In this document: piece after piece, positions 1 to 64,000 of the stretch
Position numbering within the stretch: the stretch's first letter is position 1
Layout: the number at the start of each line of letters is the position of its first letter
DNA from: Tubulanus polymorphus
Lineage: Eukaryota; Nemertea; Palaeonemertea; Tubulaniformes; Tubulanidae
Direction of reading: 5' to 3'
DNA: 64,000 bases
Assembly (NCBI RefSeq): GCF_964204645.1
Contig: NC_134030.1
Coordinates: 5,330,278 to 5,394,277 of the forward strand
Translations under genes and position numbers: made by a program
The notes under the pieces: model-generated
What the model was told of the DNA's origin: nothing
Seen by the model: only the letters and a program-made list of their open reading frames with translations
Database searches by the model: none

Positions 1-3000
1 TGGCAATATGGAAGACACTCGAGTCAATATTATATCACATCTATTTGCCATACGACACATTTGTGGCGGATCTCCAGCTGTGTCACACACGCCCGTAGCC
101 GATCTAAATCACTGCTCGGTGCGTATGAGGGCCTCTCACCGACACGTAATCACCCCTCGGGGAGCGTTCCCGATACAGACAACAGCGCTGGTAGCACACC
201 TGACTAATGACCTAGCTGCTGTCGGTGAGATGGCCGTCAGAGAGCATTATCTCACAGCTACCGAACGAATTAAGACGGGAACTGGGGACGGTAAGCTGTG
301 GCATCGACGCTCGCTAATAGTCCCCGAGAACGGTTGGTTTTGAACGGCCTTGCGGTCGCACAAAAAACACAGAATCTCGTCACCGGAATGCTGGAAAGTG
401 TATGGCGATTTTCACGTAGTACCCAGTGATTTTTTTCTAGATTATTTGCACGGGAAAAACCAGTCAGAAGTACTCGGTACTTAACCAACGATCTATAACC
501 AGTTTACGTCATGCGTAACAATGAAATGTGAAATAGATACATTCTGATCCTGAGTTTCTGATCATGTGATTGCGCTCCCTTATGACCGGTTTGTATAGAA
601 GACATGCCCGTCGCGGCGAACATCAAAGCTCGCCTCTTCGCACATCGAAAAACGCTAATGAACTATACTGTCGATATGGCTTTTTTAAAAATGAGAATTT
701 CGTCGTGTTTACCGGTGATTTCAATTATTATATGGGCGATTACCGGTATCGGGGGAGTGATAAACGAAGCATTTCGTCGTATTTGCTACATATGATCGGA
801 CTGACGATTCAATCAAGAAATGATCATTATACCAACAAACCAGATGTACATTGCGATCTCTTCTGTTATAAAGTCATCTGCGGTAGATTACATATACTGA
901 TTTATTTGCGATCCCTGGTCGTCAGAATGCGGCCCGAAGTTTCCCCCGGTCGGTCGTTACCAGTGTCCGGTTTCAACGCGATACGGTAATCACTTTTTGT
1001 AAAAGGTATACTTTTACATTCAGAGATGATATCAAGAATGTAGGAAATCGCTGCTGTTTCATTTTTCGGTCACAAAGATTAGAAGTTTTTTAAACTCAGT
1101 GAGACAGGTAGCTCCCTCTCTCAGTCTGGGATCAAACTTATGAATAAGTATGCTATATTTCTCACGCGTTTCAATCCAGTTGTAACTAAAGCGAAACTAG
1201 CGTGGCGTTTTCTAGCTGCATAGCTCTGTTTCACCGTGAAAACTTAAAGAAAAGGAAAACGATGACTATCAGTGGCCTTGATGATAAATGAATATACTAT
1301 AATAAACTACGTTTATCTATAACTATACAATTCAATGAATCTAAAGTAACAATGTAATCCTCAGTAAATGAAGTAAGAATATAAGCCCTACAGGCTTGAT
1401 ACAGATATCACAATCGACATAGAGAGAGAGAGAGAGAGACTCAGGATTATTTATTCAAATCTTCACGCAAACGTTGCCATTAAATGTCATCATTCACCTG
1501 CCAGTCAATATTAGCGACGATATGTTTACACGTCGAAAGACAAAGGCTCGTTAGCGGCGATCTCATCGCTCCGGCCAGCCCGGTCCAGTTTGTTTTCCGT
1601 CGGTTCGGATCTAGCAGTCATTGATTTATGTGCGCGTCCGGTGTCGACAAATGGCGATCTGAACGGCCTGGTAGGACATTAAAAACGTTTTTTCGTCACC
1701 ATATGAATACCGGTAATATCACCTCGCTGAGAATTAATGTCCGATTTTATTATCTCCTAATTTCAGTGTTGATATCAGTGACACGCACTAATCATCACAG
1801 ATTATATTTCCCAATTTTTGCCCGAGAGCTAGAAGCATAATATTCTCAAAAATCAGTTTCCATCCCGTTCATTGTTCTCAGTAAATGGTAAATGGCAAGA
1901 AAACACTATATGAGTAGCTCGACATTCGGGCGATGTGTAGAAAGCATTGCAAATTACAATGTACAATTCAAAATCTTTATACTTCTTTGAATTTAGAATA
2001 ATTCGAATATTTTCGTCAATTTTAAATCTGCAATCGCCGTAGGTTCTTGAGTTTTGGTCCTATTTACGCATAATTCATGCATATGCATGTATCGTTTGCT
2101 TTCAAAGTTTGCAACCAAGGTTAACAAAGCATCTCATTGATGGTCTTTAAAGTCCCCAAACCGAACTTAATTTCAAGTCGTTGTCGTCCAACACAATCTA
2201 CAAGATCGAGTCGGCCATGTTTGTTTTTGAATATTGCCTACGAGAAGTTTGCAGTCGTAAAAACCACCAAGGATTAAGATGTCCTTGTCGCATATAACCG
2301 CCAGTTACGAGCATCATCTGGTACTGAATGCCCGAACAGGACGCGATTTACCGGGTAAATCTTAGGAAAGGCGTCACGTTACGAAGTGAGTGCTACCTGG
2401 GGACGAATTATGCCATGCAGGTTGTCATGTTTTCATTCAGCGTCCACGTATCCCCGCTAAATCAAATACTCAAAAATACTTCTACTCAGTGTGAGTGCGC
2501 AAGGCATTATCTTGGTGTCCATTTCCCTTTTCAATCTAAAAGCAATTCTTCCTCATCTATACGTGTTACTTGATAAATATCGTAGCAGTTAGTTCTCAAT
2601 GTGATGAAGACAGTTCAGTGATGGAATTCGCCGCTTCGTGGGTTCTTTCCGAGCTGTTTTATTCAGTATAAACACATTCATTATTTCCATCCGTGAAAAA
2701 GGTCGCATCAGATGGTAGACAGGTAAATCATGTTTTTTTTTCTCGAAAATAACTTTTTAATACCCGTATGGAGAAGAATTATATATGTAAAATTCATTTG
2801 TCATGCAAAAGTTCTCTTATGTAAATCCTGAACTCCAAAAAGTACTTTTATGTATGATAGTAATTGTTATTCTGTGATCTAGACACTTATCGTCTGGTTT
2901 TGAAAAAAAGTTAGGATTTTCACAAGTCATTGGTACCGCTGTTGGATTCTAGATATCCATAGACCATGGAATTTCGTAGACAGTTTATATAATGCAGCCA

Positions 3001-5080
3001 TACAGTTAAAGAAGGAAAGTAGGCTAAAATATACACGACAGAAATATCAAACCGTAGTTACGTATATATGAATAATGTAATTCGTTAAAAAGCTTGGTAT
3101 AGAAATCACGAATCAATTCATCATATCACATCTATTATTGATTATATAACCAGCATAAAGTGAATACGTGCTCATATTTGGAAAAATAATACGTAGCATA
3201 ATTAGAATAAGTTGCAGTTCATCCTTTATTTTTGGGGTGATTTAAACACTGGCGACGTCTATTTGACGGGAACTTTAGGATTTATTCAAATCAAAAAATC
3301 GACTAGTCTCATAAACCACGATAAACACTCATAAACAGCAGTCGTAAACCTATCGCGCCCGCCTTTATGCAAATCTAGACGATCGCACCGGCTGACCCGG
3401 GCGTCGGTGACGTCACAAAACTTCCGGGAACGCTTGTGAATATGCATGCTCGTAAAAAAGTCGTAAAAGCGATGGATTAGTTTTGTTAAGTAAATCAAAG
3501 GGCGTTGGTCTTTGGAATTCATAAGCATCGTTTGCATATCCGTACATGATAATCACTTACTTCTCTGGACGTCTGCAAGTGCGCATTACATCCTGAATGA
3601 TATTTGACTGAAGCAGCAGCGGGGAGTTGGGGTTTTCCAAAAGATGATTTATCATCGAAGATTAATATCTGAATCGTCTACATCTGGCTTCTATGTATTA
3701 ACCCTATAATAGGTAGAGACACGGATGGATTTAGTCCTGAGGCGTCCAGACTAAATCTGAGGGCGCCTCGAAATGTCAGCCTAACGAATTCTTTATTGAC
3801 CTCTACCATTGAAAGTTCAATTTACACGCAATTTCGCATGAAATTTTGAAGGGGTTTGTATAATTCAATTCAATTTTCTCCATTAAGTGACTCTTGTTCA
3901 TAATTTCCCTACATTTTCTAGAAAACTTCTGTTCAGGACTTCGCCACTCCAACACTCGCACGTTTTGTTGTCACACGAGTCCTTCCTCTTACACCTCTGG
4001 ACATCCTTTTGAATTTTCCTTGATCCGTCCTTTACACAGATTTACAAATTCATGATATGAACGTAATATAAAATTCATACGGTGGACATTTTCATTTTGC
4101 TTAGCTGATTTTCCAAGACATAAAAATTGGTCCGAAACTATTTATGCCCGTACACCTCATGCATTCGTTCCCACAAGAAACCTTATTTGATTGCCATTTT
4201 TAAATTTTAGTAAGTTTAGGAATTGCTACGGGTGTCGATTATTGGTTCTAGCTATTCCTACAAATTGACCTTATTTTGTTAAATAAATAAGAGTCTCCGT
4301 CCGTCTTAAATTCATGTTATCAATTGACGTAAAACTATAGCTATTTTCAATACATCTTACAAACCGTTGAATGTTTGAATGCAATTTCAACATATATTTC
4401 TATATCGGATACTTTATAAGATGAACCAAATGCTGTTATTAACAAACTAAATTAAGCTGTTTAATATCGGTTTGTGAAAATATATAAAGGCTCTTCTCTA
4501 GTTTCAGAGGGAGCAATACACCAAATAACTTCATAATTCTGTCTGACTTTGCTGCTTTAAAAGCTGAATATCATGGCGACGTTTTTACAAATGGAAGAAG
4601 ATGATATCATTGATGAAACACTATAATGTCCGTAGAGTGATGATATGAAGATGACTTATACATAGTCAAAACATCGATATTCGGGATGCCCCTAGTCGAT
4701 TCATTAGCTTTAAGGAAACATTTTGGACTCCATATTTTCTCGTTTTATCAGTGTGGGATTCTCTTTTTGAAATGATATCTTTCTTAGCAAATTTTGTCAC
4801 TAAAATATATTTTGATGGACGATCCGAGCTTTATTTTTGAAATAACTTGGCAATGAACATTGAAACAGATCAACCAGCAAACACGCACAGGAAAACCGTA
4901 ATTGTTGATGGCAAATATTGTTTGGTGGAGACGCCTGGATATTTTAACGATTCAACATTCAATATTTCAGTTAAATTCAGAAATATTGTATTCATCTATA
5001 GTTGTGAAATGAAATACGTAGTAACCAGAATGGACGAGCGAATTTTCTCTGAAGTCGAGCAAAGGAAATTCGCATAATTT
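1..5080. other. Intergenic, 5' of Lox2 (distal)
   Basis: AT-rich noncoding DNA. Beyond the AG microsatellite it holds one exact palindromic POU motif, ATGCATATGCAT (2077-2088), a one-base variant at 3435-3446, and an octamer ATGCAAAT at 3367-3374. No homeobox exon of Post2 or other gene is visible. Confidence 0.7.
1421..1439. repeat. (AG)9 microsatellite
   Basis: A perfect AG dinucleotide run. GAGAG runs can bind GAGA-type factors, but no other evidence supports that here. Confidence 0.9.
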
Positions 5081-5091
5081 GCAAAATCCAA

Positions 5092-5475
5092 AGAAAAGTA
5101 ACGCAAATTATTTACGTACTATTCAAATAACTAACTTCAATGATTTTTCGTGGCGCAAATATTAGTATTTATACAGTCAAAAATGTGTAACAATTAGACT
5201 CAAAATGGTAAACCAGTTAGTAATGGTTTCTACAAATCGCCAACGTTAATTAGTTCCTTCATCAAAATGACTCTATTTAATCAGTTAAAAGTAAGATAAA
5301 TTATTTACGATTCACATAACTAACTTCAATGATTTTCGATGTGCAAATATCTGTATCATTAAAGTCGAAAATTTATTACAATTTGACTTATTTTGTAAAG
5401 AGTAAGTAATATTCTATGAAGCGCCAACGTTACTGATTTCCTTCTTCAAAATAGCCCGATTCAATCGGTTATTTT
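5092..5475. repeat. Two-copy tandem repeat, about 193 bp
   Basis: Copy one (from about 5092) and copy two (from about 5286) share AAATTATTTACG, TAACTAACTTCAATGATTTT, GCGCCAACGTTA-type and TTTCCTTC-type blocks in the same order. Both are noncoding and diverged. Confidence 0.75.
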
Positions 5476-5989
5476 TACAGTGCTCTGCGCGTACAAAACC
5501 AAATTCGAACAATTTTCTGAAAATTATGACGTCAATTCTCCCATCGATTCTCTCAGTTCATTTCATTCACGTGTTCTGAACTGAATAAATAACGGAAGAG
5601 AAATTCTCTGAAATAAGATATAATTTCAAACGACATTGTTGCATTATCTGAAGAAAGCTATAATTTTCGAGACGAATTTTTTTCATACAGTTTCAAGAAT
5701 CCATCCGCGCGCGCTTCGGTGGATTCACTTTTGAAAACGATTAGAATTTCGATTCACTGAATGCGATCGTTCTTAAACTCGAAGATTTATTCGTTACTGT
5801 TAAGGACAGCTCTAGCCGATTAAATTTCATAGCGATTATGATTTATCTTCGTATTTCGTTCGTAAAAAATAGCACAGAAAAGTTCGTGTCATTGAGTGCA
5901 TCGCAGTCTGTCTGCAATGGGGGTAATTTGGGTAGTAAAAAGTTATATTTTATTTGCAACTAGTGGCTGTAGATATTGCGTTAGTTCGT

Positions 5990-6190
5990 TCCATTTAGTC
6001 ACGTGCTTAACCGTACCACCATCGACGGTGTATCAATGCGCGCGGCATTCGTGCCGCCATTTTGTATTAGTCCGCCGATGTTTTGGCGCGCTCCGATTAC
6101 CGACCAATCAGAATAGCGCTCGAATTTCTGTGAATGAGCAGCTTAGTATGCACTCGCTAACCTCACGCGCATGCCGCCGACGAGCAATAA
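5990..6190. promoter_or_regulatory. Promoter-like CpG-rich block
   Basis: Within 200 bp are an E-box GTCACGTG (5998-6005), a YY1-type GCCGCCATTTT (6053-6063), an E2F-like TTTTGGCGCGC near 6080, and a CCAAT box ACCAATCAG near 6099. CG dinucleotides are denser here than in the surrounding AT-rich DNA. This combination is typical of a housekeeping-type promoter, yet no gene is visible nearby. It is 10.4 kb upstream of Lox2 and might drive a noncoding transcript or a distal leader. Confidence 0.35.
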
Positions 6191-8180
6191 ATTAAATCTT
6201 CAAATGCATCGCTTACTGGGGACAATTCGGGTGACAGATTTACGTGATCATCCCGATTTTGGCAGTTGAAACGATCGAATGCTGCCCCTAGTCCAGAAAA
6301 TGCATGTCGGGCGTCGTCTGGTTGAGGTTGTGACACACGTGAGAAAATCCTTGGCTTCCATGACACATTTAACATTGCGTAACTAGTAAAAATTCAAAGC
6401 TGATGATGGAACATGCTGATGGCACATGATCTAAACAAACCTACCGCGCCATTCCCGTCAGTGTGCTGCCGCTGATCTTTTTTGGCAAAAAGACCATCGA
6501 TTGCCGAAACTGACCGTATACGCTAAACTTTGGATGTTGAATGAGCGTTTTACTCCCGACGAAATGTTAGATTCATTTTTCGTTGAATTCAGTAGTAATA
6601 TTCTAGGTAAATCATAATAATTACCGTATTTATGGTCCTATCTTAAACATCCGGTGCCGTAAATTTCCGAGTACTTTCTCATATCTGAACCACTGTTGGC
6701 CAATCACGAATATAATGGCCGGCGCATTACGATGTATTCACTGTCAAAAATTAAGTTAACTAGCCTTTCTACCCCGTCCTGTTGTCTCGTCAGACAGGGT
6801 CTGCGGTCATAAAACCCGTCGGCCAGCCTATGAGGGGCTTTACGGCCGCTAAAACAGCCGAATTATAGTTTTAGAGGGGGTTGTTTAGTTGCGTAATAAA
6901 ATCGACCAGTCTCGAAACGATACACGGCATAAAGTAGTAGCACCATTCAAATTTGATAACGCACTCATTGACCTGAAATAAACAAAGTTGTAAAGAACAC
7001 GGAACGAACGAAGCCATGCAGTCACCGGATGGAGCACCGCTCGTGTAGACTGGACCGGGGGCCGGTACGGGTATAATATTCATCTGCTCTCTAGGATTAT
7101 CTACTGGACTACAAACAACTCGAGGATCTGTTCAATATTTCAAACGGAATACTTAATCGGAAATTCGAAAACATTATCGTGTGGAAAATAACGACCATGC
7201 TTCATTTTTGCTGCGCTACTCAGACGCGGGGTCGGTAAGTACAGTTATTTCACTTTTGTAAACTTCTATACCAGGCTACTATAGAATCGAGATCCACACC
7301 GAAAAACGAGTGTAAAATCAACATAGATTGATGAAGGAAATAAAGGAAATGTTTTCTTATCACATTATTTCTGATTTTATCTGGCTGGTAACCGTGCAAA
7401 TCGCACGACTCGTCCGACGGTTGTTTACCAACTGGTCAATCGTTCCCGATGGTACAGCGTCATCGCCCGACCTAGTCCATAACCCAACCAAACCCGACGT
7501 TCATCAGAACCAAAATGTCTAACATTTCGCACAAAGCAGTCGTCTACTTGTTTTGAATCTATGACAAAGTCCCCAAAAGGTATCTGCGATGATCGTCTCA
7601 GACGGATCTTTGTCAACAAAAAGTAACGTTATTCATAATCAGTCCATTAAGGCGGATTAAGTCTTGATGGAAGACGTCTGATATAACCGATCTTCACGCT
7701 ATGACCGGATCGATGATACCACCTTCCATAGCGTTATACTGTAGAGGAAACAGGTAGGTTTTACTGAAGGTTAAGTCCCTTGTGTAGCAACCAGGTCAAC
7801 TATATTATAGAATATATGCAATAATGTTTATTAAACAGACAAAAATACCAAAATTTGAACTATCACCCGTCGCATAGCCTCGAGATGACCGGACAGCCAG
7901 TGCCGTTGAGTATATTGCTACCCATAAAACCATTGAATTGTCTATGTCATACGTAGATTGGCTAGAAGTGGGTTGTAAAAAACTTACTCATTGAACTTTA
8001 TTGCTGCCTATAGGAAATACAAAATGGAGGCTGATGGAAAATAGTGTAGAAAACTGCATCCGACCTTCGATATAAGATCCTGAGGCCAGTTTCGTGGGCC
8101 AATCGTACTAGAACCAAAGGGTTAATTCACCTATTTCTCAATTTATCTCAGCGGGTATATGATATGCTATAGGCTAAATA

Positions 8181-8223
8181 AACTCAGCTATGGAACTGGC
8201 TCCACGGTGTAAAGAAATAGATG
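8181..8223. repeat. Dispersed repeat end related to 13642-13685
   Basis: AACTCAGCTATGGAACTGGC then TCCACGGTGTAAAGAAATAG aligns over about 43 bp with the right arm and flank at 13642-13685 (CTGTGGAACTGGGTCCAGGG, then AAGAAATAGAT). It is a fragment of the same mobile repeat family. Confidence 0.55.
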
Positions 8224-10864
8224 CCGCGAATAATTAGTTTCTATTGCGTATCCTTTCATTAAAAATAGATCTACCAGTAGTGCTGGCAATCAGCTCTATT
8301 TCCGAAGTTTACATAAGCTTTTATACGAAATTAATCTTGCTAACACAGGATTGTTGACTTAGCTGTAAGTGTAAAGCTATCCAATGGCGTCAGCTAGACA
8401 ACATGGCTGACTTCAGAGCGAAGAACGCAATATGACTCGGAACTTCTGACAAAATATTCAATGGATTAAACATACATATTTGATATAATATTCATCACAA
8501 ATTGGAGTACTCCTATTATGCTATGATACTTGCAATGTCTGTTTCAAGTCCCAGATAAATGTTACGAATTGATAGGCCTACCATATATTTAGTTGTGAAT
8601 ATGAATATCATATACAATACATATGACTGTATTGTTTTGTTTCTGTCAATTTGATATTCTCATGCCATCTCTTTCATGTATGTTTCAAAGGTTTTAGACG
8701 GGAATCCATTTTTTCACCGATTGCGAATAGAAAATTCTCATAAGGCCATTGATAATTAACACTGTTGACAACACGAGTGTCAGAATGGCGCCTAAATGTT
8801 GTCCACTTCGACGACTTTACCTATTAGATCTATTTCTTGCCTTATATGGAATGTTTATCTCGCACATATAATCATAATCATTTCACGTAATCATAGCACG
8901 GATTATCAGTATATTTTATGCAGAATTAGAATGAATCGTTCGACTGACTCGACAACAAGCGGGTCAGAGCAGTGCTTCGGAGCAAGTCCTACACTGAATG
9001 GGACATCTATTATGCATTTTTATGGTAATACAGCGACATCAGGCGACGCCTTCGCGATATTATACCAGTTTACTTATGTAAAACACGCCTTCGCAGCGAA
9101 CGACGATTCGTATGCTCAGCCTCCGACCGATTGGATACAAAATTGCGTTCACCGGTCACGTGATGCAAACGCTCCAATCGGGGAAGCAAACATTTCGCGC
9201 GTTTGAGGAGATCCTCGGCAGATCGGTTCGTCTATTTGTAAAATTTCTGAAACATTTCGCTATGATTTCTGTTTTAAATAAGAATTATACGCATAACGCA
9301 ACATACGAAACTCGAAAGCCGATAAACATGAACTACCGAGACATTTTCACCCACCATCAAGTTTAAATAGATTATTGAAATAAATGTTTCGAAACTTTTC
9401 TCCGTTTTAAGTTTTTGATTTTCTTATTTTCTTGTTTGAACAAAATGTTGGAAGAAGCGACGACATTTTCTGTTGGATTCAGCATAATCATCGCATTGGT
9501 TTACTTCAGTTCTAGGGATTTAGGATCGTCTTTCTCACACGTGGTTATTTCTTATTTTATTGAAGACACTTACAATGTGCCGATTATCTTCTTGCATTCT
9601 CTTTATAAGCTTGATATCGTTTGGACGATTTCTCCAACAATAAGTCAACCCCTTCGCAACCCCTTCGTTGCGAAGACAGACTTTCTCATGGACGAATTTT
9701 TAACACATTTTTTATCTAACATTGAAAAAGGGGCTTCAAACGAATTCTATTCTCTTGCTTTCGAAAAATATCGTCGATTTTGAATTTCTTGATTTATAGT
9801 TTGTTTCATCTTCTCTTTTTCTGTCACGACTCGAAATAACAAAAAAAAGATCTAAGAAGCTCGTATATCATTAATCCATCGAAAACGATCGTATTCGAAG
9901 TTTCGCGTTAATTCGCGTTCCTACTAAAAAAAAAAACCGAACGACGAATATCAAACGGGGAATATTTTCACGCTGAAATTTACGACTTTGGCAAAAGATA
10001 TCGATAGATTTCAACGTGATCGCGCTCGGGATAATTGATGCTTTCGCCGTCGTCGTTCGAAAAATCTGAATTTACGGCGCGGTGGATTCACGGATCGAAT
10101 TGAAATTTCTAAATTGAAATCGCGTGCGTCTCGGATTCGAGCGACGACTGATAAATCATGAAACAACGACTGATCTCGTTATTAATGTAACCGATAGAAA
10201 ATTCTGCCGTGAGCGACGGCAATTATTAACGAAAATGATTTATGATTCCGAGCTCGCGACCACTTCGATTCGCGGTTCGATATCATTTTTTTTCGAAACT
10301 TTGAAATTAATGATAAGTTGACGACGCCTTGGCGTCTGAAATTCAGAAATTGCAGAAAATCGAGCGGCATCGAAATGAAAAGAATTGATGTAGGTTATTT
10401 CGTACGCTAATGACTCTGTCCCGGGCTCGGATCCCACGGACTGACGCCTGTAAACTGGTCGCGGACACAATTTCGAAGGATTGAAAATCCTAAAGACCTA
10501 TCTGCTAGAATAACATGAATATTGACCACGGAAATGTGTTATTTTGTGGACAAAAATAGTTTTCGCGCGCATGAAATCCACTTATTGCGTGATGATGCGC
10601 AATTTTCTGACGAAATGAATTACTTATTCCTGTACAGAATATTCAGGCTGTGATGATCCGAAGATTTTGTTTCCATAATAGACAAAACACTGTCTATATA
10701 TTGGAACTGAAGAAATTCCAGAATTGAACCTACGTATGAAAACCTATGACAGAAGATGTTTTGGCTGAAATATTGTATCTAATTTCCTAGGGCATTAATT
10801 GGGTCGCAACCCTACAAGAATACCCTAGCAGCAAGCAAATGATAAGGGAGATTATTTTGGGAGA

Positions 10865-10880
10865 GGGGGGGGGTTGGGGA
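10865..10880. repeat. G-rich tract (G9 then TTGGGG)
   Basis: A local G-rich run in AT-rich DNA. It could take part in a G-quadruplex, but only two clear G blocks are present. Confidence 0.7.
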
Positions 10881-12559
10881 GATCAAAGTCAGAATTCACT
10901 GTGAAATCTTTTTAAAGATAATAACTGATTCTGATTTGATCAATTACAACTCTCACAGTTTCTAGTCATATGGGTTGTGAGTTTTTCTTCAATGTATAGA
11001 ATAACCACGATTACTGCTTTTATTCATCAGGATATATTATTTAAGGCAATTCTGAGGTTCTATCGAAAATATGTTTGTCGCTTTTCGCAGACTCGGTCGT
11101 TCTTTTAGACAACATGGATGACTTACGGGCGCAGCTACTTTTCTAGACTATATTTTATTTTCGATGGAGTCGGATTGCTTTCAGATCTTTTTATCACACA
11201 TTCAAGCACATGTTTTTTTTTTATTTTCGGAGGAAATTAGGGCTTATTTATGCGTTCAAAGCTTTCGCTGATTAGTTCTTCATGTGACAGCTATAGTCAG
11301 GGACATGACCCCCAAAAATATGGAACTCCGTATCACTGAACATTATTGTAAATTTTATTCTTTCATAAAGGGCGAACATTTTCTGTAGTATTTAAGGCAA
11401 ATGACATCCGTAAAGCAACTTGCAGAAATCAGATACGCTAAAACGAAATTTTTTTTTCATAATTACTAGTTGCCTTGGAGAATTTTAAGAAGTTCCCCCT
11501 AGATTTCGAGTTATGTTTTCGTCCGGTCACGGAGGCATATCGATCATCCTATTTTTTTCGCCGACGAAAAGTTTTTCTTGCTGACCGAATTAGGTATAGC
11601 ATCTCTTTATCACGTTTGTAAATTGGTTGTTGCTGTTGGGTAACGGTGGTTTGTGTTTTCCAGTCTGCTTCATAAACCCCCCGATGTCTAATAAATATTC
11701 CTTACTTTCACGGACTTTTGCCAGCTTTTCTGCGAATCGAACGTACAATAAATATGAATAAATATTAATTCCTTGACGATGTTCCGCCCTGGTGACCTAT
11801 GCGTTTACCACAAACCAAAAAAGTATCATTAGATAAATCATCTTAAGTGAATTACACCGCTTAGAAACTTGAGGAACTTCGACTACTCAGGAAATTTTCT
11901 AAGCATCGGTCATTTGGCTTCTAGTGCAGAATTAGTATTGTTTCTATAATGAAACACCTTTTTTGCTAGGAATTTGAAAACATGGAACATAGAAACCAGT
12001 TTATCGGGTATCGAGGCTATTTACAATATTTTCTAGGTTGAATGATATGTAAAACGTTCACAATTAGTTTTCAAAAAGCTTCAAGCGCAGGATTCGCGCG
12101 CTGACGTATTAGTTCGGCGGATGTCCGCGACGAGTAGATACGGCGCCACCGTATGGTGCTGGAGATACGCCTGCCTGTTGCTCCTCACGTAGGCCCGTCT
12201 AGTTGGTCGGTAAATTGCTATCAGCGCGATCAACTGACGTGACTTGAAAGGAAATGGTCATGTGATAACATATTTATCATATTTAGACGACCCTTGGTGG
12301 GCGCACATGATTATTTTTAAAAATTCCGGCGCGAGGTGGTGCAAAGTTAGTCGATTGGTAACGACATTTATACATGATGATTAATTAATGGACGTACATT
12401 ACCCTTGTATCTACGTATATTTTCATAATTTTACATAATACTCTGTTAGCAAACTTAATTCCAACAAAAATCGTTAGGAAAAGAAATTGGATTTATCTGT
12501 AAAAAACATAGTCGAGTAATCAAAGTGCGGGCATTTGAGAAAAAGACTTAATAACATAC

Positions 12560-13265
<706 letters not shown>

Positions 13266-13571
13266 TAATGAATAGATGATATGTACGTGGTACCATTTTC
13301 ATCGAAATTTTCAATAATCATTTTAGCCAGGCAAATCAGGGCCCAGTTTAACGAAAAGGTAACTCAAATTAGTCGTTTAGTTGCTATTTGGGGTAATTTT
13401 ACATCGTCAAGCGATGGCAAAAATTCAAACTTAACCGAATTAAGCTTAAACTTTTCATGGACCTGGACCCTGTTGAATCGAATCCGTTTTACATTCATAC
13501 ATAACCGTAAACTGCGACTGTGACAAAAATATCGTCGAATTGTTTAAAGCTGAAAATAAATCAAGTAGCCT

Positions 13572-13672
13572 ACAGGGTCCAGTTCCACAGTTCTGAGTTA
13601 ACTCATTGAAAATGAACTAACTTTAACTCAGAGTCAACTCTAACTCACAACTGTGGAACTGGGTCCAGGGTA
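13572..13672. repeat. Inverted repeat, MITE-like
   Basis: CCAGTTCCACAGTTCTGAGTTA on one side (about 13579-13600) faces TAACTCACAACTGTGGAACTGG on the other (13641-13662), differing at one base in the arm, with GAGTTAACTC-type sequence inside. Related sequence recurs at 8181-8223, so it belongs to a dispersed family. No transposase is present. Confidence 0.65.
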
Positions 13673-13699
13673 TTAAGAAATAGATTATATAAATGCAAT

Positions 13700-16020
13700 C
13701 TAAAAAAAGTCTAAAAATGATCGTTGAATTTTAAAATAGAAAGTCATAAGTAAATTAGTATATTTGTTTAATTCGTAGATCAATTTTCAATAGATTCGGC
13801 TTTTTAAATTGGATACGTTCACGCAATACATTATACCGCGAGTTTAGCCGCGTGCAATTTATCTTATGCATGAGCACGATTTGCAAAGCATCGATGGAAA
13901 TAAAAACGTCGTTATATCAATCTGTCATTTTGTGTTGCCGAACTCGTAAACTTCAGTTTCGATAATCCCTCCTGAAATTCGCAGTATCATGTCATTTCTG
14001 GTCTCGGTGTCACGGAATTTGCAATGAGAACGACGCTTTTTTCATCGTTTAATTTATCATTTGCACGTCGGAAAAATAGTCATCAACGATAGTTTTTCCG
14101 ACGACGAATTTAGCAACGTGTGTCAGATAAGTACAGGTATAAATCTAATGAATGTTATCCACTCTGCTTCCGTACATATTCGGAAAAGTTTCTAACGAAT
14201 GGTGATACTTTTTTTTCCAAACACAACTGATTGATAATGAGAAATTTCAACTAAATCACCAGTTTAGTATGAAGCATGCAACATCGAAACAAGAACAACC
14301 CGATGATCAGTTGACTTCGACTTATTCCTACATCTTTTATCGGAATTTGTATAAAGGCAAGGTGCTCTTGAAAACAGGCTAACTCTCAGGAATCGTAAAA
14401 CTGAACTAAAAAAGCATACTCAAATAAAGCTATGATCAAATATGCAGTAAATGTTGATTTTTTAAGTCAACGAGTTTCAAAATTATCGAACATTTTATCG
14501 TAGTTTCCGTGTTTATTTCTATAAAACGATGTCTTGTTTTTCAAGTTCTTTCATTTTTTCAACTATCAACTGGATCTATATACGATATGACAGTACGTAT
14601 TAATTACAAACGTTTCTTTCGAAGCCGATACCGATACCAAACGATTTTTCATCTTTTGGCGACGGAAAGTCGGTCTTCTATTATTTGAATCCACCCACAA
14701 GGAAAATTAATCGCATGCAAAAAACGCCGTAATTACTTGATCGTCAACAAGGGACAAATTACATAAAAACAATTAGACATTATACACGAAAACGGGCGAA
14801 GCTAATAGGGCTAATATATTTCTTTAAGCTAGTGACGTTTTTATGATTTTTGATTAATATATTCGATGAAAACGTTAAACATTATGTAAAACGTTGTCAG
14901 TGAAAATAATTAGTGAATCAGAGGTGTATATAAACGCGTTATATCATACAGACCCTCGATGCGATAACCTTTTATGTTTACAAACGTGGTACGTTTACTA
15001 TTTTTGGATATCTGCGAAGAGCTTCCAAATTTGCGAATGGATCAAATTCCAGTTATTTTATTCCCGTTTAGATAGATAAGGACGAATATTTGTCTACTTT
15101 CAGTTCGGGTTTACGTCATTTGGAAAGATTGCCGATAAAAAGTATAAGTAGAATTTGACCAGATGACATCATTTTGTTTGTTTTCATACATTGTGTGTCT
15201 GCGCGATGCATATGCGATATCGAGTTATAGGTTATAGATATCACTGGAATTAGCGAGTTTTACGGTCTATTCGTTAACTATCCGTCTAAATAAAAACTTT
15301 CTCCATGATTCTTAACACCTCTTCATCTATAGGCACGATGGATGTGAATTTGCATTAGAAATGTTGGAAATCTCGCTATACTCGCTCAATGCCATGTACT
15401 GCACTATATCTAATCTATAATTCAAGTATTTTACTGATGTTACATGACGTATTGTGACAATAGTTATCGCATGAACACGAATTCCAATAAAACAAATATC
15501 CAATAACGTTTCGGTAGCTACCATAAAAGACATCTGTCTGACATGATAAAATCATTTATATTTCTGTACCTTTTTATTCATAATGAGACATTTTACGCGC
15601 AACGTCATTTTTGTTCATTTTTGTTAGACAAGAAATGCTCCAATAGCTGATATTGCTGATGATATTTTCGACCATTCAAAGATGCTAACAATTGATAAAT
15701 TTCCATATATTTATATGACAAGATTTCCAACGAAATTTATTTTCTATAGTGGTCCTAATCCAGCATTTTTCACGTTTTTTTTATAAAAAGGATGATGGAA
15801 AATTGTAATTGCAGTGCAGTGTTTGCCTAACAATACCCGCTTAATTCAAAGGACTTTATTGCAAATAAATAGCCAGAAAATGTAAAACTGTTTGCCGATA
15901 TCAACAAGTATATATAGTGCAAGCAGACGATCTACTCATAACGAGAGGCGATGTTGATGTTATGAATTTATGCCAGCCGTTATTTGCCCATAAAATCGTT
16001 AATAACGTCGACGAGGGTCA
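13700..16020. other. Intergenic, proximal upstream of Lox2
   Basis: AT-rich with many TAAT cores. No exon, RNA gene or repeat is recognised. Confidence 0.6.
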
Positions 16021-16120
16021 TCGCTTTTAAAAGCGAGCTTCGTCGATGGCTCGATGAAATCTTACGACAACCGATAACCACCGACTGAGAATACTAGTCG
16101 AACAATGGCTGAGCCATCGA
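16021..16120. promoter_or_regulatory. Palindrome and inverted repeat upstream of Lox2
   Basis: A perfect 16-bp palindrome, TCGCTTTTAAAAGCGA, is at 16021-16036, followed by a 10-bp inverted repeat, TCGATGGCTC at 16043-16052 and GAGCCATCGA at 16111-16120. They lie 0.4-0.5 kb before the Lox2 start. Function is unknown; an upstream regulatory element is the simplest reading. Confidence 0.3.
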
Positions 16121-16405
16121 AATCATATGCGTCCTTTACGAGCAGACGAACTTGCGTCGGACCTATTTGAATTTCAAGAAAACATTTAAATGACGATTTG
16201 AACGATGGTTTTTTCATAAAGATGCTATTTTATTTCGGCGTTCGATGGTTAAACCTAAGTTTCTTACGTCGTCTCCGTTTCTAGTGGAACTACATTTTCA
16301 CGCGCATGTCTTCACTACACAGCGCGCCACGCCATTGGCGTATTGTTGCGACCGTGCCAGCCTAATTTAACCATTACGACTGCACCGTTTGGAGAAGGTT
16401 TATGT

Positions 16406-16531
16406 CATATATTAATGATCTGGTTGGTAATTAGATAATAATTACAGGCTAGTGGATACGTCGTAAATCCTATAGCCTCGCTGAACAGAGTCGTTTACTC
16501 TTGTTAGGATCTCTTTTAACTTATTAAGACT
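16406..16531 (+). promoter_or_regulatory. Lox2 proximal homeodomain-site cluster and leader
   Basis: Immediately upstream of the Lox2 ATG are ATTAATGAT (16411-16419) and two TAATTA palindromes at 16428-16433 and 16439-16444, spaced 11 bp, about one helical turn. These are homeodomain core sites and suggest Hox auto- or cross-regulation. An acceptor-like TTTACTCTTGTTAG ends at 16507, so the stretch 16508-16531 may be the start of a spliced leader-proximal exon. No clear TATA box decides a transcription start. Confidence 0.35.
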
Positions 16532-19006
16532 ATGTCCCACGCGCATATGAGTTCATATTTTGGGTCAGGATTGCAGCTTCATCAGCGAAACGGAGATGTG
16601 TCACGGCAGGGCTATTTCGGGGACGCTTCGTTGACCCATTCTTACGCGATGCCGGACTCTTGTTTACCTCAGGGCATGAAATTCCCATCGTTCATGTCCA
16701 CGGATCACGCTGGTCTCAACTATGGCGTCATGCAAGGAAGGGACTATAGGCAGCAGTCGTTTCAGGCTAACATTTACGGTCATCAGTTGGACCCGCAGAC
16801 GGACAGTGAAGTTATGAAACTCAGCGAATTGGCCGGACTCGGTCACGAACTTTCCACCCATTCTCAAAACGGTTCGGACGGCCACCACGACCAAGGATTC
16901 ACGGCGAATGGTGCGGCAAATAGCCTCTATCCGTGGATGTCCATAGTTGGTAAGTATCAATTCTTTTAGAAAGTGCTTAACTAAAATGTCATTGTGTAGA
17001 TGTTAATTGAGGCCTGGAAAGCCGCATTTGCGGTTGACGAAAGAGGCCATAAAGTAGTTTGTGGGAAATCCACGTTATAATCAAGTGTTAATCACTCTAT
17101 TACGCGTGAAGATACCGATATATACCTTGTCTAATTGATTGATGACAGTTTTATACACCATGTAACACGAAAAAGTCTTCACATGTCTTTTATTCACAAA
17201 ATACGAATCAATTTATAGAATTTTGATGCTAAAGTTCCCCAGGAGCCCCGTCGACCGGGTGAGAATCGTGATTGCTCGGTTCCTTAGCATTTCAAGATGT
17301 TCTTGTCAATTCATCCCCCCTGTGGGGAGCCTTGAGAACTCACCCACTTATAGGTTATAGGTGAACAAAAATGAATGAGACAAACTTCTTTCTATCAATT
17401 GATCAAAACAATCTAAGTTATTTTCAAAACAATTCAAGTTATTTACCACACAACATATCGATTGGCCAACATTTCAAAATGCTGCGATGTAACGTCGATT
17501 TATTAGCATTTCTTTACGTAGCTATAAACTTTTTCGATAATTGGAACTTTCTATTGGAATGTTGTTTACTTTTCTGATTGCACACTTTACAGATAGATGT
17601 CTCTGTCGTAACCTCGCTCTTACGAAGTCTCAAAAACCGTCTCGCCTTGTTTTATAACCTATACAGTGTTTTTATGGCCACTTTTAATGGTTTCGTCTGA
17701 TGGCCTCGAACATAGGCGCGTACATCCTCAATACACATTAATCCATGGCAGCAGTGTTGAAATTATTACCATTTTACAACCTCGAATCTACTACCCAATA
17801 AAACTATGGTGTCACGCACGAAGTTCAAGGCCAATAATTTGTATATTTAAACTGTCCCTCGATTGGATTATAGAAAAAACATTTCATAGCGCATTTTATT
17901 ATGCATATCAAATTAGCATTTTGATCTGCCGAATTAGGATTATATTGAATCTTTACTGGGAACAGCAATCTACCGAAAAGCACTTCCTCCATCTTTTTCA
18001 CAACCGCCATTCGTATTCGGCGCTTTGAAGTTCTATTGGCTAATGAGCTGCATCATTTGCTGCGGAACTAATGTGCACTCAGTCACGTGGCACATCAGTG
18101 TCGCGACGATTTTCCGTTCGCTGCGCTAAATTCCATTATACCATGTATTCGTGGATTAAAGGGAAACGTACACACCTTAAATCATGGGTACTGTCAGTCT
18201 GGCAGGCGAGCGCGTTGTTATATAGCAAACGGCACCGAGTACAAACCATAAATCAACCAACTCTCGCATTAGATCAGAAAATACACACACATAGGAAAAA
18301 ACTCACGAGTTAGATTAAAAATCATACATTCGACTTCAAAGCGCCGTAGCTTTTGATCTCGCTATAGAGCAATGAATTAAATTAGATAGAACGTTTATCA
18401 TTATCTAATGAAAACACGTAAAATATATCTCCTAATTGTACCTTTGTAGGCGAGTGGGGTACCGCGTACTACGATGATAGTAATCTAGGCCATTTTTGTA
18501 CCTAGGCTTCAGATATTTTTGTATATAAACATATGAATATGCATTTTTCATCGATGTAATTTGATAGCTTTTCGATCAATGAAACATGATAGCATAAACA
18601 GATACGTTCACTCATCCGCTTGCAAGTCCATTCATACATCATTAACTTCATCGTTATCTCTTTTGATTCTTTTCTAGGTCCCAATTCCAACCAGCGGCGA
18701 AAAGGCCGACAGACCTATTCCCGTTACCAGACGCTGGAGCTCGAGAAAGAGTTTAAATTCAATCGATATCTTACGCGGCGACGTCGAGTCGAACTGTCCG
18801 CATTACTATGCCTCACCGAACGCCAAATCAAGATCTGGTTCCAAAATCGGCGAATGAAAGAGAAAAAAGAACTGCAGGCGATTAAAGAGCTGAATAAGCA
18901 ATCGCGCCACGCGGACGTCACCGGCAACTCGCAGATCGCCTCCCCACCGAAAACTCATTCATCGGATTCTTCCTCGTCGTCGCCGCCTTGTAACATTATA
19001 AAGTAA
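16532..19006 (+). CDS. Lox2: Lox2, central-class Hox homeodomain protein (two exons)
   Basis: The coding sequence joins 16532-16949 and 18678-19006 (248 aa). The donor is GTAAGT at 16950, the acceptor ends TTTCTAG at 18677, and the intron is phase 1 within the Gly after YPWMSIV. Residues 6-10 are MSSYF, a usual Hox N-terminus. YPWM is at 133-136, followed by a nine-residue linker and the homeodomain at 146-205. That domain has [25 protein letters not shown]50 and N51. The ending [13 protein letters not shown] resembles the UbdA-like peptide of spiralian Lox2. The tail is Ser-rich and ends CNIIK. An in-frame TAA at 16517-16519 makes the first ATG the longest start; ATG 16547 (MSSYF) is an alternative. 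Known family role: a nuclear DNA-binding regulator of trunk identity working with PBC/Meis proteins. Lying 5' of Lox4 on the same strand supports Lox2. Position 36 is Ala, where central-class proteins often have His. The Lox2 name is inferred from signature residues and order, not from a tree. Confidence 0.9.
16950..18677 (+). other. Lox2 intron (1,728 bp)
   Basis: This is the single coding intron, bounded by GTAAGT and TTTCTAG, and lies between the YPWM and homeobox exons as is usual for Hox genes. It contains TAATTGATTGATGACAG (17132-17148), which reads as a Hox/PBC site TGATTGAT overlapping a Meis site TGACAG. It also holds an inverted CCAAT box near 18033 with GTCACGTG at 18082-18089, and a palindromic POU-type motif ATGAATATGCAT at 18533-18544. 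No other coding exon is convincing inside it. Confidence 0.9.
17132..17148 (+). promoter_or_regulatory. Composite Hox/PBC/Meis-type site in the Lox2 intron
   Basis: TAATTGATTGATGACAG contains a TAAT core, TGATTGAT (PBC-Hox consensus) and TGACAG (Meis/Prep consensus) overlapping in one orientation. In many animals such composites mediate Hox auto-regulation. The assignment rests on motif match only. Confidence 0.4.
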
Positions 19007-20260
19007 TAGGGAATCAGGAGGAATCGTGTAAAACACCAAGGACATACACGTTAGAAATCAGTGTCTAGGTTAGTTCGTGTTTAGCCAACGGCTCGAAGGA
19101 AAATACAATCGTTTTAAGGTCTTTCTTTCAAGATGCCAGTCTGGTAACTACAAACTGTCTATTGCCAGAAGTAACGATTAGACTACAAACTTGTATAGAC
19201 ATGGCCACGAAATGAAAGTCACCAAACGTGCAAACCTCATTATTTATTATTCAAAGTTGAACTGGAATCTTTGTTATGATGGAATTGAATTTATCTAAGC
19301 CAGGTTTTGAAACTCATTAAGTCGAATAACACGTTTAAGTGTAATAACGATAAATTCAATACATAGTTTGTTTGTAAAGACAAAAAACAGCTTTCATTGA
19401 AAATATGATTCGTAATTTCGACTATAGTTCTCAAAGAAATAAATCATGTTTTGAGTTAGTCGTCTCTGAACTGGTAAACGGATGTGAACTGTTGCGGTCT
19501 ATTTCACAGAAGCTGAAGTTCAGTTGTACATAATACGATTGGTATCGTTGTTACGTTAAAATGTACTCGGATATATTTAAAAGCTAGAAAGAAACCAACA
19601 ATCTAAATTGTTGTAAAACTACGTATACCTATAACCATTATTATTTGTCTAGCAAAGTAGAAAAGATAACTTTATATTTTATAGTCGGTCTGTCTAGAGT
19701 TGATACCTCATTGAATTCTTTATTGTATTTTGTCTCGAAGAGGAATTCATTATTTTTTGCGGCATGTATTTATCATTGAGATGTTAAAAAGAGGCATTAT
19801 CTTTATGTATACCTCATGAGATGGAGAATTTGGCAAGCAAATTATAAAGAACATTTTCGCTCAGAAAATATCTAGAAACTTTTTGTCAGTCTTGAAAAAA
19901 ATCTATCCAAATCTGACATAAGAATGATCCGGATGATCTCCGAAGGAAAAATCAGATAAACCTCCGACAAACTTTTAGTAAAACTATTTTAATGCTTTTG
20001 GTGATGATCTTATCAAATGGGAATTCAGAATTCCAACATAGGTCACACATAGGTTAATTCGCATGTATCAAATTTGTTTTGTCCGTCATTCCAAATTATA
20101 GCATCACCTCTGTACAGATATAGTGAATAACGTTATGTAAAAAAAGCAGTTCCGGTGCAAATAATATATATGTACACGAATTCGTTGGAAGATTTTTTCG
20201 AAAAAATCAAGATTCCTTGTAAAACACGAAAGGAATAAAATATCGAAACAAAAGTATATA
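19007..20260 (+). other. Probable Lox2 3' UTR
   Basis: AT-rich sequence follows the Lox2 stop with no coding potential. AATAAA occurs at 19438-19443 and 20234-20239. The second is followed by a T-rich and GT-rich stretch (about 20270-20297), as expected downstream of a cleavage site. The end is therefore placed near 20.25 kb, but a shorter form is possible. I saw no ACAGGGT miR-10 seed site in it. Confidence 0.45.
20234..20239 (+). terminator. Candidate Lox2 polyadenylation signal
   Basis: AATAAA lies 1.23 kb after the stop and is followed within about 60 nt by GTTGGT and a run of T bases, matching the usual arrangement of a poly(A) signal and downstream element. An earlier AATAAA at 19438 is an alternative. 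Confidence 0.45.
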
Positions 20261-23200
20261 AAGTATAAAAAGTGTTGGTATATTTCTTTTTTTTGTAAAA
20301 TTCATTGCACGTTGTTTGTTTCTTCTGATGCTTACACCGACCGCAGAAAGGCTGGACGCGGGTGGACTATAGTTCGAGGGTTCGACATCCCTACATGAGG
20401 GCTACTATTGACCTAAATTGACTGACGGTTTTTGCGGTTAATGTATATATCATTTAGACCTGAATTGTGTAAGCCGACTGTGGAAACCATAAAACGTCAT
20501 TACCCCCGATCCAGTGGGACGGGGCATAATGTTTCGTACGTACTTGTTGACTGGTACTGTCCCTTGCGCGTCGTTACTATAACACAAGTTTTATGCCACC
20601 AGGCGGATATCCCCACTCACGTCCAGTAAATCTCCGATAACTGAACTGTACTGGCTTTTCCTCCCATTTAAAGTGATACAGTCGAAATGTCTCGAGTGTC
20701 ACTGAACCGATAGACTTAGTAATTATCTCGGGCACCAGTGCACGCGATACTCAAGTAAATCTGTGCAACCAATTTGGTACTGTGTCACACACAGCATTTC
20801 GCTGAATATTTTGGCCCTTTTATACGATTTGAATCCATTTCCGATGGCATTTCGATTCAATCATCGTAGTCATTTTAACGACACCGATTAAATCAAATTA
20901 GAAAAAAAAAACGAAGCACCCAAAAACCTTTGACCCAAATACGGCCTTGTTCGTATCGTAATTTTATGAGCAGACCTACTTCTCCGGTGATAAAACGAGT
21001 ATAAATTCAAGAAAATGAGAAAAAAATTATTGAGATTCCAGTATCCGTCCCGCTGCGGCGGCGGTGCGTATCTTCAGATTTTTCTCGAGGAAACCGCCTG
21101 ACTGTGACATCGGACAGGTATGTCAAATAAGGAAATTTACAGAATACCAATAAGGTTTTTAGCTTTAGCTTCTTCAGGGGCGGGAATTGACGGCCTTGAA
21201 CGGTCATACAGTATAACACGTTTAGAATAGGAAATTGAACGATATGCATGTTGAATGCTGTTCGTGCTGGTCAGTGAGGTTAGATAGGGTCAAACGCTAT
21301 GTTAGGGTCGACAGCTAGGTGAGAGATGGTGACGTATACGCCGAGTATCTGTCCAATACAAGGTGTCAAACGATTCATCATTGTACGCCGGCAAATCTGA
21401 TAAGGCAACTCATTCGTATCAAATTATAGTGACACTAGGCTGCTGATGATTTTTTATGAGATCATCTGGTCACTCGCCGCTTGAACACGATTTAATTAGG
21501 GCTGTACGTGTAGCGTGTGACCGTGACCTGATTTCAATTGCGTCTCGTAATCGACGCATATTTCGCGTGACGCTTGATGGCCGCTGCATCGCATATTTGC
21601 GACATCATAAAAACGCAATCATTGTTTTAATACGCAGTACACTTTGCGACACTGAGTAATAAAGTTAATTGAATTGAGAAACATTAACTCGACATCGCTA
21701 GTACCTTCCGACGAGACCGATAACCGAGGAGGACAGGGTTCCTCAGGATGAAATCTGACTTGATCAAATAGTATGGGCGCAGAAGTATTCAAAATAACGA
21801 AGATGATACAAATGCTTACTGCTGACGTCATCAACTACCGAGGGTGCAACAAATCACTGCAACCTAAAGCGACTCATTGAAAGGGCCAGATTGAATCGCA
21901 TTGCTGTATTATGTAAATACTCTTCATGTATATATAAGCGACTGTTTTGCGACCCATAAGATTTCCATTCTTGCGACATTTTTCGCTTTAATACGATTTC
22001 CGACTAGTAATTGTTTTTACAGCTATTCAAATCGATTTTCCATTCATTTCTGCCACTCTGCGACGCTAGCAAGTCGTGCCGGACACCATTTTGAAGTCGC
22101 TGCAATGATTTTCCAGAAAACGCTTGACGATTACGCGAATAATTTATTGAACATCCGCATTGCGATGCAATAGTCGGTGCATATCCATAAATCTAGCCGG
22201 CTTGGTAAAAAATTCTTGCGAGCAAAAAGATCGCGCGCTTGATTTAATAATCCCGCACAACTGCATCAAGGTGGTTTTCGGTGGCAGGTAATCGCATCCA
22301 ATTATGGCGAAATTGTTATTCCCGCTAATCAATGGTCCCCACGCAGCCCTAAAGGGCCATGGATCGCGCGCCTGATGCCAAAGTGATTCGATTTCGCGCG
22401 CCGGGGCAAGCTTACACGTCGATTTAACGACTATTGGAACATTATAGCAGTTGTTTAAAAGTCGACTCCAGATAAAATCTAGTTGAACCGGGATATTTGT
22501 ACTGAGAGATTTAACTTCACTTCAAGACCTATCATTCGGCGTAGTAATACACGGTTGTCAATCGGTGAAGTCACGTGTGCGTTGTCGTCTGGTCATCGAG
22601 ATTAGAATGTAGAATGCGAGGCTCTGCAGAAACTTTAACAAAACATCTGAAAGAGGATTTCATTGCGGATTTCGGCAACTTGAGATATTCTTTTTTTTTA
22701 CAGTTTGCAACTTAAAAAAGTTCCGAGGCTTCTGCTATGTGTATATGCATGCACGATCCCGTACAGTCCGGCAGATATGGAGTATGGGGTCTTCCATCGC
22801 ACCTAGGAGAGTCAATATGTGTATGAATATTCAAGGCTAAAGAAAAATAATATCATGCTTCTCCTAATCGGGCGGGTCATTTTTGTAAACCGCAATAATA
22901 TTTGTAATCAGTTCATTTCAATAGCTACCGGGTCTGTTGTGGTTAGCCTGATCATGATCTAAACAAGTAATGTACAGGTTAGATAGGCAACTGCCGGGTC
23001 CATCTTTAAGCCCAGCAGAAATGAGAAATGCGAGGCGGCAATGTATCAATTTTAAGACTTGAGGCGTATGATTATGTGCAAAACTCATAATTGGAGGGAA
23101 CCCGCTTGTTTCCCCCGGTACAACGGCCCTCAATGATTTAAAGCATACTTTCTAATAATCTAATAACACGATCACAGATACTGATTGATTATTGTAATCA

Positions 23201-23602
23201 ATACGAGAAAATGTAGGGAACCCATTGTAAGAAGAAATCCGCTTTAATTAATCAATTTGATATCGTCGAATGGCTGTGGAACAAGTACTGTACTGTGAAC
23301 TGATCAGATGTTTGCGTTATTGCAAATGAAAGAGACCCGAAATTTCAAAATGGAAAATGCTTTAATGAGTTTCATAAATCAAAAAGAAATATTGAGCGTA
23401 ATGAGGTTCGATCGTCGGAATCCTATATACGTATCGTTCGCAAATGCTGCCAGTCACGCAATGAAAAGCGGTGCAAATCAGTGATTAGACAGAGTTTGTA
23501 AAACATTTACAAAATTATAATTGTTTTTAACATCAGTAATACTAGACAAGTAGAACACTTTAAACCATCACACGACAAAATAATGTTTCGCATCTTGCTC
23601 TA

Positions 23603-23712
23603 TTTTTAAGGGGCTCGTATTTTTCTCGTTTAATCTGAGAACAAAAAGAAAAGTTCCGCACTTTTTAAGGGACCAGAAATGGTTTCCCTTTTAATTTCAG
23701 AACAAAAAGAAA
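23603..23712. repeat. Degenerate two-copy tandem repeat, about 60 bp
   Basis: TTTTTAAGGG, TTTAAT-T--GAGAA-type sequence and AACAAAAAGAAA occur twice in order. Noncoding. Confidence 0.5.
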
Positions 23713-26592
23713 CTCATCTAAACATTGTAGGTGTTATTACAAAAATAGCGTGATGTTTCCTTTTTTATTTTCTATGTAAAAACAGTAGAAAAAATTTGGT
23801 TTTTTTTCATGCCTTAACCATCAAAGAATCACTGCTAACAGGTTCGGGAGGTACAGGCATCCATTTTCCTAATCCTGGGGCCAGAGATCCGACGATAACC
23901 GTCCACCCTAAATTCCGTGGGATAATCTAATAAGCAAATGAATACAATTTTATATAACGGGAAATAGTCCAGTTTTGATATAATATCTTCACCGCATCGG
24001 TTAAAGTGGACAAATCTGTCATTAATTTTGCGGTGATCCGGTGCTTTTAAAAAACGCACCCAGGCAGCTCGACGACTCCCAGTTGGTCCAATTACAAACT
24101 AAAAGCTTTTATGGCAATTACACTTGGACCCTCAGCAACCATTGACCTTGACGTAAGCAGATCGTGCTCTAGAATAAAATGTATACGTATATATGCACCA
24201 TAATTACAGTCTATGAATTTATATTTATTGCTCTACCTAAATGGAGAGCAAATTCACAGATTAAATCTAAGAATACGAGAGACTATAGACTCATTTACTT
24301 CTAAACACTTTTTCGAATTAGTCTGCATTTATTCCCGTAATAGCCGTACAGACCATAGACGTTCTATGTATTCTTACACACAAATTAATCGTTTGAATAC
24401 GCGTCGATAAATTCTATTTTTCGTTTATAATTCGACAATCGTTAGACGTTATTATTTTGCCTGGATATTTCATGGGTTTCTTTTCTAAAGATTTTATATA
24501 CACAAAATGAACTATTATTACTGGTCGGAAAAGTAAGTTTTCTTGTTACTTTATTAGACCTTACGGCAATAAAAAGATTTAGAGATTTATTAGAGGCTGT
24601 TTTGGGAGTCTTTTTTCATATAATATAATTTCTTTAAGAATTTACATTTCCTTGTGTACTTGTATATAGAATAGGAACCACAGAATAGAACTCTTTACAT
24701 TGAATTTGGTTTTCTATAAAAGAAATCATCTACAGACACAAAACAGTTTTACGTTAATTCTCGTCGAACGTTAATTTTCTTTAAATGTGATACTCGCTAA
24801 CAGAATAGAGATAAATTGTATCTAACTCCAGAAATTTAACACTAGATACTTTACTAAAAGTAATGTTTTGGGAGTGTGAAAGTATTTTCTCAGTTTCAAA
24901 GGATTCGTTTTAAGAAAAATATCTGCGTTGTTTTTGTTATAAGATTATTCATTACTTAAATAAAAGTTTAAAAAAGTTTGAAGGCATTTTCTTAGCTTAA
25001 CAAACATATCTTCGTTGTTTTATGAACTGAAACATATATTATGGCATATTTCGAGTATTATTTCTTTAAGATGATTGCGTAATGTATTCTTTACGGCAAA
25101 ATCGATATTTTCCACATTTGTTTAACGAAAGACAATGCGAAGAAGAAGATGAACATGTGCGCATTAACGTTTTCAGCGAGAAAACGATATTTTTTATGCA
25201 AAACCTTCTGCTTATCGTTAGTCATTTCCATATAACGAGAAGTTTTTACGACGAACCGGTTAAGTCATCATGCTCGTTCCCGGCTTATTTAAAAAACACT
25301 TTCGTCGAAGACCGAATCGCATACTAATTCCCCTTATCCGTGACTTACAGGCAAACTAGTGTATAATTAGACCGGGTCCGTTATCTCAAATTTGTTTGCT
25401 TGCTAGGCGCATTAAACGTGACTTATTTTACCAAAGGGGACATAACGCTAATTCCACGCAGAGTCCTGGTCAATTATGCCGTCGGTCGAATCGCGTCGTG
25501 CCATATTTTTTTAAACAGTTTTCTGCAAAGCGAATGGCATCGCTGAGTCTATCCCTTTGATCACCGCCTCAGATGGTTTAAGGGTTACGGCGTGCAGCGT
25601 AATTACAGTAATGCACATCGTCGCACACAGCAATTTGGACTCGGGAGAAATATTTTTGCAGCACGAAAAAAGTGTCCCACCTGATACCATTAAATTCTTC
25701 TCCGCTATCACTTAAGCGAAACTTTCCCCATCTTCTTATCAAAGTTTCACGTAGAATATATACATGTACATGGAATGAAACCTTATTAAGAGATCTAAGA
25801 TCTAAGATTGATGAAGTATAAGTCTCCATTCATTTGTTTTTTTCGTGGGTAATAGGTAACTCATATTATTCTTGATTTTAGAGTTTTTGTACAATTACGC
25901 GAAGAGTTTTCTTCCAAAAGACTTTCAATCTTTCAATACTATCTATATGTAATTTTGGAAAAAGTTTCTTCAAGCAATGAACATAAGATAGTTATATATT
26001 TGATTATTAGTCGATGTGTATTATCTTCACTCGTCTTTACTTGATGTCCGGATGCTCAAATATCACAATGAGTGAAGCCCTTTTGGACTAACGCGGCCGA
26101 TTTCAGGTGCTTCGAGACATCATTTTCTTCTAAAAATGTTACTTTTTTGTTGAATGATAAATCTGAATCTGAGTTTACACTACAGAGATTGTGTTATCAT
26201 TAGTATGATTTCTTAGGCAATAATCTCAATGAAAGAGGCCCGAACTACAAGACAAAATACGATCGATCTATCTCGAATGATTCGTTCATACGTGAAGTTT
26301 CTTATTCATATCGAGTGATCAGCTAGATCCAACATTCCAGCGACAAATATCTGTATTTATCTGATCCTGAATGATTTATTTACTTCCACATGCAAATAAT
26401 GTCGCAATCTTCTGATTCATGTAATCCTTCTCGTCGTTCCAACGTCACGGGTTTGTTGATTTCGAGTTCGTTCCTCGAGTCGATAGACTTTACTATCAGA
26501 AATTTGTGTCTCGATGTTTATACTAAATGTATGATTCCAACTGGACTCAAAGCTGCTATTTTGGTAATTTGGGAAATTTCTGAATTTCTGAA

Positions 26593-26644
26593 GAATCTGA
26601 ATTGCTTGGTTAGAAGTGGAATCTGAATTGCTTGGTTGGAAGTG
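26593..26644. repeat. 26-bp direct tandem repeat, two copies
   Basis: GAATCTGAATTGCTTGGTTA then GAAGTG (26593-26618) is repeated at 26619-26644 with one A to G change. It is noncoding and apparently recent. Confidence 0.85.
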
Positions 26645-27669
26645 ATAATGTATTTTGATTCTAGCTTAAATCTAGTAATTTGAAAATGGATTTATCAAAG
26701 TTTAATTTCTATTCCATTCTAGTCCGTATGCTAATCCTCAAAACCTGATTGATTAGGGAATCTTTCTTTTACTGTTTTTTTTTCATTTCGAAGAAAAAAT
26801 TGTGCAAAATCTCTGCGATCTTTTTCGAAGCGACATGAATCATGTTTGCTGTTTTGCTGTAATTTTTTTCAGGTAAAATGTTCATACACGTTTATGTACA
26901 CCAAACAATCCTCGATTCTCCCGCCGTTTTTTAATACGTAGGCAGTAGTTCCTGTAAATCTCTGTGAGGGCGCCACCTCCATATAACGTGCTCACTCTGG
27001 CCGAAAAAAGCGTGTCACGATCATGCAAATCGGACTGAGACGAAAATATTTTATGCTAATGCATTTATTCAATTCAATCTTTGCGTTAAGACAGAGTTCA
27101 AACAAAGTTTATGATTGTAGCATGGTTATTATTTGAAGACGCAATAAAATGGCATAACAAGGACATCGATGTCTGCAGCTATCAAAAAGCTTTTTATCGT
27201 TGGCTACATTTTTTTTTGTTTAAATAGGCAACGCCTTCTTAGCTTACTTCTTTTATCTCTTGATAATCATCTTCAATTATCATGCTTAACTTAGAAACGT
27301 AATTGCTTGAAAAACACAATATTCATTTGTTATAAGGAATGCACAAGTAAGAAAAGTCGTAATCGTGATTTTCGCTATCAGTGCAAGTTTAGCCAATTAT
27401 TTGCTATTCTGCAAAAAATGATATTGATAAACTTAAATTAGCAAAAAGATGCGAATTAAATTATCTTTGTAGATTAATCAGCATTCATTAAATGTATATA
27501 TAAGGAAACAATATATGATTTCAAAGCAGGTTTCGAATTTAGAAAAGTTGCAATATCTCCAATCCGGTCATATGAAAATGTCGATTCGTGTGTTCATACT
27601 TACAATAAGATCTCGTAAAGCGTCAAAGTCTTCATTTCGAAGTCATAGTAGATGGTGTAAGTAGCAAAT

Positions 27670-27742
27670 GTTTCAATGTACACTGTAGAATGGCTTGTGG
27701 ATTTTGACTGCACAAGCTCGGTTCTACAGGGTACGTAGAAAC
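27670..27742 (-). ncRNA. MIR-10-family microRNA hairpin, - strand
   Basis: On the - strand this reads as a near-complete stem-loop. The 5' arm (27733 down to 27711) begins TACCCTGTAGAACCGAGC and ends TTGTG, 23 nt. The 3' arm (27699 down to 27677) begins CACAAGCCATTCTACAGTG. Pairing is GTTTC with GAAAC at the base, GTAC with GTAC, CTGTAGAA with TTCTACAG, and GCTTGTG with CACAAGC, around an 11-nt loop. The only interruptions are small internal loops (TAC/ATT, C/T and CCGA/CA). The start of the 5' arm matches the miR-10 family, including seed ACCCUGU, and AACCG resembles vertebrate miR-10b. The tail differs from the canonical AAUUUGU. It would be transcribed leftwards, toward the 3' side of Lox2, about 7.4 kb from the likely Lox2 end. 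It would act in silencing complexes against mRNAs with ACAGGGU sites. Expression is not shown by sequence. Confidence 0.85.
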
Positions 27743-30260
27743 CCGCTGAGTTCTGACGATCCTCTAACTCCGTTGCGCCGAAAAACTCTTTCAAAAATCC
27801 GGATCCAGAATGATTATTGTAACGAGCGAAATCTACGTACGCACACCTATGTAAGATACTAGAATGGATGCCATCCTCATCTCATGTTGTTACGGACTGT
27901 TAAGAGCTCCGAAAAGCAACAAATTTAAATATGGACGAGCGTTTTTTTTACTATTTTGTAAAACTGATTTAATATCCATTTAAATATCTCTTCTATATAT
28001 ACAACTTGAACAGCTCAGTATGAGCTATTTGTAACGATGATTACAAATGCGGCGGTGACCACTGAAAGTCCAACAACGATGTTCAACACGAGAATGAAAA
28101 TATCAATGAATTCGAGGAATCGACTTCGCGTGACAGTTTCAGACTGTTCCATGTTTGAAAGAAGTTCAATGAATCATCTTATTTGATGTATCTAATTTGT
28201 AAAATTCGAATCCATCACCGGCAAGGTATCCCTTTTTTAGTTCGATCTCTTCAGAAAGAAGCTGCAAAAAGTTCAAAATCACTTGCGGACGAAACGGCAG
28301 TGTACGTCATTACGAAATGTTGTTAACTTGTGATCATCAATCTGGTATAGATAATTTCCAATCAATTTGAATAAATATCCATAGATTTCGTAGTTCAGTG
28401 ACATGGTTCACGTGCATCCGTGGAAATTCCCCAGTCGTCTAGCTGCGCTGGACACGATTTGCAATTTACAATTTGCCTTTGAAAATAATCCTCACGCATT
28501 CGAAATTGTCACAGTTCAACGAAAAGTCAGCGAAAATACTCTGACGGATGAAAATATCCCGACTCTGACCACCGTTTGTGTAAATGAGACTGTGTATGTT
28601 GAATGTATGCGAATATGATGATCGTGTATAGATCGTATAAACCTATACTATTCTCAGACTTGCTATACGTTCGTGCCAGACAAACACTTCTGAACCCGGG
28701 GACGCATTGACACAGGGGTGTATTGATATTTTTATTACAACTTTTTATGATGTAGAAGTTTTATTACAGCAATTCTCACATGGTTTATTTTGTTTTATGA
28801 TACCGCACACCACCGGCCAAAGGAAACCAAGTAATGCATAATCTCGTTAACGACTCCCTTGATCTCCAATGATCTCGACACCGGAGATTATATTGTACTG
28901 CGCTTTCGGTGCCGCCATCGCCAACGCCAAAGTTCAAACGTTCACAGCCGAGTCGTGGCTTTTTTCAAAAATGTAATTTATAGCTGGCTGATAAAAGAAA
29001 TCTGACATTCATATTTTGTTACTTGCGCTTTTGAAATTGATTTTTATGCCGAAGAAACTGTATTTCCCGCAATGATAATCGGTGAAAGATTTACCTCCCA
29101 GTAACGAGATGGTTTGGCAATCGAAAATCGCTAATCAAGGTTCGATTGAAGAAAAACCTGACAGATATTCGAAAATAAATGGGCCTATCGTTGGTGATTT
29201 GTCGCTGTCTCTTCGAGTCAATTCGTAGGATTTCGTAACAGTTTTGTATCGTAGGGAAACGGAATGTGAACGAAACATTATCCATGGTTGAAAAATAAAA
29301 TTGAAGGTTTTGCAACTAACTGTACTGCTAATGTAGATGTATGAGGCAAAATGCTAAATTGTTTTTCCAGAAGCCAACATCATTATGCGTCCAAAAGTCA
29401 GGAACGATTAGTCTCAATGACAAAGACCGCATAAACAATATATAACCATTAAGATATATCTTTGTAGGTTTGCGATCATTTATTGGTCTTTTATGGCTCA
29501 ATTACGTCTATAAATAACATATCCTCGTTCTTCTTCGACCGATTATAGATTGTACATTTCATACCTAGTATATACGCACTCTAAATGATCATTTATCTTT
29601 CATTCGGTGTTCGCTTTTTATCATTAAAGGTGTCGGTAAGAAAACTCACCGGATGGAAAAAATATAACACCACGCCGAAGACAAGGTAAGATGAATTATT
29701 CATCCCAGTCGAAACTGACGTTGAGATTGAAATGAAATTTGTAGACACGTTAAGGTACGTCGGGTAGAAACAAGTTAGCATATCTTTTGAACAAGCTATG
29801 CAGAGCCTCGGATATTTTACATAGACAACTCATATCAATATGACAATATGGCTGCTGTATATTTTATAATTTCTCCATATGGTAGTATTTCTAAAGAACT
29901 CAGATCACGATTGTGACTGTAAAAATACGATATTCTTGAAATTCAATCAGATATTAACAAAAATCTAACGACAGAAACTATGGAAAGTAGAAAAGACAGA
30001 AAGTACACGTTATTTCAAGTGTATTATTTTTATACAAACATATCAAGGTTTTGTAATTTCAATAATTCTAATGAACGCAAAGTCTTTAGACTAACAGAGA
30101 AAAAGACGCACTAAACGACTCACCTAGAAAGGTTTGTGACCCGTGGTTCGACGCTTTTTCAGTCACCTGCGATCTGAAAAAGAGAGCAAGCTCTATTAAA
30201 AACACCCCTTGATTAAAAAATGACGAGACAGTCAACGTTAAGCAGATTTAGACAATTCAA

Positions 30261-30297
30261 AGATGGCTGCGCTGATACTACGGGCGCCACCTCGTGA
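30261..30297. promoter_or_regulatory. YY1-like and CTCF-like motif pair between the two miR-10 hairpins
   Basis: AAGATGGCTGC (about 30260-30270) resembles the YY1/Pho site AANATGGCGNC with one change. GGCGCCACCTCGTGAT (30282-30297) resembles a reverse CTCF core with two changes. It lies roughly midway between the divergent microRNA hairpins, where a boundary or shared promoter would be expected. Confidence 0.3.
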
Positions 30298-31046
30298 TAG
30301 AATTACGAAATTAAATTTGCGCTTTGACATATTTTCCGTATGGCATCAGTACCGTACTGCGAAACCAAGATTATTTTGATCGGAAACGAATCTAATTCAT
30401 GCGCCGATTCGGGCTTTAGCTACTTTTTTGATGTAACTTACGGAACATCTGCACAGCTCATTTTGGGCGATGTCGGAATCGTTTGTTTCGCTAGCGATAA
30501 ATTATGCACCAGATGTAGGAAAGTCGGCGATGCCACTGAGTGCAACCATGATTTATGCGCGGTAACCTTGGTTGCTAGTCGAGACGACGCAGCCACACCC
30601 AAAAGTGACTGGTTCCCGTCTGACCTAGTTACAAAGTCGTGGCCCCTGCTGTTACCGGTGCAAACCCATAAAAATGAACAAGCGTAGTTTTGAATGGCGG
30701 GAGCTTCTTTCTATTCCCGACAAGGAGTTTGTCCCTAACAACGCCGTGGTAACAAACTATTTTCGCCCTAGACAGATTTACGGAACTGTAAAGTTCCATT
30801 AAGAAACATAACGTGCTTGTTATGTACGGTTATCCAATCAGCTTGGGCAATTCGTACGCAATAATGGTACTCACCGAGTGCAAGGCAATAATTATACTTT
30901 ATTCGAGGTGAGTGTGGGTCGATTTAGCGCCAGCTAATTGGTTAGTTCACTCACGTGGCCTCCAAATTTATGTTGACTATGAAGTGATAAAATTTTATGT
31001 TCTTGCCATGTCTACAAAATATGTATTTGCTTTATTCGATTTTTAG

Positions 31047-31187
31047 TCGAGGATTTCGTTAGGATGGGATGGATACTTAAGTTTGCTCCGCTCGGATTCT
31101 GCGGAATAGTCGGAACGTTCGGTAGAAAAGGATTTATTCTCGAACTTTTCTCGGATATGCTGGGTGGGACTACGCATAGTAGAGCGT
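31047..31187 (+). other. Candidate exon upstream of Lox4
   Basis: An acceptor-like TTCGATTTTTAG ends at 31046 and a donor, AGCGT then GTAAGT, starts at 31188. The 141-nt segment is open in one frame (EDFVRMGWILKFAPLG, continuing to THSRA), a mostly hydrophobic peptide I do not recognise. It may be a 5' leader exon of Lox4; splicing to the acceptor at 34474 would place the + strand miR-10 hairpin in the intron. Weak evidence. Confidence 0.2.
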
Positions 31188-32476
31188 GTAAGTACGCCCT
31201 TTTTTCTATTCGTCACTTATTGTGTGTCACGGAATCTGTTTTGCATATAATATTATTGCGTGTAAGTGATGTCTGCGACAGTCAGAACGCTGTTCATTTG
31301 TTTAAAGATTCTTTTGTCTTCACGTCTTAGATTGTCATTTTCATATATGTATGATATCATTAGTTATGCGTATATACATGTATACGGTTACAAAGTCAAA
31401 ACCGGATGTAGGTTAGCCAATACCATCACCATCCCAACATTGACTTGAAATTCGTCAATTCGGTTTGACGGAAATTCCAAATCCTGTCTGAAACCAGCCT
31501 TTCCTTCTGTCCCACGTTATCCGTGGTGCCATCGTAAGGGTCGAAGTATCGTGTAGCGACTTTTTGCCCATTGAATCGCCTATAAAGAGGGTGCTCTAAC
31601 ATCAAAGGGACCGCAACACAATTGTTCAATCGAACATCAAGTGTCTTCGAGATTCGCGTGCCGAACCCAACCGTTTTCGAGTGATTGCGGCCTTGGAGCT
31701 TGTTTGGACATCATGGCGGCAATGTGGTGATAATGGCAATGTGTTGCCAAATGATAACTACATATTTCGAGTGTTTGACAAATTCGTTGTGCCATTTTCT
31801 TTCTTTCCTCGCCATTTGTTACTTTCATAGAACTACTTTCGCCGACTTATTAGTTAACTACTCTGCGCCATTTTACCACGCACTTTTTAACCCGTCGGAT
31901 TTTCGTAAATGGAGGTTTCTTTTATTGCGATTTTCCTCGTTAGGTTGACAATGTCACCAGGATTTTACGTAATACGATCCGAGTTTGCTAAAACGTGCCT
32001 CAGCGCACGTACACAACTTTGCACTCGGTCAACTTTCCAGTGGAATCTAGGTCAGTAAAAAATCATCCATATCGGATGTTTGATTTCGCCATTAATCACT
32101 GACTTTCTGGGTCAACCTTTGATAAGCCAGTTGAAGTAGCCGTTTGAAGTGCGACAAGCCGTAATAATGCAGAACCGATAATTCCAAACCCTTCATTATG
32201 ATCTTACTCCGTCATAATTAATCGTCCACCATTTTCCTTCAGTGGCGCCACTGTACCGTTTGTTTCTGCATGGTCGCAGTTGTCTGAATGCCAGACTTCT
32301 CAAATTGATCGTATACCATAGATTGCATTGCCAATACAGAATTTTTGGAAGTCAACGATTTTTTTTTTCGTACGGTTTGTTTCGTGTTCAGGTTTGGTGT
32401 TATGGAAATTCTAAGTCTAGATTCCGCTCCTTCCTTAGTTTCCTTTTTTAGATAATATCTAATCAAAGGTTCGATA

Positions 32477-32490
32477 CCCCCCCCCCCCCC
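32477..32490. repeat. C14 homopolymer
   Basis: Fourteen C bases followed by ATG and an A run, 210 bp before the + strand miR-10 hairpin. Its length may be misread by sequencing. Confidence 0.9.
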
Positions 32491-32689
32491 ATGAAAAAAA
32501 AACATCATACGAAAATTCCTTGTAAAATCATTTGGACTTATGACTATATTTTGTGAAATATTCTTTATAGTCATTCTCACTTTATAAAATTAATTCAGTT
32601 TGTATTCTAAATCAGAAAGAAATACATTCATTTTCAATAGACTCCTAAAATATTTCGGCAAAAATCTAACGGGAGTCACGATTCTAAAG

Positions 32690-32760
32690 ACTACCTATAC
32701 CCTGTAGAACCGAGCGAGTGCTACATTTGAACACCACTCGTTTCTCAGGGTACATGTATT
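32690..32760 (+). ncRNA. MIR-10-family microRNA hairpin, + strand
   Basis: The 5' arm at 32698-32720 begins TACCCTGTAGAACCGAGC and ends GAGTG. Its first 18 bases are identical to the - strand hairpin at 27.7 kb. The 3' arm at 32735-32752 is CACTCGTTTCTCAGGGTA. TACCCTG pairs with CAGGGTA and CGAGTG with CACTCG, with a weaker middle (GAA against TTT) and a 5-nt bulge in the 5' arm. An alternative fold uses the first CGAG and a bigger loop. The stem is less perfect than its partner, but the seed and core are intact. It lies 1.8 kb upstream of the Lox4 start on the same strand, so it could be processed from a Lox4 leader intron or from its own transcript. The opposite strand would also fold, with a 5' arm starting TACCCTGAGAAACGAG. 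Confidence 0.75.
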
Positions 32761-32769
32761 CTGGTCTAA

Positions 32770-34127
32770 ACGTCTTTTTACTTCCTAATGAAATCAAATT
32801 ATTTATATTTCATTCATCAAAATTTATACCGCAATTACGAAATTATGAACTCAACTTCAAAAATAAACCAAAGATATCGCAGGAACATGCAAAGTAGGAA
32901 CAAGTAAATTAAGAAGTAAATGAGCAATGGCCAAGAGACATGACAAGGTTATCAATAATTGAAATTCATTTGGAACATTTTCGATTGCCAAACAAATTAA
33001 TAACTCTAACAGTTCATAATCTAACAATCCATGTATAATTGTTGTTACGAATCGAATATCTCATTCCTTTTATAATATCAATATCACTGAGATCATCAAA
33101 ATAATTCTTATCAAACCCCGTAGAAGCATGGTATATATATGAATAAAATGCGCGCTAATAATACATGAAATAAATATTGTAATAAATAGTTGACAGACTG
33201 TGAAAAAACGGACATAATAAAAATGAGGTTTTTTATCATGCTGTTTGATAATTTTAGATATCTTGTAAAATATATGATTAAACGGAAACATGTCGTATTT
33301 TACCGAAATGCAATTTTGTGCACACTTACCGGACTTCGCGTGTTATTTTCCGTATATGATATATTATCAACCGATGATGGGACTTATCAAATATCATTGC
33401 TACTTTACGTAATAATCTATCTATAATTTTGGTTTTCTAACGGCTTCTTATGGCAAAATCTAACGTAATGAAGAAAAAGAAAGCAAATTTTTAAGATCGC
33501 TTGTGCCTATGCGAAATAAACTATACAAAATGTCGATATATACTCGTGAAACACGTAAGAAGAGAACAGCGGGAAAGTCATTACCGGGGCAATAAATGTA
33601 AAGTCATTAAATCATTCTACAACTATAAAACCGTTTATGAGGTTAATATTTACTTTAAAATAATTGCCAATCAATTCGTCATTCGAATGTAGAATTTGAA
33701 TTCGTAATGTGACGAACGACGACGGAAGTTTTACGCACGCGAGCCTTTTACCGAATTCTCGAATTCGAGCGTATATCAACTTGTTGAATCGATGATTTAT
33801 ATTAATGAAGCCTGCAAACACAGCCACGACGCAATAGATTAAATGATAAGATTATTTCAATATTACGTATGAAATTGAAATGGCGTAAGATAAGTAAATT
33901 CAATAATGTTCAGCTATTAATATAGTTTTGAGTGTTGTTATAACTATTGTTTTACTAGATATCATTATGGATAACCGAAAATGTTTATCTTTTATAAATT
34001 ATACGATTACTAAGAATAAATTCGTGCGGTTAGGTCTATATACTTTTAGGTTATCTTTATTATACTCATTGAACCGCGTTCAGACGCGCTTCTATAAATC
34101 AGTTTACAGAGAGACGCATCTCTTGAA
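32770..34127. other. Intergenic, proximal upstream of Lox4
   Basis: Very AT-rich, with no recognisable gene. It would be a leader intron if the acceptor at 34474 is used. Confidence 0.5.
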
Positions 34128-34161
34128 TTGGCACCATCTATCATTAGATATCGGTGCCCAA
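34128..34161. promoter_or_regulatory. Imperfect palindrome upstream of Lox4
   Basis: The sequence forms a hairpin: TTGGCACC pairs with GGTGCCCAA (one extra base) and ATCTA pairs with TAGAT around a TCAT turn. It is about 330 bp upstream of the Lox4 start. It could be a protein-binding palindrome or an RNA structure in the leader. Confidence 0.3.
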
Positions 34162-34474
34162 TGAACCCAAAAGGCTTATCCGATAACGGAAACTGTCACG
34201 TACGGAGTAAAATACTGGTAAATAAATATCTTACTATTTCTGCAGAAGTAACGTATGCGTAGCGATATGTTGATGATATTCCGCGGCGCACGGATACCGA
34301 CGCTTCGAAGTCGTGTGTCGGTTCGATCGCGCTAAGCCGTAGCGGCTTGTAACCAAGTGTATGATTGGTTCACGTTTTTTTCCGTCGGCCTTAGTCAACT
34401 TTGCATGCATATTTTGACCAGAGCGAAGAGTAAAGCTACAAATCATTATTACACTGTGTTTATATCGTTCACAG

Positions 34475-34492
34475 AATGCAATCTCGGGAACT
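34475..34492 (+). other. Possible end of a 5' UTR exon just before the Lox4 ATG
   Basis: A pyrimidine-containing tract ending ATATCGTTCACAG (AG at 34473-34474) looks like a 3' splice site 18 nt before ATG 34493. If used, the leader is joined from an upstream exon, and sequence such as the + strand miR-10 hairpin would fall in the leader intron. Confidence 0.35.
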
Positions 34493-38437
<3,945 letters not shown>

Positions 38438-40155
38438 AATGTATACGTAGCGCGCATCCTCCAAGGATCTCATTGTTTAGTATACCTCTGTGTAATGAAA
38501 TCGTCAGTGACGTCACAGCGTCCCTGACCCTCTACTAGTCTGTGCTCCTATGAGACTGTCGTGTCGCATCCCATCTCATTGCAAGGACCGGTGTGAGTTT
38601 TTTCTGCGAACGATTGTTGTTAACTATATCGGCGAACTGTATAGTTCACAGTCCGGTATAAAGACTTATTCGGATGAAGCAGAGATTTGTGTTTGCGAGG
38701 TTGAAGCTTACCCAGGAAACGCTTGAAAGGCGCCAACGCCTCTTAATGACTATATGATATCGTCGTAGGTCCCAAAAATTGCCAGAATTACGAAATATGT
38801 GTAACTTTCTGTTCAAGTAATGATAAGTATGTACGTTGTATGATTGTAATTTCGATGCAGAATACAAACAAAGTGTTTGACTCCCTCAAAACTGTCCAAT
38901 TACTTATGGTTGTGTTAATGTTGGCCTGATGGGGGTAAATGCATGGGTACCACATTGAAACTTACCAAACTTGATCACCGTAAAAGGTCTTTGGGGAAAA
39001 AGACGAGTAAGTGGATGACGATAGGGTGGATAAACCTGTCATTCATGTAGGGTGATTGGAAATGAATGCTTGACGATATCTTAGATGTTTGACTGTATAA
39101 AATATAGTAAAGCATTGTACGATCATTTGTTTTTTTGGTTTTTATTCAACCCGAACGCGCACACGTAGATGTATTTTCTTTTTTTTTTGAAATTTCAACG
39201 TTAAGTTTTTGCATTCCAGTTAATGTTTCATTCGTCGAGATATTCTATCCATATCATATAACGCACCTAATTTAGGTATATGCCTGAATTTCTACTTAAA
39301 CCAATATTCGAACCTGATAAATATTGATACCATGTACATAAAATGCCGAAATGAAGTCAGCTACAAGGTTTTCTGATGGTGGCCATCTCGTTATCTTTCC
39401 ATTTGTTGCAGTCTACTCCATCCCGCCAAATAATCAGCTTGATTTCATTCGGGAAACAAAAATGGCTGATTGTACTACGCCAAGCGGTCCAATCGAGGCT
39501 ACAGATACAAAACAATGAACGAGGACCGGGGATCTGATGTACAACATTGAATAATGTAACATTTTGATAATGTTAGTCATCTCTTAAACCTAGAATGCTG
39601 GCAATATTTTGGTAAATTTCGGGTGATTAGATGTCTAAACGTCCAATTTCTAGTCATACGGGACGCGTTTAAGTAATGAATAGGGTTTTTTTGTTGCAAG
39701 GCAGCCTAGCCACGACTACGCGAACGACCACCAAAACCTTGTATAGGGTCGTCTGATAATTTGGCAGTAAAAATATTTATAACCATATGGAATTGGCATT
39801 ATTAATTTATGTAAAAACGGGTAATAGTGATCTATAGTGCGGTACAACTTTTTCGTTTAGTGTCTTATTTTCAGATTATTTTCTATTGAAAAAAAGGATA
39901 AATAATATTGTGAATATCATTTATCGATGCATATGATGTAAAATAATTAGCCAAATACACTACGACTAATAGACGTTGATGCTACCAAAAATACATAAAA
40001 AAGTTAACAGTGAATGTATGAAATTTGTGAAATACATATGAAGCTCCTTTGTGTATTTTTGATGCTGCGTTATACAGTGTAAAAGAGTGCTCAAAGAGCG
40101 AAATATAGATTGGAAAAAATGATATAATAAATGTTTAGTACTTTATTTATTACTA
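38438..40155 (+). other. Probable Lox4 3' UTR and downstream flank
   Basis: This is noncoding sequence after the Lox4 stop. AATAAA at 40126-40131 is followed by TTTAGTACTTTATTTATT and would give a 3' UTR of about 1.7 kb. Nearer imperfect signals cannot be excluded. No gene is visible in this stretch. Confidence 0.35.
40126..40131 (+). terminator. Candidate Lox4 polyadenylation signal
   Basis: AATAAA on the coding strand with a T-rich downstream sequence. It is the first clear canonical signal I found after the Lox4 stop, 1.69 kb away. The distance makes it tentative. Confidence 0.3.
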
Positions 40156-40159
40156 TAGA

Positions 40160-43100
40160 TAAGTTACTTTATAGTTGACGCTGTAGATTATAGTGATCAC
40201 CGGTCGGTGGATTTGGTCGATAGATTTCTACACGTTCGCATCGAGGGATATCTTTTTTAAAAAATCATATCGAGCTCACTTTGGATGAAATCGGCTCATT
40301 ATCATCGTTGTTGTCAGAGGAACCCACCGACTTTGTAAATTCTAAATAATATCATCATTATTAGTCATTACCCAATGCGTTGTCGGCAATTTTGCCAGTT
40401 AATATACCCCAGACACGACAGAACACCTTTGCCGAGGCTGTGCAATTAATGCGACAATGTCGGGTTTGTGCAACGAAGCCATCCTGATGATCAACTCGCG
40501 ATCACGTGTAAACTCCTCGGGCGCTCGTAAATCTCGCGGCGAATTGACGCCGTGTACCGGTAATGGCTGCCGTGAACCGAACGGGAATCGACGGCGCACA
40601 ATAATCCAATCCGCAGACGATTCGGCTGCTAAAACAGATTGATTTTCTTCGGCGTCCGATGCCGGAAAGATGTCGGTGAAGATCAGGCTATTTCATTTCC
40701 GAGACGCACACCAAGGTCGTTTCGATTATCGACGCGTTTTCCTTCACAAAACGAGCTTAGATACGTGACACACGAGCGCCGAAGATTTATTCGAACTGTA
40801 CTCTGAAAAAGGGAAATAGAAAGTCATCGTATTTAACGATCGAATGCACCCGACATTCATTGATCATCCGGTCTGAGAGTGAACGGAATCATGAACGAAA
40901 AATCAGTTGTTTATTGAATTTCTTTTATTCATCACAGTTTAAACGCGGAAAAATACTAGAAACATTAAAAAAAATTACAAACATTTCACGCAAAAATTCT
41001 GAATGATTCATATAATTCTCATTTTTATGAAGGGCGTAAATCTATTTATATAGCTGGCATTTGCGCACTCATAAATAAACCCCACAGACCCAATTATCAA
41101 CTGTTGAATTTGTAGATTTTAGTAAATTATGGCCGGCAATAAAACAAAGTTCATTAGTTTGAATGCGGTTTCTTGATGATCGATGTAACAGATGGTCATC
41201 GCTACTGACCCAGTACTGATACATATGCCAGATCCACACGTATATATTCATACGCATATATGCAGTCGGTAATGTGAAGGTAGGACTGGACAGTGGTGAG
41301 CTTAGACCAAAACCAGCAGGTATGTACATGCACTCAGAAAATCTTTCTCAGTTGAAGTATCATCGATCCCAAAACAAATAGGTAACCGAAGCGTGTTGAT
41401 TTTGTCCGCCATGAACCGCGCCGATAACGTTGTATGTCTGATTATTTTTCTTTCGCGATTTACTGGAGTTGCGTCGAGTTTTGGCATCGGTATCAGGTTG
41501 ACTGAGGTTCTGACTGATTGTTTCAAAATTTATTTGAGTAATGTTGATTTCGGCAACGGCGTGGAATCGGGTCGATGTCAGATAAAGTGAAATATGACTG
41601 TGTACCGCGTGTTTACTGTTTTCCTGCGCAGAGCTGGCTGATCGTTATATTCGCAGGAACATATTTTGGAATATACGCGACAAACGCTGACACGATCGCG
41701 TTCGACCGGTCGTTCGTCTTCTTGAAGGTTGCACCGGCGAAGGAACAAACTAAGAGATACGGTATTCTGAGAAGTTTCCGAGGCACCGCGAAAGCGTCAG
41801 ATGTTCGACGAATAATGGCATCATCTTCCTACTAAACGATGATACAAACACTGGGATAATATATTGGTGTACTCCGGGTACAGTCTAGATTACCGAAGAG
41901 GAAGTAGGCTAATGGGACTGCTAGATAGGCCTGGGTCGTTGGGTACACCTGGTGTTTCTACTTCCCAAACAAAAACCATCTTATAGTCGAAATTCCTTTA
42001 TCCACCGGTCGTCAAAACGGCGATAAAATGCAGGAACAACTTCATACCTATCATAACATTTACCAAATGCATTTACCGAACTTGTATTTACAAAAAGAAA
42101 ATTTCACTTTTACGCTTTGATTTAAATGCATAATTCATTGCGCAATTATGCGTTGTAATCCTATTGAGACCTGCTGTTACCGCCACAGAGCAGACGTGTA
42201 TTATCATCGCAACGGCCTCGCATTTAAATCATTCTACCCGAATATTTCCCATTGATAATAAGGTCCTGCACGGCTGCTCCCTGATTTCGTTGAGCTGCTC
42301 AATCTGCATTCCATCTACAAATTCGTTATAAATCATCGCTCGATTCGTTAAAGAATCATCTACCAGTGGTTTCCATACGCCGTATTTTGTCGCTCTTAGA
42401 TAAAACCCGAAAAAAAATGGAAATACGTCGTACGAACTAAATTATGAATAACGGCGACGTAATAATCCCGACTTTTCACGATCACAGCGTCGGATATGAT
42501 CATCTTCGTAATAAGCGGACTTGCTTTTTTCAGCGTTATTATATTCTTTATTGTTACGACAAACACTCTCCTACATCGCGAGTAAATCAACGCCACTAAC
42601 CGCCGTTGATTCGCTACTTTCGGTTGTAAAGTTGTCTCACTAAAAGTTGTAAACCATAAGCGATGGGGCCAATTTGCGCGTACCGGAATTATTACCACGC
42701 CGGGGTGGAGTATTTTATCATTACAAAACCTAACTGTAATACAGTGAATCGAGCTGTTAATTATTTATTACTATACTTGCGCCGGTTGCTCTGGGGCTCG
42801 GTGCCGGGGAGAAAAACACATAATTTAATTTAACGACCAGCTATTACTAAGGCTGTTTTTATTTTACTATTATCCTAGAGTTATTGCGAGTCACGTGGGG
42901 TCGTACGTTATCCCAGAAATATGAGTGTATTAAGCGGTTTGTCCGGTCGTAGATAAGCTCACTGAATCCCGGTCTTCGGCGACAGACACCGGCCGATGCG
43001 TGGATTAGTGACCGCGATATACGACTTCAGGATGTACCCCTGGGCCATGGTTTTTTCCTAAACCGACTAGTCGAATGGATTTATCTTGTCATACGCTCGC

Positions 43101-46100
43101 CGACTCTCCAGATTCCCCGAGCCGAACAAAGGTGAGTTCAATGTCCTATATATCAATTTATTCGCTTGATAGTTTTCATCGTCATTTTTTATCGTCGTCG
43201 TTATCGTCATCTATGATAAGCGCCCGGATATTGATTATGTCGGCGCGTATGGGAGGTCACCGAGGGATTTTTCTCCGACTATTCTCCGACGGAGGGAACC
43301 AAAAAAGGCACACGCTGGAACCGAACGGCCGGTGACCGGAAATGCATCACGTGTGCGCTAGTTGTTTTCGGCGTGTTAACGTGACCTTGACCCCTGTTCC
43401 GGTTAGCAAGGATGACGACAGCTGAATATCTCACGTACGGCGCAGTTTTTCCTCGTATTATTCGAAGGCCGCGAAGATTAACGTTTTCGATAAAAAAATG
43501 TACATAGATATGAAAAAATACGCGATGTTTTAATAATTTCGACATCTGTGGCCGAATATTTAAATCCCACAGAATATAAGCATATCGTACAGACTGCTCT
43601 CATGAACCCATTTCTATACAATCCCTCCATTTGAATAATAACTCGCCTTTTTGTCAGAGTACATGGATCTAATATAATGCTAATGTGACCTGCACTGGAT
43701 GCCCTGTTTTTTTTCTACGGCGCTTGTGCACACGGCTCTCGGGTATTACGTCAGAGCGATTCCTCTTCGCTGGTAACCATGTGATTAAGACGTGCGCGAT
43801 GGATAGCTACGAGCCGAATCAACAGGAATTGATCACGTGGAAATGGACTGGAATGAATAGGGGGAAATTCCTATTAATCCTAGAAGGTCGTTAGTTGCCA
43901 AAAAGATCGAGGTTTTATTTCCTATTAGACACAGAATGCATCGTCGTCAACTAAGTTCAAAAACTTCGGCCACTGGAAATTAATTACCTTAAATTTGATC
44001 GATATGAATCTTTACTGTGAAATTCTCATTACTTATTCTAAAATTTAGTGTACATAGATGGTTTGGTTTAACCTGATGTATTCATTAACTATGCAAACGC
44101 GGCGCATCGTCGCATGAAACTGGGGGGTCTTGTGTCGAAATGAACGGTCACCCGGCGTGCGCGCATGCTGTATCTTCAGCCGAAATGTCTCGAATAAATC
44201 ACGAGGAAAAGGCCCTCGGATATCTAAGATCGAACTTGGGAGATATTCCACGCTGGAATGATCGTAAGTCGTAAAAAGACAAAAGCCAGAGACATGCCGG
44301 GCATGTCGTGTAATTAATGTCCATTTGAGACCCGGTGACTTTCGTATTTTTCTAAGACACTATCTTTCGCAGGAGCACACGGTTTGTTCGTTCACTTATC
44401 ATTTCGTAAGATAAGGCACAATTTGAAAGCGGCGTAGGAAGTTGTATTTTGATAAAGATAAATTCGTCGCGCGCAGCTCACGAAGTTTGTACGTTCTATA
44501 AGGGCCTTAGAACGTAACGCGAAAAGCTTCTTACAAATACTGGCCACATGTTGCATGGAATAATGTCAAAAACAGTGCAACAGAATGTTTGAACAATTCA
44601 AGTAAAATCGATCTTAAGCAGAATTCGAAATACGTAGAACTAATCACAAAAGCGTTCGTTGCGATTCTAGTGTGTATTCAGGTTATAGTTGATGTACTCA
44701 AAAAGTAATCATAGCACAGCTTGGACATGGGTGTTATTGCCATTGAAAATTCATTATTGAACGTCTTATTCTTATATGTCACATGAGTTAAGATAAATAA
44801 ATCACCGAATCAGTCAATCAGGAATGCGTGTATTTCGTGTGTTTAGATATAATTCATACTATCAATACTATCAATAGATATAAAAAGAATATAATTCTGA
44901 CTATTTCGAGTATGTACGGACGGATTTAGAAGGACTATGCTATAAACGCTCCTTTGATAGTTTTATGGGGCAATTAATATAGATTCACATAGATTTTATT
45001 TCCGAAAGTTTCGAATCAGTAATGGCATAGATTGATTAGAAAACAGATGAATTAATTTCACGTTTAAAGCAAATAATTTACTAAAATTGTTAAAAGTGAT
45101 TTCGAGCATGCTTCTGTGAATGAAAGTCATTTATTTTGTTTCTTTGTTTGATCGTTCATTACCGGTTGAAACAAGTGAATTCTAATTCCCAATACAATTT
45201 TGCTCGGACTAGAGAAGAATGGTTTCAGCCTGTGTACAGGTGGTTAATGACGTTATGAGCTCTGCTTTTAATCAGCGAAAAAACGTAAGTCGTCGATCTT
45301 TTATGAAATGAATAATAAATACATCATGACGTGCTCGCAGTTACGAGCGATTAAAGGTTTTTAATGTCGATTTAAGCCACTTTTTCAATAAATTTCATAA
45401 TTCATTTGTCACAGCTCGTGGTCGGAATCTATTGAAACATTACTTGTAACTGTACCTATATTGGACATTTTCCAATACAATTTTGGCAAGTTTTGACCTC
45501 GAAATAGGGAAATGTACGCTTTTAGTTTGCAGATGTGAATTGATCTTGCGCTCGTGTTGGTGTGTCCCTTACGAGTCTACCACACACCTGTCGGGACCGA
45601 AAATGGGGGTTTGATTTTGAAATCGGAAATCGAAGTAAAGATACAGTTGTGGTCGGCGGGAATCGGTATAAATTGGTTAATTTTTGCTTGATACAATGTA
45701 ACGGATCAAAGGAATTCAAAATCTATTTTTTACAAAACGGCAACCGCAATTCAAAGACTTGTCGGTATAGCGTGGTCGTGACAACTTATAGGATCATTCT
45801 TTATAAATACAACCAAATATCATAACTAGGACTCTTTAGATGCGCTATACAAAATACATTTTATGGATAACGCAAAAAATGGCGGCATGGGGACAAAGTG
45901 CGCGGAACAATACACGAATGTGAATCGCCTAGTTTCATGAATATGCATGCCTATAGTATTCGAAAGACGAATCGGCTTCGAGTGAATGCATTTCAGATAT
46001 TTCTAAAATGATTTCGCTGTGTTGCTTTTAGATTTTTTCGATTTGATTTTCTAATTGATCACCCTTTTCCACTCAGCATGCGATTGAGTGCTTTCACAAA

Positions 46101-46660
46101 TGATGCAATATCCTTTAATGAGTGATTCTTGAGTACACTCTGGAGAATTTCCGTCGAAATCGTGGAAATTACCTAATCTTAAGGACATTCTTATTAATTC
46201 TTAGAATTTCCATCGCTCAAATATCTATTGCTGCATGAGACAAACTCACTAAGGATCCTCAGAACGTTTGAACATATTCAAACCGTGCCATGAACATTTT
46301 CAGGAAATAAACCAGTTCTTTTGGCAATACTTTTGTTTCATAATGAGCAACCTGGGTAACTTTTTTCTTGTTTGTGAAGCAAAAGATTAGTGAATTTAGT
46401 CGACCATGGATGCACTAAAATGAATTGAAAATGTACGCACGGCACTAGGTTCTTACCATACCATAAGAAACTTTTTTTTTCACGAATTTACTTCTCCTTT
46501 TTCAAAGAAATCAGTTTAGTATGGTAAGCCTTGAGTCGAACGTGAATATCAAACTGTAAAGAAATCATGTGTTCATGACTTTCAGATGTTTTGGCTTCAA
46601 ATCGAGTCTAAAAAGGCGCATTTCTTATCTTGACATATCCGCGAACGATCATTGCTTCAA
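40160..46660. other. Intergenic, 3' of Lox4 (proximal)
   Basis: No recognised gene apart from the candidate exon at 43075. Contains GTCACGTG at 42890-42897, a perfect YY1-type AAAATGGCGGC near 45887, an exact palindromic POU motif ATGAATATGCAT at 45937-45948, and a 10-bp inverted repeat, CTTACCATAC (46452) and GTATGGTAAG (46519). Confidence 0.6.
43075..43131 (+). other. Candidate first coding exon of unknown transcript
   Basis: ATG in a fair context (GTCGAATGG) opens MDLSCHTLADSPDSPSRTK and runs straight into AAAG then GTGAGT, a good donor, in phase 0. GTCACGTG lies 180 bp upstream at 42890-42897. The phase matches the candidate exon at 51143, but joining them is conjecture. No known protein is recognised. 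Confidence 0.2.
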
Positions 46661-46665
46661 TATTT

Positions 46666-47275
46666 ACAAACCATTCTCGTCGGTAGTCTGAATTTAGATG
46701 TGTTTTGTAAAATATCGTTATATTTTTCGGTAGCTAAACCTTGGGAATAAAAAACTTTCCGTAGTACGGATTTGTATCATAAGTATTATTTTTATACAAT
46801 TCTCTTGGATCACAAACCATTCTCGTCGGTAGTCTGAATTTAGATATGTTTTGTAGAATATCGATATATTTTTTTGGTAGAAATTGCTGAACATTGGGGA
46901 TAAAAACTTTCTTTAGTACGGATTTGTATCACATTATTATTCTTATACAATTCTCTTAAAAATTCACAAACCAATCTGGTCGGAAGTCTACATTTTAACA
47001 TTTTTTGCGAACTGTTTCGATAGCTTTTTCGGTAAAAATTACTGAAATTGGTGGATAAAAAACTTTCTTTCGTACGGATGTGTATCACTTACAAGTGTTA
47101 TTTTTAGACGATTCTATTGAATATCTACAAATCAATCTCATCTGAGTTAACATTTCAATATGTTTTGCGAAATATACAGATTTTTCGGTAAAAACTCCCG
47201 AAATTCGACAGTTAAAAACTTTCTTTGTTACGGATTGTATCACTTACAATTGTTACTAATATTCATCTCTCTTAA
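46666..47275. repeat. Four-copy tandem repeat, about 146-161 bp per unit
   Basis: Units begin at 46666, 46812, 46966 and 47127 with ACAAACCATTCTCGTCGG or a diverged form (for example ACAAATCAATC in the last). Each contains a TTTTGxxAAATATC-like segment, TTTTCGGTA, AAAACTTTCTTT, and GTACGGATTTGTATCA. Divergence grows from left to right, so the first two units look youngest. No coding function is seen. Confidence 0.85.
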
Positions 47276-47279
47276 TTAT

Positions 47280-50200
47280 TTATTTATGAGCTTCCAAGTT
47301 ATATTTTCTACCGTGATTTACATTAAATTTGTCGCTTTTTCGAGATCGAAATCTGCGCCGATTTAAACTATCAATGGCCATCAAAACTATATTTCGTTGC
47401 GCGATTTTTTGCCGAAGTTATCGAGGCGTAAAGCGTTTCAATTAAAATCACCTCTGACGGGTTAATTGAATGGTAAAAAATTAGCGAGTCGGAGAACCTC
47501 GCAATTGCGAATCGAGCGCAAAATCAACACTACTGCCATCTATCCATAGGCATAGCTACTAAACGCATGAAAACTTTTGTAAACTTTTCGGTTGCGTGGA
47601 AATGACGGATCCTGGCACATCCGGTATATAGAGTCGTCCTTAATCAATTCGATGACAATTTTGAATGCATGTTATCTATTCTTATTCCACTCTTGATATA
47701 CATGAATTCATTTCCTATTTTCAATTCCACAAAAATAGCACAATTTTTTAGGATATAAAGTTTCGCTAACATTATTGAAATTTTTAACTGAAACTAATTA
47801 AAGGGGGAGTTAACTATTTAACTTAAACTAATTAAATTAGATTTCAAAGTAATATATATTTCTTAAAAGATTACGGATTCACAACCTTAAGTTTACTCGA
47901 AAGAAAGATTATTCTTTCTGTCAGAATGACGTCGTACAGCCGGATTCTTTATCTAAATGATGAAGTATATATTTAGTTTATTCATGTAGAAATCGTGATA
48001 ATCAATCTTGATAAATATTTTGCGGTAGCAATTTGTCACGCTTCATGATACGAAAAAGTGCACGCAATTATTTTTTGCAATACCTCCACCCCTTATATAA
48101 ATCAACTTATATAAATGCAGAGCTAGCTTAACTGCAAACAATGAAAATATTTGTGTCCCTATGAGAGCTCATTTCATAAATATATATTGAGTACGTGAAA
48201 ACTGCATGAAGGATATGCCAATACGCATTATTGCTAGGCACTTTCCAATAGGAGACTAATTTAGGGTTTCGTGCAGGCTGTAGAGTTAGCGACTGAGCCG
48301 GATGAGGCGACCATCAGCAAATTGAAAACTCTCGCGCATGTCCACGAAAAAGAAAATGGGAGAAGCATTATGGGATTTGCAAACGAGACAGACGCAGGTG
48401 TGTTCGTAGATTTTACATCTAAATCATGATAGACAAAACTCCAGGGCAACATTTCATAAATATCGTGTCTATAGTGAATGCCGCTGATTACGGTGTTAAG
48501 GAAGGTCGTTCGATGTTAGTTTTATTTAGCCATCTCTATCGACAATTGCAACTTGTCTGCAAGGGATACTGCAAATGACGCCTTACGTCACCGTTAACTT
48601 AATGATATTACATAGAACGGGTCATTTTGTTCTAAGGGGGATTGCATCCGTCGCTTTTTATCTAGCCATCTATCGGCGACTAAACCTACAGCCAGCCGAG
48701 GACGACGTATATAATTACGCAACGGTAAACGTAGCTTTTCGCGTTGTCAAGATAGTTCTTTTATTCGACAAGTTACGCCTGCTAGGTGATAATCTTATTT
48801 CGTAAAGTAATTGAGCCGAGAGCCCATCAGCAGTAAATCAACGCGTCATTCGCGTCTCGTACTGCGTCGACCGGGCCATTATGTTCGACGTCGGATATTT
48901 TTGTTCGAAACTTGGTCACGACATTTCTTTTATCTCTCCGCCAGTTTATAATTCTCGTTTCCATGGCGATGACAAGCAGAAGAATCGCACGTAATAATCC
49001 GCAGGGAATAAAAGCACCGAGAAGAAAGTATCCAGTTTTTTTTTCACTTCTCCTCGCGCTAAATTGTAGCCACCCGAGACTCGGTCTTTGTATAACGACA
49101 ACGCTAGCGATGGCTTCAAAAATAGCATCAAAAAGAGAATTTCGCTCATTTTTTCCTATGATCGTAAATTAATCATACGCTTTGTCCTGCAGCAGAACGA
49201 ACGCGGAATAATCAGGACTTGATTTTCTTACAAGGCATGTAGTATCCGGCTCCAAACAAGCGAACCCAGTCAGTTGTGGCTTTTTGGGAACGTAAATCAA
49301 TGCAAGAATGAGTCTCAGATGAATGCGATCTTGCGTATAGAAAAATTTCCGCAAAAAGATATAAAGGGGTCTTACTCAATTTATGTATGAGCCAATGGGA
49401 CAGATCTCACAAAGAGCTAGATTTCAGCCATCATAATGCTTGAAAATGATTCTTTTTAGCCGGTCTAGAAAAAACAGTTAATGACCACCATTGCAAGAGA
49501 ACGTTTGAATTATCGTACACTTTTATGATTCTGTGGTATGTCTTTTTAGTGCTCTATATGTCAATGCATTTATGTTTAATGTCCTTGCTCTGATCACCAC
49601 TGCACATAAATGAGACCTTGGAAGATATTGAGAGTCGGTTTAGTTATGATAAACTACATTTTGTCCATCTTATAGTCTACAAGTCTATCTTAGTTCCGCA
49701 AGGATACCGACAAAATCAGATCTGTTGCATTAATTTAACACAATAAATATACAACATACCTAGTTATTTGTTTTAGAATAATCCCTATACATCATCTGGC
49801 TGTACAATTTCATTTAACTTAATCCTGAACGTTCCCAAAGTTATTTTTGCTCGAAAGGGTCCAAAGCTCCGCCGGATATTACCATTTATCAGTCTCAAAA
49901 TAAGACTATATTTTGCATTTGAAGCCGGCCGTATTTGCAATAAATCTGTTTAGTTATTGAAAACGTTATATTACGTTATATGCATTACTTGGGTTCCTGC
50001 ATTAATAAATTATCCTGTCTAATTTGTACTCGGTGGCCCGCGTTGCTGGCCTATTTTAGCGCGGTGAATGAAAATCAGGCTACGTGCCCTAAAACATTAG
50101 TTTATAACTAAGAACGAAAATAAGTAGATAGTTCGCTTTAAGAATCAGATGGAATTAGGTTTACAGAGAGAAACTAAGTCCTGGGCATTTCGTTTAGCCA

Positions 50201-51050
50201 AAATCATTGTGGTGCTAATGAATTCTAAGAATGCCATGGATAAAATGCCAAATTGTTGTTTTATGCCCTGTAGAAATGCAGAATTTCTTTGTTGTCGATA
50301 CCAGATAACCGCATTTCTAGTTTGGAAAAATTCTTTTAAACAATGTAATAATGCAGTAAGATAATTTGGACATAACAAAGAGCACTTAAGCTTTTGACTT
50401 CATGGCATGACATGGCATTTTGGATACTGAAATACATTTGTTACAGATGCATTTCAGAAATTCTGAATGAACTTTTGATTTTCCAGCAATCAGGACAAAT
50501 GACAATACAAATCTGTACATCGCTATTCAATTTCATTCTGTTACAAACGCTGACAAATGACAATTATCTCTGGATGAAAAATCAATACGCTTCTAATGGT
50601 ATATTATCACGAGTATTTGCCGTTTGATGGGCGAAATATAATTACAAATCACTAAAGCGAGAGTGCATTTGCGTTCATTTGAAAAAGAAAAAAAAAGATA
50701 TTTCCATTTCAATTCTCTGGAATCCATCAATTAGGCATCGCGTGATATGTTGCTGAAACTCGGTGCTGATGGGGTTCGACCAATTCACAGAATCACGGTT
50801 GTGTTCTGCGCGCTTTAAAGCGCAATCGGTTTTTACCGGGAATTAGGTTCTCTGTGCACGCAAAAATACGACCTATTCGTCATTATTATGACTTGGCACC
50901 CAATAAATTACCTGCAAGATATCGGGATACGGCAACGAATATTTACCGAATACCAAAAATTGCGATGCCGAATGCGCTCGCGTTGAGTGAAATCAGTACA
51001 ATCGCGTTGTAATATTAGTCGTTGACACTCGCAACGTTTCCGACGCATGA
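47280..51050. other. Intergenic, 3' of Lox4 (middle)
   Basis: No gene, RNA or repeat recognised. Short open frames lack recognisable domains. Confidence 0.6.
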
Positions 51051-51142
51051 AACGAAGGCTACGATTGGTCGATTCGTCGGCGGGATCGATGCGCGCTAAT
51101 TTGCGTAAGTAGCGCCGAGTAATGATTGATCATTTTTTACAG

Positions 51143-51286
51143 GTTGTCAATTGCGTTGCCCCCTCTTTTGTTACCGTTATGGACCAAGGAAGCCGAAAGC
51201 CGATGAAAAGTACCAAAAAGTTGCGTAATTGGGAAAACATGTTTGCAACGGCGAACAAACATCCGCCACCGACGATGTGGACCGAG
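51143..51286 (+). other. Candidate exon of unknown transcript
   Basis: The acceptor CATTTTTTACAG (AG at 51141-51142) and the donor GAG then GTAAGC (51287) frame a 144-nt segment that is open in one phase-0 frame throughout. It contains ATG at 51179 followed by DQGSRKPMKSTKK and ends HPPPTMWTE at the donor. CpG-rich DNA with an inverted CCAAT lies just upstream (51055-51120). The peptide is basic in its first part and matches no family I recognise. It may be a coding exon of a new gene, a noncoding exon, or chance. Confidence 0.25.
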
Positions 51287-51289
51287 GTA

Positions 51290-54200
51290 AGCATGTTCTT
51301 TTCTTCTTTTCTAATTCAGACAAAAAATAAAAACCACGCGTTTTGGCATCAGATCGTGCCGGCATTTGATTGACGTGATTATTATCATTAATACTATTTT
51401 CTGTCTAAATCATGAATATCCTAATTATTCAGTTGAGTAATAGGTGCGCGAAAGCCGAGAACTTCAGGTGTTTGTACATGTAACTGACAACCTTAACTAT
51501 TTGACCTAGAAGCTACCGGTGCCAAAACGATATTTCAGTAATTCGACGTCATCGTTCAATTATCATTGAATAGGATTAATATGTTGTTACTGTCTCATAA
51601 ACCTAAAAACTCAGATACCCAGAAAAGGAATTTGAATGTTATTTATTTCAGTGCAAAAAGACCCTAACCCGCAACAAGTGCTTTGTAACGACTCACCTAA
51701 AGTATCAAATCCACACTCAAAGTAATTCAAAATTCCATAAATTCGCGAATCTAAAGGACGCATATTTGTAACCTGCGTCAGTACTGTGAAGTGTAGACCC
51801 GTATTTTTCAGTTACCCTCCGTCCTATACCCAAACACACAACGCATCCACACCGCCAGACTTTACAACGGTTTTAATAGTATCATTTTATTGCACGAACT
51901 AGGCTACTGTGAAGCCCGCTAAGACTAAAGTTATTAAGCAGCTGGCATTGCATTTTTTAGCATTCATCGGCGCCTTTGATGTTTCGTCCGATTATGTGGC
52001 AATAAAGCAATAAAACGTAGTTTATAAACAGAAATTCGACCTCTCCAACTGTATATGAACGGTGTTTGTCGAAACCGAGTTCTGTGTTCGGTTCGTTTCG
52101 CTGTAATATTTTGTTATATAGAAAATTTGGTAGAATATACATTTGGGCCTTGTGTCATAGGACTTGGAGTAATCAGAATGAAAGGCTGGGTATCCAAAGT
52201 TACTCCTAGGGGTAAATCCCCAACCTGGTTGACAACAGCCATAGTAATAATGAGAAACCATCAGTAATAACGGACACTAACGGATACATGTTACCGGGGA
52301 TTATTTTGCCCCAACATAAGTAAGTTTTGGACCAGTCTTGGTATTTTTGGTCGGGCCCAGGATCCATGGAGCCCAACAAACAAAGACTTTCCGTAGAAAA
52401 ATCCAATCTTAAGGTGATATTGTATGATATCACGTGTTTTGAGCTGACATTCTAAATCTTTAACATCCCATTTTACTGTGGGTTCAGACTCTGCCATTCG
52501 TGGACGGACTTGACCTATTGATCTAGATATTTTTTTCAAATTTTTTTCAATTCCAAATTGGACGGACGACTTTTAAATGATTTACGTAAGTTACTATTGT
52601 TGTGTAAAACGTTTTTCAACTGCGTAGACCATGGGCTAAAAGGAGCGCGCACCTTAAATTTCGAAAAGAACTATAGAATTATATAGGTTCCCCTCCCTCA
52701 ATTGCGACGAGGTGGGATGAACAGACACGACGGTTTTGTTTCGAGTGAAAAATTGGCACGGTCGTAAATTTTCGGCATTGTTTCATAAGAGTTCGGGACG
52801 CCACAAATTACACGAAAACCACGTATGCAAATGACAGAATGTGCAATTATATAAACCCGGCTTGATTCATGTGGCTGTGGCTACATCTTATTGGGATTTT
52901 TAACTTACTGACAAAGGGAAGACTGTGAAAAAATGTTTTGGGTCTTTCGAGACGTGTGTTTTCCGGCATATTTATGTTTATGGGTTGTTTCGTACGCTTC
53001 GTCTTGTTTCAGGGACTCGACACGATTTTTCTGTTTCTTGTGTCGTGTCGGATAATCTGCCTTACCGTTGCTTTAATTGAATACAAAGACCTATTTCAAA
53101 GTCCGGGTTAGAATTGCGGCTGAAAATGTAAAATAGATTTGAGTCAGAGTTGGCTATATAACTAACAAACCAAATTCAAGATACCATTTTCTGTCAAGTA
53201 ATATTTCAGGTGATCATTGAATGATTGAACAATCCAATATATTGTTTGTGGGAATTTTGCCAGGATACTTGAATATTTAAAAGTAATTACCTAGATTTGC
53301 TTCTGCTTTACGCATAGAATTTACTTGCAGATTGAAAACAACCTTGCACAAGAACATTCGTTCGAATATCTTATTTCTAAGCATTTTTTTCTAATCTATA
53401 GATTAAAGATCCAATTATCTTACCTCGTTGATATTTTCTTTCGACTCGGAATATTTGCGAACGAAAATATTGCGATCGACTCAGTTCCGGTGACTAAACA
53501 CAAAATCCTATCAACAGTTGAATACGAACTATGACATAACCTGGTTTCTGCTGTACGTTTCTTTTTTTCTGTTGAGGATAAAAGCAATCAACTAACCTGA
53601 ATAATAACAATTTTTAGCAAATGAAAATAAATATCATGTTTGATAAACCTTTCTTTTCTTATCAACGCGCATTTATTCAATTTGCCGTGTAATTTTTCAG
53701 TTCTTTCGACAACTTAAGCCTTTTATCATTTTGTCCTTTCGCCGCGTCACGAATGGACTTAGAAAAAAAGTTCATTTGTAAACGCATTAAATGAAACGAT
53801 GTTCAATAATTGTCGTATTGTGTATCTTGTAATAACTTAATCAAAAACTCGACCGGGAAATGACGAGCGTAATATGACAGCCACGTTCCTATTTATTTCC
53901 AGATTATGATGTATAACATTTTAATCCTGACAAATTATGCGACCTCTGCGGCTAATCTTGTCAGTCTATTCTGCCATTATTAAATGGCTTATGATACGGT
54001 TATAAATCAAGCAAGACGAAGAACAAAGAACGGTTGTTTGGATATTGATAACGATTTATCATTTAATTCGATTTCCACCGTAGTTTTCTTCCTCGGAATA
54101 TACTAATACGAATAAACCTGTAGAAGATAAAATCATATTCCCTTCAAAACTAAGCATAGCGAATACATAGTCATCTAAAACAACGCTAATTGTTGATAAC

Positions 54201-57200
54201 TAATTGCGGTTTTTTGAGCTGTTGGTTTCTCAAACGTCCGTCAGACGTCACCACCGTACAACGCACGGCATGGCCCCTATCCGCCGACGTTTTTATGGCG
54301 GTTTTTATGGCCGTCTGGTTCAGGTCACGAAGAAACAAGTCGGCTCTGATAAAGCCGACATCAAAAACGCCGACGTCGTTTGCGGCAAACCACAAAAAAT
54401 GTCGGCATTTCAGTATGCAAATTACTTGACACACATATATACAACGGTGTTGCCAGGGATTGTTCATAGAGGGCACTCATACGAAAATAACTATAGCATT
54501 CGTAAAAAGTTACTGGCTTTGATAAGATTTAGAAACTTAGAGGTAAATGTCGCAAAAAGCATGAAGTATTAGACCTATGAAGGTAAAATACCCGTATTAG
54601 TGGTTTGGAAGGTTTCGTCCAAATATTGTTTCCGGCCTTACTTCTTTCAAACGCATTCTTCTTTTATGCGCAACAGCTTTGGCTAAGTAAATACCTGTCA
54701 GAAAACTTGTTTGAATAGATTATCGTTTTATTCCTCTGATATTCGAAATACGAAGAGCCGGGCACCGATGAAAATTATATAGGGCCGAAAAATATATTTC
54801 TCTACGCGTTCGGGTGAATATTTTTTTTTTGACAACACGAATTGCCCGCATAAATTATGCCGCGGTAAAATACTGCTCCCATGGTAACGTAGGTCAGGGA
54901 TCATGTTGCACGATCGACACGGGAGCACCGTGGTATAAGACATTTACATAATATGACGTATAGGGAGATATAATTTACGAGACGTAGCTCATGTTTTTGC
55001 TTCTCGTTTAAAACGAATCTGTGATGAGAACCACACAGTTCGCTGTATCTAATCACGCCATTTTCTCTGATTTTCCCAGCGCCGCCGCTGCTGCTGCTGC
55101 GGGGTACAGCATTTTCTTTAATTCAAGGTGAGATTGAATTCGTCAAGTCAACGGAACATAGATCTAGAACACTCAGATATTGACATGATCGCGAAATAAA
55201 AGGTAGTTCTAATCCGTTTATGCAAAGTAATTATTTCTTCCAATATCCTTTCATCAATTTTAAAGGCGCAAAAAACTAAGATATTATTTTTGACGCTTTT
55301 ATTTTACCCGTGAAGAGATGGGATTTTATATTTTGCGCTGAAAATGCCATCCCAGCGTGGGCGCAACGAGCCGGGCGATGCGCATACGAACTCCGCTGTA
55401 TAGTGCCTGCCTACGCGATGATTGATTCTCTTAATTCCGAAAGATCCTTAAGACAATATCCCGGATTACTGCCGGTCACAGGTGCGCGAATCCGATTGAC
55501 GTAACTTCATGAAAATTAATGAACGGTATCGTTCGATAATCACGATTCATCTGGATTCGACGCGTTGAGACGTGGTCGACACAAACGAAGCGACGCTGCG
55601 GCCCCGATGTTATTTATCGCCGTTGATTCACCACCGGTGGAAAAACTGTCGAATTTATACCTTCGCGCGGCGGCGGCGAGGACCGAACGAGAACGTTCTC
55701 CGTTATTATTTACGGGCGAAAATGCTATTTCGAATATTGCGTACGGACACAGACAAATGATTCGGCGTAGCGAATTATGTATCATTATTCAGCGCGGATG
55801 CGAACGACATAATAAAAACAATCAGAAATTTCCTCGCGAGATGATTTATCAGATGCGTTTTTGTTTTCGTAAAATTACTTATAAGCCATTAAAGAACAGC
55901 TGTAAATTTCGATCTCGGCATTGTTGTTTTTACGGAAGGGCTATGATCGATTCTGCGCGAAAATGGGTAAACGCTCATTTTCGTTCGCGTTCGTGATTTT
56001 TTAGCCGAGGAATTCAAAATGACTTAACATTTTTATGCCGGCGTCGAATTGATGGCGACAACGGCAAATAAGATAATAATTAGATGTGTCAAAGTAATAA
56101 GAAATCGAATAGGCTTTTACAGTCTGGTGTAGCCGTAATAATCATTTCGCAGCGTGGCCCAAATTCCCGATGGCCATTTGCGGTACCCGGATCTCGCGCA
56201 AACTAATTCGACCCCGCGCAATCAATTGCTTCTCCGTACAACGCAAACGTTTGTACATTTGTAAAATCCACTTTCGTCCGATTCTTGCAGCAAGGGAGGG
56301 GGAATATCGAGAAGATTTATTCCCGTTATCTTCGGATTGATCGATCTAAGGGCTATAGTTAGGATTTAGAGGGTGCTTCATCAAGTTTGATTTACGGTCG
56401 TCGCCCGACACGCAAACGAAAGTTAGCACTGCGGGCGGCCGATGCGCTGTTCAACCGGATGGCAATATTTCACCAGCTTCATCAACTGTGTGTCACTTTG
56501 CTTGATTTTCCTGATTTGGAAGGGATTTCTCTGGAGGGATCGTGAGATGGGAACGGTTTATAGCGGTCATATATCAGGGGATGAGATGACTGGCGTCCGG
56601 TAAGGGGAGGAGGTCGCTTCGTCTGAAACTGTCAATTACGAAAACAGTTGGAAAGAATCGTTTCTTTTTTAAGTGGGACGCAAAAATACAGAAATCAGTC
56701 TTAAAACCGCTCGTAAAATTCGATGCTTCCTATCAGGTACGAAGTCCTATAATCATTAATGGTTTTATTCGTTTTCCATCTTTAACAAGTCCGAATACCG
56801 CAATAATTGAAGTGTCGTCGAAATGTTTAGAAGCGAGCGATGAAAAAAAGATCCGCTTTGAAATTTTTTGCAACAGCACAACTGACACATATACTCGATA
56901 GATAGTCTTCAGTTGTATGGAAACAGTTTGACCTGATTTTCGAAAATGTGACCTTGAAAATGTTGCCGTCACCGTAAAACAAATTATAGCGACAGACACA
57001 GCCACCATGTGTGATTAAATGTATGATGATCCCATTTTGAAAATGAGCAGAAAAAACTTTCGAGAATTATGAATTATTGACTGAGATTTATTGATATTGG
57101 AAAGGCTCATCGCTTCTTTTTTTCGTGCGATAAATATTGACTGTAAATATATGACTAGCCTGTACATTTTGAAAATGAAACGGACAAAAAGAGAAACTTA

Positions 57201-58225
57201 ATGTAATCTGCTAATTGTATGGACTGTAAGAGTTATAAATGTGGTTTATTCATGAATACAGGAAGTGCTCATTGTTTTTACCAATGGAATAAATATTTGC
57301 TGTACGTGCGGTTTTCTGAAGAGGAAGCCCCTATACAATAATCATTTAAATGATACTGGCTAGCCGCGAAATGATGCGACAGATGTTTTATGACTAAAAA
57401 CGCTGAAATTCTTCAATGAACATTTAGATTTTTAAGTCACCGAAAAAGAAAATATTTTTCATCTGACCTCGGGTCAAAGTATTTTCGGGCGCTATTAGTA
57501 CGATATCCCGTTGTGCGCGCGATACGGTACCGTTTGCATATCCTCGAAAAATGGGAAAATATTGCCAGTCAGCGCTGTTTAATGGGCAAATTGACTAATT
57601 TTATGACTGCAATAAAGTCTGCCGAAAATATCGGCAGTTCACGTGTTCACTTTGATGTGTGCCATCGACTGACAATTGCCTTTGTATTTTGGCGTAATTA
57701 AGCTTTCTAAAAAGGCCATTGGTAGGTTTAGGCGAGGTCACGTAAAAATCTCAATCGTTCCATTTCAATTCTAAAAAGAAATAAAAGAAAAAATTGAAGA
57801 CAGCGCGGCAATTCACGCTCATCTGAGATTCTTTATTTCTCCATTCAATAAAAATCGTTATCGTATTGGACATTAGTTGACGGTATTTTGTTTAAAAAAA
57901 AATCTAATCATCACGGGAATGAGCAGTCGAAAGCTTCTTTATCGAGATTATAAATTATAATGCGCAAGTAGGATTAATTATGGAGACGATGGATTATGTA
58001 TGAACGCGTTGCTCAGAAATAGAGAAAAAAGCCACGATTGTGTCGGCGACTGGCGTTCTATAACGGTTTGTGTTGTGAAACAAATAATTTGCCCGATAAA
58101 ATCTAATCAACGTATGACGCATTAACTCGTCGAAAACTTCGAATCGAATCCGCAAAACGCGGATGATGTCAGAAAAATCCCAGTTCGTCGGCTGCTTTTT
58201 CGATTTCCACCGACGAACGAAATGT
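51290..58225. other. Intergenic, 3' of Lox4 (distal)
   Basis: Apart from the candidate exon at 55080 I see no gene. A short stem-loop, GTCGGCT and AGCCGAC around a 7-nt loop, is at 54339-54359. Confidence 0.55.
55080..55127 (+). other. Candidate 48-nt exon with GCC/GCT repeat
   Basis: A near-ideal acceptor, TTTTCTCTGATTTTCCCAG, precedes a segment that begins with a CGC/CTG-rich triplet run and ends TTCAAG before GTGAGA. One frame would give poly-Ala then GYSIFFNS, another poly-Leu, and the third stops inside the exon. It could be a small noncoding leader exon or a microexon. The strand is set by the splice signals. Confidence 0.25.
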
Positions 58226-58228
58226 CGG

Positions 58229-58302
58229 CCGCTCATTGGCCCCGCCCAGTCACGTGCTATCGAATCGGTCGTCTTGCATTTACGTCGCTACAATCCGACA
58301 CG
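58229..58302 (+). promoter_or_regulatory. Promoter-like block with a candidate first-exon donor
   Basis: An inverted CCAAT box (ATTGG near 58235), a GC box (CCCCGCCC) and GTCACGTG (58249-58256) lie within 30 bp. A strong donor, ACACG then GTAAGTAC, follows at 58303. This looks like a promoter and short first exon on the + strand. The next Hox gene expected on this strand is Antp, beyond the window. No protein is encoded here. Confidence 0.3.
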
Positions 58303-61300
58303 GTAAGTACCGATATTTTATTTCTCTTCGTTCGTAAAAACCGGGAAAACTTATCCGAGAAGCTGGCGATGTTTGCGCCGCGCGATGGCTATATGTTCGT
58401 ATTATTGGCTCGGGTGCGGTTTATTTCGAAATGAAACTGTCGTCGCATATCACACTGAGCTAAGCTATACTCGGAGAATACCTCAAAACGATGGCAGTTT
58501 TATTGCGCCTTAATTTATCGCTTCATGCGCAGCCATTTTCCGCAGTTACATGGCCTTTTATGGCAACCGATGCTTGATAATACACAATAAATAAGTAACG
58601 TATTATAGCTTTACATGTACAGCTGTTGTTTATTAGAGAACGGTTTTCTATGTGGGATATTATAATTATGTGCTGGTGCGTCCCTGACGAAGCATTGACA
58701 GCAGTTTGATCGGACAAAGGTCTTCAACTGATCGACCAATCACACTCGGTAAATGCAACGATCAATTCGACGATAAATACATTATCGACTGACTATCACG
58801 GGCAATGTCAATTCTGATCGGTTTATTATATCTGTCTAAAGGTGGTAAATCGAAATTCTTACATTATGTTTATTTTCGTCGAAACTGTAAAACCAAGCGC
58901 ATAATCGAAAAATAGTCGCTTTAGGTTTTGAGAATTGTAACGATTGTCGTCATTATGATGGACTGGGTTCGGTTCGAAACTATAGGAAAAAACCCGTTCT
59001 TTCTTACGTGATTGATAGCAGATTGAAAGCGTTTCAATGTATACATTTCGAATTATTTTTTTCGTCAGAATCCTCAAAAAGCGAATTCAGATTTTATAGT
59101 TTTAATAGGTGTTAGAATTATTGAACCCTTCTTCTAGGATTTGATAATATGATTTTAATGTCGCCTACGTGTGATAATGTTCTGTAAGCGAAAAAACTGC
59201 CGATTTTTACTTGCATTCGATATCATTGGTGGCGCTGGTGTGTATACGATGGCCTACAAGTTATCGGGTGCTAAATCATAATTCTTCCTTAATGGACATT
59301 CTAGAATACATTAGTATGCTTTTGTACATATACCCTGGAGCAATTAGTAGTATCACGAGACAGGGAAAATGTGCTTTAAAAAATGTATGTATACCAACTA
59401 CTTTTTGTCACAGAATAGATGCAGGTCATTCGGGACCGCGTGTCTTTTGAGTTTAAAGTTTTCATTTGATAGCGGCCTAATTAATCAAATATAACTCTGA
59501 AGATGATATAGACGTAATGATATAGATTATATCTGAAAATAGAAAGGCTGTATTCATTGGGTCAGTATGTCTTATTACGGAACGACCATTAGTTTTTCAT
59601 CTAATTGCAAACGAACATAATCACGAATGCACCTGGACAGATAATGGACATTTCTTTTAATGTTCCTCTGGACACGTAATTACCCGTAATGTTTTATGTT
59701 ATCGTCGTTCGACGACGAGACCACGCGGCCTTTCGCGATTTTTTTCTTCTTTCTGCAGGTCCGAGGACGGACGCTTCACATCAGTCACTTTGACAGACAT
59801 TTTTGCAAGTCTTGATGTTTCTAATTGCGCAAAGGCAGGTGCTAAACTGTGTCGCCTTATCATTTTTTTCTCACAGTGGGTTCTAGTACGTAGCCAGTGG
59901 AAGGAGTGCAGGTTGCTTTAAGAGACTTGGGAAAATGTCAGCCTTTGAAAAGTGGACTGGGTTTACAACGTCCGATAAAAAATGCGCTCGTAATTAGTTC
60001 AAACTATGTTTTTACAGTATCGTGAAATCTTTCGAAATCTTTCGTAGACAGGCATACTGCAGTCAGACTGATATTCATCTCAGATCTATACAGTTATCAA
60101 GTAAAACCTACAGTTGATATAATAAACTTCCTTGGTAACAACTACATTTCTAGATTACTGTAAATCGTCATTTCTATCATTTTGGTTTCTCTGATGCTGT
60201 TAGAAAATAAACTTTTTATATCAGCTCTGTGTGCTTTTACTTGTTAGGCACAAATCAGCCGGTATAATGTGTCAGCGAAGTTGTAACATTTCTATGTTTA
60301 CGAGTTTGAAATGGTTGATTCGTCGTCGAGGGCTCGACAGTCGCTCATCGCAAGTTGGTTAAAATTGACCCCTCGGATAAAAACCACAGTGAACATGTAG
60401 TTTTAATTGTAATTACGTCGACTATCCATACTGGTTAACTGTAAACTCTTGTGCAACTGGGCCCCAGATACCAATTCTTCTATACGCGTTAGAAGAGATT
60501 CATCTCTCATGAAATATTCATACGGTGTAAATCTCAATATCGTGTCCAGCGCCGGACAGTATCACATTAGCCGCGTTCATTCGACCCGCGCGTCGGTCAT
60601 TAGTCATTATACTTTTACGTAACAAACAAAATAAGCTTTTGTCACCGAGAGGAAGCCATCGTTATTCATATCCTATTCCAGCGCAATTTCTTGAGATTCA
60701 GAGGTGATCTGTTCGGCTGCCGCGACGAGCGTCGAGCGACTTAAAATTCTGATCGCCTGCACGGATGAGTAAAGCCAGAAACGGAGAGCCGCGCCGGGGC
60801 CCGATAAAAATCTATAAGACCTATAAAACTCAATGCGCCCGTCGACGACAGAATCATTCAGTCTTCCGGAATCGAGTAAAACAAGGAAATTATTCGCAGG
60901 AATGAAGGGCACCATATCGCATAGAAATGGCATATAATGAGCCTACGTTGCACGTTGACTTATTTCCGCAAGTCCAAAAACGATTTGAAAAAGGCAACTC
61001 GGACGTTCTGGTTCAGTTAATGAGCTTAATGAGGCTAGTCTCTAAAAAAAGTTTAGCGAACCGAAATAATCTGGATCAGCAACTGATAGGATATAAAGTA
61101 AATTCACCAATCGGTGATATATCTAATAATGAATGAATTATGTTTATCGAATAGGCGATCTTAGCTAAAATAGTGGGTTTAAACATCAGGGCGGTTCAGG
61201 GCGCTGCCCGACTGATGAGAATGCCGAAAGGGAGATGATGGCTTGTCGCGCGTCGAATCGCTGGGGACCGATAAAGATTACGAGACGTCTAACTTGACGA

Positions 61301-62043
61301 CCGTTAATCAGGCTACGTGAGATAAACACGATTACGTTTCACTGGTTAATATCAGTACTTTTTAAATTCTATCGCCAACGTTTGGCACTTTCGGAGAGAT
61401 GCATGAACTCCTTTACTTTCTCACGAACGCCTCCATTTTTATGTCAAATCAAATATACGCGCAATTCTGAATCAATCGCGACCCCGAAGCACAGAAAGTT
61501 AAAAATAGTTATTAAAGCCATGTATTTGCTCAGAATATCGCATTAATTAACGTAGCTTGAATGAGCGATTCCTGCGGCGATATTATTTGCTTAATGTCGA
61601 TTGACATTTGACAAAGTAAAATCGATATGAAACGAACTAAATGGTGGCCATTAGGATTAATCAGTGGGAGAAAATGACGACTGGGTTGAATTTCAAGTAA
61701 CACTACTCCGATTTAAATCTCTTTTGAATCGGTAAACGTTCGGAGTCTATATTTGATTGTGGCAATCGAGGATTCCGCTTATGGCAAGCGACGATCCGCC
61801 AGGTGCGCTTATGTGCTAATGTGGGACAACGAGGCCAGATTTTTCAGATGTAGTTACAATATTTCCACAATTTCTTATATTCTATGAATGATGAATGAAA
61901 ATCGTACTAATCTAGAACCCTTTCGGAGTTTATCAAGAGACATCATTTGCCTAAATCATGTGGGAATCTAAAAATCTAGAGATGAAAATTGCTTGATGAT
62001 AAACTTACTATTTTGATTATTGAGTTTTCCTATTGACACGCAC

Positions 62044-62055
62044 GCCATCTAGTGG
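62044..62055 (-). promoter_or_regulatory. CTCF-like core site
   Basis: GCCATCTAGTGG is the reverse complement of the CTCF core CCACTAGATGGC, a full match to the conserved bilaterian core. CTCF sites often mark insulators in Hox clusters. Only the motif is seen. Confidence 0.4.
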
Positions 62056-62658
62056 GATAACTGGTGGCACGGAGTCCTCATTGTATCATCGTGGAACGTT
62101 CTGATCACCATTCGAAACAAGGGCGTCATAGATTATAGAATGGTGAAGGTTCAAATTTGACATGTATTTGGGCTTTCGGGCCATTAGCGCTGCATATCAT
62201 GAATAAGATTGCTGAATTTTCAAATAACCATAACATGACCGACGAAATGAAAGTCAGGTCACTTGTGAATAAGTTAACACGATCGTCAACCTTTTCATTA
62301 TACATTAAACCATTTAACCCGGGGATTTTCGAGCGGATTAGCGTCTTAGCTGTACTCGGTGTTAGGTTCGGGTCAATTAGTACCCGGTGAAGGCAGGTTG
62401 CGTATTTTTCCCATTTCATCTTCAGAGATTACGTGATGAGAAACGGTTTTTTCGTTGATCGATTGATTATAACCGGGCCATTAATACTAGCAGCGGGCTT
62501 TATGGGCGATATTAATCGCGATTAGATCACCTTCATGTGTGGATAAGAAAATCTCGTTTCCTCACCACCTGCCATCAGCCAAAGAACACATCACTATTAC
62601 TGTGATACACGGCCATATCGATAAAAATAATGTTCCATCGACATCTGTATTACGTCGA

Positions 62659-62688
62659 CGCGCGCGCACACACACACACACACACACG
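62659..62688. repeat. (CG)4(CA)10 alternating tract
   Basis: Thirty bases of strictly alternating pyrimidine and purine, four CG followed by ten CA and a final CG. Such a tract is prone to form Z-DNA. Confidence 0.9.
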
Positions 62689-63433
62689 ACCTTGACTCGT
62701 GTCTCGCGCCGCAGCGATACGGCATTTTTGTCGTAACCAAGCCGCGCGATGATGTCAGCGTTTCGACGAATACACTATTACACCGGTTTCGGTCGGCCCA
62801 GTAGACGTAATTGATGAAATTAAAAATTCCGGACGACGAATTACTTAAAAACACCCGAGGGATTCTGAATAGCTATTAGTAGTTGCGGATGGAAACTGGA
62901 CTTCATCGGGCGATATGCTATTAGAATAGCTCGGCAAAGGGTTAACTGGCAATAACTTTCTTGCGGCATTCCTCCGATGCGGACCACAAAATATGCAATT
63001 TACGAGCAATCAAATTGTCTTAGAACCCAATAAATAATGTGCATCATAGCGTCTGTGATGCGGTTATACTGATCCCAATGCAGAATGTAATTATATTGAC
63101 AAAAACGTACGCTGTCTGTCTGGTGTGGGACTAGCTCTCCACATGCGAATAGAAATGAATCCCACACCGCCCTCCCTTTAGGCCTACTTCTATTACGTTT
63201 TTATGTCGGCAACCCTCTGAATCTTGTGAGGCCCTCGAATAATAACAACAAAGATACGATATTTTTTACGGGAGGCAATGCGGATCGGCCGGACAAAAAC
63301 CTGAACACATGTTTAATGTGGAAATCCCATTACTTTTCTTATATTTATTTACACCGTCAGTTTTATCCGCGCCTCAGCGCGGATTATTATTCATTTTACT
63401 TGGCGAACAATTAATTAGCCGGCGTGAGCTATA

Positions 63434-63456
63434 TAGTATATAGAACCTATATACTA
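63434..63456. repeat. Perfect 10-bp inverted repeat with 3-nt loop
   Basis: TAGTATATAG, loop AAC, CTATATACTA. A tight AT-rich cruciform-prone palindrome of unknown role. Confidence 0.7.
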
Positions 63457-63876
63457 GAGGGTTTTGATAAATAGCTAATGCATTGCACATCGGTCGGATG
63501 TGTTAGTATTGAGCTGCTTAAGGCGGCAACATCAAAGCGTCGGAGCCATTCGGCGGTATGTTTTCTGAATATTGGGTCATTAACAATAATATCTTCTAAA
63601 CGACCATTAGTCTGTTCAATATTCGAGCTCCGACCGTTTGTTGTGATGGCCGAACTGTATCGCTTTATAAGGACACCACAACAGTAGTTATAGCCGCGTA
63701 GTCGGTAGGAGTATATAATCGAATGGATGGTAATGTCGAGTGTAGGGCATAAAGAAATCGTATCAAACCCGGGTGAATGAATCGCGAGTTCTTTGTCAAT
63801 TTAATGGCCGTTAAAATGGGACGCCACATGCGCGTTGAGTGCCGTAATATTCGCGATGAATACGAAAAACGCTTCG

Positions 63877-63893
63877 GAGAGAGAGAGAGAGAG
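63877..63893. repeat. (GA)8 microsatellite
   Basis: A perfect GA run near the right end of the window. Confidence 0.9.
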
Positions 63894-64000
63894 GTTCCGC
63901 GTGAAATAGTAACGATCTACGACTTCGCGACGCGATGCAGCATTCTCTATACTCAAATGCGATTTAAAAACGTTAGTTTACGCGGCTCGATGATGCCAAT

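Follow-up and report, generated by a model that had tools for sequence, protein, structure and literature searches.

Mir-10-related hairpins, two of them inverted twins, in the Hox cluster of Tubulanus polymorphus

Results

Three hairpins in the Hox cluster of the nemertean Tubulanus polymorphus, here called A, B, and C, are most likely mir-10-related microRNA genes that are transcribed mainly from the strands opposite to those first proposed. We put the probability of this reading at roughly 0.6. A and B had been proposed in a first-pass annotation of a 64-kb stretch of DNA (the window), while C lies outside it. The first-proposed strands are - for A and + for B, which corresponds to + for C, and the opposite strands are + for A and - for B and C.

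Two hairpins between Lox2 and Lox4

Exact sequence search found TACCCTGTAGAACCGAGC twice in the window, at 27716-27733 on the - strand (A) and at 32698-32715 on the + strand (B), with no further copy there when up to three mismatches were allowed. The mean over 100 shuffles was 0.02 matches, and none of the 100 gave two. The first-pass annotation had described two hairpins on opposite strands with common first 18 bases and with different tails (TTGTG versus GAGTG), and both the 18-mers and the tails read as described.

The pair lies, as had also been stated, between two + strand genes, Lox2 (16532..19006) and Lox4 (34493..38437). Exon 1 of Lox2 runs from 16532 to ~16960 and contains YPWM, and its homeodomain exon spans ~18675-19006; exon 1 of Lox4 runs from 34493 to ~35030, again with YPWM, and its homeodomain exon spans ~38140-38437. 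The exon edges of both genes are approximate and were taken from open frames. Lox4 starts 1.7 kb past B; in the other direction, Lox2 separates Post2 from the interval that contains A and B. With gene names as assigned in our analysis, the canonical mir-10 hairpin of this genome is in the Dfd-Scr interval and C is in the Antp-Lox5 interval. A mir-993-like hairpin is in the Hox3-Dfd interval of the same cluster. A, B, and C are all inside the cluster yet apart from canonical mir-10, and the claim that the pair is a locus distinct from it is borne out. A and B are intergenic loci within an intact spiralian-type Hox cluster.

When the two 75-nt regions were folded, both were far more stable than shuffled sequences. 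A reached -32.3 kcal/mol on the + strand (z -5.74) and -24.1 kcal/mol on the - strand (z -4.52), neither of which was equalled by any of 200 shuffles. B reached -36.4 kcal/mol on the - strand (z -6.57, equalled by 0/200 shuffles) and -25.6 kcal/mol on the + strand (z -4.94, 1/200). Both are stem-loops of the right size for the mir-10 family. A scan of the window in 5114 frames of 75 nt (both strands, step 25) found two frames at -32.3 kcal/mol or better, both from a single inverted repeat (12676). The grid frames that cover A and B stay short of this value, which the frames chosen for them attain, and since the latter were chosen rather than grid-placed, the comparison flatters A and B.

On its best-folding strand (+), hairpin A with its conserved flanks is a 96-nt unit at 27651..27746, shared with C. 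Its predicted 3p arm product, CAAGCTCGGTTCTACAGGGTAC, would lie at 27713..27734 (+) with putative ends and includes AAGCTCG; the complement of this product contains the 18-mer as first reported. The predicted 5p arm, TACACTGTAGAATGGCTTGTG, is at 27679..27699 (+) and is base-paired to the 3p arm when folded. Hairpin B, placed by fold energies and RF00104 scores, is at 32688..32762 and folds best on the - strand. Another candidate, whose arms contain ACCCTGT and ACAGGGT (13467-13580), was dropped for its long loop and its look of a mobile-element palindrome. By eye, it adjoins a separate inverted repeat.

The twin of A is C

A third exact copy of the 18-mer is at C6:5402702, 45 kb from A. The 268-Mb genome contains three copies, all inside 45 kb of the Hox cluster. 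The C counterpart of the A unit is at C6:5402689-5402788 and is inverted relative to A. The two units are identical over 36 + 49 nt (85 nt), while the loop has diverged (11 vs 15 nt), and no homology was found past the unit on either side, where identity stops abruptly. A search for the A unit found one other copy. The BLAST match between A and C is ~100 nt, whereas that between A and B is 24 nt (22 identical), with a weaker likeness in the other arm (19 of 24 ungapped positions). Thus the twin of A is C, not B, and the suggestion of the first-pass annotation that A and B arose by local inverted duplication is not supported, since their similarity is significant only over 24 nt of one arm. Viral and prokaryote contigs contained no match to a 21-base pattern. 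Within the A/C units, both arms are unchanged and the loop differs.

Family scores

No Rfam family in the window reached its own cut-off. For RF00104, the mir-10 family model with a curated cut-off of 47.5 bits, A scored 23.6 bits on the first-proposed strand and 27.0 on the opposite strand, B 35.8 on the first-proposed strand (+) and 21.6 on the - strand, and C 33.0 on the first-proposed strand and 27.3 on the opposite strand, all under the cut-off (E-values: B 5.9e-5, C 4.6e-4, A 0.035). The canonical mir-10 of this genome is likewise under it, at 43.9 bits. Genome-wide, RF00104 matched six places, five of which are in the Hox cluster. Among 14 control genomes, 5 had matches at E up to 10 and none had a match above the cut-off. 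Because A, B, and C are below the cut-off, we file them as mir-10-related and not as formal RF00104 members; with this wording, the mir-10-family character claimed for the hairpins is supported. In all likelihood they enlarge a group of microRNAs already known from Hox clusters.

Fold energy favors the opposite strands

The opposite strand was more stable than the first-proposed one by 6.5 kcal/mol for A, 10.3 for B, and 3.2 for C, with A and C treated as a single data point on strand. Eighteen reference hairpins (13 mir-2, mir-9, let-7, mir-100, mir-993-like, and mir-10) were all more stable on the strand of their model, by 2.1 to 24.4 kcal/mol, although these strands came from models that score pairing themselves and eight references (six mir-2, let-7, and mir-10) are under their own Rfam cut-offs. 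The mir-10 reference was nearly tied between strands (0.3-2.1 kcal/mol). The joint fold reached -25.4 kcal/mol with 28 pairs when flipped and -17.0 with 25 pairs as first reported; with the mir-993-like hairpin included, it reached -21.9 with 25 pairs and -13.6 with 21 pairs. Covariation adds little to these folds (terms +1.34, +0.46, -0.69, and +0.44).

RF00104 agrees with the opposite strand for A and prefers the first-proposed strand for B and C. Arm similarity to the mir-993-like hairpin was 29 same and 27 flipped for A/C, and 20 same and 24 flipped for B, but it was rejected as an orientation test because it fails a control in which mir-10 and mir-100 match better flipped (18 same, 22 flipped). 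Drosha motifs, inspected by eye, gave no clear answer and were left unused. The orientation as first proposed is thus disfavored by fold energy for all three hairpins, with RF00104 in disagreement for B and C. It follows that the claim that each hairpin points toward one Hox gene is unsupported too: on their better-folding strands, A (+) and B (-) face each other.

Comparison with other Hox-cluster microRNAs

Among the five hairpins compared, A and C scored closest to the mir-993-like hairpin of this genome, a likeness that is about equal in either orientation. When flipped, the 3p arm of A/C equals the mir-993-like 3p arm at 22 of 24 ungapped positions, with gaps besides. AAGCTCG is common to A/C on the best-folding strand and to the mir-993-like 3p arm, and B is without it. 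In protostomes, mir-993 is a Hox-embedded microRNA of the mir-10 family, with a mature 3p product that includes AAGCUCG; A and C would yield such a product if their best-folding strand is read. The mir-993-like hairpin differs from A/C in its interval and in its diverged 5p arm. If the opposite strand is read, the 18-mer is complementary to a 3p arm of the mir-993 type, and its unusual core would be accounted for.

The mir-1991 model (RF03858) matched B at 24.1 bits (E 4.07; cut-off 66), and B was the only match listed in the genome search, with 64 of 62578 candidates scored. The two have TCGTTTC.CAGGGTA in common in one arm. The same model had matches in 7 of 14 control genomes. The published passages place mir-1991 between Post2 and Post1 (PMC4138081), whereas B is between Lox2 and Lox4, and with its score under the cut-off, B is rejected as a mir-1991 ortholog. 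Post1 was not recognized among 25 of 26 homeodomain matches (L028 left out), and a motif search did not find it in 5260001-5319898, with 5319899-5330277 outside coverage.

The pair had also been likened in position to iab-4/iab-8. The published passages describe iab-4/iab-8 as one locus between abd-A and Abd-B that is used on both strands. By description rather than by sequence, A and B are like it in being posterior-Hox hairpins that fold on both strands; they differ in being two distinct loci in the Lox2-Lox4 interval, on the other side of Lox2 from Post2, and the positional parallel is not supported. The hairpin sequence strings did not occur among the literature matches listed.

Target sites

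A local role of the pair in Hox control had been suggested, but no ACAGGGT, the mir-10-type site, occurs within 2.5 kb downstream of Lox2 or Lox4; one is 2.7 kb past the Lox2 stop. The Hox downstream regions examined, which are of unequal length (879-2500 bases) with undefined UTR ends, contain three such sites (two at Hox1 and one at Hox2) against 0.47 expected. Five other seeds had 0 to 2 sites each in the same regions, against 0.29 to 1.11 expected.

Discussion

Under the preferred reading, transcription would be mainly on the + strand for A and on the - strand for B and C, and the 18-mer would be the complement of the 3p arm. A and C would then give the 3p sequence (C)AAGCUCGGUUCUACAGGGUA, matching the mir-993-like 3p arm of the cluster including AAGCUCG, with a product on A(+)/C(-) predicted to start at or near CAAGCUCGG. 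Drosha and Dicer would cut the transcript to a duplex of ~22 nt, and whichever arm dominates and is loaded would repress mRNAs via its seed.

The first-proposed strands might still be the right ones, though we consider this unlikely. The hairpins would then be mir-10 paralogs, probably annelid mir-10b or mir-10c, with a 5p product UACCCUGUAGAACCGAGC that starts with UACCCUGUAGAACC on A(-)/C(+)/B(+) and carries the mir-10 seed ACCCUGU. RF00104 favors these strands for B and C, and additional paralogs of mir-10 have already been published from the Hox clusters of spiralians: the passages concerned report mir-10b from annelids and molluscs and mir-10c from annelids (PMC6160089), and additional mir-10 copies in the Hox cluster of Capitella (PMC3394115). 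An inverted twin as in A/C is absent from these passages. The likeness to Capitella mir-10b and mir-10c is by description, however, and A, B, and C all fold worse on these strands, unlike the 18 references. Slightly less probable is the use of both strands as at iab-4/iab-8, in which two transcripts in different body regions would give different products from each hairpin. Both strands are more stable than nearly all shuffles, and in two nereid annelids antisense transcripts are reported, in the passages concerned, for nearly every Hox gene. The 85-nt freeze of A/C in both arms is the pattern expected from a two-strand constraint, but a recent copy or gene conversion would explain it too, and good hairpins, being near-palindromes, commonly fold on either strand.

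A and C might instead stem from one recent event in which a stretch of 100 bp was copied in inverted orientation and its loop later replaced, and one or both may be non-functional; we hold this to be slightly more doubtful again, and neither it nor two-strand use is exclusive of the other readings. The identity of A and C stops sharply on both sides and extends past the basal stem, as such a copy would have it. Recency would hardly suffice to leave 85 nt unchanged beside a different loop, and B, which is clearly diverged, retains the 18-base core. The idea that A and C form a mirrored pair of microRNAs with both stem strands functional, a spiralian counterpart of iab-4/iab-8 reached via duplication rather than via paired transcription of a single hairpin, is quite speculative. 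If it were true, whichever way the cluster is transcribed, one copy would result in each reading sense, and same-strand transcripts of A and C would be complementary over the stem. That the hairpins are palindromes due to chance or to transposons, and do not act as microRNAs, is very improbable: A, B, and C are all below the Rfam cut-off, but so is canonical mir-10, and neither the confinement of the exact 18-mers to 45 kb of the Hox cluster nor the single other copy of the A unit fits such an origin.

Hox-cluster microRNAs sit at several positions across animals, and their position or strand may matter. Five mir-10-related hairpins in four intervals of one intact cluster, two of them inverted twins, would offer a natural test of position and strand. 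These near-palindromic hairpins also illustrate a naming trap, since a family name assigned on the wrong strand brings with it a false mature sequence and false targets.

Mir-10-related hairpins between Lox2 and Lox4

The 18-mer TACCCTGTAGAACCGAGC, which the first-pass annotation had placed on opposite strands between Lox2 and Lox4, was found at both sites as an exact match, at 27716-27733 on the minus strand in hairpin A and at 32698-32715 on the plus strand in hairpin B, against a chance expectation of 0.02 matches in the window. Each site lies within one arm of its hairpin. Both hairpins are intergenic, with A 8.6 kb downstream of the Lox2 stop codon and the end of B 1.7 kb upstream of the Lox4 start codon. 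Lox2 and Lox4 are both on the plus strand and were recognised via YPWM exons and homeodomains; the two are named by their homeodomain signatures. Two strong inverted repeats elsewhere in the window (12676-12750 and 13580-13660, the second seen by eye) are probably mobile-element palindromes.

The window corresponds to C6:5330278-5394277 of a 267.8-Mb genome, and genome-wide there are three exact copies of the 18-mer, in A, B and hairpin C (C6:5402689-5402788, loci L003 and L035), which lies outside the window in what we read as the Antp-Lox5 interval. C is an inverted twin of A, 45 kb away, with a different loop. Their common unit of 96-100 nt consists of 36 nt, a loop and 49 nt; the 85 nt are identical and the loops (11 vs 15 nt) are unrelated. 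No homology of A and C was found outside this unit, and no copies of it beyond these two. A and B have 22 of 24 nt the same in one arm and 19 of 24 ungapped positions equal in the other. Thus, of the local inverted duplication proposed for A and B, the inverted pattern is real, but the duplicated partner of A is C. In the sequence comparison, an unchanged stem around a freely diverged loop would fit constraint, and the sharp edges and the identity past the stem would equally fit a recent copy or gene conversion. A candidate splice donor or U1 site, GTAAGT (window 27657-27662, plus strand), lies in the flank common to A and C, just upstream of the hairpin on its best-folding strand.

The Hox cluster and other microRNA loci

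A homeodomain search gave ten Hox-like matches in succession, all on the plus strand, which we provisionally read from their translations as Post2, Lox2, Lox4, Antp, Lox5, Scr, Dfd, Hox3, Hox2 and Hox1. No Post1 homeodomain was recognised beside Post2 in C6:5260001-5319898. The Rfam mir-10 model RF00104 matched at least six places, every one on contig C6, with at least 11 matches counting both strands; the place count is a lower bound because scoring covered 59 of the 22053 candidates from the first look. A mir-100-like hairpin (C6:8194961) and a hairpin in the Hox3-Dfd interval (C6:5524825, minus strand), which we call mir-993-like from its sequence and position, are over the Rfam cut-off. 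Canonical mir-10 (C6:5479986, plus strand, Dfd-Scr interval), C (C6:5402695, Antp-Lox5 interval) and both A and B match below it. A let-7 match (51.1 bits, cut-off 53.5) adjoins the mir-100-like hairpin, and this pair (C6:8193461-8196533, L030) shares the contig with the Hox cluster, about 2.6 Mb past Hox1; no mir-125 match was found within these 3 kb. The mir-2 family is expanded to 13 hairpins, of which 7 exceed the Rfam cut-off. They form two clusters, at C2:21716367-21717838 (7) and C3:4553143-4554909 (5), with a single copy at C4:25613847-25613915.

Reading strand of A, B and C

Either strand of a hairpin can fold, but G-U pairs become A-C mismatches on the complement, so the strand that is read usually folds better. 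Strand was calibrated on 18 reference hairpins of this genome (13 mir-2, mir-9, let-7, mir-100, the mir-993-like hairpin and mir-10), 10 of them over their Rfam cut-offs. The model strand folds more stably in all 18, their strands having come from models that themselves reward pairing; for mir-10 itself the two strands are nearly tied in fold energy. For A, B and C, the strand opposite to that of the first-pass annotation is more stable in 3 of 3, A and C being non-independent observations. Joint folds also favour the flipped strand, whether the mir-993-like hairpin is included or left out, and covariation contributes little. RF00104 favours the originally proposed strand for B and C and the opposite one for A, and arm similarity, which fails a control, is uninformative. 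On balance, the main strand of all three hairpins is somewhat more probably the flipped one (about 0.6).

On the opposite strand the 18-mer reads GCTCGGTTCTACAGGGTA and lies in the 3p arm, where GAAGCTCGATTCTACAGG stands in the mir-993-like hairpin, a member of this cluster too. Because of this, the complement of the mir-993-like hairpin also has the TGTAGAATCGAGC core. Given the flipped strand, the AACCGAGC core, previously regarded as non-canonical, would be an ordinary 3p arm read backwards. AAGCTCG is kept in A and C and absent from B. In hairpin B (window 32688-32762), the other arm on the minus strand is TACCCTGAGAAACGAG; CCCTGAG is the seed of mir-125/lin-4. The product hsa-miR-100* comes from the 3p side. 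Fly miR-993 resembles hsa-miR-100*, according to a passage in PMC2486268.

Target sites in the Hox genes

It had also been suggested that the pair could tie Hox output to position in the cluster. Control of Lox2 and Lox4 through a mir-10 seed is unsupported, as no mir-10-type site (ACAGGGT) occurs in the 2.5 kb after either gene; one such site is located 2.7 kb downstream of the Lox2 stop. Of the sites for other seeds, one ACAGTGT follows Lox4 at 1.6 kb and one CGAGCTT at 2.3 kb. In the examined downstream regions of the ten Hox genes, ACAGGGT is in excess (3 vs 0.47 expected), with two sites downstream of Hox1 (C6:5635934 and 5636199) and one downstream of Hox2 (C6:5603540), and these are possible mir-10 targets by sequence. 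Site counts for the other seeds tested were near expectation.

Relation to known Hox cluster microRNAs

Heimberg and McGlinn (PMC3394115) report additional copies of mir-10 within the Hox cluster of Capitella and assign mir-993 to protostomes and mir-1991 to lophotrochozoans. Parts of other papers list mir-10, mir-993, mir-10b, mir-1991 and mir-10c in the Eisenia cluster (PMC6160089), infer a lophotrochozoan cluster with mir-10, mir-993 and one mir-10-related gene (PMC3290615, supplementary figure legend), and place oyster mir-1991 between Post2 and Post1, a location conserved in Lottia and Capitella (PMC4138081). In two nereid annelids, nearly every Hox gene is reported to have antisense transcripts (PMC8293171). 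The letter strings of our hairpins were not found in the main text of the literature searched. Since mir-10-related microRNAs in Hox clusters have been reported, the kind is already known and A, B and C are probably a further member of it; one unusual trait of the set is the inverted twin.
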